Part shown: positions 1 through 64,000 of the stretch, in pieces | How positions within the stretch are numbered: position 1 is the stretch's first letter | How the letters are laid out: each line of letters begins with the position of its first letter | Assembly: GCF_011299595.1 (NCBI RefSeq) | Contig: NZ_CP049867.1 | Span: forward strand, 2,108,001 to 2,172,000 | DNA: 64,000 bases | Source of the DNA: Nocardioides sp. HDW12B | Lineage (GTDB): Bacteria; Actinomycetota; Actinomycetes; Propionibacteriales; Nocardioidaceae | Reading direction: 5' to 3' | Program-made: the position numbers and the translations under genes | The notes under the pieces: generated by a model | What the model was told of the DNA's origin: nothing | Seen by the model: only the letters and a program-made list of their open reading frames with translations | The model's database searches: none

Positions 1-888
1 AACGGCGAGCTGAAGCCGCGGGCGGAGGCGGTCGTGTCCGTCTTCGACTCGGGGTTCGTGCTCGGTGACGGGGTGTGGGAGGGCCTCCGGGTCCACGACG
101 GGCACCCGGCGTTCCTCGAGAAGCACCTCGACCGGCTGTTCCAGGGCGCGCAGGCGATCCTCATGGACCTCGGGATGACGCGCGAGGAGATCACGCGGGC
201 GATCTACGACACGATCGCGGCCAACGACATGCGCGACGGGGTGCACATCCGGCTGATGAGTACCCGGGGCGTGAAGTCCACGCCCTACCAGGACCCGCGG
301 GTGACCGTCGGGCCCGCCACCGTGGTGGTCATCGCCGAGCACAAGGAGCCGATGCCGGCCACCGTGACCGACGGCATCACGCTGTTCACCACCCACGTCC
401 GCCGTGCGACGCCGGACACCCTCGACCCCAAGCTCAACGCGCACAGCAAGCTCAACGACATCCAGGCCTGCATCCAGGCCTACACCGCCGGTGCCGACGA
501 GGCGCTGATGCTCGACCCGCACGGCTTCGTCGCCACCTGCAACTCCACGCACTTCTTCGTGGTGCTCGGGACGCCGGACGAGCCGGAGGTGTGGACCTCC
601 GACGGCCGCTTCTGCCTCGGCGGCATCACCCGCGGCAACGTGCTCGACGTGTGCCGGGCCGCGGGCATCACCGCGCGGGAGACGACGTTCAGCCTCACCG
701 ACGTCTACTCCGCGCAGGAGGCGTTCGTGACCGGCACCTTCGCCGGGCTGGTGCCGGTGCGCACCATCGACGGCCGCACCATCGGCTCGGGCACCCGCGG
801 CCCGGTGGTCGAGCGCCTCCAGGGCCTGTACGCCGACCACGTCCGGGCCGACGTGGCGGGACGGGTGGCGCCCGGGGCGGCGTCGTGA
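1..888 (+). CDS. Class IV aminotransferase, 5' end missing
   Basis: This is a PLP-dependent fold-type IV aminotransferase (branched-chain / D-amino-acid aminotransferase family). The reading frame is open from base 1, so the true N-terminus lies outside the window. An internal GTG at 34 is an unlikely start because conserved sequence (NGELKPRAEA) precedes it. Family landmarks seen are FDSGFVLGDGVWEGLR near the N-terminus, the LNAHSKLNDIQA segment where the family has its PLP lysine, and the ATCNSTHFFV and LGGITRGNVLDV phosphate-binding segments. The exact substrate (branched-chain amino acids or another alpha-amino acid) cannot be fixed from the sequence. Its stop overlaps the next start by 4 nt, so the two are probably translationally coupled. 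Confidence 0.88.
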   Translation, partial: NGELKPRAEAVVSVFDSGFVLGDGVWEGLRVHDGHPAFLEKHLDRLFQGAQAILMDLGMTREEITRAIYDTIAANDMRDGVHIRLMSTRGVKSTPYQDPRVTVGPATVVVIAEHKEPMPATVTDGITLFTTHVRRATPDTLDPKLNAHSKLNDIQACIQAYTAGADEALMLDPHGFVATCNSTHFFVVLGTPDEPEVWTSDGRFCLGGITRGNVLDVCRAAGITARETTFSLTDVYSAQEAFVTGTFAGLVPVRTIDGRTIGSGTRGPVVERLQGLYADHVRADVAGRVAPGAAS

Positions 889-1640
889 GCACGCCGGGGC
901 CCGGGCCCGACGGGGTGGTCCGGGTCGCGATGTGGTCGGGCCCGCGCAACATCTCCACGGCGATGATGCGGGCCTGGGAGAACCGGCGCGACACCGTGGT
1001 GGTCGACGAGCCGCTCTACGCGGCGTACCTGCACCGCACGGGCATCGACCACCCGGCCCGCGAGGAGGTCGTCGCCTCGCAGCCCACCGACCTCGCTGAC
1101 GCGGTCGAGGCGCTGCGGGCGCCGCTGCCCGACGGCGTGGGTGTCCACTACGCCAAGCACATGGCCCACCACCTGCTGCCCGACGACGACCTCGCGTGGG
1201 TCCACGACTTCGCCACGGTGCTGCTCGTGCGCGACCCGCGCGAGGTGGTCGCGTCGTACGTGAAGTCGCGCGAGGCGTGCGAGCCCGACGACATCGGCCT
1301 GCTCCAGCAGGGCCGGCTGCTCGACGAGCTGACCGCCGACGGATCGGCGCCGCCGCCGGTGATCGACGCGGCCGACTTCCTGCGTGACCCGGAGAGCCAC
1401 CTGCGCTGGGTCTGCGACTGGCTCGGCATCGACTTCTCCGAGCGCATGCTGGCGTGGCCGGCCGGGCCGCGCGACTCCGACGGCGTGTGGGCCCCGCACT
1501 GGTACGACGCGGTGTGGGCCTCGACCGGCTTCGCGCCGTACCGCCCCCGCGAGGTGGACCTCGACGCCCACGACGCCGCGGTCGCCGAGGCCTGCCGCCC
1601 GGTCTACGAGCGGCTGCACGCCCTCCGCGTCCGACTCTGA
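885..1640 (+). CDS. Sulfotransferase-family protein
   Basis: This 251-aa protein belongs to the PAPS-type sulfotransferase fold. The N-terminal AMWSGPRNISTAMMRAW segment matches the 5'-phosphosulfate loop position, and VLLVRDPREVVASYVKSRE, about a third of the way in, matches the 3'-phosphate-binding motif. The GTG start at 885 sits inside the stop of the upstream aminotransferase (GTGA overlap), and the frame is open well upstream, so the overlap decides the start. Relatives annotated as branched-chain-aminotransferase-linked sulfotransferases are common; whether this one transfers sulfate or is a nucleotide-binding relative cannot be told. The pairing suggests that both act on one small amino or keto metabolite, which is inference. 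Confidence 0.75.
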   Translation: MSTPGPGPDGVVRVAMWSGPRNISTAMMRAWENRRDTVVVDEPLYAAYLHRTGIDHPAREEVVASQPTDLADAVEALRAPLPDGVGVHYAKHMAHHLLPDDDLAWVHDFATVLLVRDPREVVASYVKSREACEPDDIGLLQQGRLLDELTADGSAPPPVIDAADFLRDPESHLRWVCDWLGIDFSERMLAWPAGPRDSDGVWAPHWYDAVWASTGFAPYRPREVDLDAHDAAVAEACRPVYERLHALRVRL

Positions 1641-1679
1641 CGCCGTCGGTCCCCGGACGTGCGTCGGGCCGCGGACATC

Positions 1680-1713
1680 GTCGGGCCCGGCCGCTGCGGC
1701 GACCGGGCCCGAC
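1680..1713. terminator. Bidirectional terminator hairpin
   Basis: Perfect 11-bp arms (GTCGGGCCCGG at 1680-1690 and its complement at 1703-1713) enclose a 12-nt loop that can itself close by CCG/CGG pairing. It lies between the convergent sulfotransferase and metalloprotease genes and has no U tract, as is usual in high-GC actinobacteria. Confidence 0.6.
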
Positions 1714-1730
1714 CGCGGTGTGCGTGACCG

Positions 1731-2837
1731 TCAGAAGGTGATGCCTCGCGCGGCGAAGCGGTCCTTGACGAGCGCCGCCGCCCGCTTGCCGTCACGCGCC
1801 AGCGCGGCGCGGTAGGTGTCGGCGGCCGCCGCCGAGAACGACGTGTCCGCGGCGTAGTCGAACTGCGAGAGGACGAGCGTGGTGTCCCAGGCGCGGCTGG
1901 TCAGGCCGAGGGCGGCGTAGCCCTTGCGGATCTCCCACAGCGCCTGGCTCCAGATCTGGCCGTCGTAGTGGACCTGGTTGCGGCGCTCGGCCAGCGTCAG
2001 GTTGCGGTCGAAGCGCCGGATGCAGTGGGGCGCCGCGGTGTAGGACGACGCGTCCCAGTCCATCGGGCACGCCTCCTCGGCCCGCACCGGCCAGCCGTAC
2101 TGCTTCGCCGCGGCCAGCCCCACGGTCACCGCGAGGTAGTCGCCGAAGGACTCGCCGATGGCACCGGCGTCGAGGCTCTGGCCGTAGCCGGGCACCTGGT
2201 CGGCGTGCACGGCGTGGCCGTACTCGTGGACGATGACCTCCGCGTCCTCGGCGTCATCGACCCCGCCCTTGCCGAGCCGGATCCGGTAGGGCTTGTCGGT
2301 CTGGTAGCTGTTGTCGCCGCCGTACTGGTTGATCTTCACGGTGAACTGCTCGTCGAGGACGCCCGGCAGGGTGGAGCCGAAGCCCAGCGACTGCAGGTAC
2401 TCCTGGGTCTGGTTCACCCAGAAGTAGCCCATGACCTGCTCGAACTGGTCCTGGTGGCGGTCGTAGGCGTAGCGACCCGTCGCCGAGTAGGCGGGGGTTC
2501 CCGTGGCGGACTCGACGGTGACCCACCGGCCGCGCAGGTAGCCCGAGCCGTCGAGGTTGCGCAGCGGCGCCATCGCGTACGCCGAGGCGGGGACGGCCGA
2601 CGCGGCGTCGTCGGAGTCGGTGAGGGTCTGGTCGCCGCTCGACTGCACCGGGTTGACCATGAAGACCCGACCGGTGCCCGTCCTCGTGCCGGGGGCCGGC
2701 TTCGCCTCGGCCGGACCGACCGCGGCGAGGCCGGCGGCGAGCAGGCCGGCGACGGACGCGGCAGCCAGACCGGCGGCCACGGGACGACGCGAGGCCCGGG
2801 TGGACGGGCGAGCAGGACGGGACAGCGTGGTGGTCAC
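1731..2837 (-). CDS. Secreted zinc metalloprotease (gluzincin type)
   Basis: This 368-aa protein begins with a positively charged N-region and a hydrophobic Ala/Leu/Val stretch (about residues 20-45) ending in AEA, a probable Sec signal peptide with signal-peptidase I cleavage. The zinc site is visible: HEYGH at residues 204-208, followed 20 residues later by GESFGD (228-233), whose Glu229 would be the third ligand, as in thermolysin (M4) and fungalysin (M36) peptidases. It is shorter than classic M36 enzymes and lacks a recognisable FTP propeptide domain. It probably degrades extracellular protein. It lies downstream of pyrC on the same strand with a 136-bp gap, so it is probably transcribed on its own. 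Confidence 0.75.
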   Translation of the reverse strand: MTTTLSRPARPSTRASRRPVAAGLAAASVAGLLAAGLAAVGPAEAKPAPGTRTGTGRVFMVNPVQSSGDQTLTDSDDAASAVPASAYAMAPLRNLDGSGYLRGRWVTVESATGTPAYSATGRYAYDRHQDQFEQVMGYFWVNQTQEYLQSLGFGSTLPGVLDEQFTVKINQYGGDNSYQTDKPYRIRLGKGGVDDAEDAEVIVHEYGHAVHADQVPGYGQSLDAGAIGESFGDYLAVTVGLAAAKQYGWPVRAEEACPMDWDASSYTAAPHCIRRFDRNLTLAERRNQVHYDGQIWSQALWEIRKGYAALGLTSRAWDTTLVLSQFDYAADTSFSAAAADTYRAALARDGKRAAALVKDRFAARGITF

Positions 2838-2973
2838 GCAGGACCTCTTTCGGTCGAGAACGGGATGAGGCGGACGAACGTGCGCCGCCCGGCACGCTAA
2901 CCCGCGATCCTGCCTGCGGGGAACCCCTGCGTGCCCCGTCTCCCGACCCGGACCGGTGCGGTCTGCGGGCGTC

Positions 2974-4316
2974 TCAGGCGAGCTTGCCGTCGAGGACCGT
3001 CGGCACGCCGCGCAGGAACGTCGCGACCACCCGACCGGGCAGCTCGCGCCCGGCGTAGGGGTTGTTGCGCGAGAGGCTGGCGGTGTCGGCGGCGGTGACC
3101 ACCCGGGTGGCGGTCGGGTCGAAGACGGTCAGGTTGGCCGGCTCCCCCACCGCGATCGGACGGCCGTGGTCGGCCACCCGGCCGATGCGCGCCGGGGCGG
3201 TCGACATCCGCTCGGCGACCTGCTCCCAGGTCATCGCCCCGGTGTCGACCATCGTGTGCTGCACGACCGACAGCGCGGTCTCGAGGCCGAGCATGCCGAA
3301 GGCGGCCGCCGCCCACTCGCAGTCCTTGTCCTCGTGCGGGTGCGGCGCGTGGTCGGTGGCGACGATGTCGAGGGTGCCGTCGGCCAGGCCGGCGCGGACC
3401 GCTGCCACGTCGACGTCCGAGCGCAAGGGCGGGTTCACCTTGTAGATCGGGTCGTAGGTCTCGGCCAGGGCGTCGGTCAGCAGCAGGTGGTGCGGGGTGA
3501 CCTCGGCGGTCACGTTCCAGCCCTTGCTCTTGGCCCAGCGCACGATCTCCACCGACCCGGCCGTCGAGACGTGACAGATGTGCAGCCGGCTCCCGACGTG
3601 GGCGGCGAGCAGGCAGTCGCGCGCGATGATCGCCTCCTCGGCGACCGCGGGCCAGCCGCGCAGGCCGAGCCGACCGGAGAGCTCGCTCTCGTTCATCTGC
3701 GCGTCCTCGGTCAGCCGCGGCTCCTGCGCGTGCTGGGCGATCACGCCGTCGAAGGCCTTGACGTACTCCAGCGCCCGGCGCATCAGCACCGCGTCGCTGA
3801 CGCACTTGCCGTCGTCGGAGAACACCCGGACCCGCGCCGCACTGTCGGCCATCGCACCGAGCTCGGCCAGCCGCTCGCCGCCGAGCCCCACGGTGACCGC
3901 GCCGACCGGGAAGACGTCGCAGTGACCGGCCTCGCGACCGAGCCGCCAAACCTGCTCGACGACGCCGGCGGTGTCGGCCACCGGGTCGGTGTTGGCCATC
4001 GCGTGCACGGCGGTGAAGCCGCCGAGCGCGGCGGCCTGGGTGCCGGTGTCGACGGTCTCGGCGTCCTCGCGGCCCGGCTCGCGCAGGTGGGTGTGGAGGT
4101 CGACGAGACCCGGCAGGAGCACGGCGCCGCCGCCGTCGACGGTGGTCTTCTCGGTGACGCCGCTCGTCCCGGCCTCGGTGGTCGAGCCCGCGGTGGTCGA
4201 GCTGCCCTCGGTGGTCGAGCCCGTCGAGACCCGGATCTCGGCGATCGTCCCGTCGGCGACCAGGACGTCGACGGCCTCGCCGCCGTACGGACGGACGTCG
4301 CGGATCAGGTAGGTGC

Positions 4317-4320
<4 letters not shown>
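2974..4320 (-). CDS. pyrC: Dihydroorotase
   Basis: A 448-aa class I dihydroorotase that cyclises N-carbamoyl-aspartate to dihydroorotate, the third step of UMP synthesis. The metal-binding motif HTHLR is at residues 76-80, and ATDHAPH (the catalytic and metal aspartate region) is in the C-terminal third. The GTG start at 4320 overlaps the pyrB stop by 4 nt. Residues about 31-58 form a Ser/Thr/Gly-rich insert (pattern [17 protein letters not shown]) between beta strands of the N-terminal sandwich domain; the family normally has a short turn here. The insert DNA is three copies of GGTGGTCGAGC (see the repeat entry). It is third in the pyrR-pyrB-pyrC operon. Confidence 0.95.
4177..4231. repeat. 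REP-like repeat inside pyrC
   Basis: The motif GGTGGTCGAGC occurs three times (from 4177, 4192 and 4210); the last copy continues as CCGTCGAGACC. Motifs of the form GGTGGTCGAGC-n-GTCGAGACC are a common dispersed palindromic repeat in Nocardioides-like genomes (recalled, not searched). Here the repeat is in frame within the dihydroorotase coding sequence and encodes its Ser/Thr-rich insert. Confidence 0.6.
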
Positions 4321-6786
<2,466 letters not shown>

Positions 6787-6811
6787 CTCGGGAGGTCGCA
6801 CCCGCCTGGCC

Positions 6812-8269
6812 TCACTCGATCCGGGCGAGGGCCACGCGGACCTGGCCGTGCCAGGTCGGGTAGGCGTAGATCATGCTCTCGAGGTCGCCGATCGGCACCC
6901 GGGCGTGGACGGCCAGGGTGAGCATCGACAGCACCTCGCCCCCGGCCGGTCCGACCGACGTGGCGCCGACGAGCTTGTCGTCGACGACGACGAGCTTGAT
7001 GAGGCCGTCGTTGCCAGGGCCGTGCATGTGGCCGCGGGACGACTCCGGCAGCCCGACGCAGCCCACCTTCACGTCGAGGCCCTGCTCGCGCGCCTGCTCC
7101 TCGGTCAGGCCCACGGCTCCGACCTCGGGCTGGGTGAAGGTGACGCGCGGGACGGCGCGGTAGTCGGCCGGAGGTCCGGGCTTGCCGCGCAGCTGGCGGA
7201 TGACGATGCCGGCCTGGTACTTCGCGGTGTGGGTGAAGGGCCCCTTGCCCACGATGTCGCCGACCGCGAACAGCCCCGGCACCGGCTCGCCGTCGCGCAG
7301 CACGTGCAGGCAGTCGTCGGTGTCGAGCGCGTCGACCTCGCCGTCCAGCCCGACGGTCTCCAGGCCCAGGTCGGGCAGGTTGGTGCGTCGTCCGGCCGCG
7401 ACGAGCAGCTTCTCGACGTGGATCGTCTCCTCGCCGAGGTCGAGGGCGAAGCGGCCGTCGTCGTACGCCACCGACGCGATGTCGACCCCGGGCATCACCC
7501 GCATGCCCTCGCGCGTGAGGACCTCGGTCATGACGGTGCTGACCTCGGGCTCCTCGGCGACGAGGATGCGGTCGGCGACCTCCAGCAGGGTGACCTGCGA
7601 GCCGAAGCGCTGGAAGACCTGGGCCAGCTCGGAGCCGATCGCGCCCGACCCGATGACCGCGAGCGAGCCGGGGGCCTCGGTGACCTTCACGACCTCGCGG
7701 TTCGTCCAGTACGGCGTGTCGGCCAGCCCGTCGATCGGCGGGGCCGTCGGGTGGGTGCCGGTGGCCAGGACGATGCCCGAGCGGGCCCGCACCTGGTGCC
7801 CTCCGACGTCGACGACGCCCTCGCCGGCCAGCCGCGCGTGGGCGTGGACGACGGTGGCGCCGTTCTCGCAGAGCCGGTCGACGACCACGGTGTCGTCCCA
7901 GTCGTGGGTGGCCTCGGTGCGGATGCGCTCGGCCACCGGGCCGAAGTCGGGCGTCACCGTGCTGTCGCCGGCGACCTCGCGGACCAGGCGGGCCTCGGCG
8001 AGTGCCTCGGCGGCGCGGATCATCATCTTGCTCGGCACGCAGCCGTAGAAGGGGCACTCGCCGCCCGCCAGGTGCTTGTCGATCGCCAGCACCTCGAGCC
8101 CGGCCAGCGCCAGCTTGTTGGCGGTGAACTCGCCGCCGGGGCCGAGCCCCACGACGACGACGTCGTACTCGTCGGCCAGGTCGTCGGTGACGCTCGAGCG
8201 GTCCGCGGCCGCCTCCCCCGACACCGCGCGGGGGAACTTCTCGGCGGGCGGCGGCGGAGGCGGCGTCAT
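6812..8269 (-). CDS. Flavin-dependent disulfide-reductase-like oxidoreductase lacking the His-Glu base
   Basis: This 485-aa protein belongs to the class I pyridine-nucleotide-disulfide oxidoreductases (lipoamide dehydrogenase, mercuric and mycothione reductases). The FAD-binding GLGPGGEF is at residues 41-48, the redox-active pair Cys72/Cys77 lies in GECPFYGCVPSK, an NADH Rossmann motif GSGAIGSELA is mid-chain, and GLFAVGDI comes near the second FAD contact. The C-terminal interface that normally reads HAHPTxxE reads YAYPTWHG, so the catalytic His and Glu of the disulfide reductases are both missing. A proline-rich leader (six consecutive Pro) precedes the fold. The ATG at 8269 follows AGGGTGG. 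Its substrate is unknown; it may act on a quinone or another acceptor. Confidence 0.78.
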   Translation of the reverse strand: MTPPPPPPAEKFPRAVSGEAAADRSSVTDDLADEYDVVVVGLGPGGEFTANKLALAGLEVLAIDKHLAGGECPFYGCVPSKMMIRAAEALAEARLVREVAGDSTVTPDFGPVAERIRTEATHDWDDTVVVDRLCENGATVVHAHARLAGEGVVDVGGHQVRARSGIVLATGTHPTAPPIDGLADTPYWTNREVVKVTEAPGSLAVIGSGAIGSELAQVFQRFGSQVTLLEVADRILVAEEPEVSTVMTEVLTREGMRVMPGVDIASVAYDDGRFALDLGEETIHVEKLLVAAGRRTNLPDLGLETVGLDGEVDALDTDDCLHVLRDGEPVPGLFAVGDIVGKGPFTHTAKYQAGIVIRQLRGKPGPPADYRAVPRVTFTQPEVGAVGLTEEQAREQGLDVKVGCVGLPESSRGHMHGPGNDGLIKLVVVDDKLVGATSVGPAGGEVLSMLTLAVHARVPIGDLESMIYAYPTWHGQVRVALARIE

Positions 8270-8318
8270 GGGCCCACCCTGCCATCGGGGACCAACGCCG
8301 TACGGGGTTCGGCGCGGC

Positions 8319-8449
8319 TCACTCCGGCATCGGCGGACCCACCACCTCGAGTCCGTAGCGCGGCCCGCCGTCGACCCAGCGCGGGATCTCGACCTCCGGG
8401 GTGAGCCCGTCCGCACCGGGCAGGCCGCTCGGCCGGTCGGTACGAGGTG
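8319..8449 (-). pseudogene. C-terminal remnant of an unidentified gene
   Basis: Between the nusB stop and the flavoprotein start, one minus-strand frame ends ...VDGGPRYGLEVVGPPMPE followed by TGA at 8319. About 30 of its last 32 codons end in G or C, as expected of real coding sequence in this genome. No usable ATG, GTG or TTG occurs in that frame until only the final eight residues remain, and the frame runs back out of register through nusB. It is either the tail of a decayed gene or a gene broken by a frameshift. No family was recognised. Confidence 0.3.
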
Positions 8450-8878
8450 TCAGGACGACGGCGTGATGGACGCCAGGATCTCCTGCTTGTTGCGCACCAC
8501 GGTGCCGAGGATGCCGTTGACGAAGCCCGGCGACTCGTCGGTCGACAGCTCCCGGACCAGCGCGAGCGCCTCGCTCACCGCCACGGCGTCCGGGACGTCG
8601 TCGACATGGAGGATCTCGAAGACGCCGATGCGCAGGACGTTGCGGTCCACCGCCGGCATCCGGTCGAGGGTCCAGCCCTCGGCGTACTGCGCGATGACGT
8701 CGTCGACCTCGGCGCGGTGGGCGGCGACGCCGCGCACCAGCTCCACGGTGTAGTCGTTCATGGGGCGGTCGGGCACGTTGAGCCGCTGCGCGAGCGTGCC
8801 GTCGGGCGCGAGCCCGCGGACCTCGCTCTCGAAGATGGCGTCGAGCGCACGCTTGCGTGCCTTGGACCGTGCCGACAT
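8450..8878 (-). CDS. nusB: Transcription antitermination factor NusB
   Basis: This 142-aa all-helical protein matches NusB over its whole length, from ARSKARKRALDAIFESEVRG at the N-terminus to SPGFVNGILGTVVRNK near the C-terminus. NusB binds boxA RNA with S10 (NusE) and supports processive transcription of rRNA operons. The ATG at 8878 is chosen because the family begins just before the RxxAR(E/K)xAL motif; the frame is open much further upstream only because it runs through efp in another register. It is 43 bp downstream of efp on the same strand, the usual actinobacterial efp-nusB pair. Confidence 0.96.
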   Translation of the reverse strand: MSARSKARKRALDAIFESEVRGLAPDGTLAQRLNVPDRPMNDYTVELVRGVAAHRAEVDDVIAQYAEGWTLDRMPAVDRNVLRIGVFEILHVDDVPDAVAVSEALALVRELSTDESPGFVNGILGTVVRNKQEILASITPSS

Positions 8879-8921
8879 GGGGAGCCTCAGACCTGCTGGA
8901 GTGACGGGGGGCGGAGCGAGG

Positions 8922-9485
8922 TCAGCTGTTGACGCGGCCGAGGTAGCTGCTGTCGCGGGTGTCGACCTTGACCTTCTCGCCGTTGGTGATGAACAGCGGG
9001 ACCTGGATCTCGTGGCCGGTCTCGAGACGGGCGGGCTTGGTGCCGCCGCTGGAGCGGTCACCCTGCAGGCCGGGCTCGGTGTACTCGATGAGCAGCTCGA
9101 CCGAGGCCGGCAGCTCGATGTACAGCACGCGGCCCTCGTTGGTGGCCACGATGGCCTCCTGCTGCTCGAGCAGGAAGTTCGAGGCGTCGCCGACGATCTC
9201 CGGAGCGATCTCCAGCTGCTCGTAGTCGGTGTTGTCCATGAAGATGTAGCTGGTGCCGTCGTTGTAGAGGTACTGCATCGTGCGCTTGTCGACGCTGGCC
9301 ACCTCGACCTTGACGTCGGCGTTGAAGGTCTTGTCCACGGTCTTGCCGGACTCGATGCCGCGCAGCTTGGTGCGCACCACGGCGCCACCCTTGCCGGGCT
9401 TGTGGTGCTGGAACCACATGACCTGCCAGAGCTGGCCGTCGAGCTTGAGAACCATGCCGTTCTTCAGGTCGTTCGTGGTCGCCAT
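8922..9485 (-). CDS. efp: Translation elongation factor P
   Basis: EF-P of 187 aa, full length, with the KOW-like domain I, OB domain II and the C-terminal domain ending in [12 protein letters not shown]. It enters the ribosomal E site and relieves stalling at polyproline. The loop tip reads HHKPGKGGA, so the residue modified in many bacteria is a lysine flanked by prolines and glycines; no modification enzyme is visible in the window. The host proteins here include many Pro-rich tracts (for example the six-Pro leader of the flavoprotein and the DUF349 N-terminus), which fits a need for EF-P. It leads the efp-nusB pair. Confidence 0.97.
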
Positions 9486-9626
9486 GCGCGCGTGAACCTC
9501 TTCGTGGGTGGGAGACGGTGGGTCGTGCCGGGCGGCCGGGGCCCGCGGAGGGGCCGAGATGACGCCTCCCGCGTGGGGTTGGTCACCGGCCAGCGGTCCA
9601 GTTTATCGCGGGTGGGCGCTCGCCCC

Positions 9627-9632
9627 TAACCT
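9627..9632 (+). promoter_or_regulatory. -10 element for leaderless argS mRNA
   Basis: TAACCT (TANNNT consensus) is followed by 7 nt and then the argS ATG at 9640, the spacing expected when transcription starts at the A of the start codon. No Shine-Dalgarno is present in between. Confidence 0.5.
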
Positions 9633-9639
9633 TGGACGC

Positions 9640-11364
9640 ATGACCAGCCCCACCGTCGCCCTCACCGAGCGCTTCCAGCAGGCCCTGGGCAAGGCGTTCG
9701 GCGACGAGTACGCCGACGCCGACCCGGTGATCCGGCCCTCGCAGTTCGCCGACCTGCAGGCCAACGCCGCGATGGCGCTCGCCAAGCGGCTCGGCTCCAA
9801 GCCGCGCGACGTGGCCGCCCGCATCGTGGAGGCGCTGGACGTCGACGACGTCGTCGAGGCCCCCGAGGTGACCGGGCCCGGCTTCGTGAACCTCCGGGTC
9901 CGCCCCGAGTGGGTGGCGTCGCAGGTCGAGCAGCTCGGGACCCGTCTCGGCGTACCGGAGCAGCCGCGGCAGGTCGTGCCGCTCGACTACTCCGCGCCCA
10001 ACGTGGCCAAGGAGATGCACGTCGCGCACCTGCGCACCACCGTGGTCGGCGACGCGCTGGCCCGGACACTGGAGCACCTCGGCCACGAGGTCGTGCGCCA
10101 GAACCACGTCGGCGACTGGGGCACGCCGTTCGGGATGCTCATCGAGCACCTGCTCGACGTCGGGCGCGACTCCGAGGAGGCGCACGACCTGGAGGCGAGC
10201 CCGAACCGCTTCTACCAGGCGGCGCGCGCCAAGTTCGACGGTGACGAGACGTTCGCCGCCCGGGCCCGGCAGCGGGTGGTGACGCTGCAGGCCGGCGACC
10301 CCGACACGCTGGCACTGTGGGGCGAGCTGATCGAGCTGTCGAAGGCCTACTTCAACCGGATCTACCGGCTGCTCGACGTCACGCTCACCGACGACGACCT
10401 GGCCGGCGAGAGCATCTACAACGACGCGCTCGCCGGGATCTGCGACGAGCTGGAGGCCGCGGGCATCGCGACGGTCAGCGAGGGCGCACTGTGCGTCTTC
10501 CTCGAGGGCCACACCGGCCGCGAGGGCAAGCCGGTCCCGCTCATCATCCGCAAGAGCGACGGTGGCTACGGCTACGCCACCACCGACCTCGCCACGATCC
10601 GGCACCGCGTCGAGGACCTGCGCGCCGACCGGGTTCTCTACGTCGTCGGCGCGCCGCAGGCGCTGCACTTCCAGATGGTGTGGGAGACGGCCCGGCTGGC
10701 CGGCTGGCTGCCGGACGGAGTCGAGGTCGTCCACGTCAAGATCGGCAACGTGCTCGGCCCGGACGGCAAGATCCTCCGCACGCGCAGCGGCGACCCGATC
10801 CGGCTGATGTCGCTGCTCGAGGAGGCCGTGGAGCGCGCCGAGGGCGTGGTCGCCGAGTCGCGTCCCGACCTCGACGCCGAGACGCGCTCCCACATCGCCT
10901 GGCAGGTGGGGATCGGGGCGGTGAAGTACGCCGACCTCTCGGTCTCGCACGACAGCGAGTACACCTTCGACTTCGAGCGGATGCTGTCGCTGCAGGGCAA
11001 CACCGGCCCCTACCTGCAGTACGCCGCCGCCCGGATCCGCTCGATCCTGCGCAAGGCCGCCGAGGCCGGTCATTCCGCCGGCCCGCTCGTGGTCGGCGAG
11101 GAGGCCGAGCGTGCGCTGGGGCTGGCGCTGCTCGGCTTCGGCGACGTGGTCGCGGCCGTCGGCGACACCCTCGAGCCCCACCGGCTCTGCGGCTACCTCT
11201 TCGACCTGGCCCAGGCGTTCACCGCGTTCTACGAGCACTGCCCGGTCCTCAAGGTCGACGACGACGCCGTCCGCGCCTCCCGCCTGACCCTGTGCACCCG
11301 GACCCTCGACGTCCTCGTCGCCGGCCTCGACCTGCTCGGCATCCAGACCCCCGACCAGATGTAG
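9640..11364 (+). CDS. argS: Arginyl-tRNA synthetase
   Basis: A class I ArgRS of 574 aa. It has the N-terminal Add-1 tRNA-recognition domain, the HIGH signature written as APNVAKEMHVAHLRT at about residues 118-132, the Rossmann catalytic core (DLATIRHRVEDL, GAPQALHFQMVW), and the alpha-helical anticodon-binding DALR domain that includes GNTGPYLQYAAARIRSI. As usual for ArgRS there is no clear KMSKS. The ATG at 9640 is supported by the leaderless promoter just upstream and by the start of family similarity (LTERFQQAL). The gene sits between efp and the aro genes, an insertion compared with the Streptomyces order. It is followed at once by a 22-bp tandem repeat array. Confidence 0.96.
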   Translation: MTSPTVALTERFQQALGKAFGDEYADADPVIRPSQFADLQANAAMALAKRLGSKPRDVAARIVEALDVDDVVEAPEVTGPGFVNLRVRPEWVASQVEQLGTRLGVPEQPRQVVPLDYSAPNVAKEMHVAHLRTTVVGDALARTLEHLGHEVVRQNHVGDWGTPFGMLIEHLLDVGRDSEEAHDLEASPNRFYQAARAKFDGDETFAARARQRVVTLQAGDPDTLALWGELIELSKAYFNRIYRLLDVTLTDDDLAGESIYNDALAGICDELEAAGIATVSEGALCVFLEGHTGREGKPVPLIIRKSDGGYGYATTDLATIRHRVEDLRADRVLYVVGAPQALHFQMVWETARLAGWLPDGVEVVHVKIGNVLGPDGKILRTRSGDPIRLMSLLEEAVERAEGVVAESRPDLDAETRSHIAWQVGIGAVKYADLSVSHDSEYTFDFERMLSLQGNTGPYLQYAAARIRSILRKAAEAGHSAGPLVVGEEAERALGLALLGFGDVVAAVGDTLEPHRLCGYLFDLAQAFTAFYEHCPVLKVDDDAVRASRLTLCTRTLDVLVAGLDLLGIQTPDQM

Positions 11365-11370
11365 CCCCCC

Positions 11371-11490
11371 GCGAAGCGTCGCGTGCGTACCCGCGAAGCG
11401 TCGCGCGTGTACGCGCGAAGCGTCGCGTGTGTACGTCCGAAGCGTCGCGTGTGTACGCACGAAACGTCGCGTGTGTACGCACGAGACGTC
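11371..11490 (+). repeat. 22-bp tandem repeat array A, downstream of argS
   Basis: Five full 22-nt units begin at 11371, 11393, 11415, 11437 and 11459, with a partial sixth from 11481. Reading each unit boundary, the shared core is TGTACGCGCGAAGCGTC and a 5-nt linker varies. The array starts 6 nt after the argS stop. Units have no stop codon in any of the three plus-strand frames, and 22 is not a multiple of 3, so the frame shifts at every unit. Confidence 0.92.
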
Positions 11491-11587
11491 AATCAGGAAC
11501 GCGGCCACGTCATACTGACCGGATCTCGCGGCACGGTGGCAGCGCGTGCGCTGTCGCGCGACGCCGTACGCCGCGATGCTGTCCGGC

Positions 11588-12169
11588 ATGACCACGACCC
11601 GAGTCGGGCTCCTCGCCTTCGACGACTGCGACGCCATGGACCTGATCGGTCCCTACGAGGTGCTCCTGACAGCCAACCGGCTGCTCGCGCGCGACGGACG
11701 TGAGCCGGCCTTCGAGGTGCTGGTGGTCGGCGAGGCCAAGGTGGCGGTGTACGGCGGTCTGCGGATCGCGCCGAGCGTCGCTCCCAGGGACGTCGAGCAC
11801 CTCGACGTGCTCGTCGTACCCGGGGCCATCGACATCGACGCCGCGAGCCCCGACGACGCCGTCCGCGTCTTGGCGCCGAGGTCGGACGTGCTGACCTCGG
11901 TCTGCACGGGCGCGTTCTCCCTGCAGCGGCTGGGACTCGTCGACGGGCTCGAGGTCACGACCCACTGGGAGGACGTCGGTGTGCTGCGCGATGCCGGCGC
12001 CCAGGTCCGCGACGACCTGCGCTGGGTCGACAGCGGCGCACTCGTCACCTCGGGCGGGATCAGCTCTGGCATCGCGATGACGCTGCACCTCGTCGCGAGG
12101 TACGTCGACCGGGCGCTGGCCGAAGCGACCGCACGGCAGATCGACTACGTGTGGACCGAGAGCCGCTGA
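11588..12169 (+). CDS. DJ-1/PfpI-family protein
   Basis: This 193-aa protein has a class-I glutamine-amidotransferase-like fold of the DJ-1/PfpI type. VGLLAFDDCDAMDLIGPYEVL at the N-terminus carries the conserved acidic residue of the active site, and TSVCTGAFSLQRLGL near residue 100 is the nucleophile elbow with the catalytic-type Cys. HWED follows about 20 residues later, as in isonitrile hydratase and the sensor domains of GlxA/AraC regulators. No AraC helix-turn-helix is fused, so an enzymatic role on a small molecule is more likely than transcriptional control. The ATG at 11588 is used; an in-frame ATG at 11546 would add 14 non-conserved residues. It ends before a bidirectional hairpin. 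Confidence 0.78.
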   Translation: MTTTRVGLLAFDDCDAMDLIGPYEVLLTANRLLARDGREPAFEVLVVGEAKVAVYGGLRIAPSVAPRDVEHLDVLVVPGAIDIDAASPDDAVRVLAPRSDVLTSVCTGAFSLQRLGLVDGLEVTTHWEDVGVLRDAGAQVRDDLRWVDSGALVTSGGISSGIAMTLHLVARYVDRALAEATARQIDYVWTESR

Positions 12170-12200
12170 CCCTGCCCCCATTCCGGGCTGCTCGGCCGCT

Positions 12201-12251
12201 CGTCATACGTCTGGACGGTTTCTGCCGCGAGAACTGTCCAGACGTATGACG
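12201..12251. terminator. Bidirectional terminator hairpin
   Basis: A perfect 16-bp stem (CGTCATACGTCTGGAC at 12201-12216 and its complement at 12236-12251) with partial pairing continuing inward. It separates the convergent DJ-1 and PKD-protein genes. The AT content of the stem is higher than in the surrounding sequence. Confidence 0.7.
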
Positions 12252-12263
12252 AAGGCACTGCGG

Positions 12264-13133
12264 TCAGCGGTCGCCGGCCGTCAGCAGGGGCGTCGCCTCG
12301 CTGACCAGCAGCGGCGTCCCGGGACCCGCGCTGCTGACGGTGCCGTCGATGTCCTGCCACGCTCCTCCGCCGACGCGGAACCGGGCGGTGTAGCTGACGG
12401 TCACCGACGGCGAGACCGTCACGTCCGCGTCGGGGTAGCGGTGCGTGATGTCCTTCGACGGGTACGGCGCCCCCGGCGACGTCGTCGTCAAGCCGCTCCC
12501 GTCCCCGAAGCTCCAGGCGTACCCGGCCGGGGTCGCCACCACGTCCACCGCCTGGCCCAGGACCGTCAGGTCGACGCTCACCTGCTGAGGGTCGACGTAG
12601 AAGATCGTGTCGAAGTTGACCAGCGTCTCCCCCGCCGGCTGGGTCTGCACCGTGAGGTACGGCAGCCCGGTCCGCTCGAGTGCAGACAGCACGTCCCCCG
12701 GCGTCACCTCAGGCGGCACGTACTCCTCCGGTGGCGTCGATCCGCCGACGCACTGGCTGCCCAAGGATGACCACGCTCCCGTGGAGTCTCTGCCCCATAA
12801 CCGGAAGCGACGCGCTTCACGTGTTGGACACGTCTGTGCCGAAGAGCATTCATCTGTAACTAGGTTTGTAGGCGACGACCCGAAGCACGATATGCCCCAG
12901 CGGTAATCGATGTAGGGCGAGCGTGATGACGAGTCACCTTCCGGCGAAGCGATACTCTCAGGTGCGCTTGATGGCGGGTGAGAGCACTGAACCTGCACTC
13001 GAAAAAAGCTGCCGCCGGCGCTGCCGCCAGAGGTGCATCCAGCCCCACTCGCGGATGGCAGGGTTACTGGAATCGCCTCGGTGGCGAATGCCGCCACAAG
13101 AGCGATAACCATGCAGGCGAATCGTCGCGTCAC
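12264..13133 (-). CDS. Secreted PKD-domain protein
   Basis: A 289-aa exported protein. Residues about 1-30 look like a signal peptide (MTRRFACMVIALVAAFATEA). The C-terminal half contains YAWSFGDGSGLTTTSPG, the WxFGDG signature of a PKD (polycystic-kidney-disease, immunoglobulin-like) domain, followed by ITHRYPDADV, the usual H-x-Y strand. The N-terminal half is Ser/Pro-rich with several Cys residues. It starts 3 nt after the stop of the DUF6318 lipoprotein gene, so the two form an operon. DNA coding the N-terminal half (about 12780-13130) has clearly lower GC and rarer codons than its neighbours, suggesting transfer or fast divergence. Function unknown; probably a cell-surface or adhesion role. 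Confidence 0.7.
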   Translation of the reverse strand: MTRRFACMVIALVAAFATEAIPVTLPSASGAGCTSGGSAGGSFFRVQVQCSHPPSSAPESIASPEGDSSSRSPYIDYRWGISCFGSSPTNLVTDECSSAQTCPTREARRFRLWGRDSTGAWSSLGSQCVGGSTPPEEYVPPEVTPGDVLSALERTGLPYLTVQTQPAGETLVNFDTIFYVDPQQVSVDLTVLGQAVDVVATPAGYAWSFGDGSGLTTTSPGAPYPSKDITHRYPDADVTVSPSVTVSYTARFRVGGGAWQDIDGTVSSAGPGTPLLVSEATPLLTAGDR

Positions 13134-13136
13134 GAT

Positions 13137-13739
13137 TCACCTCTGCTCGACGATTTCGTTCAGTCTCCAGTCACGGACTTTCACGCTCGTGACGGTGAAG
13201 TCATACAGAACGCTCTCCGCCGCAGTCTCGCGCGGCTCAGCACCGGCGCTATCGATAACTCTTTGCCGCTGGGTCTCGACAAGGACCTGCACACGCGTGA
13301 GTTCAGGATTAACCGGCCCTACGACACCAAGGTCACGAATAGACCAGAGACCATCCTCGAGCCGACCACCCGCGCTGCGAAGTTCGTCCACAGCTCCGGA
13401 GATCGCTTCACATGATTTACAGCCGGAAGCCGAGAGAGCTCGCAGCGGCTCCGTATCGAGCGAGGCGCTGGTGTAGTTGAGGACGTCGACGGCGTACCGG
13501 ACGAAGGCTTCGGCGGACTTGCGCGACGTACCTTTCGCGGCGGCGGGCATCTCGGGCGGGCCCTCGACGTCGCTGGTGGGCTCGGGCTCGGCCGTGGCGG
13601 TCTGCTCCGTAGAGGCCGAGGGCGAGCTGTCCAACGGTGCCGGCTCGGGAGCGGGGTCGCTGCACCCGGCCACCAGGAACACCAGCGCGACGGCGCCTCC
13701 GACAGCGGTGCGGAGCGGGCGTGGACGTACGGACGGCAT
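13137..13739 (-). CDS. DUF6318-type lipoprotein
   Basis: A 200-aa lipoprotein with lipobox LVAGC (Cys26) after a hydrophobic h-region, then a Pro/Ser/Glu-rich spacer and a conserved C-terminal domain. SAEAFVRYAVDVLNYTSASLD and the paired cysteines in SASGCKSCEAI match the DUF6318 family of actinobacterial lipoproteins; the fold resembles NTF2-like domains, which is inference. The start at 13739 places the signal peptide correctly; the longer open frame upstream is not similar to anything. It is the first gene of a two-gene unit with the PKD protein. The last third of the gene (13140-13470) is noticeably AT-richer than the rest. Confidence 0.75.
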   Translation of the reverse strand: MPSVRPRPLRTAVGGAVALVFLVAGCSDPAPEPAPLDSSPSASTEQTATAEPEPTSDVEGPPEMPAAAKGTSRKSAEAFVRYAVDVLNYTSASLDTEPLRALSASGCKSCEAISGAVDELRSAGGRLEDGLWSIRDLGVVGPVNPELTRVQVLVETQRQRVIDSAGAEPRETAAESVLYDFTVTSVKVRDWRLNEIVEQR

Positions 13740-13862
13740 GACTCCCCCGACCGGCTCCGGGCACCCAGAGCCGTCGACTCGACAGGCAATGTGGACACAG
13801 CGTCGCCGCAGGACGGCGCCCGGCGAACATAACCCGAGCAGCACGTGCCTGCCGAGACCCGA

Positions 13863-13971
13863 GCTCGTCCCTGTGGACAACGCGCCCCCGAGCCCGCGGG
13901 CCAGGTGCCCCCGAGCCCGTGGGCCAGGCGCTCCCGGCCTGTGGACCAGGCGCCCCGAGTCCGTGGCCGGC
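13863..13971. repeat. Degenerate 20-23-nt tandem array upstream of moxR
   Basis: Five imperfect units start near 13863, 13884, 13907, 13930 and 13952. The consensus is approximately GCnCCCGRGCCYGTGGRCC. The array lies in the 475-bp gap between the divergent DUF6318 and moxR genes. Apart from this array, the competing hairpins and the moxR -10, nothing else was recognised in that gap. Confidence 0.6.
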
Positions 13972-13998
13972 GCTCCCCGACGCCTGCGCACGCCGACC

Positions 13999-14049
13999 CT
14001 CGAGATCGTGTGCATCTCGAGCCACCTGGTGACGTCGAACGCACACGAT
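13999..14049. other. Two mutually exclusive hairpins upstream of moxR
   Basis: Hairpin 1 has 8-bp arms CTCGAGAT (13999-14006) and ATCTCGAG (14014-14021) around CGTGTGC. Hairpin 2 pairs ATCGTGTGC (14005-14013) with GCACACGAT (14041-14049). The two share 14005-14013, so only one can form at a time, the layout of an attenuator or a two-state binding site. Confidence 0.4.
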
Positions 14050-14201
14050 GACTGTCCCCACCCGCGCAGGAAGCCGAGGCACCCAGAACATCGCCCCAAG
14101 CGGCGAGTGACCAGAACGCCGCCCCCGCGCCGCGCGTGACCAGAAGTCGGCCGTCGGCGGCACCCCGTGCCCCACACCCGAGGACCCGCGACCCCGGCAA
14201 C

Positions 14202-14207
14202 TAGGCT
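14202..14207 (+). promoter_or_regulatory. -10 element for leaderless moxR mRNA
   Basis: TAGGCT is followed by exactly 7 nt and then GTG at 14215, the geometry of leaderless transcription. This fixes the moxR start. Confidence 0.55.
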
Positions 14208-14214
14208 GCGCCGG

Positions 14215-15132
14215 GTGACCTGGTTCCAGTCCCCTGCGGACGCGTCCGAGCAGCTCCACGAGGCTGCCTACCTCGCCGACACGTCCACCGCGACGACGAC
14301 CTACCTGGCCGGAGCGCTCGAGAAGCCGCTCCTGGTCGAGGGCCCGGCCGGGGTCGGCAAGACCGAGCTGGCCAAGGCGATCGCGCGCGCCAACGGCGCG
14401 GAGCTCGTCCGCCTGCAGTGCTACGAAGGTCTCGACGAGGCGCGGGCGCTTTATGAGTGGAACTACAAGAAACAGCTCCTTCGCATCCAGGCCACGTCGA
14501 GCGACCAGGCCTGGGAGGAGACCCACGACGACATCTTCACCGACGAGTTCCTCCTGCCCCGGCCCCTCCTGACGGCGATCCGCCGCGAGCAGCCCACCGT
14601 GCTGCTCATCGACGAGGTCGACAAGACCGACATCGAGGTCGAGGGCCTCCTGCTCGAGGTGCTCTCCGACTTCCAGGTCACGATCCCCGAGATGGGCACC
14701 GTCACCGCCGTACGGCGCCCCTTCGTGGTGCTGACCTCCAACGCCACCCGCGAGCTCTCCGAGGCACTCAAGCGCCGCTGCCTCTTCCTGCACCTCGACT
14801 ACCCCGACGCCGTCCGCGAGAAGGAGATCGTGCTCTCCCAGGTCCCGGACCTCGACGACACCCTCGCCGGCCAGCTGGTGCAGATGATCGCCCGGCTGCG
14901 CGAGATGGAGCTGAAGAAGGCCCCGTCCATTGCCGAGTCCGTCGACTGGGCCCGCACCCTCATCGCCCTCGAGGTCTCCGACCTCGACGAGAAGGCCGTC
15001 GACGCCACCCTCGGGGTCGTGCTCAAGCACGCCTCCGACCAGGACAAGGCGCTGGCGGCGCTCCGCGGGGACGCCAACCGCCCCGGCCGTCCCGGCTCGG
15101 CCGCGCGCCCCCGCCCCCGTTCCGTCCGCTGA
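14215..15132 (+). CDS. MoxR-family AAA+ ATPase
   Basis: This 305-aa ATPase has Walker A GPAGVGKTE near residue 40, Walker B VLLIDEVDKTD near 140, sensor-1 VVLTSNATRE and an arginine-finger region ALKRRCLF. MoxR ATPases act as chaperones that insert cofactors or activate partner complexes, usually with a VWA protein encoded alongside, as here. It lacks any membrane segment. The GTG at 15 nt after the -10 element is the likely leaderless start; an in-frame GTG at 14167 would add 16 non-conserved residues. The C-terminus is a Pro/Arg-rich tail coded by GC-rich repetitive sequence continuous with the spacer before the next gene. No CO-dehydrogenase genes are nearby, so the client is unknown. Confidence 0.85.
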   Translation: MTWFQSPADASEQLHEAAYLADTSTATTTYLAGALEKPLLVEGPAGVGKTELAKAIARANGAELVRLQCYEGLDEARALYEWNYKKQLLRIQATSSDQAWEETHDDIFTDEFLLPRPLLTAIRREQPTVLLIDEVDKTDIEVEGLLLEVLSDFQVTIPEMGTVTAVRRPFVVLTSNATRELSEALKRRCLFLHLDYPDAVREKEIVLSQVPDLDDTLAGQLVQMIARLREMELKKAPSIAESVDWARTLIALEVSDLDEKAVDATLGVVLKHASDQDKALAALRGDANRPGRPGSAARPRPRSVR

Positions 15133-15211
15133 CCCCGCTCCCGCTCCGCCCGCCGACCCCGATCCCGTTGCTCCCGCTCCGTCCGCTGATCCCCCGCCCG
15201 ACAGGCCACGC

Positions 15212-16624
15212 ATGACCCTCCTCGACCGCCACCTCGCCTTCGTCCGCGCGCTGCGGACGGCCGGCCTGCCGGTGTCGCTGGCCGAGGACCTCGACTCCGT
15301 GCGCGCGATGACCGACCTCGGCCTCGCGGACCGCGAGACGCTGCGGGCCGGACTGGCTGCGACGCTGCTCAAGCGCGAGAACCACCGCCCCAGCTTCGAC
15401 GCCCTCTTCGACCTCCACTACCCCGCCCTCCTCGGCAGCGGCGTCTCGCTCACCCCGGAGGTCTCGACCGACCCGACCAGCGAGGACCGGGGCGATGCGC
15501 AGACCAGCAGTGCCACCTCCGCCGCCGAGCGGGAGGCCCGTCTCGCCGAGCTCCGCGGCGACCTCGTCGAGGCCATGGCTTCCGACGACGCCGCAGCCCT
15601 GCAGGCGCTGGCGGTCCGTGGCGTCGAGCAGTTCGGCGCGATGCCGGGCCGGGGGCAGGGACTGTCGCAGTGGTCGTCGTACAACACCATGCGCGCCGTC
15701 TCCCCCGACACGCTCGTGCTGCGCCTCGCCCGGGCCCTCGCCGCGGAGCAGGGCGAGGATCCCGGCCTGCGGACCACGACGGCAACCCGCCGGGTCGACG
15801 CCTGGCGCCGCCGCGTCGAGACCGAGGTCCGGCGCCGCATCGCCGAGGACAAAGGCGCCGAGCACGTCGCGCGCACCACGCTGCGCCCCACCATCGACCA
15901 GCTCGCCTTCACCTCGGCGCGCCGCGACGACATCGCCGAGATGCGGCGCCAGATCGGCCCGTTGGCCCGTCGGCTCGCCACGCGCCTGGCCAAGGAGCAG
16001 CACGCTCGCCGTCGCGGCCCCCTCGACGTACGCCGTACCGTGCGCGCCTCGCTCGCCACCGGCGGCGTGCCGATCACCACGCACCACCGGCCCAAGCGCC
16101 CGCACCGCTCGGAGCTCGTCGTGCTCTGCGACGTCAGCGGCTCGGTGGCGAACTTCGCGTCGTTCACCCTCCTGCTCGTCTACGCGCTGCGCGAGCAGTT
16201 CACCAAGGTGCGCGCCTTCACCTTCGTCGACGACCTGCACGAGGTCACCGGCGAGTTCACCCCCGGCGCCGACCCGGAGGAGGTGCTCACCCGGCTCGCC
16301 GACAGCGCGCGCCACGCGTCGATGTGGGGGCGCACCGACTACGGACGCGCGTTCGGGCTCTTCCAGGAGCGCCACGCCGACGCGCTCACCCCGAAGAGCG
16401 GCCTGCTGGTCCTCGGCGACGGGCGCTCCAACTACACCGACCCCGGGCTGCACCACCTGCGCCAGATGACCGCGGCCGCGCGTCACGCCTGGTGGCTCAA
16501 CCCCGAGCACACCCGGCAGTGGGGCACGGGCGACTCAGCCGCGCCGGAGTACGCCGAGGTGGTCGCCATGGCCGAGTGCCGCAACCTCGCGCAGCTCACC
16601 GAGATCGTCCACGACATCGTCTGA
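15212..16624 (+). CDS. VWA-domain CoxE-like protein
   Basis: This 470-aa protein is a CoxE-like VWA protein, the usual partner of MoxR ATPases. The MIDAS metal-ion site is intact: CDVSGS (DxSxS) about residue 307, a threonine in WGRTDYG and an aspartate in VLGDGRSN. The N-terminal 300 residues are helical and charged, with a variable Ser/Thr/Glu patch near residue 90. The ATG at 15212 follows an 80-bp spacer of repeated GCTCCCGCTCCG-type sequence; the frame is open upstream only through moxR. It presumably acts with the upstream ATPase to activate a metal or cofactor enzyme, by analogy with CoxD-CoxE. It ends in a strong hairpin. Confidence 0.83.
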   Translation: MTLLDRHLAFVRALRTAGLPVSLAEDLDSVRAMTDLGLADRETLRAGLAATLLKRENHRPSFDALFDLHYPALLGSGVSLTPEVSTDPTSEDRGDAQTSSATSAAEREARLAELRGDLVEAMASDDAAALQALAVRGVEQFGAMPGRGQGLSQWSSYNTMRAVSPDTLVLRLARALAAEQGEDPGLRTTTATRRVDAWRRRVETEVRRRIAEDKGAEHVARTTLRPTIDQLAFTSARRDDIAEMRRQIGPLARRLATRLAKEQHARRRGPLDVRRTVRASLATGGVPITTHHRPKRPHRSELVVLCDVSGSVANFASFTLLLVYALREQFTKVRAFTFVDDLHEVTGEFTPGADPEEVLTRLADSARHASMWGRTDYGRAFGLFQERHADALTPKSGLLVLGDGRSNYTDPGLHHLRQMTAAARHAWWLNPEHTRQWGTGDSAAPEYAEVVAMAECRNLAQLTEIVHDIV

Positions 16625-16640
16625 CCTCCGGACGCACGCC

Positions 16641-16668
16641 GAGCGCCGACCCACCAGGGTCGGCGCTC
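16641..16668. terminator. Bidirectional terminator hairpin
   Basis: Perfect 12-bp arms (GAGCGCCGACCC and its complement) around an ACCA loop, 17 nt after the VWA gene stop and before the converging zinc-ribbon gene. Confidence 0.7.
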
Positions 16669-16701
16669 GCGGAGTCTCGAACGGCTCGAGCGGCGGATCG
16701 G

Positions 16702-16896
16702 TCAGGCCGCGACGGCGACCGTGTCCAGGCGCTCGCGGAGAGCCGCGGCCTTCTTGCCGGTGAGCAGCATCTGGGGCTCACCGCACCAGCAGGTGTAGTG
16801 CACCTCGATGCCGTGCTCGGTGTTGACGAGGCCGGTGATCTGGGTGGAGAAGATCAGCTGGCGGCGGTCGCAGGCGGAGCAGTGACGGGCGAACAC
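16702..16896 (-). CDS. Small zinc-ribbon-like protein
   Basis: A 64-aa protein with Cys pairs CSAC near the N-terminus and CWCGEP about 27 residues later, the four ligands of a small zinc ribbon. It then continues as a short amphipathic helix (KKAAALRERLDTVAV). The GTG at 16896 is chosen because GGGAGG stands 6 nt upstream; the longer frame to 16956 has no such site. Short actinobacterial proteins of this kind are conserved but uncharacterised. It shares a promoter region with the divergent LysR gene. Function unknown; nucleic-acid or protein binding is the usual role of such ribbons. Confidence 0.6.
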   Translation of the reverse strand: MFARHCSACDRRQLIFSTQITGLVNTEHGIEVHYTCWCGEPQMLLTGKKAAALRERLDTVAVAA

Positions 16897-17008
16897 GGGG
16901 AACCTCCCTCGGAAGACGGATCGGGTACCACTCCAGTGTGAAGGGCCGTCAGCCACAGGGGTAGCCTCGGTTTCCTAGAGAAGCCACAGGCTCGACCTAT
17001 GGAAGAAT

Positions 17009-17965
17009 GTGACCGTGCTCTCACTCCACCAGCTCACCTGCTTCCTCGCCACCTACGAGCACGGCTCGCTCACCGCGGCGGCCGAGGAGCTCGGCTACGC
17101 CCAGCCCTCGGTGTCCGAGCAGGTGCGATCGCTCGAGCAGACGCTCGGCGTCCAGCTGTTCCGCCGCGTCGGACGCGGCGTCGTGCCCACCACGGTCGCC
17201 GACACGCTCCGGCCGCACGCCGAGCGCGTGCTCGCCTCCGTCGACGACGCCCGCCAGGCCGTGCAGCAGGCGCGCTCGCTGGAGACCGGCACCATCCGCT
17301 TCGGGATGTTCGGCACCGCCCGCCTGTACGCCGGCGCCGGACTCGTGGCCGACGTGCTGGCGCGCCACCCCGGGGTGCGCGTCGAGCTGATCGGGCAGAA
17401 CTCCAGCGACGTCTTCGAGCAGCTGCGCCGCGGACGCATCGAGGCGGCCATGATCGCGGTCTCGAGCGTCACCAGCGAGGGCATGACCGTGATGCCGGTG
17501 GCGCGCGACGAGCTCGTCTACGTCAGCGTCCACCCCGACCGCCTCACCCACCCGATCACCCCGCAGCGTCTCAGCCAGGCCGAGCTCGTCATGCCGGAGA
17601 CCACCTGGCGCGCGGAGGACTCCACGCGCATCGTGCTGCGCCAGATGCTGCACGAGACCGGCCGCAACCCGCAGACCCGCATCGAGGTCGAGGACGTCGA
17701 GACCGCGATCGAGCTGGTCGGCATGGGTCTGGCCGACACCGTGATGAACCGCGGCGCCGCGATCCAGCTGATCCCCCGGCTCGCCCCCGAGGCAGGCATG
17801 GTCTCGCTGCGCCCGCGGCAGTACGACACCCTCGCCATCGTCCACCGCGCCGGCGCCGTCCTCAGCCCGGCGGCACGCCTCATGATCGAGCTCGCCACCG
17901 TGCGCATCCAGCAGGTCGCCGAGCCGATCCGCCTGCGCGGCTCGGCGCGACGCGCCGACTCCTAG
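17009..17965 (+). CDS. LysR-family transcriptional regulator
   Basis: This 318-aa regulator has an N-terminal winged helix-turn-helix (residues about 5-65, with GSLTAAAEELGYAQPSVSEQV as the DNA-reading helices) and a type-2 periplasmic-binding-like effector domain from about residue 90. LysR proteins often control the divergent gene, here the small zinc-ribbon protein, but no obvious T-N11-A pair was fixed in the 112-bp gap. TATGGA lies 5 nt before the GTG at 17009, so a leaderless transcript is possible; a second GTG at 17015 is an alternative. The ligand is unknown. Its stop overlaps that of the convergent aroB gene within CTAG, leaving no room for a terminator between them. Confidence 0.88.
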   Translation: MTVLSLHQLTCFLATYEHGSLTAAAEELGYAQPSVSEQVRSLEQTLGVQLFRRVGRGVVPTTVADTLRPHAERVLASVDDARQAVQQARSLETGTIRFGMFGTARLYAGAGLVADVLARHPGVRVELIGQNSSDVFEQLRRGRIEAAMIAVSSVTSEGMTVMPVARDELVYVSVHPDRLTHPITPQRLSQAELVMPETTWRAEDSTRIVLRQMLHETGRNPQTRIEVEDVETAIELVGMGLADTVMNRGAAIQLIPRLAPEAGMVSLRPRQYDTLAIVHRAGAVLSPAARLMIELATVRIQQVAEPIRLRGSARRADS

Positions 17966-19101
17966 TCCCGGAAGAACGGGAAGCGCGAGCGCCGCTCCGA
18001 GACCGCCCCGAAGGCCTCGCGCAGCACCGGCTCGGTCGGCCCCTCGAGGACCACGGGCCGCCCCAGGCCCTCGAGCACGACGAAGCGCAGCAGGTCGCCG
18101 CGCGTCTTCTTGTCGATGCGCATGGTGGCCAGCAGGTCCTCGAACGAGGCGCCGCCGTACGTCGTCGGCAGCCCGACCAGCTCCAGCACGCTCCGGTGGC
18201 GCTCGGCGGTGGCGTCGTCGAGCCGCTCGCTCAGGTGCGCGAGCTCGGCCACGAACACCATGCCCAGGGACACCGCGTCACCGTGCCGCATCCGGTAGTG
18301 CTCGGCCCGCTCGATCGCGTGCGCCAGCGTGTGGCCGTAGTTCAACGCCTCCCGCCCCGGGTGGCCGCCGGCGGCGCGCGCGCTCTCGCGCAGGTCGCCG
18401 GACACGACGTCGATCTTGACCTGGATCGCGCGCTCGACCAGCTCGCGCAGCTCGCGCGAGCCCGGCGTCACCGACGCCTCGGGGGCGCGCTCGACGACGT
18501 CGAGGATCACGGGGTCGGCGATGAAGCCGCACTTGACGACCTCGGCCAGCCCGCTGACCAGCTCCGCGCGCGGCAGCGTCTCCAGCAGGTCGAGGTCGCA
18601 CAGCACGCCGGCCGGCTCGTGGAATGCGCCGACCAGGTTCTTGCCCTCGGCGGTGTTGATGCCGGTCTTGCCGCCGACCGCTGCGTCGACCATCGCCAGC
18701 AGCGTCGTCGGCACGTGCACGACCCGGACGCCGCGCAGCCACGACGCCGCCACGAAGCCGCCCAGGTCGGTCGTCGAGCCGCCGCCGAAGGTGACGACGA
18801 GGTCGGAGCGGGTGAACCCGCTGGAGCCCAGCACCTGCCAGCAGAAGGCCAGCACCCGGGCGTCCTTGGCCTCCTCGCCGTCGGGCACCTCGATGGCGTG
18901 GGCGTCGAGGCCAAGCCCGGCCAGGTGGGCGCGCAGGCCCTCGGCCCGGTCGGCCAGCGTGCGCGGGTGGATGACGGCCACGCGACGCACGCCCGCGACC
19001 AGCCCGTCGAGGTGGTGGCGCAGGTCGTGACCGACCACGACGTCGTACGGCCCGGCCTGGCTGCCCGGCCCGCCGACCGCCAACGTGGCGGAGTCGCTCA
19101 C
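17962..19101 (-). CDS. aroB: 3-Dehydroquinate synthase
   Basis: This 379-aa enzyme converts DAHP to 3-dehydroquinate, the second step of the shikimate pathway, using NAD+ and a divalent metal. It shows the NAD site GGGSTTDLGGFVAA, the substrate segment PTTLLAMVDAAVGGKTGIN, and metal ligands within GLAEVVKCGFI and NYGHTLAHAIE. Its length is typical of bacterial AroB. The GTG start at 19101 overlaps the aroK stop by 4 nt, so it is translated after aroK in the aroC-aroK-aroB operon. Its stop shares a CTAG with the end of the convergent LysR gene. Confidence 0.97.
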   Translation of the reverse strand: MSDSATLAVGGPGSQAGPYDVVVGHDLRHHLDGLVAGVRRVAVIHPRTLADRAEGLRAHLAGLGLDAHAIEVPDGEEAKDARVLAFCWQVLGSSGFTRSDLVVTFGGGSTTDLGGFVAASWLRGVRVVHVPTTLLAMVDAAVGGKTGINTAEGKNLVGAFHEPAGVLCDLDLLETLPRAELVSGLAEVVKCGFIADPVILDVVERAPEASVTPGSRELRELVERAIQVKIDVVSGDLRESARAAGGHPGREALNYGHTLAHAIERAEHYRMRHGDAVSLGMVFVAELAHLSERLDDATAERHRSVLELVGLPTTYGGASFEDLLATMRIDKKTRGDLLRFVVLEGLGRPVVLEGPTEPVLREAFGAVSERRSRFPFFRD

Positions 19102-19652
19102 CGTCCGGGCTCCTCGTCCCCGGCGTGGGCGCGCATGTGCGCCATCACCGCCCGGTCGACCTCCTCGACGACCTCGTCGACGGCGAGGCCGTCGGTGGCG
19201 ACGTGGACGTCGGCGACCTCGAGGTAGAGCGGCAGCCGCTCGTCGAGCAGGCTCTTCATGCGCGAGCGCACGTTGCCCAGCAGCATCGGGCGCCCCTGGC
19301 CCAGCCCCACGCGTGCGGCGGCGTCGGCCAGCCCGACCTGCAGGAACACCACGAGGTGGTCACGCAGCAGCGCACGGTTGCGGGGGTCGATGACCGCCCC
19401 GCCGCCGATCGCCAGCACGCCGGCGTGGGTCTCGAGCGCCACGCGCAGCGCGTCGTGCTCTCGCTCGCGGAAGTAGGCCTCGCCCTCGTCGACGAAGATG
19501 TCGGAGACCGTGCGCCGCTCGGCGTCCTGCACGTCGAGGTCGGTGTCGCGGAAGCCCACGCGCCAGCGCAGCGCCAGCCGGCGCCCGACGGTGGTCTTGC
19601 CCGCCCCCATGGCCCCGACCAGGACCACGAGCGGGCCCGGTGCCTGGCTCAC
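19098..19652 (-). CDS. aroK: Shikimate kinase
   Basis: This 184-aa P-loop kinase phosphorylates shikimate at the 3-hydroxyl, the fifth step of the pathway. Walker A GAMGAGKT is at residues 13-20, DTDLDVQ (shikimate-binding Asp) at about 38, the FREREHDAL motif at about 62, GGGAV at about 83, and RPML in the lid region. Shikimate kinases are normally 165-180 aa, so this is full length. The GTG start at 19652 overlaps the aroC stop by 4 nt. Confidence 0.96.
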
Positions 19653-20836
19653 GCGTACCTCACGGACTCGAGGAAGCCGGTCACGTTGCGGCGGGTCTCC
19701 CCCACCGAGTCGCCGCCGAACTTCTCCAGCACCGCCTCGGCCAGCACGAGCGCGACCATGGCCTCGGCGACGATGCCGGCGGCGGGGACCGCGCAGACGT
19801 CGGAGCGCTGGTGGTGCGCCACCGTCGCCTCGCCGGTCGCGACGTCGACGGTGCGCAACGCACGCGGCACGGTGGCGATCGGCTTCATGGCGGCCCGCAC
19901 CCGCAGCGTCTCGCCGGTGGTCATGCCGCCCTCGGTGCCGCCCGAGCGCCCGGACGTACGACGGATGCCGTCCTCGGTCTGCACGATCTCGTCGTGGGCC
20001 AGCGAGCCGGGGTCGGCGGCGAGGGCGAAGCCGTCGCCGACCTCGACGCCCTTGATGGCCTGGATGCCCATGAGGGCGCCGGCCAGCCGCGCGTCGAGCC
20101 GGCGGTCCCAGTGGACGTGGGACCCCAGGCCGGGCGGCAGGCCGTGGACGCACACCTCGACGACGCCACCGAGGGTGTCGCCGTCCTTGTGGGCCTGGTC
20201 GATCTCGGCCACCATCGCCTTGCTGGCGTCGGCGTCCAGGCAGCGCACCGGGTCCTCGTCGAGGGCCGCGACGTCGGAGAACTGGGGCACCGAGCCGTAG
20301 GGCGCCTCCGCGGTGCCGATCTTCACCACGTGGGACACCACCTGGGCGCCGGTGGCCTGCTCGAGGAACTTCGCGGCCACCGCGCCGAGGGCGACCCGCG
20401 CCGCGGTCTCACGGGCCGACGCGCGCTCGAGGACGGGACGGGCCTCGTCGAAGTCGTACTTCTGCATGCCGACCAGGTCGGCGTGACCGGGGCGGGGGCG
20501 GGTCAGCGGCGCGTTGCGGGCCGACCCGGCCAGCTCGGCGGCGTCGGCCTCGTCGAGCGGGTCGGCCGCCATGACCTTCTCCCACTTCGGCCACTCGCTG
20601 TTGCCGATGCGCACCGCGAAGGGGCCGCCCTGGGTCCGGCCGTGGCGCAGGCCGCCGACGACCTCGATCTCGTCGCGCTCGAACTTCATCCGCGCCCCCC
20701 GGCCGTAGCCGAGCCGGCGTCGCGCCAACGCGTCGGAGATGTCGGTGGAGGTGACCTCGACGTGAGCCGGCAGTCCCTCCAGGATCGCGACCAGAGCGGG
20801 TCCGTGGGACTCGCCCGCAGTGAGCCAACGCAGCAT
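19649..20836 (-). CDS. aroC: Chorismate synthase
   Basis: This 395-aa enzyme makes chorismate from EPSP with reduced FMN, the last step of the shared aromatic pathway. Signatures are [14 protein letters not shown] at the start, [17 protein letters not shown], the [32 protein letters not shown] region (seen in parts), and [13 protein letters not shown] at about residue 300. The ATG at 20836 begins [12 protein letters not shown], the family's canonical start; the longer frame is spurious. It leads the aroC-aroK-aroB operon, with aroE separated from it by a prepilin peptidase gene. Confidence 0.97.
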
Positions 20837-20879
20837 GGGCGTCAGTGTTTCACGCCCCGGTCCAGGCCACCCACAGGTC

Positions 20880-21587
20880 TCAGCCCCCGAGGTAGACGCG
20901 GGACACCCACGGGCCCGCCAGCACCCCGAGCCAGGCACCGACCAGCATGAACGGCCCGAACGGGTAGGCCTTGCGGTCGACCAGGCGCAGCAGGCTCAGC
21001 AGCGTGCCGACGACGGCGCCGAGCACGAACCCGGAGTACACCCCCACGAGCAGCTCGCCCCAGCCCAGGTAGCCCAGCGCGAGCCCGAGCACCCCGGCCA
21101 GCCGCACGTCGCCGTACCCCATGCCCTTGGGGTAGATCCGCCACAGCAGCCAGAACACCCCTCCGGCGGCCAGCCAGCCGAGCAGGCTGCGCAGCAGGTC
21201 GTCGTCGGAGCGCTCGAGGCCGGCGGCCAGCAGCACCAGCGCGCCCACCACGAGGTACGACGGCGCGACCAGCTTGGTGGGCAGCAGCCGGGTGCGCCAG
21301 TCGATGACGGCCAGGGCGGTGCCGACCACCCCGAGGTAGACCAGGAACGTCAGCGACCACGACCAGCCGACCGCCGCGCCCGTGCCGGCGGAGGCGACCC
21401 CGCTGACCAGCGCGCTGCGCCACCGGAGGCCGGGGCTGCGGGCGATGTCGGCGTAGGGCTGCTTGTCGGCCGCGGGCTCCGGCGGCTCGGGCAGCCGCCC
21501 GATGACCTCGGGGACCAGCAGCCCCCCGAGGGCGCCCACGACCCCGGTCACGGCGGCGGTGTCGAACGCCCAGTCGGCCCAGGTCAC
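20880..21587 (-). CDS. Prepilin peptidase (A24 family)
   Basis: This 235-aa polytopic membrane protein has six or seven hydrophobic segments. The two catalytic aspartates of type IV prepilin peptidases are visible in [12 protein letters not shown] and [10 protein letters not shown]. The N-terminal cytoplasmic methylase domain with paired CxxC motifs found in PilD is absent, so it resembles the shorter TadV/CpaA-like or actinobacterial forms. It would cleave leader peptides of Flp- or Com-type pilins, none of which is encoded in the window. It is embedded between aroE and aroC on the same strand, a recurrent actinobacterial arrangement. Confidence 0.85.
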
Positions 21588-21654
21588 CTGCGGAGCCTAG
21601 AAGAGCCGGACGGCGTACGGCGTGCGGCGCGTCGGGCTGGGGAGAAGCCGCCGG

Positions 21655-22479
21655 TCACGTCGTCGACCGGGCGTCGAGGGCGGCCTGACCGGCAGCGCGC
21701 ATCGTCGCGAGCGGGCCGGGGAGGCCGGTCATGAGCTCGACCTGGAGCACCGCCTGGTGCACCAGCAGGTCGAGCCCGCTCACCAGCGGACGCCCGGCGC
21801 CGGTCGCGGCACGCGCGACCGGGGTCGGCCACGGGTCGTAGAGCGCCTCGAAGACGACACCCGCCTGCTCCGCGCACGCGCGCACCCGGCGGTCCTGGGC
21901 CGTCGCCGGGATGGTGCTGACCAGCAGGTCACACGGCTCGTCGGTCAGGTCCTCCAGCCGGACCACCCTGACCTCGGGCGGAGTCGGGTGCCGGGCCACC
22001 GCCGCGAGCGTCTGCGCGACCCGCAAGGGGTTGCGGACCGCGAGCACCAGGTACGGGAAGCCGAGGGTCGCCGCGGCCAGCGCGGCCGAGGCGGCTGTCG
22101 CACCCCCACCGAGCACGGTCACCGTCGTCAGCTCGGTGGGCCGCACCTCGAGGAACGCCTCGACGATCCCCGGGATGTCGGTGTTGTGCCCCACCCGGCG
22201 ACCCGCGTCGAGGACGACCGTGTTCGCCGCCTGCGCCAGGGCCGCCTGCTCGCTGACCTCGTCGAGCAGCGGCAGCACGGTGCGCTTGAGCGGCATGGTC
22301 AGCGACAGCCCACGCCAGGTCGGGTCGAGCCCCTCGACGAACGCCGCCAGCCTGGCCTCGTCGACCTCGACCGCGTCGTAGGACCAGTCCAGCCCGAGCT
22401 CGACGTACGCCGCCCGGTGCAGGACCGGCGACAGCGAGTGGGCGATCGGGCTGCCCAGCACCGCGCAGCGGGTGACCAC
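21655..22479 (-). CDS. aroE: Shikimate dehydrogenase
   Basis: A 274-aa NADP-dependent reductase of 3-dehydroshikimate, the fourth step of the shikimate pathway. The N-terminal GSPIAHSLSPVLHRAAY segment binds shikimate. The catalytic Lys lies in SLTMPLKR (usually NVTxPxK), the partner Asp in NTDIPGIV (usually NTDGxG), and the dinucleotide loop is VLGGGATAASAA. The NTDIPG variant is seen in other actinobacterial AroE-like proteins, so activity is likely, though a quinate/shikimate-type paralogue cannot be excluded. It begins 14 nt after mltG ends, in the same transcription unit. Confidence 0.9.
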   Translation of the reverse strand: MVTRCAVLGSPIAHSLSPVLHRAAYVELGLDWSYDAVEVDEARLAAFVEGLDPTWRGLSLTMPLKRTVLPLLDEVSEQAALAQAANTVVLDAGRRVGHNTDIPGIVEAFLEVRPTELTTVTVLGGGATAASAALAAATLGFPYLVLAVRNPLRVAQTLAAVARHPTPPEVRVVRLEDLTDEPCDLLVSTIPATAQDRRVRACAEQAGVVFEALYDPWPTPVARAATGAGRPLVSGLDLLVHQAVLQVELMTGLPGPLATMRAAGQAALDARSTT

Positions 22480-22493
22480 GGGGCCGTCGCCGC

Positions 22494-23801
22494 TCAGCAG
22501 CGGTCCGAGCCGTCGCAGTACGCCGCCAGCTCGACGTTCTTGAACCGCAGGAACTCGTCGTAGTCGTCGGTGAACTTGGTCTCGCCGGTGTCGAGGTTCA
22601 CCGTCACGTAGTAGAGCCAGGGGCCCTCGGTCGGCGTGGTGGCCGCCGCGATCGCCTTGTCGCCGGGCGACTCGATCGGCCCCGGCGGCAGCCCCGGGAA
22701 CTTCCGGGTGTTGTACGGCGAGTCGACGTCGAGGTCCTCGGGGGTCAGCCCCAGGCCGAGGTCGCGGCCGAGGGCGTAGTTCACCGTGGCGTCGATCTGG
22801 AGCAGCCCGCCGGTCTCGTCGGTCTCGAGCCGGTTGTAGATGACCCGGGCGACCTTGCCGCGGTCCTCGTCGCGGTTGGCCTCGGACTCGACCAGGCTCG
22901 CGATGATCATCAGCTCGCCGGGGGTGTAGCCGAGCTCCTCGGCCGCGGCCACGAGGTCGGCCTCCTCGGCGGCCTGCTGCCAGCGCTCGACCATCATCGA
23001 CAGCACGTCGACGGCGTCGGCGTTCGGCGGCACGGCGTAGGTGGCCGGGAACAGGTAGCCCTCGGGGTTGCCCTTCGCGAAGGCCGGCAGACCGATCGCC
23101 TGGTCGCGCTTGATCGCCGCCTGGTAGTCGGCCAGCGGGATCTCGGTGCCCTTGGCCAGCGTCTTGAGCACGTCCTCGACCCGCAGGCCCTCCGGGACGG
23201 TGACCTCGGCCTGGAGCAGGTTCTCCGGGTCCACGAGCACGGCGAGCGCCGACTCGGCCGACATCTCCTCGTTGAGGTCGTAGAAGCCCACCTGGATGCT
23301 GTTGGCGTCGGGGTCCGAGGCGGCGGCGTCGGTGAACGCCTCCACGCTGGCCACGACCCCGTCGGACTTCAGGTTGCGACCGATGGCCGCGACCGTCTCG
23401 CCCTCCTTGACCTCGAAGACGACCGAACCCGTGCCCTCGCCGGCGTAGTCGTCGGCGCTGGCGAACGCGCCCTGCAGCTTGTCCACCCCGGCCACGAGGC
23501 CGAAGCCGAGCGCCGCCACGACGGCGCCGACGACGAGCAGCACGACGAGGCAGGACGCGGCGCTGCGGGTGCGCCGCGGGCGGACGTTGCGGTGCTCCTC
23601 GGGGTACGCGTGGTCGTGGTCCGGGTCGTGGTGGTCAGGGTCGTCGTAGCCGGCGTCGTGCGCGTGGTCGTCGTACCCTCCGCGCTCGTCGCGGGCGAGG
23701 ATCGAGCCGCCCCAGGCGTGCTCGCCGGTGTCGCCGACGGCGTCGGGGTCCTCACCGGGGGCCGGGCGGTCGGCCCACTGGTCCTCGCGCTCGTCGCTCA
23801 C
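22494..23801 (-). CDS. mltG: Endolytic murein transglycosylase
   Basis: This 435-aa membrane-anchored enzyme cleaves nascent glycan strands and so sets their length. An acidic, His/Asp-rich cytoplasmic N-terminus (about 75 residues, many DDPDHHDPDHD-type repeats) precedes one transmembrane helix (CLVVLLVVGAVVAALGFGL) and a LysM-like then YceG-like extracellular domain. The catalytic Glu is in LVESEANRDEDRGKVA, and NTRKFPGLPPGPIESPG is the other family hallmark. The GTG at 23801 overlaps the ruvX stop by 4 nt. The His-rich tail is unusual and could bind metal. Confidence 0.92.
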   Translation of the reverse strand: MSDEREDQWADRPAPGEDPDAVGDTGEHAWGGSILARDERGGYDDHAHDAGYDDPDHHDPDHDHAYPEEHRNVRPRRTRSAASCLVVLLVVGAVVAALGFGLVAGVDKLQGAFASADDYAGEGTGSVVFEVKEGETVAAIGRNLKSDGVVASVEAFTDAAASDPDANSIQVGFYDLNEEMSAESALAVLVDPENLLQAEVTVPEGLRVEDVLKTLAKGTEIPLADYQAAIKRDQAIGLPAFAKGNPEGYLFPATYAVPPNADAVDVLSMMVERWQQAAEEADLVAAAEELGYTPGELMIIASLVESEANRDEDRGKVARVIYNRLETDETGGLLQIDATVNYALGRDLGLGLTPEDLDVDSPYNTRKFPGLPPGPIESPGDKAIAAATTPTEGPWLYYVTVNLDTGETKFTDDYDEFLRFKNVELAAYCDGSDRC

Positions 23802-24304
23802 GACTCTCCCTGATCGCTCGACGGGTCCCGGTCGGGTCCCTGGTCCGGAAGCGTCACGACCTCGCCGGGAGGCCGCCCCGTGGCGCGTTCGGTGTCGAGA
23901 GCATTCTGCAATATGACGACGGCCGCCGCTTGATCTACGACGGCACGGCGCTTCTTTCCCTTGCGCCCCTGCTGCCGCAGGACATTCTCCGCCGACACCG
24001 TGCTGAGCCGCTCGTCGCACAACCGGAGCGACGCCCCGGTGCCCGCGACGGCGCCGACGAGGGTGTCGGCGAAGGTGCGCGCCTTGGCCGCGGCCGGCCC
24101 CTCGCCCCCCGAGAGCGAGCGCGGCAGACCGAGCACGACCTCGAGCACCTCGTGCTCGACGACCAGCTCGCGCAGGCGCGCCAGGTCGCCGCGCCCGCGC
24201 GCCACGGTCTCCACCGGGGTGGCGATCAGGCCGTCGGGGTCGCTCAGGGCGACCCCGATCCGGACGTCGCCGACGTCGACGCCGAGGCGGCGTCCGCGAC
24301 GCAT
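23798..24304 (-). CDS. ruvX: YqgF/RuvX Holliday-junction-resolvase-like protein
   Basis: A 168-aa RNase H-fold protein, the YqgF family, implicated in 16S pre-rRNA 5' processing and in Holliday-junction resolution. Catalytic carboxylates are seen in LGVDVGDVRIGVALSD (first Asp), the VVLGLPRSLSGGEG strand and DERLSTVSAE. The C-terminal 25 residues are a variable Pro/Asp-rich tail. Its ATG overlaps the alaS TGA by one base, and its stop overlaps mltG, giving a tightly packed alaS-ruvX-mltG-aroE string shared across actinobacteria. Confidence 0.93.
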   Translation of the reverse strand: MRRGRRLGVDVGDVRIGVALSDPDGLIATPVETVARGRGDLARLRELVVEHEVLEVVLGLPRSLSGGEGPAAAKARTFADTLVGAVAGTGASLRLCDERLSTVSAENVLRQQGRKGKKRRAVVDQAAAVVILQNALDTERATGRPPGEVVTLPDQGPDRDPSSDQGES

Positions 24305-26994
24305 CAGGCGCGCGCCAGCTCGGCGCGCACGTCCGCGAGGGCCTGCTCAACCTTGCTGGTGTCGGCACCGCCGCCCTGCGCGACGTCGTCCTTGCCGCCG
24401 CCGCGGCCGCCGAGAGCGGTCGCCGCCGCCTTGACCAGGGCGTTCGCCGAGATCCCGCGCGAGCGGGCGGCGTCGTTGACCGCCACCACGACCGACGGCT
24501 TGCCGTTGGCCGAGCCCACGATCGCGACCACGCCGGGACGGTCGGGCGCCAACCGGCCCCGGACGTCCAGGGCGAGGCGGCGCACGTCACCGGCGTCGGC
24601 GCCGTCCGCGCGGTGGCCGACGAAGGCGACCTCGCCGACCGCGTCGGCCTCGGACGCCAGCCGGCCGGCCGCAGCGAGCAGCTGGGTGACCCGGAACGAC
24701 TCGATCTCCTTCTCCGCGGCGCGCAGCCGCTCGACGAGGTCGGAGACCCGCTCGGGCAGCTCCTCGGGGCGCGCCTTCAGCGCCTCGCTGAGCTGGGCCA
24801 CGAGCACGTGCTCGCGGGCCAGGAAGCGGTAGGCGTCCGCGCCGACGAGCGCCTCGACGCGGCGGACGCCGGAGCCGATGGACGACTCCCCCAGCAGCTT
24901 GACCACGCCGAGCTGCGCGGAGCGGCCGGTGTGGGTGCCGCCGCAGAGCTCGCGGGCCCAGTCGCCGACGGAGACGACGCGGACCTGGTCGCCGTACTTC
25001 TCGCCGAAGAGCGCCATCGCGCCCGAGGCGACGGCCTCCTTCTGCGTCATGATCTCGGCCTCGACCGGCAGGTCGGCGAGCACCAGGTCGTTGACCCGCG
25101 CCTCGACGTCGGCGAGCACCGAGCCCGGCACCGAGCCGGTGGCGGAGAAGTCGAAGCGGAAGCGGCCGGGCGCGTTCTCCGAGCCGGCCTGGGTCGCGGT
25201 GTCGCCCAGCGCCTCGCGGAACGCCTTGTGGACCATGTGGGTCGCGGTGTGGGCGCGGCTGATCGAGCGGCGGCGCTCCACGTCGACCAGCGACTGCGCC
25301 GCCTCGCCGACGGAGATCTCGCCGTCGAGCACGCGCACCTGGTGGACGATCAGGCCCGTCAGCGGCGACTGGACGTCGAGCACCTCGACCCGCGCGCCGT
25401 TGCCGAGCTCGATGACGCCCTGGTCGGCGAGCTGGCCGCCGCCCTCGGCGTAGAAGGGGGTGCGGTCGAGCACGAGCTCGACCTCGTCGCCCGCGTGGGC
25501 GGTGCTCACGGCGCCGCCGCCGAAGACGATGCCGCGCACCGTGCCCTCGGAGACGACCTCGTCGTAGCCGGTGAACTCCACCCGCTGCCCGAGGCCGTCA
25601 GCGACCTCGCGGTAGGCCGTGGCGTCGCCGTGCTTGGCCTTCTTCGCCTTCGCGTCGGCCTTCGCGCGGTCGCGCTGCTGGCCCATGAGGCGTCGGAAGC
25701 CGTCCTCGTCGACGCTCAACCCCTGCTCGGAGGCCATCTCGAGGGTCAGGTCGATCGGGAAGCCGTAGGTGTCGTGGAGCGCGAAGGCGCGCTCCCCGCT
25801 CAGGGTCGGGCTGCCTGCCTTCTTCGCCTCGCCCGCGGCCAGGTCGAAGATCTGGGTGCCCGCACGCAGGGTGGCGCGGAAGGCGTCCTCCTCCGCGTAG
25901 GCGACCGTGGAGATCCGGTCCCAGTCACGGTGCAGCTCGGTGTAGGTCACGCCCATCTTGTCGCGGCTGACCGGCAGCAGCTCGGGCAGCACGCGGTCCT
26001 CGACGCCGAGCAGGCGCATGGAGCGGATGGCGCGGCGCATGAGCCGGCGCAGCACGTAGCCGCGGCCCTCGTTGCCCGGGGTCACGCCGTCGCCGATGAG
26101 CATGAGGCTGCTGCGGACGTGGTCGGCCACGACCCGGAGGCGTACGTCGTCACCCGCGTCGGCGCCGTAGCGTCGGCCCGAGAGCTCCTGGGCGCGCTCG
26201 ATGACGGGGAACATGACGTCGATCTCGTACATGTTCTGCTTGCCCTGGAGCAGGTAGGCGACCCGCTCCAGGCCCATGCCGGTGTCGATGTTCTTGCGCG
26301 GCAGGGGCCCGAGGATGTCGAAGTCCTCCTTCGAGCGCACCGCGCTGAGCTCCTCCTGCATGAAGACGAGGTTCCAGAACTCGAGGTAGCGGTCCTCGAG
26401 CTCGGGCGCCATCGCGGTGCCCATCGCGTCCCAGTCGGCGTCGGGGCCGTACTCGGGGCCGCGGTCGTAGAGGATCTCCGAGCAGGGCCCGCCCGGTCCG
26501 GGCACGCCCATGGACCAGTAGTTCTCCTTCGGACCAAGCTTGACGATCCGCTTCTCGGGCAGGCCGGTCACCTTCATCCACAGGTGCAGCGCCTCGTCGT
26601 CGCCGGCGAGCACCGAGGGCCACAACCGGCTCTCCTCGAAGCCGAAGCCGCCGTCCTCCACGGGCTTGGTGACCAGGTCCCAGGCCAGCTCGATGGCGCC
26701 TTCCTTGAAGTAGTCGCCGAAGGAGAAGTTGCCGCACATCTCGAAGAAGGTGCCGTGGCGCGTGGTCTTGCCGACGTCCTCGATGTCGGGGGTGCGGATG
26801 CACTTCTGCACGCTCGTCGCCCGCGGGTACGGCGTCGCCTCCTGCCCGAGGAAGTAGGGCTTGAAGGGCACCATCCCGGCGTTGACGAACAGCAGGTTGG
26901 GGTCGTCGACGAGCAGGGGTGCCGACGGCACCGGGGTGTGTCCGCGCTGCTCGAAGTGCGCGATGAACCGTCGCCGGATCTCGGCGGTCTCCAT
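24304..26994 (-). CDS. alaS: Alanyl-tRNA synthetase
   Basis: A full-length class II AlaRS of 896 aa. The catalytic core begins [17 protein letters not shown], with motif 2 around [19 protein letters not shown]. The editing domain carries [12 protein letters not shown] (HxxxH) and CGGTHTGRS zinc ligands, and a C-terminal C-Ala oligomerisation domain ends [15 protein letters not shown]. The enzyme charges tRNA-Ala and hydrolyses mis-made Ser- and Gly-tRNA-Ala. It starts within the stop of the upstream DUF6167 gene and is followed without gap by ruvX, so it is in the middle of an operon. Confidence 0.97.
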
Positions 26995-27278
26995 CAGTCG
27001 TCGACCTTTCCTGTGGTGATCCCCGGGGTCTCCCCGGACGTTGAACCAGTGGGCTCAGTGGACTCATCAGACACCAGCGACAGCCGGGCCCGCACATCGG
27101 TTTCCTTCTCCGCGCGACCGGCGGCGACCTCGTCGCGCAGCACCCGCGCCCCGGCCGCGAGCCCCTGCAGCCGGTCCTGCAGCCCGTCGACCGTCATCGA
27201 CTCGGCGGCCCGGCGGGCGCGGACGCTGGTCCAGACCCCGGCGGCGGTCCCGGCCAGGAACCAGAGCCCGCGTCTCAT
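26994..27278 (-). CDS. DUF6167-type small membrane-associated protein
   Basis: A 94-aa protein that begins [16 protein letters not shown], a short hydrophobic segment able to anchor it in the membrane, then a basic patch SVRARRAAE and an amphipathic helix. It is collinear with the small DUF6167 proteins that precede alaS in Streptomyces and relatives. The C-terminal 25 residues are Thr/Glu/Gly-rich and probably disordered. Its stop overlaps the alaS ATG by one base. Function unknown; the fixed position suggests an envelope role coupled to the alaS-mltG operon. Confidence 0.7.
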
Positions 27279-27297
27279 GCCGGCCTCGTCGAGGGCC

Positions 27298-27978
27298 TCA
27301 AGCGACGTCCCGGTCGCGGGTCGGGCGCTCGGCCCGCACCGTCACGGGTGCCCCGTCGCCGGCGCGCAGGTGCCGCACGAGACGTCGCGCCTCCCGGACC
27401 TCCGCACGGCGTACCCGCCGCGAGCGGCGTCGCGCGACGTGAGCCTCGGCGGCGGCCCGGTCCAGCGTCTCGGCCGACAGCGCCCGCCGGACGCCGTGGG
27501 CCAGCGCGACCCCCTGCACGCCGAGGTCGACGGCCCGGTCGCGCAGCGAGGAGACGCCCTGGTGGCGGGCGAGCGCCGCCACCACCTGGGTCTCCAGGGT
27601 CGCGGCCACCGCGGCGGCCAGGGTGGTGCCGCTGCGGACCTCCACCTCGGTGACCGCCACCTCGTCGCGTCGCTCGCCCCGGACCGGCCGGTCGTCGTCG
27701 TGCTCGGGCAGCGAGGTGATCAGGTAGTCGCCCGAGCGGGGACCGCGAGCCCCGCTGTCGGGACGGGTGCCGGTCGTCACCTGCTCCACGTCCTTCGACA
27801 GCGCCTCGAGGCGGCCCTCGAGCCGCTCGATCCGCTCCTGGGAGCGAGCCAGCTGCTGCTCGTGCTCGTGGGCGCGCTCGGCGGCGCGACGACGCGACGC
27901 GCGCCGGACCAGCACCACCAGCGCGATGAGTCCGAGCGTCCCGGCGACCGCCAGCAGGAGCGTGACGAGCGGATGCAT
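27298..27978 (-). CDS. Membrane-anchored coiled-coil protein
   Basis: This 226-aa protein of unknown family has one N-terminal transmembrane helix (about residues 5-25, LLLAVAGTLGLIALVVL). Then come a basic stretch and a predicted coiled coil (HEHEQQLARSQERIERLEG, about residues 40-70). The rest is charged and Arg-rich, including many RR pairs near residues 180-215. In the Streptomyces order a DUF948 membrane/coiled-coil protein occupies this position before alaS, and the topology here is similar although sequence identity was not judged. It is 20 bp from the DUF6167 gene and probably co-transcribed. Confidence 0.6.
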   Translation of the reverse strand: MHPLVTLLLAVAGTLGLIALVVLVRRASRRRAAERAHEHEQQLARSQERIERLEGRLEALSKDVEQVTTGTRPDSGARGPRSGDYLITSLPEHDDDRPVRGERRDEVAVTEVEVRSGTTLAAAVAATLETQVVAALARHQGVSSLRDRAVDLGVQGVALAHGVRRALSAETLDRAAAEAHVARRRSRRVRRAEVREARRLVRHLRAGDGAPVTVRAERPTRDRDVA

Positions 27979-28069
27979 GACACGGGACCCTACCCCGCAC
28001 GCGCGGCCGGGACCCGGGCCCTCCGGCCGGGCGTTCGCCGGCAGGCGCCGGTCAGCGGTCGTGGCGCAG

Positions 28070-29446
28070 TCAGCGGCCGCGCACGATGCGGCGCAGCTTC
28101 TCCCAGCGCTGCTTGACCGCGGCCTCGGCCCCGAGCGAGGTCGGGCGGTAGTAGACGGCGTCCGCGACCACGTCGGGGGCGTAGTCCTGCTCCACGACGC
28201 CGAACTCCCCGTCGTGGGCGTAGCGGTAGCTCGTGCCGTGCCCGAGGTCCTTGCTGCCCGGGTAGTGGCCGTCGCGCAGGTGGGCCGGCACGGTCCCCAC
28301 CTTGCCCGCGCGCACGTCGGCCTGCGCCGCGTCGATGGCGGCGATGACGGCGTTGGACTTGGGTGCCACCGCCAGCGCGATCACCGCCTGGGCCAGGCTC
28401 AGCCTGCCCTCGGGGAGCCCGATCAGCTGCACGGCCTGGGCAGCGGCCACCGCCGTCGTCAGGGCGGTGGGGTCGGCCAGCCCGATGTCCTCGCTGGCGA
28501 GGATCACCAGCCGCCGGGCGATGAACCGCGGGTCCTCGCCGGCCTCGACCATCCGGGCCAGGTAGTGCAGCGCCGCGTCGGCGTCCGACCCGCGGATGGA
28601 CTTGATGAAGGCGCTGGTGACGTCGTAGTGCTGGTCGCCCTGGCGGTCGTAGCGCACGGCTGCCCGGTCCACGGCCCGCTCCGCGGTCGGTACGTCGACG
28701 TGGTCGGTGCCCAGGGACTCGGCCGCCCCGGCCGCCGCCTCCAGGTAGGTCAGGGCGCGTCGGGCGTCCCCGCCGGCGAGCCGGACCAGGTGGGCCAGCG
28801 CCTCGTCGTCGAGGGTGACCCGGCCGTCGAGGCCCCGCGGGTCGGTGACGGCCCGCTCGATGACCCCGCGCACGTCGTCGTCGGTCAGCGAGGTCAGGGT
28901 GAGCAGCAGCGACCGCGAGAGCAGCGGCGAGATCACGCTGAAGAACGGGTTCTCGGTGGTGGCCGCCACCAGCGTCACCCAGCGGTTCTCCACCCCGGGG
29001 AGCAGGGCGTCCTGCTGGGCCTTGGTGAAGCGGTGCACCTCGTCGACGAAGAGGACGGTCTCCTCGCCCGTGGTGGCCAGCCGTCGGCGGGCGGCGTCGA
29101 TCGCGGCCCGCACCTCCTTGACCCCGGCCGTGACGGCGGAGACCTCGACGAAGCCGCGCTGGGTCTGACGGCTCAGGATGCTCGCGATGGTGGTCTTGCC
29201 GGTGCCGGGCGGGCCCCACAGCAGCAGCGACATCGGCTGGTCGCCCTCGACCAGCCGGCGCAGCGGGGAACCGGGCGCCAGCAGCTGCTGCTGGCCGGCG
29301 AGCTCCTCCAGCGTCTCGGGCCGCATCCGCACCGCCAGGGGCGCGGACCCGTGCTGGTTGCCCGCGAGCGTCCCGGCGCCGGGAGCACCCGCGCCGGCGC
29401 TCGTGCTCGGACCACCCACGGCAGCCGCGTCGAAGAGACCCTCCAC
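28070..29446 (-). CDS. rarA: Replication-associated recombination protein A (RarA/MgsA)
   Basis: This 458-aa AAA+ ATPase of the clamp-loader clade acts at stalled replication forks. Walker [13 protein letters not shown] is near residue 84, Walker [13 protein letters not shown] near 135, and sensor 1 [13 protein letters not shown]. The C-terminal tetramerisation domain includes [25 protein letters not shown] and [18 protein letters not shown], both family signatures. An Ala/Gly/Ser-rich linker of about 25 residues (residues 10-35) precedes the fold. It is transcribed divergently from the peptide transporter across a 325-bp gap. Confidence 0.94.
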
Positions 29447-29656
29447 CCGCGCAGCGTAGCCGCGTCGCCCCTCTGGTCCCGGTGCCCGGGACCTGTGGTC
29501 CTCCTGGGTGACGTCCGCCGGTCAGCGTCCGGCGTCCCCCGGACGAGGCAGGAAGATCGCCGGGGACCGTCCGATAGGTCTACCCACCTTGTCGAGACCG
29601 GCGCGGCCCGGAGGTAACGATTCGTTCACGACTCGGTCTCCGTTCGGGCACACATG

Positions 29657-29686
29657 GTGACGAACGTCCCGGCCGGTGCATAGGTT
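29657..29686 (+). promoter_or_regulatory. Probable promoter of the peptide-transporter operon
   Basis: GTGACG (29657-29662) and TAGGTT (29681-29686) are separated by 18 nt, about 85 nt before the oppA ATG. The rest of the 325-bp divergent gap (29447-29771) holds only an imperfect inverted repeat (TTCGTTCAC against GTGACGAA) that might be a regulator site and that overlaps the -35; nothing else was recognised. Confidence 0.38.
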
Positions 29687-29771
29687 GCCCGTGCGGCGGG
29701 TCCGGCACCAACCGGTCCCACCCTGTCCCGGCTCGTGAACACCACGAAGCGTTTCTGACTGGAGGAACCCT

Positions 29772-31439
29772 ATGAGGCGACCAAAGAGTTTGCTCTTTGC
29801 GATTCCGCTCACCCTTGCCCTGGCCCTGACGGCGTGCAGCGCCGAGTCCGACTCGTCGGGCGGTGACAGCAGCTCGGAGAGCTCGAGCAGCTCCGAGGGC
29901 GGCGAGTCCGCCGGCACCGCCGGCGGCACGTTCAGCGTGTCCAGCAGCGAGCCCGAGGCGTTCGCGCCGACGAGCAACTGCTACTCCTCCGACTGCTCCC
30001 AGATCATCAACGCGGTCTTCACCGGCCTGCTGAAGGTGGACCCGGAGACCTCGGAGCCCATCTACACCGGTGCGGAGTCGTTCGAGTCCGAGGACGGCCA
30101 GAACTGGACCATCAAGCTGAAGGACGGCTTCACCTTCCACAACGGTGAGCCGGTCGACGCCGAGTCCTACGTCCGCGCGTGGAACTACGCCGCGAACGGC
30201 GCCAACGCCACCCAGCTCGGCTTCTTCTTCTCCAAGGTCGAGGGCTACGACGACCTCCAGGGCGAGAACCCCAAGGCCGAGGAGATGTCGGGCCTCACGG
30301 TCGTCGACGACCTGACCTTCGAGGTCGCGCTCAGCGAGCCGTTCTCGCAGTTCCCCCTCACCATGAGCTACACCCCGGCCGCCGCGCCGATGGCTCAGGA
30401 GTGCATGGACGACATCAAGGCCTGCAACGAGCAGCCCATCGGCAACGGTCCCTACCAGTTCGCCGAGAAGTGGAACCACAACCAGTCCATCACGCTGGAG
30501 AAGTACGCCGACTACTCGGACGAGGAGACCGCCGGTCTCGCCGACGGCATGGAGTTCAAGATCTACGCCGACCTGAGCACGGCCTTCCGTGACTTCCAGG
30601 GTGGCAACCTCGACATCGTCATCCCCGACCCGTCGCAGATCCCCCAGGCCCGCGCGCAGTACGCCGACAGCCTCCTCGAGGTCGACAGCGGCTCGTTCGC
30701 CTACTTCGGCTTCCCGTTCTACGAGCCGGACTTCCAGAAGCCCGAGATCCGTCAGGCCCTGTCGCTGGCCATCGACCGCCAGTCGATCATCGACAACGTC
30801 CTGCAGGGTCGCTTCATCCCCGCGACCGACGTCATCTCGCCCTTCGTCCCGGGCTCGCGCGACGACGCCTGCGAGTTCTGCGTCTACGACCCCGACCAGG
30901 CCAAGGAGCTGTGGGACGGCGCCGGCGGCGTCGAGGGCAACGAGATCTCGATCTGGTTCAACAACGACGGTGGCCACGAGCAGTGGGTCAAGGCCATGGC
31001 TCAGGGCTGGCAGCAGGACCTCGGCGTCGACTTCACCTTCAAGTCGCAGCCGTTCACGCCGTACCTCAAGGCGCTGGGCACCCAGTCCGAGGTCGACGGT
31101 CCCTACCGTCTCGGCTGGCTGCCGGACTACCCGTCCCCGCAGAACTACCTCGACCCGCTGTACGGCGAGGGTTCGTCGAACTACGGCAAGTGGGGCGAGG
31201 GCGACTCCGCCGCGGACCAGCAGGAGTTCCTGGACCTGGTCAACGAGGGTGACGCCGCCGCCACGGTCGAGGAGGGCATCCCGTCCTACCAGGCCGCTGC
31301 CGACGTCGTGCTCGACAACATGGTCGTCATCCCGCTGTGGTTCGGCCAGACGTTCTACGTGATGAGCGAGAACGTCGAGAACGTCAAGTACAGCCCGACC
31401 GACCAGCTGCTGCTCGACGAGATCAGCGTCACCAGCTGA
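29772..31439 (+). CDS. Peptide ABC transporter substrate-binding lipoprotein
   Basis: This 555-aa extracellular solute-binding protein of family 5 (OppA/DppA type) captures oligopeptides or similar solutes for import. The lipobox LTAC places the lipidated Cys at residue 22. A Ser/Gly/Glu-rich linker (residues 25-55) follows, then the bilobed domain with TFHNGEPVDAESYVRAWNYA, the conserved family segment. GGAGG lies 6 nt before the ATG. It is the first of five genes; a stable hairpin follows its stop, a common way to keep binding-protein mRNA more abundant than that of the permeases. Confidence 0.92.
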   Translation: MRRPKSLLFAIPLTLALALTACSAESDSSGGDSSSESSSSSEGGESAGTAGGTFSVSSSEPEAFAPTSNCYSSDCSQIINAVFTGLLKVDPETSEPIYTGAESFESEDGQNWTIKLKDGFTFHNGEPVDAESYVRAWNYAANGANATQLGFFFSKVEGYDDLQGENPKAEEMSGLTVVDDLTFEVALSEPFSQFPLTMSYTPAAAPMAQECMDDIKACNEQPIGNGPYQFAEKWNHNQSITLEKYADYSDEETAGLADGMEFKIYADLSTAFRDFQGGNLDIVIPDPSQIPQARAQYADSLLEVDSGSFAYFGFPFYEPDFQKPEIRQALSLAIDRQSIIDNVLQGRFIPATDVISPFVPGSRDDACEFCVYDPDQAKELWDGAGGVEGNEISIWFNNDGGHEQWVKAMAQGWQQDLGVDFTFKSQPFTPYLKALGTQSEVDGPYRLGWLPDYPSPQNYLDPLYGEGSSNYGKWGEGDSAADQQEFLDLVNEGDAAATVEEGIPSYQAAADVVLDNMVVIPLWFGQTFYVMSENVENVKYSPTDQLLLDEISVTS

Positions 31440-31450
31440 TCAAGCCCCTG

Positions 31451-31487
31451 TGCGGGTGTGGACCGGTTCACCTGGTCCACACCCGCA
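31451..31487 (+). terminator. Intra-operon hairpin after the binding-protein gene
   Basis: A perfect 14-bp stem (TGCGGGTGTGGACC and its complement) with a 9-nt loop, 12 nt after the binding-protein stop and 67 nt before the permease ATG. It is probably an RNA-stabilising or partial-termination element that lowers expression of the downstream permeases and ATPases. Confidence 0.6.
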
Positions 31488-31554
31488 CACCCTTGTACGC
31501 TTCCATGCGCCCTCATGACGGGGCTGGAAGTCGAGCCCCCCAGAAGGGATCTCC

Positions 31555-32556
31555 ATGGGCCGCTACACCGCGCGTCGTCTGCTGCAGTTCATCCCGGTCA
31601 TCCTCGGCACCCTGTTCCTGCTGCACTACCTGCAGACGCTCTCGTTCCAGATCAACGGCAACCCCATCCGCGCGCTCTTCGGTGACCGGCAGCCGCCGCA
31701 GGAGACCATCGACAACATCACGCGCGCCTACGGCCTCGACGACCCGTGCCTCGAGCAGCCGGGCAACCCGTGCCTCGGCATGTTCGTCGACCGGCTCAAG
31801 AACTTGGCCACCGGCAACTTCGGCCAGGACTTCAACGGTCGCGACGTCCTCACGCTGATCGTCGAGGCCCTCCCCTTCACGTTGAAGATGACCTTCCTCG
31901 CGGTCGTCTTCGAGGCCGTCATCGGCATCGTCGCCGGCGTCCTGGCCGGCCTCCGCAAGGACAAGCTCACCGACAATGTCGTGCGCATCTCGACCACGCT
32001 GGTCATCTCGGTGCCGATCTTCGTGCTCGGTGTCCTCGTGCAGATCTTCCTCGGCCTCTACTTCGGCAACTGGCTGAAGACGCGCGAGGTGCCCGACGCG
32101 CTGAAGGCGACCTTCTCGGTGGCCTACCAGGAGGACTACCCCTGGGCCAGCCTGGTGATCCCGGCCTTCGTGCTCGGTGCCCTCTCGCTGGGCTTCATCG
32201 CACGACTCACCCGCACCAGCCTCATCGAGAGCCTGCGCTCGGACTACGTCCGCACCGCGCGCGCCAAGGGCCTGAAGCAGAGCCGCGTCGTCGGCGTCCA
32301 CGCGCTGCGCAACTCGCTGATCCCGGTCGTGACCTTCATCGGCATCGACATCGGCGCCCTCATGGGCGGTGCGCTCATCACCGAGGGCATCTTCAACATC
32401 CCCGGCATCGGCGGACTCACCTTCCGCTCGATCCGCAACGGCGAGACCCCGGTCATCCTGGCGGTCGTGACGCTCCTGACGCTGGTCTTCCTCGTCGCGT
32501 CGCTCCTCGTCGACCTGCTCTACGCCGTCCTCGACCCAAGGATCCGTTATGAGTGA
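31555..32556 (+). CDS. Peptide ABC transporter permease (OppB/DppB type)
   Basis: A 333-aa inner-membrane permease with six predicted helices. The first follows MGRYTARRLLQFIPVILGTL, as in DppB/OppB, and the BPD-transp-1 domain contains the EAA-loop region RSDYVRTARAKGLKQSRVVGVHALRNSL that docks on the ATPases. It pairs with the next permease to form the channel. Between helices 1 and 2 is a periplasmic loop of about 70 residues with two Cys (DPCLEQPGNPCLG), which may form a disulfide. GAAGGG precedes the ATG. Its end overlaps the next gene by 8 nt. Confidence 0.93.
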   Translation: MGRYTARRLLQFIPVILGTLFLLHYLQTLSFQINGNPIRALFGDRQPPQETIDNITRAYGLDDPCLEQPGNPCLGMFVDRLKNLATGNFGQDFNGRDVLTLIVEALPFTLKMTFLAVVFEAVIGIVAGVLAGLRKDKLTDNVVRISTTLVISVPIFVLGVLVQIFLGLYFGNWLKTREVPDALKATFSVAYQEDYPWASLVIPAFVLGALSLGFIARLTRTSLIESLRSDYVRTARAKGLKQSRVVGVHALRNSLIPVVTFIGIDIGALMGGALITEGIFNIPGIGGLTFRSIRNGETPVILAVVTLLTLVFLVASLLVDLLYAVLDPRIRYE

Positions 32557-33546
32557 CTTCTCGCAGCCGATGCCCGGTCACCAGCCCGCGATCGAGGGCG
32601 AGGCGACCCGTGGCGGGAACGAGCCCCCCTCCGGCAAGAAGCGCAAGTCCGGCGGCAAGAGCCTCTGGGCCGACGCTCGCAGCGACCTCCTGCGCAGCCC
32701 GATGTTCGTCACCGCCCTGCTCATCCTGCTGGTGGTGCTCTCCTGGGCGGTCGTGCCCGGCGTCTGGGCCACCCAGGGCCGCACCGAGTGCGACATCGGC
32801 GAGTCGAACCTGCCTCCGACCTGGTGGCCGTTCAGCCTGCCGCCGGGCATCACCGAGGACCGTCTCGTCGACGGTCACCTCTTCGGCACCACGACGCTCG
32901 GGTGCGACATGTACTCCGAGATCATCTACGGCGCCCGCCCCTCGATCATCGTGGCGGTGACGGTCACCCTCTTCACGGTGCTCATCGGCACCACGCTGGG
33001 CATCCTCTCCGGCTACTTCGGCGGCTGGACCGACACGATCATCTCGCGCATCACCGACATCGTGCTGGGCCTGCCGTTCCTGCTGGGCGCGCTGGTCTTC
33101 CTGGCGCTGCTGAAGTCGCAGGGCATCATCCCGCTCACGATCGTGCTGGTGGCGCTGGGGTGGACCTCGATGAGCCGCATCGTGCGCGGCAGCGTGCTGT
33201 CACTGCGCGACCAGGACTTCGTCGACGCCGCCCGCGCCATGGGCGCCAGCAACAGCCGGATCATCCTGCGCCACATCCTGCCCAACTCGTTGGGACCGGT
33301 CATCGTGCTCGCCACGCTCTACGTCGGCTCCTTCGTGGCCGCCGAGGCGACCCTGACCTTCTTGGGCGTGGGACTGCCCCAGGGCGAGACGCTGTCGTGG
33401 GGCATCACGATCCAGGAGGGCCAGAACCTCGCGACGGCCGGCTTCAGCCACCTGCTGGTCTTCCCCTGCATCGCCCTGATCCTGACCGTGCTCAGCTTCA
33501 TCCTCATGGGTGACAAGCTGCGCGACGCCCTCGACCCGAAGGGACG

Positions 33547-33550
<4 letters not shown>
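32549..33550 (+). CDS. Peptide ABC transporter permease (OppC/DppC type)
   Basis: This 333-aa permease has an N-terminal cytoplasmic Lys-rich extension (GKKRKSGGKS), a first helix at about residues 50-70, a large extracytoplasmic loop with two Cys, and the conserved C-terminal transport domain including RDQDFVDAARAMGASNSRII (the EAA motif). The FLGVGLPQGETLSWG segment is typical of the DppC/OppC family. It is coupled to the upstream permease by an 8-nt overlap and to the downstream ATPase by 4 nt. Confidence 0.93.
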
Positions 33551-34622
<1,072 letters not shown>

Positions 34623-34626
<4 letters not shown>

Positions 34627-35645
34627 GCCCCATGACCGACGAGGTCGTGCTGTCCGCCGAGAACGTCGTCAAGCACTTCCCCATCCAGGAGGGCATCCTC
34701 TTCAAGCGCACCGTCGGGCAGGTCAAGGCCGTCGACGGCGTCTCGCTGGAGCTGCGCAAGGGCGAGACCCTCGGTGTGGTCGGCGAGTCAGGCTGCGGCA
34801 AGTCGACCCTGGCGCGCGTGCTGATGGGCCTCATCCCCGCGACGTCGGGCTCGGTGAGGCTCCACGGCGAGGAGCTGGTGGGCATGTCGCAGAAGCGCCT
34901 GCGCGCCGTACGCCGCAACGTGCAGATCATCTTCCAGGACCCCTACACCTCGCTCGACCCGCGCATGAGCGTCGGCAAGATCGTCGGGGAGCCCTTCGAG
35001 ATCCACCCCGACGTGGCGCCCAAGGGCTCGCGCCGGCAGAAGGTGATGGAGCTGCTCGAGGTGGTCGGGCTGAACCCCGAGCACATCAACCGCTACCCCC
35101 ACCAGTTCAGCGGTGGCCAGCGTCAGCGCATCGGCATCGCCCGCGCGCTCGCGCTGCGACCGAGCGTCATCATCTGCGACGAGCCGGTCTCCGCGCTCGA
35201 CGTGTCGGTGCAGGCGCAGGTGGTCAACCTGCTCGGCGACCTGCAGAAGGAGTTCGACCTCTCCTACGTGTTCGTCGCGCACGACCTGTCGGTGGTGCGC
35301 CACATCTCCAACCGCGTCGCCGTGATGTACCTCGGCAAGCTGGCCGAGATCGGCAACGAGCACGAGATCTACGAGCAGCCCATGCACCCCTACACGCAGG
35401 CGCTGCTGTCCGCCGTACCCGTGCCGGACCCGACGCTGCGTGGCAAGCGCGAGCAGATCATGCTCGAGGGAGACCTGCCGTCGCCGGCCAACCCGCCCTC
35501 GGGCTGCCGCTTCCGCACCCGCTGCTGGAAGGCCCAGGACATCTGCGCCGAGCAGGAGCCCCCGCTGGCGCCCCACGGCGCCGCCGGCCAGCTGGCCGCC
35601 TGCCACTTCGCCGAGCACCGCGACGTCGTCCACGCCACCCAGTAG
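34623..35645 (+). CDS. Peptide ABC transporter ATPase (OppF/DppF type)
   Basis: The second ATPase of the importer, 340 aa, with Walker A GESGCGKSTLARVL, signature FSGGQRQRIGIARAL and Walker B VIICDEPVSALDVSV. The KHFPIQEGILFKRTVGQVKAV opening is typical of OppF. The C-terminal Cys motif GCRFRTRCWKAQDIC with a distant ACHF is present, as in its partner. The ATG at 34623 overlaps the preceding stop by 4 nt. It is the last gene of the operon and is followed by two overlapping long palindromes before the convergent aspS. Confidence 0.94.
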
Positions 35646-35657
35646 GGCGTTGGGGCT

Positions 35658-35689
35658 GCCGGTTTCACTAGGTACCTAGTGAAACCGGC
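35658..35689. terminator. 32-bp perfect palindrome downstream of the peptide transporter
   Basis: A 16-bp arm (GCCGGTTTCACTAGGT) meets its exact complement with no spacer at a central GGTACC. It lies 13 nt after the last transporter gene. It shares its right arm end (AAACCGGC, 35682-35689) with the next palindrome, so only one of the two can fold at a time. Confidence 0.75.
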
Positions 35690-35727
35690 GCTTCCCGAGC
35701 GAAGTTTCGCTCGGGAAGCGCCGGTTT
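35682..35727. terminator. 46-nt hairpin overlapping the first palindrome
   Basis: Two perfect 22-nt arms (35682-35703 and 35706-35727) with only a GT between them, beginning AAACCGGCGCTTCCCGAGCG. The outer 8 bp are shared with the preceding palindrome. It separates convergent genes and probably terminates both aspS and the transporter operon. Confidence 0.78.
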
Positions 35728-35757
35728 CGTGCGGGAAGCACTCCCGTCGTACGTCGC

Positions 35758-37559
<1,802 letters not shown>

Positions 37560-37563
<4 letters not shown>

Positions 37564-38939
37564 CGAACTGCTCCTTCGGAGGTTGCTGCGTGGGTCGAGA
37601 CGACGTGGGGGCGGAGGTCCTGGGCCGGTGGGGCCCAGGTGCCGGGATCGGCGTCGGCCTGGTCGCCGCTGCGGATGTCCTTGACCTGGTGGGCGGCGCC
37701 GGGCTCCCCCGGAGCGGCCGGGAACCACACGAACGGGATGCCGCGCCGCTCGGCGTACCGGATCTGCTTGCCGAAGCGCTGCGCGGAGGCCGCGACCTCG
37801 GTCGGGACGCCACGCGCGCGCAGGGCGGTGGCGACCGCGTCGGACGCCTCCCGGGCGCCCTCGTCGGCGACGGCGACGAGCACCGCGGAGGGCACCTTGC
37901 GGCTGCCGGTCACGTCGCCGCGGGCGAGCAGCGGCACGAGCACGCGGCTGACGCCGAGCGAGATGCCCACCCCCGGGTACGTCGTGCGCCCGTCGTCGGC
38001 CAGGGCGTCGTACCGGCCGCCGGAGCAGATGGACCCCAAGCCTTCGCTGCCCTCGAGACGGGTCTCGAAGACGGTGCCGGTGTAGTAGTCGAGCCCGCGC
38101 GCGATCGAGAGGTCGGCGACGACCTGGACGCGCTCGGAGACCAGCGGGGCGCAGCCCCGGACCACGGCGGCCAGCTCGGTCAGACCCTCGTCGAGCAGCG
38201 GGTGCTCGACGCCGAGGGCGCGCACGCGGGCGACGAAGGAGTCGTCGGCGGTAGCGATCGCGGCCAGGGCCAGCGCCTGGTCGGCCTGCTCGGCGGAGGC
38301 GCCCGCCTCGCTCACCAGCAGCCGGCGGACCTCGTCGGCGTCCAGCTTGTCGAGCTTGTCGACGAGCCGCATCACCTCGTCGCTGTCGCTGATGCCGAGG
38401 CCGGCGTAGAAGCCCTGGATCAGCTTGCGGTTGTTGACCTGCACCCGGAAGGGCGGCAGCACCTCGAGGTGCGTCAGCGCCTCGACCATGACCCGCGCGA
38501 CCTCGACGTCGTGGTGGGTCGGCAGGGTGTCGCGGCCGATGATGTCGATGTCGGCCTGGGTGAACTCGCGGTAGCGACCCTCCTGCGGCCGTTCCCCGCG
38601 CCACACCTTCTGGACCTGGAAGCGGCGGAAGGGGAACTCCAGCTTGCCGGCGTTCTCGAGCACGTAGCGCGCGAACGGGACGGTCAGGTCGAAGTGGAGG
38701 CCGATCCCCGAGTCGTTGCCCGAGTCGGCGTCCTGGAGGCGGCGCAGGACGTAGACCTCCTTGGAGGTGTCGCCCTTGCGCAGCAGCTGGTCCATCGGCT
38801 CGACGGCGCGGGTCTCGATCCCGGCGAAGCCGTGCAGCTCGAAGGTACGGCGCAGTGTGTCGAGCACGTGCTGCTCGACCACGCGCTGCTCGGGCAGCAG
38901 CTCGGGGAACCCGCTGAGCGGGGTGGGCTTCCTGGCCAT
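37560..38939 (-). CDS. hisS: Histidyl-tRNA synthetase
   Basis: A 459-aa class II HisRS. Motif 2 is seen in [29 protein letters not shown] (read in parts), the histidine-A signature in [13 protein letters not shown], and the C-terminal anticodon-binding domain begins around [12 protein letters not shown]. The C-terminus is extended by about 20 residues. The ATG at 38939 overlaps the stop of the MBL-fold gene by one base, and its stop overlaps the TTG of aspS, so MBL-hisS-aspS is one transcription unit, as in Streptomyces. Confidence 0.95.
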
Positions 38940-39661
38940 CAGAGTCCCCGAGAGGGCGGCGGCGTGCTGGCGCCGGCGCCGCGCTGCAGCTCGAGCAGGA
39001 ACGGGTTGGTGGCGCGCTCCTGGCCGATGCTGGTCTGCTCGCCGTGCCCGGGCAGGACGGCAATGTCGTCGGGCAGCGTCAGCACCTTGTCGGTCAGCGA
39101 GCGCAGCATCACGGCGTGGTCGCCGCCGGGCAGGTCGGTGCGACCGATGGATCCGGCGAAGAGCAGGTCGCCGGCGAACATGACCTGGCTTATCTCGCCG
39201 GGCGCTGCGTCGTACGGCGTGCGGAACGTGATGGAGCCGGGCGTGTGGCCCGGGGTGTGGTCGACGCTGAACGTCAGCCCCGCCAGCTCGAGGTCGGCGC
39301 CGTCACCGATCTCGGTGACCGCGTCGGGCTCGGCGAACTCGTACTTCCCGCCCAGCAGCATCCCGGCGGTCTCGGGCGACATGCCGGCCATCGGGTCGGA
39401 CAGCAGGTGCCGGTCAGCCGGGTGGATGTACGCCGTCGCGTCGTAGCTGCCCGCGACCGGGGCGACGCACCACATGTGGTCGATGTGACCGTGGGTGACG
39501 AGCACCGCGACCGGCTTCAGCCCGTGCTCGCGCACGACCTCGTCCACCCCGGACGCGGCGTCCTTGCCGGGGTCGACGACGACGCACTCGGCGCCGGACC
39601 CGGTGGCCACGACGTAGCAGTTGGTCCCCCACGGTCCCGCGGGGAATCCGGCGATCAGCAC
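38939..39661 (-). CDS. Metallo-beta-lactamase-fold hydrolase (glyoxalase II-like)
   Basis: This 240-aa protein carries the dinuclear-zinc motif THGHIDH at about residues 56-62, then [10 protein letters not shown] (third His), [19 protein letters not shown] (bridging Asp) and [11 protein letters not shown] (last His), all typical of glyoxalase II-like MBL hydrolases. It could hydrolyse S-acyl thioesters of mycothiol or methylglyoxal adducts; the thiol is unknown. It is regularly encoded just upstream of hisS in actinobacteria. The gene is transcribed divergently from the DUF349 gene over a 227-bp gap in which no convincing promoter pair was fixed. Confidence 0.88.
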
Positions 39662-39888
39662 GGTGGCGCTCCTGTCGCTGCGGGCGGGTTGACCCGGCGA
39701 AGCCTACCGAGGGCGGGGGTGCATCGAAGAATCGGTAACACCTGCTCCGCGGGCCGCTTCGGGCCAACGACTAGCATGACGTGGCAGCGTCAGCGAGGTC
39801 CTCGTCACCGTGCGGGTCCCCGCGGCGCACCGTGCGCACAACCGACACGCGCCGGCACGTCGTCGGCGCCGACACGAGGTGAACCTCC

Positions 39889-41604
39889 GTGAACCCCAGC
39901 CCGCCCCCGACGTCCCCCGAGCAGCCCGAGGCCCCGGCCGACGCGCCGTCCACGGCCCCGGCCGACGACCAGCCCGACACCCCGCCCGAGGCGGCCGTCG
40001 AGGTTTCGCAGGAAGCCTCCGAGGCCCCGGCCGCGCCGAGTGAGGGGGTCGACGTCCCCGAGGCCGCCGAGACGCCGGTCGCGACGACCGAGCCCGTCAA
40101 GGCGGTTGCGACGCCTGAGCCGGCTGCCGCGGAGGCGTCCGAACCCACCGAGACGCCGGAGCCAGTCGCGGCTGAGGCAGCCGAGCCCGCCGCTGCAGAG
40201 GCACCCGAGGCCGCAACCGGCGAAGCGCCTGCACCGGCCGCACCGACACCGGCTCCCGCACCCTCGGCGCGACCGGTCCCCCGGCCTCCCGGTCCGCGTC
40301 CCGGACCCCGGCCCGCGCCGCCGAAGCGATCCGCCGCCGCAGCCGCGCCCGTCGTACCGGCTCCCGCGGTGGAGCCCAGCGACGCCGCGACCTGGGGTCG
40401 GGTGGACGCCGACGGTGCCGTCTTCGTCAGGACCGGCGACGGTGAGCGGCAGGTCGGACAGTGGCCCGACGGCGACCCGGCGGAGGTCCTGGCGCTGTTC
40501 GCACGGAAGTACGACGCCCTGGCGTTCGAGGTGGGGCTGCTCGAGCAGCGGGTCAAGGCCGGGACGGCTTCGCCCGAGGACGCCGGTGCCGGGCTGAAGC
40601 AGATCCGTGCCGCGGTCGACGAGGCGCAGGTCGTGGGCGACATCGACGCTCTCGAGGCGCGCGTCGCGGCCCTGGAGGGGCTGATCAAGCAGCAGCGCGA
40701 GCGCAAGCGGGCCGAGCGGGCCGAGCGGGTCGCCGCCGCGCGGGTGCGCAAGGAGGAGCTGGTCTCCGAGGCCGAGACGCTGGCCGCCGGCGAGAACTGG
40801 CGCTCCGGGGCCGACCGGCTGCGGGCGCTGCTCGACGAGTGGAAGTCGCTGCCCCGGCTGGACAAGGCTGCCGACGACGCCCTGTGGCGACGGTTCTCCT
40901 CGGCACGCACGACGTACACGCGCCACCGCAAGGCCCACTTCGCCGAGCTGGACGAGAAGCGCGAGGGCGCCCGCGGCGTCAAGGAGCGTCTCGTCACCGA
41001 GGCGGAGAAGCTCTCCGGGTCGACCGAGTGGGGTCCGACGGCCGGCGCCTACCGCGAGCTGATGCGGCGCTGGAAGGCTGCCGGCCCGGCGCCGCGTGAC
41101 GTCGAGGAGGACCTGTGGCGCCGCTTCCGCGGCGCGCAGGACACGTTCTTCGGCGCGCGCGACGCCGCCAGCGCCGCGACCGACGCGGAGTACGCCGCCA
41201 ACGCCACCGTCAAGGAGGGCATCCTCGTCAAGGCCGAGGCGCTCGTCCCCGTGAAGGACCTGACGGCGACGAAGGCCGCCTTCCGCGACCTCGCGGACCA
41301 GTGGGACGCCGCCGGCAAGGTCCCGCGGGAGCGGATGAAGGACCTCGAGGGCCGGATGCGTGCGGTGGAGAAGGCGATCCGCGACGTCGAGGACCAGGCG
41401 TGGTCGCGGTCCAACCCCGAGGCGCGGGCCCGGGCCGCCGACACGGTGGCCCAGCTCGAGGCCTCGCTGGCCGATCTCGAGTCCAAGCGTGCGAAGGCGG
41501 AGGCGGCCGGCAACGACCGCAAGGCCGCCGAGCACGCTGCCGCCATCGAGGCCCGCTCCGCCTGGCTCGCCGAGGCTCAGCGCGCCCTCTCCGACTTCTC
41601 CTGA
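39889..41604 (+). CDS. DUF349 repeat protein
   Basis: A 571-aa protein with a Pro/Ala/Glu-rich, probably disordered N-terminus (about residues 1-160, ending in Arg/Pro repeats). It is followed by helical DUF349 repeats, recognised by the recurring pattern W(R/G)xGADRLRALLDEWKS, then EWGPTAGAYRELMRRWKAAG and KAAFRDLADQWDAAG. Members have been linked to rRNA or translation-related roles, but no activity is established. The GTG at 39889 is accepted because the conserved family start is far downstream and ACCTCC lies 3 nt before it. It is followed by a 30-bp palindromic terminator and then repeat array B. In Streptomyces the orthologue also sits between hisS and rel. Confidence 0.82.
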   Translation: MNPSPPPTSPEQPEAPADAPSTAPADDQPDTPPEAAVEVSQEASEAPAAPSEGVDVPEAAETPVATTEPVKAVATPEPAAAEASEPTETPEPVAAEAAEPAAAEAPEAATGEAPAPAAPTPAPAPSARPVPRPPGPRPGPRPAPPKRSAAAAAPVVPAPAVEPSDAATWGRVDADGAVFVRTGDGERQVGQWPDGDPAEVLALFARKYDALAFEVGLLEQRVKAGTASPEDAGAGLKQIRAAVDEAQVVGDIDALEARVAALEGLIKQQRERKRAERAERVAAARVRKEELVSEAETLAAGENWRSGADRLRALLDEWKSLPRLDKAADDALWRRFSSARTTYTRHRKAHFAELDEKREGARGVKERLVTEAEKLSGSTEWGPTAGAYRELMRRWKAAGPAPRDVEEDLWRRFRGAQDTFFGARDAASAATDAEYAANATVKEGILVKAEALVPVKDLTATKAAFRDLADQWDAAGKVPRERMKDLEGRMRAVEKAIRDVEDQAWSRSNPEARARAADTVAQLEASLADLESKRAKAEAAGNDRKAAEHAAAIEARSAWLAEAQRALSDFS

Positions 41605-41634
41605 CCCCGCCCCTCGACCGGTCGAGGGGCGGGG
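41605..41634. terminator. 30-bp perfect palindromic terminator
   Basis: CCCCGCCCCTCGACC (41605-41619) is followed immediately by its exact complement (41620-41634), beginning on the base after the DUF349 gene stop. It is separated by 9 nt from repeat array B. Confidence 0.8.
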
Positions 41635-41643
41635 CGTGTGTGC

Positions 41644-41719
41644 GCGAAACGTCGCCCGTGTACGCGCGAAATGTCGGCTGTGTACGCTCGAAGCGTCGGC
41701 TGTGCACGTACGAGAGGTC
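41644..41719 (+). repeat. 22-bp tandem repeat array B, downstream of the DUF349 gene
   Basis: Three 22-nt units start at 41644, 41666 and 41688, with a decayed fourth from 41710. The core (TGTACGCGCGAAACGTC and variants) is the same as in array A and has the same orientation relative to the upstream gene. The 5-nt linker differs from that of A. Confidence 0.9.
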
Positions 41720-41788
41720 GCTCACGCGCAGCTTAGTGATCTCCGGCGCGGCCACGCTGCGTCGCATTCCCGGCCGGAGGTGCGCGAG

Positions 41789-41933
41789 CGACGCTTCGCG
41801 TGAACACACGTGACGCTTCGCGCGTACACACCTGACGCTTCGCGCGTACACACCTGACGCTTCGCGCGTACATGAGCGACGCTTCGCGCGTACATGAGCG
41901 ACGCTTCGCGCGTACACGCGACGTTTCGCGCGG
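41789..41933 (-). repeat. 22-bp tandem repeat array C, downstream of rel
   Basis: Six units (from 41789, 41811, 41833, 41855, 41877, 41899; the last is 20 nt) and a partial seventh. On the minus strand, the coding strand of rel, they read with the same core as arrays A and B. The array starts about 29 nt after the rel stop. Between B and C, 41720-41788, are matching inverted segments (GTCGCTCACGCGCA against TGCGCGAGCGAC; CTCCGG against CCGGAG), so B-spacer-C forms one large imperfect palindrome. Confidence 0.92.
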
Positions 41934-41961
41934 GGTGGAGGGGGAGGAGAGTTCTGCGGGG

Positions 41962-44403
41962 TCAGGAGGTGACGCGGTAGGCGTCGAAGACGCCCTCGAC
42001 CTGGCGTACGGCGCGCAGGACGTGGCCGAGGTGCTTGGGGTCGCCCATCTCGAAGGTGAACCTGCTCTTGGCGATCCGGTCGCGGCCGGTGTTGAGCGAG
42101 GCGGCCAGGATGTTCACGTGGGTGTCCGACAGCGCCTTGGTGATGTCGGACAGCAGCCGCGCCCGGTCCAGCGCCTCGACCTGGATGTTGACCAGGAACA
42201 TCGAGCGCTCGGTCGGGGCCCACTCGACCTCGACGATCCGCTCGGACTGCTGGCGCAGCGAGTCGGCGTTGGTGCAGTCGCGCCGGTGGACCGACACCCC
42301 GGCCTCGCGGGTCACGAAGCCCATGATGTCGTCGCCCGGCACCGGCGTGCAGCACTTGGCGAGCTTGACCCACACGTCCGCGTCGCCGCGCACGATGACG
42401 CCGGCGTCGCCCGGTGAGGGCCGGCGGCCAGCCCGCCGCCCGGTGATCTGGACGGCCTCGGCGAGGTCCTCGGTCGCCCCGTCCTCGCCGCCGAACAGGT
42501 CCATCACCCGGCGTACGACGGTCTGCGCGCCCAGGTGCCCCTCGCCGACGGAGGCGTAGAGGGCGGAGACGTCCGCCAACCGCATCTCGGCGGCCACCGT
42601 CGTCAGCGTCTCGTGGGTCATCACCCGCTTGAGGGGCAGGCCCTCCTTGCGCATGAGCCGGGCGATCTGGTCCTTGCCCTTCTCGACCGCCTCCTCGCGC
42701 CGCTCCTTGGTGAACCACTGGCGGATCTTGGTGCGGGCGCGCTGCGAGCGGACGAACGTCAGCCAGTCACGGCTCGGCCCGGCCGACTGCGCCTTGGAGG
42801 TGAACACCTCCACGACGTCGCCGTTGTCGAGCGTCGACTCCAGCGGCACCAGCCGGCCGTTGACCCGGGCGCCGATGGTGCGGTGACCGACCTCGGTGTG
42901 GATGGCGTAGGCGAAGTCGACCGGCGTCGCGCTGGCCGGCAGCGCGATCACGTCGCCGGCCGGGGTGAAGACGTAGACCTCGGAGGAGTTGATCTCGAAG
43001 CGCAGCGACTCCAGGAATTCGCCCGGGTCCTCGGTGTCCTGCTGCCAGTCGAGCAGCTGGCGCACCCAGGCCATCTCGGCGGTGCCGCCGTCGGCGGCCT
43101 TGCGGTCGGTGTCGACCCCGGCCCGCATGTTCTCCTTGTACTTCCAGTGCGCCGCGATGCCGTACTCCGCGCGGCGGTGCATGGCGTAGGTGCGGATCTG
43201 GAGCTCGACCGGCTTGCCCTCGAGCCCGATCACGGTCGTGTGCAGCGACTGGTACATGTTGAACTTCGGCATCGCCACGAAGTCCTTGAACCGTCCGGGG
43301 ACCGGGTTCCACCGGGAGTGGATCGCCCCCAGCGCGGCGTAGCAGTCGCGGTCGTCCTCGACCAGGATCCGGATGCCGATCAGGTCGTAGATGTCGGAGA
43401 ACTCGCGGCCCCGCACGATCATCTTCTGGTAGATCGAGTAGTAGTGCTTGGGCCGGCCGCGGACGGTCGCCTTGATCCGCGACGACGCCAGGTCGCGCTC
43501 GACCTGTGCGATCACGCGCGCCAGGTAGTTGTCGCGCGAGGGGGCCCGCTCGGCCACCAGCCGCACGATCTCGTCGTACATCTTGGGGTGCAGGGTGCCG
43601 AAGGCGAGGTCCTCCAGCTCCCACTTGAGCGTGTTCATGCCGAGCCGGTGGGCCAGCGGCGCGAAGATCTCGAGGGTCTCGCGGGCCTTGCGCTCCTGCG
43701 TCGACTGCTTGAGGTAGCGCAGCGTGCGCATGTTGTGGAGCCGGTCGGCGAGCTTGATGACCAGCACCCGGATGTCGCGACTCATCGCCACGATCATCTT
43801 GCGGATGGTCTCGGCCTCGGCGCTCTCGCCGTACTTCACCTTGTCGAGCTTGGTGACGCCGTCGACGAGCAGCGCCACCTCCTCGCCGAACTCGCGCGCC
43901 ACGTCGCCGAGCGTGTACGGCGTGTCCTCGACCGTGTCGTGGAGCAGCGCCGCCACCAGCGTCGGCTCGGTCATGCCGAGCTCGGCCAGGATCGTCGTCA
44001 CGGCCAGCGGGTGGGTGATGTAGGGCTCGCCGCTCTTGCGCTTCTGAGTGGAGTGCAGGCGCTGCGCCGTGAGGTAGGCCCGCTCCAGCAGCGCCAGGTC
44101 TGCCTTGGGGTGGTTGGCCTTGACGACCCGGAACAACGGCTCGAGGACCGGGTTGGTGGCCTGGCCCTTGGTGCCGATGCGCGCCAGGCGGGCCCGCATG
44201 CCGCCGGCGCCGGTGACGGGTCCGCCGGAGGCGGCCGCCTCGCCCGACGGGCGCTCAGCGGCCGGTGCCGGCGCGACCGACGACGACGGTCCGGTCGACG
44301 CACCGGTCGGAGCGGACGTGGACGCCGGGACCTGGTCGGTCGCGGGCGTGACGACGTCAGCGGTGTCGGTGGACACCGGTGCTGCTGACCCGTCGTCCGG
44401 CAC
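41962..44403 (-). CDS. rel: Bifunctional (p)ppGpp synthetase/hydrolase
   Basis: An 813-aa long RelA/SpoT homologue that makes and destroys (p)ppGpp in the stringent response. The N-terminal 70 residues are a variable Ala/Pro/Thr-rich extension. The HD hydrolase is intact ([36 protein letters not shown]). The synthetase has [15 protein letters not shown], with the RxKD-equivalent region giving the Rel type, and [10 protein letters not shown]. Next come a TGS domain ([25 protein letters not shown]), a zinc-finger region with KCCTPVPGD and a C-terminal ACT domain. Both activities should be present. It is the distal gene of the sec-apt-rel cluster and is followed by array C. Confidence 0.96.
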
Positions 44404-44450
44404 GCGTCACTCCCCTCGGCGGTGGTGCCGCCAGTCTATGCGCGCCGGGT

Positions 44451-44990
44451 TCAGACGGTGTGGAGCGCCGTCAGCGGGGCACCGCCGAGCTGGTCGCGTC
44501 CGGGGAGGAACGACAGCTCCATGAGCACCGCGACACCGGCGACCTCGCCGCCGCACTGCTCCACCAGCGCCCGGGTGGCCGCCACCGTGCCCCCGGTGGC
44601 GAGCACGTCGTCGACGAGCAGCACCCGCTCGCCGGGCGCGATGGCGTCGCGGTGCACCTCGAGGACCTCCTCGCCGTACTCCAGGGAGTAGGACACCTCG
44701 TGGGTCTCACCGGGCAGCTTGCCGGCCTTGCGGACCGGCACGAAGCCGACGCCGAGCTCGAGCGCGACCGGGGCGGCGAAGATGAAGCCCCGCGCCTCCA
44801 TGCCCACGACCTTGCTGACCGTCGTGGTGCCGTCGGCGTCCCGGCCGGCCGCAGCCAGGGCGAGCACGACGGAGCGGAACCCCTCGTGGTCGGCCAGCAG
44901 GGGCGTGATGTCCTTGAAGACGATCCCGGGCTTGGGGAAGTCCGCGATGTCGCGGACCAGCCGCTCGACGTGCGCCGCGTGGTCGCTCAC
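44451..44990 (-). CDS. apt: Adenine phosphoribosyltransferase
   Basis: A 179-aa type I PRTase that salvages adenine to AMP. The PRPP-binding motif VLLVDDVLATGGT lies at about residues 122-134, the GMEARGFIFAAPVA segment at about 62 and the N-terminal FPKPGIVFKDITPLL hood at about 18; all are typical. Its GTG start overlaps the secF stop by 4 nt, and 47 nt separate it from rel. The secD-secF-apt-rel order is conserved from Streptomyces to Mycobacterium. Confidence 0.96.
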   Translation of the reverse strand: MSDHAAHVERLVRDIADFPKPGIVFKDITPLLADHEGFRSVVLALAAAGRDADGTTTVSKVVGMEARGFIFAAPVALELGVGFVPVRKAGKLPGETHEVSYSLEYGEEVLEVHRDAIAPGERVLLVDDVLATGGTVAATRALVEQCGGEVAGVAVLMELSFLPGRDQLGGAPLTALHTV

Positions 44991-46249
44991 CCGCGACCTC
45001 GCCGGGAGCGCGGCTTGCGGGTGGGCTGCGGTCGTCCCGCGGCGGTCGAGCCGGACACCGGGCGAGCCGTGCCGGGTCGCTCCCCCGCCGAGACCCGTCC
45101 CGGGGCACCGGGGGCGACGGAGCGGTTGCCGCCCTCGCTCACCGGACGCGCCGGGGCCTGGTCGGACGGCACACCGCCGGCCGGCGACGGGTTGTCCGGG
45201 TCGTCGGCGAGCGGCATGTCCTCACGGAACGCCGGTACGGCGGCGTAGGGGTCGACCGGTCGGCGGCTGCGGTGGCTGCGCGCCCGCTGGTCACCCGCCT
45301 TCACACCGCGCTCCCGCTCCTTGAGCTGCACCAGCAACGGGGTCGCGATGAAGATCGAGGAGTAGGCACCGGCCGCCATGCCGACGAACAACGACAGCGC
45401 CAGGTCCTTCAGCGCCCCCGAGCCGAGGGTGAACACACCGACGTAGAGCAGCGCACCGACGGGCAGCAGCGCGACGATCGAGGTGTTGATCGAGCGGACC
45501 AGCGTCTGGTTGACGGCGAGGTTGGCCGCCTCGGCGTACGTCTGGTGGGTGCGCCCGAGGGCCTTGGTGTTCTCGCGCACCTTGTCGAACACGACGACGG
45601 TGTCGTAGAGCGAGAAACCGAGGATCGTCAGGATTCCGGTGACGGTCGCGGGGGTGACCTCGAAGCCCGAGAGCGCGTAGACGCCGACGGTGATGATCAG
45701 GTCGTGCGCGAGCGCCACGATGGCCGCGACCGACATCTTCCACTCGCGGAAATAGCCCCAGATCAGCAGCACCACGAGGACCAGGAAGACCACCAGGCCG
45801 GTGAGGGCGCGGTCGGCCACCTGCTGACCCCACGAGGGCCCGATCTGCGAGGAGCTGAGGTCCTCCACGCCGTCGACGGCCCGGATGGCCTCGTCGACGG
45901 TGGTGGACTCGTCGGTGCTCAGCGGCTCGGTCTGCACCCGGATGAGGTCACCGTTGCTGCCGGAGGTGTTGACGATCGGGGCCGAGGCGTTGTCGATCTC
46001 GGTGTCGCGCACGGCCTGGTTGATCGCGGTGACGGCGTCGTCGTCGGCCTCGCCCGCGGCGAAGGAGACGCGGTACTCCACGCCGCCCTCGAACTCGATG
46101 CCGAGGTTCAGCTGCTTGCCGACGAGGCCGAACATCGCGACGAGCACGATGACGAGCGAGATGCCGTACCAGAGCCACTTGCGGCCGACGAAGTCGATCG
46201 AGACGCGGCCGTCGTACAGCGACTGGCCGAGGCGTGCGAGGCGGCTCAT
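44987..46249 (-). CDS. secF: Protein-export membrane protein SecF
   Basis: A 420-aa partner of SecD in the proton-driven late step of Sec export. It has six predicted transmembrane helices, the N-terminal LGIEFEGGVEYRVSF (the usual GIDFxGG segment), a periplasmic domain, and the conserved ALSGFEVTPATVTGILTILG / GFSLYDTVVVFDKVREN cluster. The C-terminal 110 residues are a hydrophilic, Pro/Arg/Gly-rich cytoplasmic tail longer than in Escherichia coli. The start overlaps the secD stop by 4 nt. Confidence 0.95.
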   Translation of the reverse strand: MSRLARLGQSLYDGRVSIDFVGRKWLWYGISLVIVLVAMFGLVGKQLNLGIEFEGGVEYRVSFAAGEADDDAVTAINQAVRDTEIDNASAPIVNTSGSNGDLIRVQTEPLSTDESTTVDEAIRAVDGVEDLSSSQIGPSWGQQVADRALTGLVVFLVLVVLLIWGYFREWKMSVAAIVALAHDLIITVGVYALSGFEVTPATVTGILTILGFSLYDTVVVFDKVRENTKALGRTHQTYAEAANLAVNQTLVRSINTSIVALLPVGALLYVGVFTLGSGALKDLALSLFVGMAAGAYSSIFIATPLLVQLKERERGVKAGDQRARSHRSRRPVDPYAAVPAFREDMPLADDPDNPSPAGGVPSDQAPARPVSEGGNRSVAPGAPGRVSAGERPGTARPVSGSTAAGRPQPTRKPRSRRGRG

Positions 46250-48096
46250 CGGGCACCCACTCCGTGGACGGGGCGGGCGCCGATCCGCTCGATCCCGGCC
46301 TGCTCGGCCGAGAAGCCGGACATCTTGTGACCGGTCGAGAAGAAGCGGAAGCGGGCCAGCCAGGTGGTCATGGGCTTGGTGAAGAGGAAGAACACCACGA
46401 GGTCGATGAGCGTGCTGATGCCCAGCGCGAACGCGAAGCCCTTCACCACGCCGATGGCGAAGATGTAGAGGACGACGGCCGCGAGGAGCGACACCGCGTC
46501 GGCGGCGACACAGGTGGCGCGGGCACGGACCCAGCCGGCCTCCACTGCCACGCGCACGGACTTGCCGTCACGCATCTCGTCACGTATTCGCTCGAAGTAG
46601 ACGATGAACGAGTCCGCGGTGATACCCACCGCCACGATCAGTCCGGCGATGCCGGGCAGCGTCAGCGTGAAGCCCGCGGTCTCGGACAGGAAGATCACCG
46701 CCGCGTAGGTCAGCGCAGCGGCCACCGCCAGCGAGGCGACGACCACGATGCCGAGGCCGCGGTAGTAGACCATGCAGTAGATCAGCACCAGGGCCAGGCC
46801 GATGCCGCCCGCGAGCAGGCCCGCGGAGAGCTGGTCCTGGGCCAGGGTCGGCCCCTCCTCGGAGACGACGGAGTCCTCGAACTCCAGCGGCAGCGCGCCG
46901 TACTTCAGGCTGTTGGCCAGCGACTGCGCCGACGCCTGGTTGAAGTCGCCGCTGATCTGCGCGTTGCCGTCGACGATCGCGCTGGTGACACCGGGGGCGC
47001 TGAGCACCTCGCCGTCGAGCACGATCGCGAAGCGGTCGTCGGTGCCGACCAGGGCCCGGGTGACGTCGGCGAAGGTGTCGGTGGCGGTGCCGTCGAAGTC
47101 GAGGTTGACGACGTACTGCACGTCGTTGGGCGGGATACCGGAGCTGGCGTCGCTCAGCTGGGTGCCCTCGATGACGGCCGGGGTCAGGAGGTACTTCACC
47201 TGGCCCGCCTCGTCGCAGGCGATGAGCGGCTTGTTCGGGTTGTCCGGCAGCTCCTCGTCGCAGGTGGCCTGCTGGAACTGCTGCAGCGACTCGGCGTCGG
47301 GCGAGCGGATCCAGGCCAGCAGCTCCTCGAGGGAGGAGTCACCGTCGGGCACCGGGGCGGGCTCGGGGGCGGGCGGGGCCTGGGCGCCGTCGCCGGCTCC
47401 CCCGCCGGTCGCGTCGCCGGTGCCGTCGCCCGCACCGCCACCGGCGGAGTTGCCGCCGCCGTCGTTGCTGCCGGCTCCGTCGTTGCTGCCGGCTCCGTCG
47501 TTGCTGCCGGCTCCGTCGTTGGTGCCGCTCAGGCTTGCCAGGCCGCGCGACAGCGCGCGGCCCGCGGGCGAGGACTCCTCGACGGGGCCTGCGGTCTCGT
47601 CGGGCGCGACCGTGTCGTCCTGCCCGCCGCCGTTGCCACCGCCGCCGTTGCCGCCGTTGCCACCACCGCCGCCGGTGCTCTCGGAGGGCGACGGGGAGGG
47701 GGCAGGCTCGGCCGGCGGGGCCACCGGGGCCGCCGCACCGACGAGCCGGAAGCGCAGCTGGGCGGTCTGCTGGACCGTGTCGACGAGGTCCTTGCGGTTC
47801 TGCCCGGGGATCTCGACGATGATCGTGTCGCCACCCTGGGTGGCCACCTCGGACTCCGCGACACCCTGGCCGTTGACCCGGCTGTCGATGATCGTCGCGG
47901 CCTCCTCGAGCTTCTCGGGAGTGATCGCCTCACCCGTCGAGGTGCTCGCGCTCAGCGTGATGCGGGTGCCACCCTGAAGGTCCAGCCCCAGCTTGGGGGC
48001 CCACACGCCGTTGAGAGCCAGTCCGCCGTACATGGCGACGACCACCAGGGCGAAGACGATCAGCGTGCGTCCGGGTCGGGACGCGTTGTTCGCCAT
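46246..48096 (-). CDS. secD: Protein-export membrane protein SecD
   Basis: A 616-aa SecD with a first helix near residues 10-28, the LGLDLQGGTRITLSA strand, and a P1 periplasmic domain ending before five C-terminal helices with LPGIAGLIVAVGITADSFIVYFERIRDE. The P1 domain is interrupted by a long Gly/Asn/Ser/Asp-rich insert (about residues 135-250), coded partly by three perfect 18-bp tandem repeats and a fourth degenerate copy at 47461-47532 (encoding GSNDGA-type units) and by a GGNGGGGNGGG tract. The insert is absent from most SecD proteins and would lie outside the membrane. Upstream yajC is 62 nt away. Confidence 0.93.
   Translation of the reverse strand: MANNASRPGRTLIVFALVVVAMYGGLALNGVWAPKLGLDLQGGTRITLSASTSTGEAITPEKLEEAATIIDSRVNGQGVAESEVATQGGDTIIVEIPGQNRKDLVDTVQQTAQLRFRLVGAAAPVAPPAEPAPSPSPSESTGGGGGNGGNGGGGNGGGQDDTVAPDETAGPVEESSPAGRALSRGLASLSGTNDGAGSNDGAGSNDGAGSNDGGGNSAGGGAGDGTGDATGGGAGDGAQAPPAPEPAPVPDGDSSLEELLAWIRSPDAESLQQFQQATCDEELPDNPNKPLIACDEAGQVKYLLTPAVIEGTQLSDASSGIPPNDVQYVVNLDFDGTATDTFADVTRALVGTDDRFAIVLDGEVLSAPGVTSAIVDGNAQISGDFNQASAQSLANSLKYGALPLEFEDSVVSEEGPTLAQDQLSAGLLAGGIGLALVLIYCMVYYRGLGIVVVASLAVAAALTYAAVIFLSETAGFTLTLPGIAGLIVAVGITADSFIVYFERIRDEMRDGKSVRVAVEAGWVRARATCVAADAVSLLAAVVLYIFAIGVVKGFAFALGISTLIDLVVFFLFTKPMTTWLARFRFFSTGHKMSGFSAEQAGIERIGARPVHGVGAR
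47461..47532. repeat. 18-bp tandem repeat within secD
   Basis: Three identical 18-nt units (start GTCGTTGCTGCCGGCTCC) followed by a diverged fourth. All keep the reading frame and encode a GSNDGA repeat in the periplasmic part of SecD, a site where copy number could vary between strains. Confidence 0.85.
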
Positions 48097-48158
48097 GCTG
48101 CTCCTCGCAGATTCGGTTCGTTCGGGAGCGCGGCGAGGCCGCGCTGGTCAGGGGCGGG

Positions 48159-48581
48159 TCAGGAGGTGGTGGGGCGGTGCGGGTCGGACCCGTCGGGTCC
48201 GCGGTCGGTCCCGCCCTCGTACGTCGTGCCGTCGTACGTCGTGTCGTCGTCCGCCGTGTCGTCGTACGCCGAGCCGTCGTGGGCGAGCTCGTCGTCCTCG
48301 GGCAGGTCGGTGGTGTCGACCGGGTCGACCAGCGTGCGCACGACCGCCTGACGGGCCACGGTCAGGTGGGCTCCCGGGGAGATCTCGAGCTTGAGGAACT
48401 CCGACCCGGCCTCCCGGACGTGTCCCACGATGCCGGCGCTGAGCAGCACCTGGTCACCGATGACGACCTCGCCCTGGGCACGTGCCAGCTCCTGCTGTCG
48501 CTTGCGCTGGGGCCGGATGAGCAGCAGCCAGAACGCGAGGAAGATGAGCACGAAGGGGAGCAGCTGCTCCAGTCCGTTCAC
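48159..48581 (-). CDS. yajC: Preprotein translocase subunit YajC
   Basis: A 140-aa single-span membrane protein associated with SecDF. The helix is LLPFVLIFLAFWLLLIRPQ, followed by the family motif RPQRKRQQE and the IGDQVLLSAGIVGHV beta domain. The GTG at 48581 fits the family start; a longer frame begins in non-conserved Gly/Arg sequence. From about residue 95 the tail is acidic and repetitive (DDTTYDGTTYEGG-like), coded by 15-bp tandem units at 48214-48273. YajC proteins normally end soon after the beta domain, so the acidic tail is extra. Confidence 0.92.
   Translation of the reverse strand: MNGLEQLLPFVLIFLAFWLLLIRPQRKRQQELARAQGEVVIGDQVLLSAGIVGHVREAGSEFLKLEISPGAHLTVARQAVVRTLVDPVDTTDLPEDDELAHDGSAYDDTADDDTTYDGTTYEGGTDRGPDGSDPHRPTTS
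48214..48273. repeat. 15-bp tandem repeat in the yajC 3' end
   Basis: Four 15-nt units (for example CCGTCGTACGTCGTG) keep the frame and encode the acidic Asp/Thr/Tyr tail of YajC. Confidence 0.75.
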
Positions 48582-48827
48582 GCGCTGCACCTCTCTCGTC
48601 GGGGCCCGGGACCAGCCGCGGGCCGAGCTTCTGATCTGCGCCGGCGCTCCGTCGCAGCCCCCGGAGGGACCCGTCGGACGGCACGGCGCAGGGACCGGGG
48701 GTCGGCCGGTCAACGGCCGAGTGTAGCCCCCGCCACTCCCAGAACCGATTCGCCCGCGCCCGCCCACGCAAGCGGTCCCGGGCTCTCAGGTGACCTTCAG
48801 CAGACCCTCAGGGCCGGACTCCCCCGG

Positions 48828-48931
48828 CCTCACGTCGTCACCGACCTCTGACGACCGGCCCCACGTCGGCGACGACGTCCGGACGGTCCGGGGTCCTCGG
48901 CGACCCGCCCCACGTCGGTGACGACATGAGG
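48828..48931. repeat. Spaced inverted repeat in the yajC-ruvB gap
   Basis: CCTCACGTCGTCACCGAC (48828-48845) matches the complement of 48914-48931 with one mismatch; a third, direct-repeat copy (CCCCACGTCGGCGACGACGT) lies between them. The 358-bp gap between the ruvB stop and the yajC start (48582-48939) otherwise contains only GC-rich sequence with no gene or clear promoter seen. Confidence 0.5.
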
Positions 48932-48939
48932 CGGGTGGT

Positions 48940-50058
48940 TCAGGAGCCGAAGAGGGTCTCGGGCTCGTCGGCCGCCGGCACCGGGCCGGGCGAGCCGACG
49001 AGGCCGGCCGGGGGCCGCAGACCGAGGTGCTCCCAGCCGGCGGCGGTGGCGACCCGGCCGCGCGGGGTCCGGGCGAGCAGCCCGAGCCGCACGAGGAAGG
49101 GCTCGGCGACCTCCTCGACGGTCTCGCGCTCCTCCCCCACGGCCACGGCGAGCGTGCTGAGCCCGACCGGGCCGCCGCCGAAACGACGGCACAGCGCGTC
49201 GAGCACGCCGCGGTCGAGCCGGTCGAGACCGCTGGCGTCGACCTCGTAGAGGTCCAGGGCGCGGTGGGCCACCTCGAGGGTGCAGACCCCGTCGGCCCGG
49301 ACCTGGGCGTAGTCGCGGACCCGGCGCAGCAGCCGGTTGGCGATGCGGGGCGTGCCCCGGCTGCGGCTCGCGATCTCGGCGGCGCCGTCGTCGGTCAGCG
49401 AGGCGTCGAGCAGCCGTGCGCTGCGACGCACGATCAGGTCGAGCTCGTGCGGCTCGTAGAAGTCGAGGTGGGCGGTGAAGCCGAACCGGTCGCGCAGCGG
49501 CCCGGGCAGCAGACCGGCTCGCGTGGTGGCGCCGACCAGGGTGAAGGGCGGCAGCTCCAGCGGGATCGCGGTCGCGCCGGGCCCCTTGCCGACGACGACG
49601 TCGACACGGAAGTCCTCCATGGCCAGGTAGAGCATCTCCTCGGCCGGGCGCGCCATCCGGTGGATCTCATCGACGAACAGCACGTCGCCCTCGTTGAGCC
49701 CCGAGAGGATTGCAGCGAGGTCGCCGGCGTGGGTGATGGCCGGGCCGCTGGTCAGGCGCAGCGGTGCCCCCACCTCGGCGGCGATGATCATCGCCATCGT
49801 GGTCTTGCCCAGCCCCGGCGGCCCGCTGAGCAGGACGTGGTCGGGCGCCCGGCCGCGTCCGAGCGCGGCGTGGAGCACCAGCGCCAGCTGCTCGCGCACC
49901 CGCTCCTGCCCGATCAGCTCGTCGAGGGTGCGCGGTCGCAGGGCGGCCTCGACGACCCGGTCCTCGAGGTCGGCCTGGCCGTCGACCAGGGCCCGGCTCT
50001 CGACGTAGGCGATCTCGGCGGCGCTCAGCTCGACCTCGCGCTCCACCTCGGGGTCCAT
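48940..50058 (-). CDS. ruvB: Holliday junction branch-migration ATPase RuvB
   Basis: This 372-aa AAA+ motor drives branch migration with RuvA. Walker [13 protein letters not shown] is near residue 73, Walker [14 protein letters not shown] near 124, and sensor motif [21 protein letters not shown]. The C-terminal winged helix includes [15 protein letters not shown], and the extreme C-terminus is a variable acidic tail. It starts 1-2 nt after ruvA ends. The operon ruvC-ruvA-ruvB is headed by a LexA-type box. Confidence 0.96.
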
Positions 50059-50059
50059 G

Positions 50060-50668
50060 TCAGCGCCCGCTCATCGCGCGCAGCGCCATCCGCAGCACGG
50101 TGGCCACGTCGGGCACGTCGTCCTCGTCGGGCACGGCGAGCGCGATGCCCTTGTCGGCCTCCTTGCTCGACCAGCCCAGGCCGACGAGGGCCTCGCGCAC
50201 CTGGACGCGCCACACCGGCTCGGCATCGGTGGCCACCACGGGCGCGGCCGTCGTGGTCCCCGACGAGGGCGGGCCGATGCGGTCCTTGAGCTCGAGGATG
50301 ATGCGCTGGGCGCCCTTCTGGCCGATGCCCGGCACCCGGGTCAGGGTGCGGACGTCCTCGCCGATGACCGCGCGGCGCAGGTCGTCGGGCGAGAGCACGG
50401 CGAGCATCGCCTGCGCCAGCTTGGGCCCGACCCCGCTCGCGGTCTGCAGCAGCACGAACAGCGACTTCTCGTCCTCGTCGAGGAAGCCGAAGAGCGTCAG
50501 CGACTCCTCCCGCACGACGAGGCTGGCCGGCAGCGTGGCGGTGGCCCCGTTGCGCAGGGTCGCGAGCGTGCCGGGGTTGCACAGCAGCTCGATGCCGACG
50601 CCGTTGACGTCGAGCACGGCGGAGCTGAGCCCCACCTGGGCCACCTGGCCCCGGACGAAGGCGATCAC
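50060..50668 (-). CDS. ruvA: Holliday junction DNA helicase subunit RuvA
   Basis: A 202-aa tetrameric junction-binding protein. Domain I begins [13 protein letters not shown], two helix-hairpin-helix motifs are seen in [11 protein letters not shown] and [16 protein letters not shown], and the C-terminal three-helix domain that contacts RuvB includes [19 protein letters not shown]. The GTG at 50668 overlaps the ruvC stop by 4 nt. It lies directly before ruvB. Confidence 0.96.
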
Positions 50669-51201
50669 GAGCCGCTCCCCGCGACACCCGCCGTGTGACG
50701 GCGTACGGCGTCCTGGAACCGGGCCTGGGCGCCCCCGCGCCAGACGTGGCAGATGGCCAGCCCGAGCGCGTCGGCGGCGTCCGCCGGGGTCGGCTTCTGC
50801 GGCAGCCGGAGCAGGCGGGTGACCATCGCCCCGACCTGCTGCTTGTCGGCGCGACCGCTGCCGGTGACGGCCGCCTTCATCTCGCTGGGGGTGTACGTCG
50901 CCACCGGGATGCCCCGGCGTGCCGCGGCGACGAGCGCCAGCCCGCTGACCTGGGCGGTGCCCATGACCGTGCGGACGTTGTGCTGGCTGAAGACCCGCTC
51001 CACCGCGACGGCGTCGGGCGTGTGCCGGTCGAGCCACGTCTCGATCTGCTGGTCGATGAGCAGCAGCCGGTCGGCCAGCGACGCGCCCGCAGGGCTCGTC
51101 AGGACGCCCACGTCGACGAGCGACAGCGGTCGGCCGACGTCGCCGGTGACCACGCCGACGCCGCAGCGCGTGAGGCCGGGGTCGATCCCGAGCACGAGCA
51201 T
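50665..51201 (-). CDS. ruvC: Crossover junction endodeoxyribonuclease RuvC
   Basis: A 178-aa resolvase of the retroviral-integrase fold. Catalytic acidic residues are visible in [14 protein letters not shown] (Asp7), [11 protein letters not shown] (Glu) and [12 protein letters not shown] (two Asp near 140). Length is normal. The ATG at 51201 is followed by MLVLGIDPG, the canonical start, and a LexA-type operator lies 12 nt upstream, making this the first gene of the SOS-controlled ruvCAB unit. Confidence 0.96.
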
Positions 51202-51213
51202 GGGCTGCCTTCC

Positions 51214-51233
51214 GTCCGAACAGGTGTTCGGAC
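51214..51233. promoter_or_regulatory. LexA (SOS) box upstream of ruvC
   Basis: A 20-bp palindrome with arms GTCCGAACA/TGTTCGGAC. Its centre, CGAACACCTGTTCG on the minus strand, fits the Gram-positive LexA consensus CGAACNNNNGTTCG. It sits between a minus-strand -10-like TAGCGT (51236-51241) and the ruvC ATG, where a repressor would cover the transcription start. Confidence 0.82.
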
Positions 51234-51279
51234 CAACGCTAGCCCAGCGTCGCCCGTCGGCCGTCGACCGACGCGCCGC

Positions 51280-52044
<765 letters not shown>

Positions 52045-52076
52045 GGTCCCCTCTTTCTCCTGCGACGGCGTTTCCC

Positions 52077-52141
52077 GTGCGGCGTCGTGCGGCGTTCGTG
52101 CGGCGTTCGTGCGGCGTTCGTGCGGCGTTCGTGCGGCGTTC
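52077..52141. repeat. 11-bp tandem repeat array downstream of pdxT
   Basis: One 10-nt and five perfect 11-nt copies of GTGCGGCGTTC (plus strand), with a related GTGCGGCG just beyond. On the minus strand it follows the pdxT stop by about 37 nt and precedes the yebC-type gene by about 33 nt. The period equals one helical turn, half that of the 22-bp arrays. Confidence 0.88.
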
Positions 52142-52177
52142 TGGTGCGGCGGGAGGCCCGGCGCGACGTACCCGCCC

Positions 52178-52834
52178 TCAGGAGCGGGAGGTGCCGCGCA
52201 CGACGTCGACGAAGAACGCGTGCACTCGCGGATCGCCGGTGACCTCGGGGTGGAACGACGTGGCGACGAGGTGCGCCTGCCGGACCGCGACGATCCTACC
52301 CGTGGCGGGTCCGGTGGCCACGGTGCCGACGACCTCGACGTCGGGACCGACCTTCTCCACCCAGGGCGCGCGGATGAAGAGGGCGTGGAAGGGGCGGTCG
52401 AGCGAGCCCAGGTGCTCCAGGTGCAGGTCGGCCTCGAAGGAGTCGACCTGGCGGCCGAAGGCGTTGCGGCGCACGACCACGTCGAGCCCGCCGATGGTCT
52501 CCTGGTCGGCGGTCCCGCCCTCGATGCGGTCGGCCAGCATGATCATCCCGGCGCAGGTGCCGAACATCGGCAGGCCGTCGCGCGCCGCCTCCCGCAGCGG
52601 CTCGAGCAGGTCGAAGACGCGGGCGAGCTTCGACATCGTCGTCGACTCCCCGCCGGGGAGGATCAGCCCGTCGACCTCGCCGAGCTCACGGGCACGACGT
52701 ACCGGCACGCCCTGCGCGCCGACGGCGGCGAGCATCGCGACGTGCTCGCGCACGTCGCCCTGCAGCGCGAGCACCCCGATGCGGGGCGCCGCGGACGCGG
52801 GAGCGGAGGAGGGAGCCGTGGCGCCCGTGGTCAC
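52178..52834 (-). CDS. pdxT: Pyridoxal 5'-phosphate synthase glutaminase subunit
   Basis: A 218-aa class I glutaminase supplying ammonia to PdxS. It has the [13 protein letters not shown] opening, [14 protein letters not shown], the nucleophile elbow GTCAGMIML with the catalytic Cys near residue 93, and the His-Glu pair in [10 protein letters not shown] 17-residue Ala/Ser/Pro-rich N-terminus precedes the domain. Its start overlaps the pdxS stop by 4 nt. The protein works as a PdxS12-PdxT12 complex. Confidence 0.96.
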
Positions 52835-53766
52835 CAGCCGCGCTCGGAGAGCCGGTGCGGCTCGGGGATCTCGTCGACGTTGAGGCCGACCATGGCCTCG
52901 CCGAGGCCGCGCGACACCTTCGCGACGACGTCGGGGTCGTCGTAGAAGGTGGTGGCCTTGACGATCGCCTCGGCGCGCTGCACCGGGTTGCCGGACTTGA
53001 AGATGCCCGAGCCGACGAAGACGCCCTCGGCGCCGAGCTGCATCATCATCGCCGCGTCGGCCGGGGTGGCGATGCCGCCCGCGGTGAAGAGCACGACGGG
53101 GAGCTTGCCGGTCTCGGCGACCTCGCGGACCAGCGGGTACGGCGCCTGCAGCTCCTTGGCCGCGACGTAGAGCTCGTCGGCAGGCAGCGAGGACAGGCGG
53201 CGCAGCTCGGCGCGGATCGTGCGCATGTGGGTGACGGCGTTGGAGACGTCACCGGTGCCGGCCTCGCCCTTGGAGCGGATCATCGCCGCGCCCTCGGAGA
53301 TGCGACGCAGCGCCTCACCGAGGTTGGTGGCGCCGCACACGAAGGGGGCGGTGAACTGCCACTTGTCGATGTGGTTGGCGTAGTCGGCCGGGCTCAGCAC
53401 CTCGGACTCGTCGATGTAGTCGACCCCGAGGCTCTGCAGGACCTGGGCCTCGGCGAAGTGGCCGATGCGGGCCTTGGCCATCACCGGGATGGAGACGGTC
53501 TCGATGATGCTGTCGATCATGTCGGGGTCGCTCATCCGCGACACGCCGCCCTGGGCCCGGATGTCGGCGGGCACGCGCTCGAGCGCCATCACCGCGACGG
53601 CACCGGCGTCCTCGGCGATCTTCGCCTGCTCGGCGGTCACGACGTCCATGATGACGCCGCCCTTGAGCATCTCGGCCATGCCGCGCTTGACGCCGTCGGT
53701 GCCGGTGAGCCGGTTCTCGTGCGGGACGTTCTCGGTCTGCTGGGGGGAGGTCTGCGGTGCGTTCAC
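52831..53766 (-). CDS. pdxS: Pyridoxal 5'-phosphate synthase lyase subunit
   Basis: A 311-aa TIM-barrel enzyme that assembles PLP from ribose 5-phosphate, glyceraldehyde 3-phosphate and ammonia. Recognisable segments are [40 protein letters not shown] (with the Schiff-base lysine in the MAKARIGHF segment) and [20 protein letters not shown]. It leads the pdxS-pdxT pair. The PLP made would serve, among others, the two class IV aminotransferases at the edges of the window. Confidence 0.97.
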
Positions 53767-53775
53767 GTCTCCAGG

Positions 53776-55020
53776 TTACGTCCCCGACGGTGCCGGAGAC
53801 CAACCGAGACGGGGCCCCCGGCGTCCGCCCCCGGGAGCGTCCTGACCGGCACCCGCGTCGGCGTACACCTCGAGCACCTGCGGCGCGACGACGGACCAGT
53901 CGAAACAGGCGTACGCCGCCTCGTGGCCGGCCCGCGCGAGCTGCTCGCTGAGAGCGAGATCACCCAGCAGGGTGCACACCCCGGCGGCCAGGGCGGCGGC
54001 GTCCTCCGACGGCACCAGCAGCCCGCGGCGGCCGTCGTCGAGCACGGCACGGAAGGCGACGAGGTCGCTGGCCACGACCGGGAGCCCGGCCGCCATCGCC
54101 TCGGTCAGCACGATGCCGAAGCTCTCGCCCCCGGTGTTGGGGGCCACGAGCACCCGGGCCCGGGCCAAGCGCTCGACCTTGCCGTCGTCGCTGAGTCGTC
54201 CGGCCGCCTCGACCACGTCGTCGACGGCGAGCCCCAGCGGCTCCAGCGCGCGGCGCAGCGCCGAGGCCGGCTCCCGCGGCAGCCGGTCGCCGCCGACCAC
54301 GACCAGCCGGGTGCCCGGGTGGCGGGCCACGATCTCGGGCAGCGCCTCGAGCAGGACCTGCAGGCCTTTGCGGGGCTCGTCCGGACGCCCCACGAAGACC
54401 AGGTCGTGGCGCTCGGCGAGCGGCGGCGCGGTGCGGGTGCGGTCGAGGTCGGCCACCGTGACGCCGTTCGGGACCGGGACCGCGTCGACCTGGTGGTAGC
54501 GCAGCAGCGTGCGGCGGGCCTCCTCGGAGACGACGATGTGCGCGTCGATGCGCGGCAGCACCTGGCGCAGCACGGTCGGGGCCGCCACCCGCAGCGCCAG
54601 CGCGCGGTCCTGGGCGATGTGGTGGGTGGCCACCACCGGCACCGGCTCCTCGAGCAGCGCGCGGACCGCGGTGAAGGACGTGCTCGGTGCGGCCGGCTCG
54701 TGGACGTGGACGACGTCGAAGCGGCCCTGCGCGAGCCAGGCGCGGACCTGGCGGCGCGCCCCCATCCGCACCGGGGCGACCGAGCCGTTGAACGGCAGCG
54801 CCTGTCCCTCCCCCACCACCGTCACGTGGGGGGACCGGGCGCGGTCGGTGTCGCCGGGTGCGAGCACCTCGACGTGGTGCCCGGCGGCGCGCAGGCCGGC
54901 GGCCAGGCCGGCGACGTGCTGCTGGACGCCGCCAAAGGTGTCGAGCGAGTAGGGGCACACCATGCCGACGCGCAGGCCGTGGGGGGCGGGCGCAGGCACG
55001 GGCGGCCGTCGCGCGCTCAT
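53776..55020 (-). CDS. pimA: PimA-like phosphatidylinositol mannosyltransferase
   Basis: A 414-aa GT4-family GT-B glycosyltransferase. The N-terminal GMVCPYSLDTFGGVQQHVAGLA is the PimA hallmark, FDVVHVHEPAAPSTS carries the catalytic-type His, and GGESFGIVLTEAMAAGLPVVAS is the donor-binding E-x7-E motif. It would transfer mannose from GDP-mannose to phosphatidylinositol at the inner membrane face, the first step of PIM synthesis. The ATG at 55020 overlaps the patA stop (ATGA). It follows pgsA-type and patA genes in the order seen in mycobacteria, which supports the assignment. The C-terminus is Gly/Arg-rich. Confidence 0.88.
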   Translation of the reverse strand: MSARRPPVPAPAPHGLRVGMVCPYSLDTFGGVQQHVAGLAAGLRAAGHHVEVLAPGDTDRARSPHVTVVGEGQALPFNGSVAPVRMGARRQVRAWLAQGRFDVVHVHEPAAPSTSFTAVRALLEEPVPVVATHHIAQDRALALRVAAPTVLRQVLPRIDAHIVVSEEARRTLLRYHQVDAVPVPNGVTVADLDRTRTAPPLAERHDLVFVGRPDEPRKGLQVLLEALPEIVARHPGTRLVVVGGDRLPREPASALRRALEPLGLAVDDVVEAAGRLSDDGKVERLARARVLVAPNTGGESFGIVLTEAMAAGLPVVASDLVAFRAVLDDGRRGLLVPSEDAAALAAGVCTLLGDLALSEQLARAGHEAAYACFDWSVVAPQVLEVYADAGAGQDAPGGGRRGPRLGWSPAPSGT

Positions 55021-55958
55021 GCGCTCTCCCCCCGGGGCTCCGGCGCGGGGAGGTCGTCGACGAAGACCCGCTGCATCATGTGCCAGTCGGCGGGGTCCGC
55101 GACCAGCGCGTCGGTGAACGCGTCGGCGACCCGCTGGGTGGCGGTCTCCACGCCCAGCGCGGCGACGTCCACCTCCTGGTGGAACGTGATCTGGAGCCGG
55201 TCGCCGCGGTAGGCGGTCGTGATCGGCACCAGGGCGGCCCCGGTCTCCAGCGCCAGGGCGGCGGGCCCGCGCGGCATCCGGGCCGCGTGGCCGCAGAGCG
55301 TGACGTCGACGGCGCTGCGGCTGAGGTCGCGGTCGGCCAGCAGCGGGGCGAACCCGCCGGCCCGGACGTGCTCGGCCAGTCGCGGCAGGGGCGGCTCGCC
55401 GCCGGTCAGCGGCAGGATCGTCATGCCCAGCGAGGACCGGAAGGCGACGAACTCGTCGTACAGGCGCTCGGGGCGCAGCCGCTCGGCGACCGTCATCACC
55501 GGCGCGCCGGTGGCGCAGGCCCAGGCACCGGCCCAGTCCCAGTTCCCCTGGTGGGGCAGGGCGGCGACCACCCCCCTCCCCGCGTCGTACGGCGTGCGCA
55601 GCCGCTCCTCGTGGACCGTCGTGACGCGGGCGACGAGGTCGTCGGTGGGCCACGACGGCAGCCGGAACGACTCGCACCAGTAGCGCAGGTAGGAGTGCAC
55701 TCCCTCGCGGGTCAGCTCGTCGAGGGCGTCGTGGTCGAGCTCGGGGCGCACTCGCGCCAGGTTGGCCCGGAGCCGGTGCACGGAGGTGCCGTGCCGGGCG
55801 TGCATGCGGGCCGCGATGCGGTCGAAGAGCGCGCGGGCGTGGTCCTCCGACAGCCGGCCGACGCCCCGCCAGCCGGCGACGTAGGCCGCCGCGACCGCCT
55901 GCTCGGTGCCGGAGGCGAACGCCCGCTCCAGGGTGGCCAGGACCGGGTGGGGGCTCAC
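55017..55958 (-). CDS. patA: PatA-like phosphatidylinositol mannoside acyltransferase
   Basis: A 313-aa lysophospholipid-type acyltransferase of the HtrB/LpxL superfamily. The catalytic H-x4-D motif is PHQGNWDWAG near residue 134, and ADRDLSRSAVDVTLCG with MPRGPAALALETGAALVPI forms the acceptor side. By position between the CDP-alcohol transferase and pimA it should palmitoylate the mannose of PIM. No clear transmembrane helix, as in its relatives that associate peripherally with the membrane. Both ends overlap neighbours by 4 nt. Confidence 0.88.
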   Translation of the reverse strand: MSPHPVLATLERAFASGTEQAVAAAYVAGWRGVGRLSEDHARALFDRIAARMHARHGTSVHRLRANLARVRPELDHDALDELTREGVHSYLRYWCESFRLPSWPTDDLVARVTTVHEERLRTPYDAGRGVVAALPHQGNWDWAGAWACATGAPVMTVAERLRPERLYDEFVAFRSSLGMTILPLTGGEPPLPRLAEHVRAGGFAPLLADRDLSRSAVDVTLCGHAARMPRGPAALALETGAALVPITTAYRGDRLQITFHQEVDVAALGVETATQRVADAFTDALVADPADWHMMQRVFVDDLPAPEPRGESA

Positions 55959-56587
55959 GGGGTCAGGCCGTGGGCCTGCTGCCGGACCACGAGGATGCGC
56001 TGCACCACGGTGACGGTGCTGGCGATGGCGAGCACCGCGAGGGTGATCGGGATGAGCACGAGCGCGCCCTCGCCGACCCCGAGGACGTTGAGCAGGTCGG
56101 CCACGCCGGTCATGACGAGGATCGCCACGAGCCGGTCGGCGCGCTCGGCGATGCCGACCTTGGCCTGCATGCCCAGCGACTCGGCGCGGGCGCGGGCGTA
56201 GGAGGTGACCGAGCCCATCGTCAGGCAGTAGATCGCCAGGGCGGCGAGCAGGTCGTTCTCGCCGGGGCCCACGTAGTACATCGCCAGCGCGCCGAAGATG
56301 GCGGCGTCGGCGATGCGGTCGAGGGTGGAGTCGAGGAACGCGCCGAAGCTGCTGGTCCGGCCGGACTGGCGCGCCATCGCGCCGTCGACGAGGTCGGAGA
56401 ACACGAAGGCGGTGATCACCAGCACGCCGACGAGCAGCTCGCCCTGCGGGAAGAAGACCACCGCGCCGGCGCAGACGCCGAGGGTGCCGACCAGGGTGAC
56501 GACGTCGGGGCTGACCCCGGCTCGCAGGAGGCCCCGGACCACCGGGTTGAAGAGGCTGGTCCAGAACGCGCGGAATCTTTCCATCAT
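55955..56587 (-). CDS. CDP-alcohol phosphatidyltransferase (phosphatidylinositol phosphate synthase type)
   Basis: This 210-aa polytopic membrane enzyme carries the CDP-alcohol phosphatidyltransferase signature D-x2-D-G-x2-A-R-x8-G-x3-D-x3-D, seen as DLVDGAMAR followed by FGAFLDSTLDR. By gene order (thrS-HIT-this-patA-pimA) it corresponds to PgsA1, which makes phosphatidylinositol phosphate from CDP-diacylglycerol and inositol 1-phosphate, the lipid base for PIMs. There are two adjacent Met codons at the start (56587, 56584). The family alone does not distinguish inositol from glycerol phosphate acceptors. Confidence 0.9.
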   Translation of the reverse strand: MMERFRAFWTSLFNPVVRGLLRAGVSPDVVTLVGTLGVCAGAVVFFPQGELLVGVLVITAFVFSDLVDGAMARQSGRTSSFGAFLDSTLDRIADAAIFGALAMYYVGPGENDLLAALAIYCLTMGSVTSYARARAESLGMQAKVGIAERADRLVAILVMTGVADLLNVLGVGEGALVLIPITLAVLAIASTVTVVQRILVVRQQAHGLTP

Positions 56588-56616
56588 GGCGACGCCAGAC
56601 TAGACGGTCGCCCGGG

Positions 56617-57183
56617 TCACACCGTGTCCCAGGCCTCCGCGAGCAGCCGGCGGGTCTCGGTCAGCAGCTGCGGCAGCGTCTTGGTGCGCCCGATGATCGG
56701 CATGAAGTTGGCGTCGCCGCCCCAGCGCGGCACGACGTGCTGGTGCAGGTGAGCGGCGATGCCGGCACCCGCGACCGACCCCTGGTTCATCCCGAGGTTG
56801 AAGCCGTGGGCACCGCTGACGGCCTTGATGACCCGCATCGCCCGCTGGGTGAGGTGGGCGACCTCGACGGTCTCCTCCTCGGTCAGGTCGGGGTAGCTCG
56901 CGACGTGCCGGAAGGGGCAGACCATGAGGTGGCCCGACGAGTACGGGTAGAGGTTGAGCACCACGAAGCACTGCTCGCCGCGGTGCACGACCAGGCCGTC
57001 CTCGTCACCCATCTGCGGGATCTGGCAGAACGGACAGGTCTCGGAGGTGCCGTCGGCCGGCTTGTTCTCGCCGGAGATGTAGGCCATCCGGTGCGGCGTC
57101 CACAGCCGCTCGAGGGCGTCGGGCTCTCCCGCCCCGCCCTGGTGGTGGGTGGTCCCGGGGCTCTCGCTCCCCTGCTCGCTCAC
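56617..57183 (-). CDS. HIT-domain hydrolase/phosphorylase
   Basis: A 188-aa HIT-family protein with the catalytic triad motif HLHQHVVPRW at about residue 143 and a CPFCQI zinc-type Cys pair near residue 50. The sequence resembles the actinobacterial Ap4A phosphorylase / Fhit-type branch, which breaks down dinucleoside polyphosphates. The N-terminal 25 residues are a variable Gly/Ser/His-rich leader. It starts 7 nt after the thrS stop and precedes the PIM genes; this order is conserved in Mycobacterium and Streptomyces. Confidence 0.9.
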   Translation of the reverse strand: MSEQGSESPGTTHHQGGAGEPDALERLWTPHRMAYISGENKPADGTSETCPFCQIPQMGDEDGLVVHRGEQCFVVLNLYPYSSGHLMVCPFRHVASYPDLTEEETVEVAHLTQRAMRVIKAVSGAHGFNLGMNQGSVAGAGIAAHLHQHVVPRWGGDANFMPIIGRTKTLPQLLTETRRLLAEAWDTV

Positions 57184-57190
57184 CCGCGCC

Positions 57191-59179
57191 TCAGACCTGC
57201 TCGCGGCCGGCCACCGCGGCCTGGACGCGTGCGATCGCCTCGTCGACGGGTACGCCGTTCTCCTGCTCGCCGTTGCGGTAGCGGAACGAGACCGCGCCGG
57301 CCTCGAGGTCGCGGTCGCCGACCAGCATCATGAAGGGCACCTTCTCCAGCTGGGCGTTGCGGATCTTCTTCTGCATCCGCTCGTCGCTGCCGTCGATCTC
57401 GACCCGCAGGCCGAGCCGCCGCATCTTCTCGGCGGTCTCGAACAGGAAGTCCTGGTGGCGCTCGGCCACCGGGATGCCGACCACCTGCACCGGCGCGAGC
57501 CAGGGCGGGAAGGCGCCGGCGTAGTGCTCGACGAGCACGCCGAGGAACCGCTCGATCGAGCCGAACTTGGCCGAGTGGATCATCACCGGGCGCTGGCGCG
57601 AGCCGTCCGCGGCGACGTACTCGAGCTCGAAGCCGCGCGGCTGGTTGAAGTCGTACTGGATGGTCGACATCTGCCAGGTCCGGCCGATGGCGTCGCGCGC
57701 CTGCACCGAGATCTTCGGTCCGTAGTACGCCGCGCCGCCGGGGTCGGGGACCAGCTCGAGGCCGGACTCGGTGGCGACGTCGGAGAGCACCTTGGTGGCG
57801 ACCTGCCACTCCTCGTCGGAGCCGACGAACTTGTCGGGCTTGGAGTCGTCACGGGTCGACAGCTCGAGGTAGAAGTCGTCGAGGCCGAAGTCGCGGAAGA
57901 GGCTGAGGCAGAAGTCGAGCAGGTGCTTGATCTCCGCCGGGGCCTGCTCGGGGGTGACGTAGGAGTGCGAGTCGTCCTGCGTCATCCCGCGCACGCGGGT
58001 GAGGCCGTGGACGACGCCCGACTTCTCGTTGCGGTAGACGCCGCCGAACTCGAAGAGCCGCAGCGGCAGCTCGCGGTAGGAGCGGCCGCGGGACTGGTAG
58101 ATGAGGTTGTGCATCGGGCAGCTCATCGCCTTGAGGCGGTACTCCGCGCCGTCGAGCTTCATCGGCGGGAACATGCCGTCGGCGTAGTAGGGCAGGTGGC
58201 CCGAGGTGTGGAAGAGGCCGTCCTTGGAGATGTGCGGCGTGCCGACGTAGGAGAAGCCCTCCTCGATGTGCCGGCGGCGGACGTAGTCCTCCATCTCCCG
58301 CTTGATGACGCCGCCCTTGGGGTGGAAGACCGCGAGGCCGGAGCCGAGCTCGTCGGGGAAGGAGAAGAGGTCGAGCTCTCGCCCCAGCTTGCGGTGGTCG
58401 CGACGCTCCGCCTCGGCGATGCGCTCGAGGTGCGCCTCCAGCTCCTCCTTCGACGGCCAGGCGGTGCCGTAGAGACGCTGCAGCTGCTTGTTCTTCTCGT
58501 CGCCGCGCCAGTACGCCGCCGCCGAGCGCATCAGCTTGAACGCCGGGATGCGCTTGGTGGTGGGCAGGTGCGGGCCGCGGCACAGGTCCTTCCAGGCCAG
58601 GTCGCCGTTGCGGCGGTGGTTGTCGTAGATCGTCAGCTCGCCGGCGCCGACCTCGACGTTGGCCCCCTCGGCGGCGTCGTCGGCCGAGCCGGAGCCCTTG
58701 AGGCCGATGAGCTCGAGCTTGTAGGGCTCGTCCGCGAGCTCGGCGATCGCGTCGCCGTCAGAGACCGCGCGTCGCGAGAAGCGCTGGCCCTCCTTGATGA
58801 TCTTGCGCATCCGGGTCTCGATCTTCTCGAGGTCCTCCGGGACGAACGGCTCAGCGACGTCGAAGTCGTAGTAGAAGCCGTTCTCGATCGGCGGGCCGAT
58901 GCCCAGCTTGGCGTCGGGGAACAGCTCCTGGACGGCCTGGGCCATCACGTGGGCGGTCGAGTGGCGCAGGATGTCGAGGCCGTCCGGCTCCGACATCGCG
59001 ACCCCCTCGACCACGTCGCCGTCGGCCAGCTCGTGGGCGAGGTCGCGCAGCTCACCGCCGACACGCGCCGCGATCACCTCGGGCGACTCGGCGAACAGCT
59101 CCCAGGCCTTGGTGCCCGTGGTGACGGCTCGCTCCGCGCGCTCTGCTGCGTGGACGACGGTCACCTTGATCTCGGACAC
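57191..59179 (-). CDS. thrS: Threonyl-tRNA synthetase
   Basis: A full-length ThrRS of 662 aa. The N-terminal TGS domain (about residues 1-65) is followed by the editing domain with [18 protein letters not shown], the class II core with [20 protein letters not shown] and [13 protein letters not shown], and the C-terminal anticodon-binding domain with the [11 protein letters not shown] segment. The GTG at 59179 is chosen because AGGGAG lies 5 nt upstream and the family begins MSEIKVTV. No T-box leader is apparent in the 212-bp divergent gap. First gene of the thrS-HIT-PIM operon. Confidence 0.96.
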
Positions 59180-59391
59180 GGGAACTCCCTGGTCGTGACG
59201 GTCGGCGGGCCGCGCGCTCGCGGCCACCGGGTCGACGTACGTCGGCCGTGGCGATGGTATCCAGCGCCCGTCGTCACCTTCACCCGAGTTCGCGGCGTGA
59301 CCAGTGGACCGCGGCGCCGACGACCATCGTCATCGGTCTTCGTGGCCCCCGCCACTGGGGACGCGCGGCGGCTCCCTGGTCGGGTGGGGCC

Positions 59392-61065
59392 ATGACCTCT
59401 CCGACATGGTCGCGTCCGGGCCGGCCACCCGCCATCCGGGCCGCGCTGCTGCCGGCGGCGCTGCTCGCCCTGCTGCTCGCCCTGCTGGTCGGAGTCGCAC
59501 CCAGCCCCGCCCCTGCGGCGCGGGCGGCAGCGGCACCGGCACCGGCATCAGCACCGGCGCGGCCGAACATCGTGCTGCTCATGGTCGACGACATGCGGGC
59601 CGACGACCTGCGCTTCATGCCGCGCACACGGCGCCTGATCGGCGGCGAGGGCGTGACCTTCAGCCGTTCCTTCTCGCCCAACCCGCTGTGCTGCCCGGCC
59701 CGGGCCTCGGCCCTGACCGGTCGCTACACCCACAACCACCGTGTCTTCCACGTGTACGCGCCCTGGGGGTTCCGCTCGTTCGACGACCGGTCCACGGTCG
59801 CGACCTGGCTCCAGCACGCCGGCTACGCCACGATCCACCTCGGGAAGTACCTCAACGGCTACGGCTTCATGCGCGAGCCGGGCGCGACGTCGGGGAGCTC
59901 GGTCCACTACGTGCCGCCGGGATGGACGCAGTGGCGGGCCTCCCTCGACGGCGGCCTGCCTCCCGGCCACCCGGCTCGGGGCAGCACCTACGAGTTCTTC
60001 GACACGACCTTGAGCCGCAACGGCGAGGGCTTCCAGCCTCTCGAGGGCCAGTACCAGACCCGCGCCTACGGCCGGATCGCCCGGGAGATCGTCACCCGTC
60101 GCGCGGCCGGCGCACGCCCCTTCTACCTGCAGGTCGCCTTCACCGCCCCGCACAACGGCGGGCCGATCGAGCCCGACGACCCCGGAGACGTGAAGCGCTC
60201 GGACGGGAAGCTCGAGCACTTCGGCACCACGGCACGCCCCGACGACGTCAAGGGCCGCTTCGACCGGACGCTCACCGCCGCGCCCGGAGCGTCCTGGCAC
60301 GACCCCGACTTCAGCGACAAGCCGGCCTACCTCGCCGTCCGGCCGCCCCTCAACGACGCGGAGCGGGCAGCCATGCTCGAGGAGACCCGGCAGCGCGCCG
60401 AGGCGCTGTGGGTCGTGGACCAGCAGGTGGAGCGCACGATCGAGACGCTGCGCGCCACCGGCGAGCTGGACCGGACCCTGGTCGTGTTCACCTCCGACAA
60501 CGGCTTCTACCTCGGCGAGCAGCGCTTCCGCCACGGCAAGGTCTTTCCGCACGAGCCGTCCATCCGGGTGCCGCTGCTGATGCGCGGCCCGGGCATCCCG
60601 GCGGGCGCAATCCGCCGTGACCCGGTCATGTCGATGGACCTGGCCCCGACCTTCGCCGCGGCCGCGGGCGTGGTGCCGCCGGCCACGGTGGACGGCCAGT
60701 CGGTGCTGTCCGTGGCGCGCAACGGTGACGTCGGCTGGCAACGGGGTGTGCTCACCGAGAGCCGACCCGAGGGCAGCATCGTGCGCGACACCGACGAGGC
60801 CGGCCGTCCGCTCGGCGGCGGCGGCACGGCCGACATCCGGTACGCGATCGGCGTGCGCACCGCGCACTTCCTGTACGTCGACCTCGCCACCGGCGAGGAG
60901 GAGCTCTACGACCTCCGCACCGACCCGGAGCAGTACGTCAACCTCGCGGGCCGGCCGGAGTACGCCGCGACCCAGGCGCTGCTGCGCGAGGTGCTGTCCC
61001 GGCTCCGCGCCTGCGACGGCGCCGAGTGCCGACAACCACTGCCCCCCGAGTTGGCCGGGGGCTGA
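59392..61065 (+). CDS. Secreted sulfatase-family enzyme
   Basis: This 557-aa alkaline-phosphatase-superfamily hydrolase has an N-terminal signal (about residues 12-45, very Ala/Leu-rich). RPNIVLLMVDDMRADDL supplies the first metal-binding Asp pair. The sulfatase signature is NPLCCPARASALTGRYTH, in which CCPAR fits C/S-x-P-x-R, so the Cys could be converted to formylglycine by a formylglycine-generating enzyme (not in the window). FTSDNGFYLGEQRFRHGK provides the other metal ligands. The ATG at 59392 puts the signal peptide at the N-terminus; upstream in-frame starts lack one. The substrate (sulfated glycan or aryl sulfate) is unknown. Confidence 0.88.
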   Translation: MTSPTWSRPGRPPAIRAALLPAALLALLLALLVGVAPSPAPAARAAAAPAPASAPARPNIVLLMVDDMRADDLRFMPRTRRLIGGEGVTFSRSFSPNPLCCPARASALTGRYTHNHRVFHVYAPWGFRSFDDRSTVATWLQHAGYATIHLGKYLNGYGFMREPGATSGSSVHYVPPGWTQWRASLDGGLPPGHPARGSTYEFFDTTLSRNGEGFQPLEGQYQTRAYGRIAREIVTRRAAGARPFYLQVAFTAPHNGGPIEPDDPGDVKRSDGKLEHFGTTARPDDVKGRFDRTLTAAPGASWHDPDFSDKPAYLAVRPPLNDAERAAMLEETRQRAEALWVVDQQVERTIETLRATGELDRTLVVFTSDNGFYLGEQRFRHGKVFPHEPSIRVPLLMRGPGIPAGAIRRDPVMSMDLAPTFAAAAGVVPPATVDGQSVLSVARNGDVGWQRGVLTESRPEGSIVRDTDEAGRPLGGGGTADIRYAIGVRTAHFLYVDLATGEEELYDLRTDPEQYVNLAGRPEYAATQALLREVLSRLRACDGAECRQPLPPELAGG

Positions 61066-61072
61066 GGGCACT

Positions 61073-61105
61073 CGAGGCCGGCTCCGCGTCGCGGGGCCGG
61101 CCTCG
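61073..61105. terminator. Terminator hairpin between sulfatase and tRNA-Val
   Basis: Perfect 10-bp arms (CGAGGCCGGC and its complement) with a 13-nt loop, 8 nt after the sulfatase stop and 12 nt beyond the 3' end of the converging tRNA-Val gene; it can serve both. Confidence 0.65.
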
Positions 61106-61117
61106 GAGGAGGAGCGG

Positions 61118-61189
61118 TGGGCGATACTGGGCTCGAACCAGTGACCTCTTCGGTGTGAACGAAGCGCGCTACCACTGCGCCAATCGCCC
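61118..61189 (-). tRNA. tRNA-Val (anticodon CAC)
   Basis: A 72-nt cloverleaf on the minus strand: acceptor GGGCGAT/ATCGCCC, D arm GGCGCAGTGGTAGCGC, anticodon stem CTTCG/CGAAG with loop TTCACAC (CAC, reads GUG), and T arm with loop TTCGAGC. The discriminator is A, and the CCA end is not encoded. It is nearly identical to the tRNA-Val(GAC) gene at 63459-63530, on the opposite strand. Confidence 0.95.
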
Positions 61190-61229
61190 TCGTACGTCGT
61201 GCCCGGTCCGGCCGGGCGACGCGCGGGTC

Positions 61230-61259
61230 ACAGTATCTCATCGTCGCGTCGTCGTTCAC
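61230..61259 (-). promoter_or_regulatory. Probable promoter of tRNA-Val(CAC)
   Basis: On the minus strand GTGAAC (61254-61259) and TACTGT (61230-61235) are separated by 18 nt, about 40 nt before the mature tRNA 5' end. The remainder of the 548-bp gap up to the ssgB-like gene (61190-61737) contains two small hairpins (AGGACC-TT-GGTCCT at 61382 and CTGGTC-TC-GACCAG at 61447) and an AT-richer stretch near 61560-61640, with no supported gene. Confidence 0.42.
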
Positions 61260-61737
61260 ATCGGGCGGTCCCGGCCAGCCGTCCCGCCGACGTCCGGCTC
61301 GCGTCGCACCGGCCCCTCGCGGGATGTCCGTTTCGGGACGTCACGACCGGACGTCGACCCGATGTCCGCGGTGACCCGACTAGGACCTTGGTCCTGGCAC
61401 CTGCGCACCGCCCGCTCGGGGGACCATCCTGAGGTGGTCATCCGGGCTGGTCTCGACCAGTCGCTGCCCGTTTCGGGGGGCTATCACCGCGATGTTCGGG
61501 TTGGTCCCCCATCCGAACGGACAACGGCAGCACCACCCATAGCCAGACCTGACTAGTCATCTGAGGTCAATCACGCGGCAATATCCCGGTTCTAATGGAC
61601 TTTGGTCCCGACCTGGGAGGAATATTGGTCGCGAGGAAGGGCCCGGGAAAGAAGTCCCGGAAAAGTCCCCGAATCGGCGTCATGGAGGCCCTGGGAGGCC
61701 GTCTCCTAGACGTTACTGCCAAGGGAGAGGCATTCAG

Positions 61738-62181
61738 ATGGAGCAGCACATCAACACCAAGCGGGTCGTCACCACCGTCACCAAGACGCTGACGCTGGAC
61801 CTGATCGACGCGACCGGTGCGGCTACCCCGCTCGACACCGAGCTCTCGTACAACCCGGCTGACCCCTTCGCGGTCACCGCCACCTTCCTCACCGTGGCCG
61901 GCGAGGTCCGCTGGACCTTCGGTCGCGACCTGCTCATCGGCGGGCTCTACGAGCCCACCGGCGACGGCGACGTCCACGTGTGGCCCTGCCTCGACACCGA
62001 CGCCCACTCGGTCGTGATGATCGAGCTGTGCTCGCCCGACGGCGAGGCGCTGGTCCAGGCCCGCACCTCCGACATCACCGCCTTCGTCACCGAGATGACG
62101 CAGCTGGTCGCGCCGGGCGCCGAGACCCACCTCGTCGACATCGACGGCGCCATCGCCGCGATCCTGGCCGAGGCCGCCTGA
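61738..62181 (+). CDS. SsgA/SsgB-like sporulation and cell-division protein
   Basis: A 147-aa protein collinear with the SALP (SsgA-like) family. It shows LSYNPADPFAVTATFLTVAGEVRW (read in parts), TFGRDLLIGGLYEPTGDGDV and the C-terminal VWPCLDTDAHSVVMIELCSPDGEALV. In Streptomyces SsgB (SCO1541 at the corresponding locus) positions FtsZ rings for sporulation septation. Orthologues occur in non-sporulating morphologically simple actinobacteria, where a general division or wall role is likely. The ATG at 61738 follows AAGGGAG at a slightly long distance. It is probably a single-gene unit ending before the 37-bp tandem duplication. Confidence 0.85.
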   Translation: MEQHINTKRVVTTVTKTLTLDLIDATGAATPLDTELSYNPADPFAVTATFLTVAGEVRWTFGRDLLIGGLYEPTGDGDVHVWPCLDTDAHSVVMIELCSPDGEALVQARTSDITAFVTEMTQLVAPGAETHLVDIDGAIAAILAEAA

Positions 62182-62224
62182 CCGTCCTGCTCCGGCGGGC
62201 CGGTCGACCGGTCCTGACGTGCTC

Positions 62225-62298
62225 GACCGCGCCTGGGGGCGCAGACGGTCCGACAGGACAGGACCGCGCCTGGGGGCGCAGACGGTCCGACAGGACAG
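62225..62298. repeat. 37-bp perfect tandem duplication
   Basis: Two identical 37-nt copies (62225-62261 and 62262-62298), each beginning GACCGCGCCTGGGGGCGC and containing the small hairpin GCGCC-TGGG-GGCGC. It lies between the convergent ssgB-like and pabC-like genes and probably works as a doubled terminator. Confidence 0.9.
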
Positions 62299-62323
62299 GG
62301 TTGCGACCTCGGCGACCCGCGAC

Positions 62324-63145
62324 CTACGGGTCGAGGTCGGCTGCTTCACGGGCTGCCCACGTCGCCGCTGCTGCGGCGGTGACCGGGCCGGGCGTCTCGA
62401 GCTCCCGTCCGTCGCACCAGGCGACGGCCTGGACGTCGCGCGTCGTGGAGGCCAGGAAGATCTCGTCGGCGCGCGCCAGCACGCCGACCGGCTCGTCGAC
62501 CTCGACGACGTCGCACCACTCGACCAGCAGCGCCCGGGTGATGCCGGCGAGGCAGCCCGACTGCAGCGTCGGCGTCCGCAGCTGGCCGTCGACGACGTAG
62601 AAGACGTTGGACCCGGTGCCCTCGCACAGGTCGCCCTTGGTGTTGGCGAACACCGCCTCCCCCGCCCCCACCGTCGCCGCGTGCGCCAGCGCGACCACGT
62701 TCTCGGCGTACGACGTGGTCTTGAGCCCGGCGACCGCCCCGCGCTCGCTGCGCGGCCACGGGACGACCGTGACCCGTGCCGGTCCCTCCCAGGCCTGCAG
62801 GGGTGCGGCGACGACGACCAGGGTGGGCTCGGCGTCACCGCGCCCGGAGCCGAGCGGCGCCGGGCCGCCGGTGTAGGTGACGCGCAGCCGTCCCAGCGGC
62901 AGGTGCTCGGCGGCGAGCACCTCCTCGACGCCGGCCCGCACCCGCTCGAGGTCGGGCTCGGGCAGCCCGAGGCCGCGCGCGGAGGCCGTCAGCCGGTCGA
63001 GGTGGCGCGTCAGCGCGAAGGGCCGGCCCTCGACGATCTTGACGGCCTCGAAGACGCCGTCACCCACGGTGAACCCGTGGTCGGTGACCGGCAGGGCCGG
63101 TGCCGTCGGGTCCTCGAGCAGCTGTCCGTTCACCCACGCCTGCAT
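62324..63145 (-). CDS. Aminotransferase class IV, aminodeoxychorismate-lyase-like
   Basis: This 273-aa fold-type IV PLP enzyme has FTVGDGVFEAVKIVEGRPFALTRHLDR near the N-terminus, the TTSYAENVVALAHA segment that carries the PLP region, EGTGSNVFYVVDG and GCLAGITRALLVEW. Length and the LP/TG-rich middle fit 4-amino-4-deoxychorismate lyase (PabC) better than branched-chain transaminases, but family members are hard to separate by eye. A -10-like TAGGTT lies 6 nt before the ATG, so the mRNA may be leaderless. It is a second class IV enzyme in the window besides the one at the left edge. Confidence 0.8.
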   Translation of the reverse strand: MQAWVNGQLLEDPTAPALPVTDHGFTVGDGVFEAVKIVEGRPFALTRHLDRLTASARGLGLPEPDLERVRAGVEEVLAAEHLPLGRLRVTYTGGPAPLGSGRGDAEPTLVVVAAPLQAWEGPARVTVVPWPRSERGAVAGLKTTSYAENVVALAHAATVGAGEAVFANTKGDLCEGTGSNVFYVVDGQLRTPTLQSGCLAGITRALLVEWCDVVEVDEPVGVLARADEIFLASTTRDVQAVAWCDGRELETPGPVTAAAAATWAAREAADLDP

Positions 63146-63151
63146 GGCTCC

Positions 63152-63157
63152 AACCTA
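63152..63157 (-). promoter_or_regulatory. -10 element for leaderless pabC-like mRNA
   Basis: TAGGTT on the minus strand is followed by 6 nt and then the ATG at 63145, as in leaderless actinobacterial genes; there is no Shine-Dalgarno. Confidence 0.48.
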
Positions 63158-63191
63158 GGACACCGGCACGGCCCGCGGGGGCACCCCCGAG

Positions 63192-63220
63192 TTGGTGCTG
63201 ACGGGACTGTCCGCTACAGT
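63192..63220 (+). promoter_or_regulatory. Promoter of the tRNA Gly-Cys-Val operon
   Basis: TTGGTG (63192-63197) and TACAGT (63215-63220) are separated by exactly 17 nt, a good sigma-70-type promoter 43 nt before the first tRNA. Confidence 0.68.
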
Positions 63221-63263
63221 TTCGTCTCGCACGACAGGCCCCGCGAGGGGCCCGGAGTTGCAG

Positions 63264-63336
63264 GCGGACGTAGCTCAGTTGGTAGAGCGCAACCTTGCCA
63301 AGGTTGAGGTCGCGAGTTCGAGCCTCGTCGTCCGCT
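63264..63336 (+). tRNA. tRNA-Gly (anticodon GCC)
   Basis: A 73-nt cloverleaf: acceptor GCGGACG/CGTCCGC, D arm TAGCTCAGTTGGTAGAGC, anticodon stem CAACC/GGTTG with loop TTGCCAA (GCC), and T loop TTCGAGC. Discriminator T; the CCA end is not encoded. First of three co-transcribed tRNAs. Confidence 0.96.
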
Positions 63337-63377
63337 CGGAGAAGGGTCGCAGATCCGGCGTGATCGGCCCCTCCACT

Positions 63378-63448
63378 GGTGGAGTGGCCGAGAGGCGAGG
63401 CAACGGACTGCAAATCCGTCTACACGGGTTCAAATCCCGTCTCCACCT
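63378..63448 (+). tRNA. tRNA-Cys (anticodon GCA)
   Basis: A 71-nt cloverleaf: acceptor GGTGGAG/CTCCACC, anticodon stem ACGGA/TCCGT with loop CTGCAAA (GCA), T loop TTCAAAT, discriminator T. The GCA anticodon with U at position 73 fits cysteine identity. It lies 41 nt after tRNA-Gly. Confidence 0.95.
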
Positions 63449-63458
63449 CGCAGTTCCC

Positions 63459-63530
63459 GGGCGATTGGCGCAGTGGTAGCGCGCTTCCTTGACACGGAAG
63501 AGGTCACTGGTTCAAACCCAGTATCGCCCA
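63459..63530 (+). tRNA. tRNA-Val (anticodon GAC)
   Basis: A 72-nt cloverleaf: acceptor GGGCGAT/ATCGCCC, anticodon stem CTTCC/GGAAG with loop TTGACAC (GAC, reads GUC/GUU), T loop TTCAAAC, discriminator A. Only 5 of 72 positions differ from the tRNA-Val(CAC) at 61118-61189. It lies 10 nt after tRNA-Cys. Confidence 0.96.
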
Positions 63531-63546
63531 CCGAAGTCGCAGGTCA

Positions 63547-63567
63547 GAGGCCCCTCCTGGGGGCCTC
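63547..63567 (+). terminator. Terminator of the tRNA operon
   Basis: GAGGCCCC pairs with GGGGCCTC across a TCCTG loop, followed by TTCCTGGTTT, a partial U-rich tail. It is 16 nt after tRNA-Val(GAC). From here to the next gene (63568-63809) only a small CCTCC/GGAGG hairpin near 63652 was noticed. Confidence 0.72.
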
Positions 63568-63809
63568 TTCCTGGTTTACCGCCGACTCCTCCCCCGGGGC
63601 ACCGACCGGGCTCGCGCCGCACCGCTGAGTCCGGTCATTAGGTGCATGCCTCCCTGAGGAGGATGGTGGAGGGGCACGCAGTGCTCGGGAGACCGGCGTC
63701 GCCGACCGACCAGAGCACGCAGAGCCCTTCTGGAGGGCACCGTCATCACCGGCACCGCGCCTCACCGTCATCCGTCGACCAGCATCCCCGCGCCGGCCCC
63801 GCACGCCCC

Positions 63810-64000
63810 GTGACTCCGGGCGTCGGCTGGGCTGACGAGCTGGACGTGACCGCGTCGACGACGTCGCCGGCTCAGGCACGCGCCTTCGTCGCGTGGTGGA
63901 GCCGCCAGCACGAGCTGCCCGACCTCCTCGACGACCTCCTGCTCGTCGTGAGCGAGCTGGTCACCAACGCCGTCGTCCATGCCCGGTCGCACGTACGGAT
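63810..64000 (+). CDS. Anti-sigma-factor-type ATP-binding protein, 3' end missing
   Basis: The plus-strand frame running to the right edge contains ARAFVAWWSRQHELPDLLDD and then VVSELVTNAVVHARSHVR. The second is the N-box of GHKL/HATPase_c_2 proteins (RsbW-like serine kinases and their single-domain actinobacterial relatives), in which the Asn binds Mg-ATP. These proteins usually control sigma factors or bind anti-sigma antagonists. The start is uncertain: GTG at 63810 and GTG at 63846 are both in frame, and neither has a strong Shine-Dalgarno. The C-terminal part lies outside the window. Confidence 0.7.
   Translation, partial: MTPGVGWADELDVTASTTSPAQARAFVAWWSRQHELPDLLDDLLLVVSELVTNAVVHARSHVR

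Follow-up and report, generated by a model that had tools for sequence, protein, structure and literature searches.

A probable copy of a dispersed REPIN-like palindromic repeat at the oppF/aspS junction of Nocardioides sp. HDW12B

The double palindrome that lies between an oppF-like gene and aspS in Nocardioides sp. HDW12B probably belongs to a dispersed family of REPIN-like palindromic repeats of Nocardioidaceae, which appears to have spread in the manner of a small mobile element. We infer that the palindrome of such a repeat, P, would be recognised by a DNA-processing protein that acts in trans, and that its hairpin, H, would hold the two ends at a distance and able to fold, allowing elements to be copied within each genome. 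Insertions behind stop codons would be tolerated or favoured because the tandem hairpins may terminate transcription, or stop 3' exonucleases, coming from either side of a convergent junction.

The double palindrome at the oppF/aspS junction

The features of the junction are given by position in the window, the whole 64-kb stretch of DNA that was analysed.

29772-35645, forward strand: opp operon (SBP_bac_5, two permeases, two ATPases), inverted relative to the congener G002
34623-35645, forward strand: oppF-like gene (ABC_tran and oligo_HPY), last of the peptide-transport operon
35658-35689: P, a spacerless palindrome of 32 bp with 16-nt arms (35658-35673 and 35674-35689), 100% complementary in the repeat search
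35666-35681: the 16-bp P core, CACTAGGTACCTAGTG, found within one mismatch in 4 of 341 family genomes
35681-35728: H, a hairpin with 23-nt arms (35681-35703 and 35706-35728), 100% complementary, with 2 nt between them
35722-35740, forward strand: type A tail, CGGTTTCGTGCGGGAAGCA, similar to the right half of H (copies compared by eye)
35732-35746, forward strand: a third small hairpin, CGGGAAGCACTCCCG, predicted in the sense RNA from folding only
35758-37563, reverse strand: aspS, aspartyl-tRNA synthetase, convergent with the opp operon

P and H occupy most of the 112 nt (35646-35757) that separate the oppF-like gene from aspS, two convergent genes, and the P core begins 20 nt behind the oppF-like stop codon. 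The earlier note had read two overlapping palindromes here from the letters of the DNA, and both are real. The 32-bp spacerless palindrome was confirmed, and it is not a random occurrence: at even base composition the arithmetic expectation for a perfect 32-bp palindrome is 64000 x 4^-16 = 1.5e-5 per window, and a search of the 64-kb window for CACTAGGTACCTAGTG with up to three mismatches returned no other match (shuffled mean 0.05). The hairpin and the overlap were likewise present, with arms of 23 nt instead of the 22 nt first given and 9 common bases (35681-35689) instead of 8. The segment GCCGGTTT does occur in both outer arms, at 35658-35665 and 35720-35727. The instability of long spacerless palindromes, from which a function had been argued, is a poor argument for a palindrome of 32 bp.

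Two other convergent gaps of the window also hold repeats. In the first (41605-41961) there are two 22-bp tandem arrays in opposite orientation, belonging to families of 3 and 6 registered copies, together with a 15+15 spacerless palindrome (41605-41634); this repeat differs from P and H. The second contains a hairpin with 21-bp arms (95%) at 12200-12252, whose 13-nt word CATACGTCTGGAC was present in 0 of the 192 loci examined, giving no sign of a dispersed family there.

A repeat dispersed through the genome

The search for the same double palindrome elsewhere, which had been proposed as a check, showed that it recurs across the organism's own chromosome (G000; 4,192,138 bp). The exact 22-mer TTTCACTAGGTACCTAGTGAAA was found 10 times in this genome and 7 times in its congener G002, and in none of the remaining 56 of the 58 genomes searched. 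With up to three mismatches, the 22-mer gave 60 sites over the whole chromosome and 0 in a reversed-sequence control. The loci examined in G000 comprise 59 sites plus that of the window, a total that agrees with the genome-wide 60 in number only. These 60 P sites fall in 38 loci and make up 45 elements, which we sorted under labels of our own: 28 of type A (P-H-tail), the window copy among them, 15 of type B (P-H-P), and two lone P sites (L041, L067). When copies were compared by eye, type B elements had a second P where type A has its tail. One other copy is 99% identical to the window element over 85 bp. In G002, where the loci examined have 60 sites within one mismatch, a total that equals that of the family-wide core search, 37 loci hold 40 elements (18 type A and 22 type B). 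The word GTACGNCG was often seen by eye behind type A tails; we do not claim it as part of the element because it is common in the window, where it occurs 119 times (61 and 58 on the two strands).

By eye, type B is an inverted repeat along its length of about 96 bp. Its two cores are held at a nearly invariant distance: among pairs less than 100 bp apart the spacing was 62 bp in 15 of 15 cases in G000, 22 of 22 in G002, 2 of 2 in G125 and 11 of 12 in loci of Nocardioides speluncae, the one exception being 61 bp (L080); this amounts to 50 of 51 close pairs. Such a spacing would correspond to about six turns of B-DNA.

Taxonomic spread and turnover

Among 341 genomes of the family, the core CACTAGGTACCTAGTG was found within one mismatch at 59 sites in G000, 60 in G002, 39 in G338 and 5 in G125, and at none in the other 337. 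The four carriers belong to three genera (labelled g1, g5 and g7), while the congeners G001, G003 and G004 have neither the core nor, by blastn at E <= 1e-6, the element. A search of GTDB r220 contigs for the exact 18-mer gave 24 stretches, 23 of them from N. speluncae, a member of Nocardioidaceae, and one from a Dysgonomonas MAG. The latter match (L079, 2470-2487) has no H nearby by eye and is probably due to chance. G338 is probably N. speluncae itself, judging by the similar flanks of L166 and L083.

Most element positions differ between genomes, even within one genus. Eight of the 64 gene 3' ends beside G000 elements, at five loci, are reciprocal best matches of element-side ends in G002, so that 5 of 38 loci are common to the two; 1 of the 64 matches an end in the N. 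speluncae loci, and the element-side end of metK in G002 matches one in G125. By a rough estimate, about one common locus would be expected by chance between G000 and G002; the excess over it suggests that some copies were inherited or that hot spots exist.

At the locus of the window, the gene order differs between congeners. In G002 the opp operon stands in tandem with aspS, opposite to its orientation in the window, with the same genes flanking both sides, and in G003 opp-type genes are likewise in tandem behind aspS. This difference in orientation between G000 and G002 implies an inversion of about 6 kb, which either gave rise to the convergent oppF/aspS junction in the G000 line or was reverted elsewhere; the element occupies this junction, which is apparently new to the G000 line. 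A role of inverted copies in the inversion was considered and dropped: the two breakpoint regions have no word of 9 or more nucleotides in common, and the other breakpoint carries no inverted copy. Absence from sister strains, together with unchanged transcript ends, had been set as a test that could refute a function. The element is indeed missing from the 330 nt behind aspS in congeners G001-G004, but the region behind aspS is there not convergent, which is why the element is lacking at that locus.

Position relative to genes

According to gene calls made with a codon-usage script, not by annotation, the elements are intergenic, a few of them overlapping the last bases of a called gene. Convergent gaps are strongly preferred. 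In G000, 26 of the 38 loci are convergent, 10 tandem and 2 divergent (26 of 40 are convergent if each of the two loci whose inverted copies enclose a gene is counted as two), against a background of 54 convergent pairs among 372 adjacent pairs (14.5%; 9.7% of intergenic bases). This background comes from a 464-kb sample of G000 that includes the window and 20 further stretches at steps of about 200 kb, one hand-chosen step of 250 kb shifting the later ones. Counted by pairs, the binomial probability of 26 in 38 is 7e-14. For G002, 19 of the 36 classifiable loci (37 in all) are convergent, a probability of 8e-8 when the G000 background rate is used.

Within the gap, the elements are oriented and placed with some precision. 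Of the type A elements with H, 24 of 28 in G000 have their P side towards a gene 3' end and the remaining 4 towards a 5' end; for G002 the figures are 14 of 18 and 3, with 1 element lacking a called gene. For those pointing to a 3' end, the distance from stop codon to core start was 11-25 nt in 21 of 24 cases in G000 (28, 37 and 53 nt in the others) and in 12 of 14 in G002 (-6 and 6 nt in the others). All 15 type B elements of G000 adjoin a gene 3' end, 9 of them on both sides; in G002, 20 of 22 do so, 10 of them on both sides.

Among the 25 families listed of the 146 matched in Pfam by 76 flanking proteins of G000, the flanking genes are mixed and mostly metabolic, and none is a transposase; nine neighbouring proteins scanned in G125 were ordinary, e.g. 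serine hydroxymethyltransferase and S-adenosylmethionine synthetase. This mixture bears on the possibility that the repeat is an operator of a regulator or of a chromosome-organising protein that uses 3' ends, with P as a dimer site and paired P sites, about six turns apart, bound cooperatively. The conserved palindromic core, the fixed 62-bp spacing and the presence of sites across the whole chromosome would suit such a protein, but divergent loci, at 2 of 38 in G000 and 3 of 37 in G002, are few, and the mixed, mostly metabolic neighbours among the families listed speak against it as well. We therefore regard an operator as improbable.

Conservation of P and variation of H

The core changes little between species, while the sequence of H varies with its pairing mostly kept. 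Outside the window, 18 of the 59 G000 sites have the exact core and 41 differ, 40 of them by one base; the core is exact at 56 of 62 sites in G002, at 28 of 36 sites from N. speluncae and at none of the 4 sites in two loci of G125. Over the four species, 102 of 161 are exact and 153 of 161 lie within one base, figures that are flattered because the loci were found via the core. Likeness of H was 0.81 within G000 and 0.83 within G002, 0.74 between these two, 0.57 and 0.59, respectively, between each of them and N. speluncae, and 0.63 within N. speluncae. That a core is kept while the neighbouring H differs between species fits a sequence-specific reading of P, and here the suggestion of a recognition site, or of some function beyond plain termination, gained support. 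The higher likeness of H within genomes would be unexpected of an operator.

Pairing was evaluated over the P and H helices together in 24 hand-chosen elements (14 from G000, 6 from G002 and 4 from N. speluncae). In these rows 93.4% of the cells were paired, falling to 46% or less when the partner was slid by 1-3 columns. Cells changed on both sides numbered 32, compared with 10.7 after shuffling (0 of 500 shuffles as high), and covariation was 0.189 compared with 0.099 (0 of 500), and at most 0.061 with the partner slid. The number of further pair types did not rise above the shuffles (19 vs 17.4; 116 of 500), and the measures other than this count may be inflated by related rows. In 5-6 of the 24 rows, columns 48-51 and 60-63 at the apex of H do not pair, because variants of its two halves, left and right, occur in mixed combinations.

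The H halves of G000 (e.g. L033, L034, L036, L049) show recurring apex variants, GAGC, GAAC, GCAC and TGAC with their complements, mixed like a mosaic of half elements. Reading TTTCAC...GTGAAA as a parS-like site was considered and dropped, since the inner half is not kept in G002.

RNA folding and transcription ends

For either strand, the RNA of the 112-nt gap folds more stably than any of 200 dinucleotide shuffles (z -7.88 and -7.95), and in both cases the minimum free energy structure holds the P and H hairpins side by side. By eye, G.U as against A.C pairs favour neither strand. As P and H have bases in common, the earlier note had taken them to compete, as in an alternating terminator in which an exchange of those bases switches termination. 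The overlap is real and recurs in type A copies of G000. The predicted energetics make a switch unlikely: five partitions of the common bases, from 6 P and 21 H pairs to 14 and 13, range from -51.5 to -52.9 kcal/mol and are thus near equal, within 1.4 kcal/mol, and both hairpins coexist in the optimal fold of either strand. The overlap is, moreover, not kept between species, since G002 varies at the three bases after GTGA on the core's H side. The argument for competition is accordingly weak, and an alternating terminator can be set aside almost entirely. In the folding model the inner pairs are stable (P 0.81, H 1.0) and the outer pairs trade (P 0.38, H 0.28), which would make the overlap a sliding junction instead of a two-state switch.

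A terminator scan of 34000-37500 found 0 terminator-like sites with a U-tract; the hairpins themselves are present, followed only by TTTC behind a stem closed by CCGG. Rfam at gathering threshold returned four tRNAs only, which offer no local explanation. Standing near stop codons in gaps with little else, the tandem hairpins are likely to form a putative 3' boundary of both genes, and the element probably doubles as a putative bidirectional, U-tract-poor terminator.

Could it be that and nothing more, a bidirectional intrinsic terminator owned by the host and inherited vertically, its copies kept alike by gene conversion among terminators? The usual position of the core, 11-25 nt behind a stop and in a convergent gap, the strong hairpins predicted on both strands, and the five loci common with G002 all accord with this. 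P, however, was found in 1 of the 54 sampled convergent gaps, the window's own, with no element in the 20 sample stretches, leaving 53 such gaps to end without one; the core is missing from 337 of 341 family genomes; a conserved 16-bp palindrome and a 62-bp period are needless for plain terminators; and there is no U-tract match. A purely host-owned terminator is, in our judgement, unlikely, and a mobile-like repeat that came to lie at gene ends remains the better account.

Search for a mobiliser

No mobiliser of the kind known from REPINs was found: Y1_Tnp (PF01797) was detected at E <= 0.1 in 0 of 10 genomes, all four carriers included, and the same family gave matches in 8 of 14 control genomes (6 over the cut-off), E. 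coli among them. Nor was a vector detected, the exact 19-mer having 0 occurrences in IMG/VR and the 96-bp element no match in plasmids or phages by blastn at E <= 0.01.

Some inverted copies enclose a gene. The three such genes scanned encode a methyltransferase and two AbiEi_4 proteins, with no transposase; for a fourth pair, L116/L117, the analysis extended to reading the inner frames. The AbiEi_4-type genes are found between inverted P-H copies at different loci in the two genomes (L135, 1283-2547, in G000 and L099, 1276-2492, in G002), and their proteins are 63% identical. At L131, the G002 counterpart of L135, two inverted copies stand about 300 bp apart with no AbiEi_4 gene. AbiEi_4 was considered as an autonomous partner and rejected: all 11 genomes searched have the family, whether or not they carry the repeat, and just 2 of its 7 matches in G000 and one of the two in G002 lie beside P. 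It does not track the repeat and is kept as a lead.

A classical MITE, in which type B would be a miniature DDE transposon of about 96 bp and P together with half of H its terminal inverted repeats, would agree with the inverted repetition seen by eye along type B and with the patchy spread. It is at odds with the single P of type A and with the lack of a transposase among the three scanned genes between inverted P copies, and we consider it very unlikely; neither these genes nor the listed families of the flanking proteins revealed an autonomous copy. A more specific form of the mobile reading, to which we give some weight while thinking it doubtful, is an orphan REPIN-like family moved by an undescribed, non-Y1 enzyme that would read the 16-bp palindrome, insert behind stops and be able to carry genes, such as those of AbiEi_4 type, between inverted copies.

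Comparison with known systems

By core words or by topic, we found no description of this repeat family in the open-access literature, which leaves subscription journals and preprints mostly outside (the core words led to one unrelated paper), and the accessible portions of PMC2817692 and PMC12306157 name no Nocardioides repeat. Three kinds of known element resemble it in part. DNA uptake sequences in terminators of Neisseria and Pasteurellaceae are about 9-11 nt long and generally present in at least 1000 copies (PMC1852404); like them, the repeat is a conserved, repeated motif that forms a hairpin and is enriched between convergent genes, whereas its core is a 16-bp palindrome at 60 sites, far from uptake sequences in number. 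Clustered-hairpin intrinsic terminators are proposed to terminate with less reliance on poly-U (PMC8355165). Adjacent hairpins close behind a stop codon are a common feature, but those terminators are defined by hairpins alone, and here the sequence of P is conserved and dispersed. CGTC-tagged REPs are short palindromes often found close by in opposite orientation, without a dedicated transposase, mainly behind genes and between tandem or convergent ones (PMC3733652). Our repeat is similarly palindromic, lies behind genes and has no dedicated transposase that we could find; it differs in having no constant CGTC tag, one being seen by eye at the P foot of three G000 copies, and in combining two kinds of palindrome, P and H, in place of a single hairpin of 20-40 bp.

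The closest parallel is with the REPINs of Pseudomonas fluorescens. As described in PMC3116915, these are extragenic, occur in many copies per genome with singlets alongside doublets, and consist of a pair of conserved 16-mers, inverted with respect to each other and at a constant spacing (71 bp for GI). Their spacer is variable, with hairpin pairing kept by compensatory changes and with long-hairpin or clover folds; conserved ends, spacer length and foldability are what is retained, and the proposed mobiliser is the RAYT. The present repeat is likewise extragenic and dispersed, with 60 sites in one genome, and its type B, though not type A with its one P, has inverted 16-mers at a fixed spacing around a covarying spacer. 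Unlike those of REPINs as described there, its 16-mer is itself a perfect palindrome, the spacing is 62 bp, and copies are fewer (45 elements in G000, 40 in G002). Two features that define REP-RAYT systems were looked for: the 24-row alignment has no constant GTAG or CGTC tag at the palindrome foot, and no RAYT gene was found in the carriers. For this reason we do not count the repeat as a REP-RAYT member; it is REPIN-like in build and stands outside that system.

REP-like families have so far been tied mainly to Y1 transposases. A REPIN geometry without a Y1 gene, in a few Nocardioidaceae, makes it possible to ask in a clean system how orphan REPs are moved, and the repeat is also suited to asking how a selfish repeat becomes gene-end punctuation. 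With a core this short and this well conserved, a single pull-down could identify the protein that reads it.
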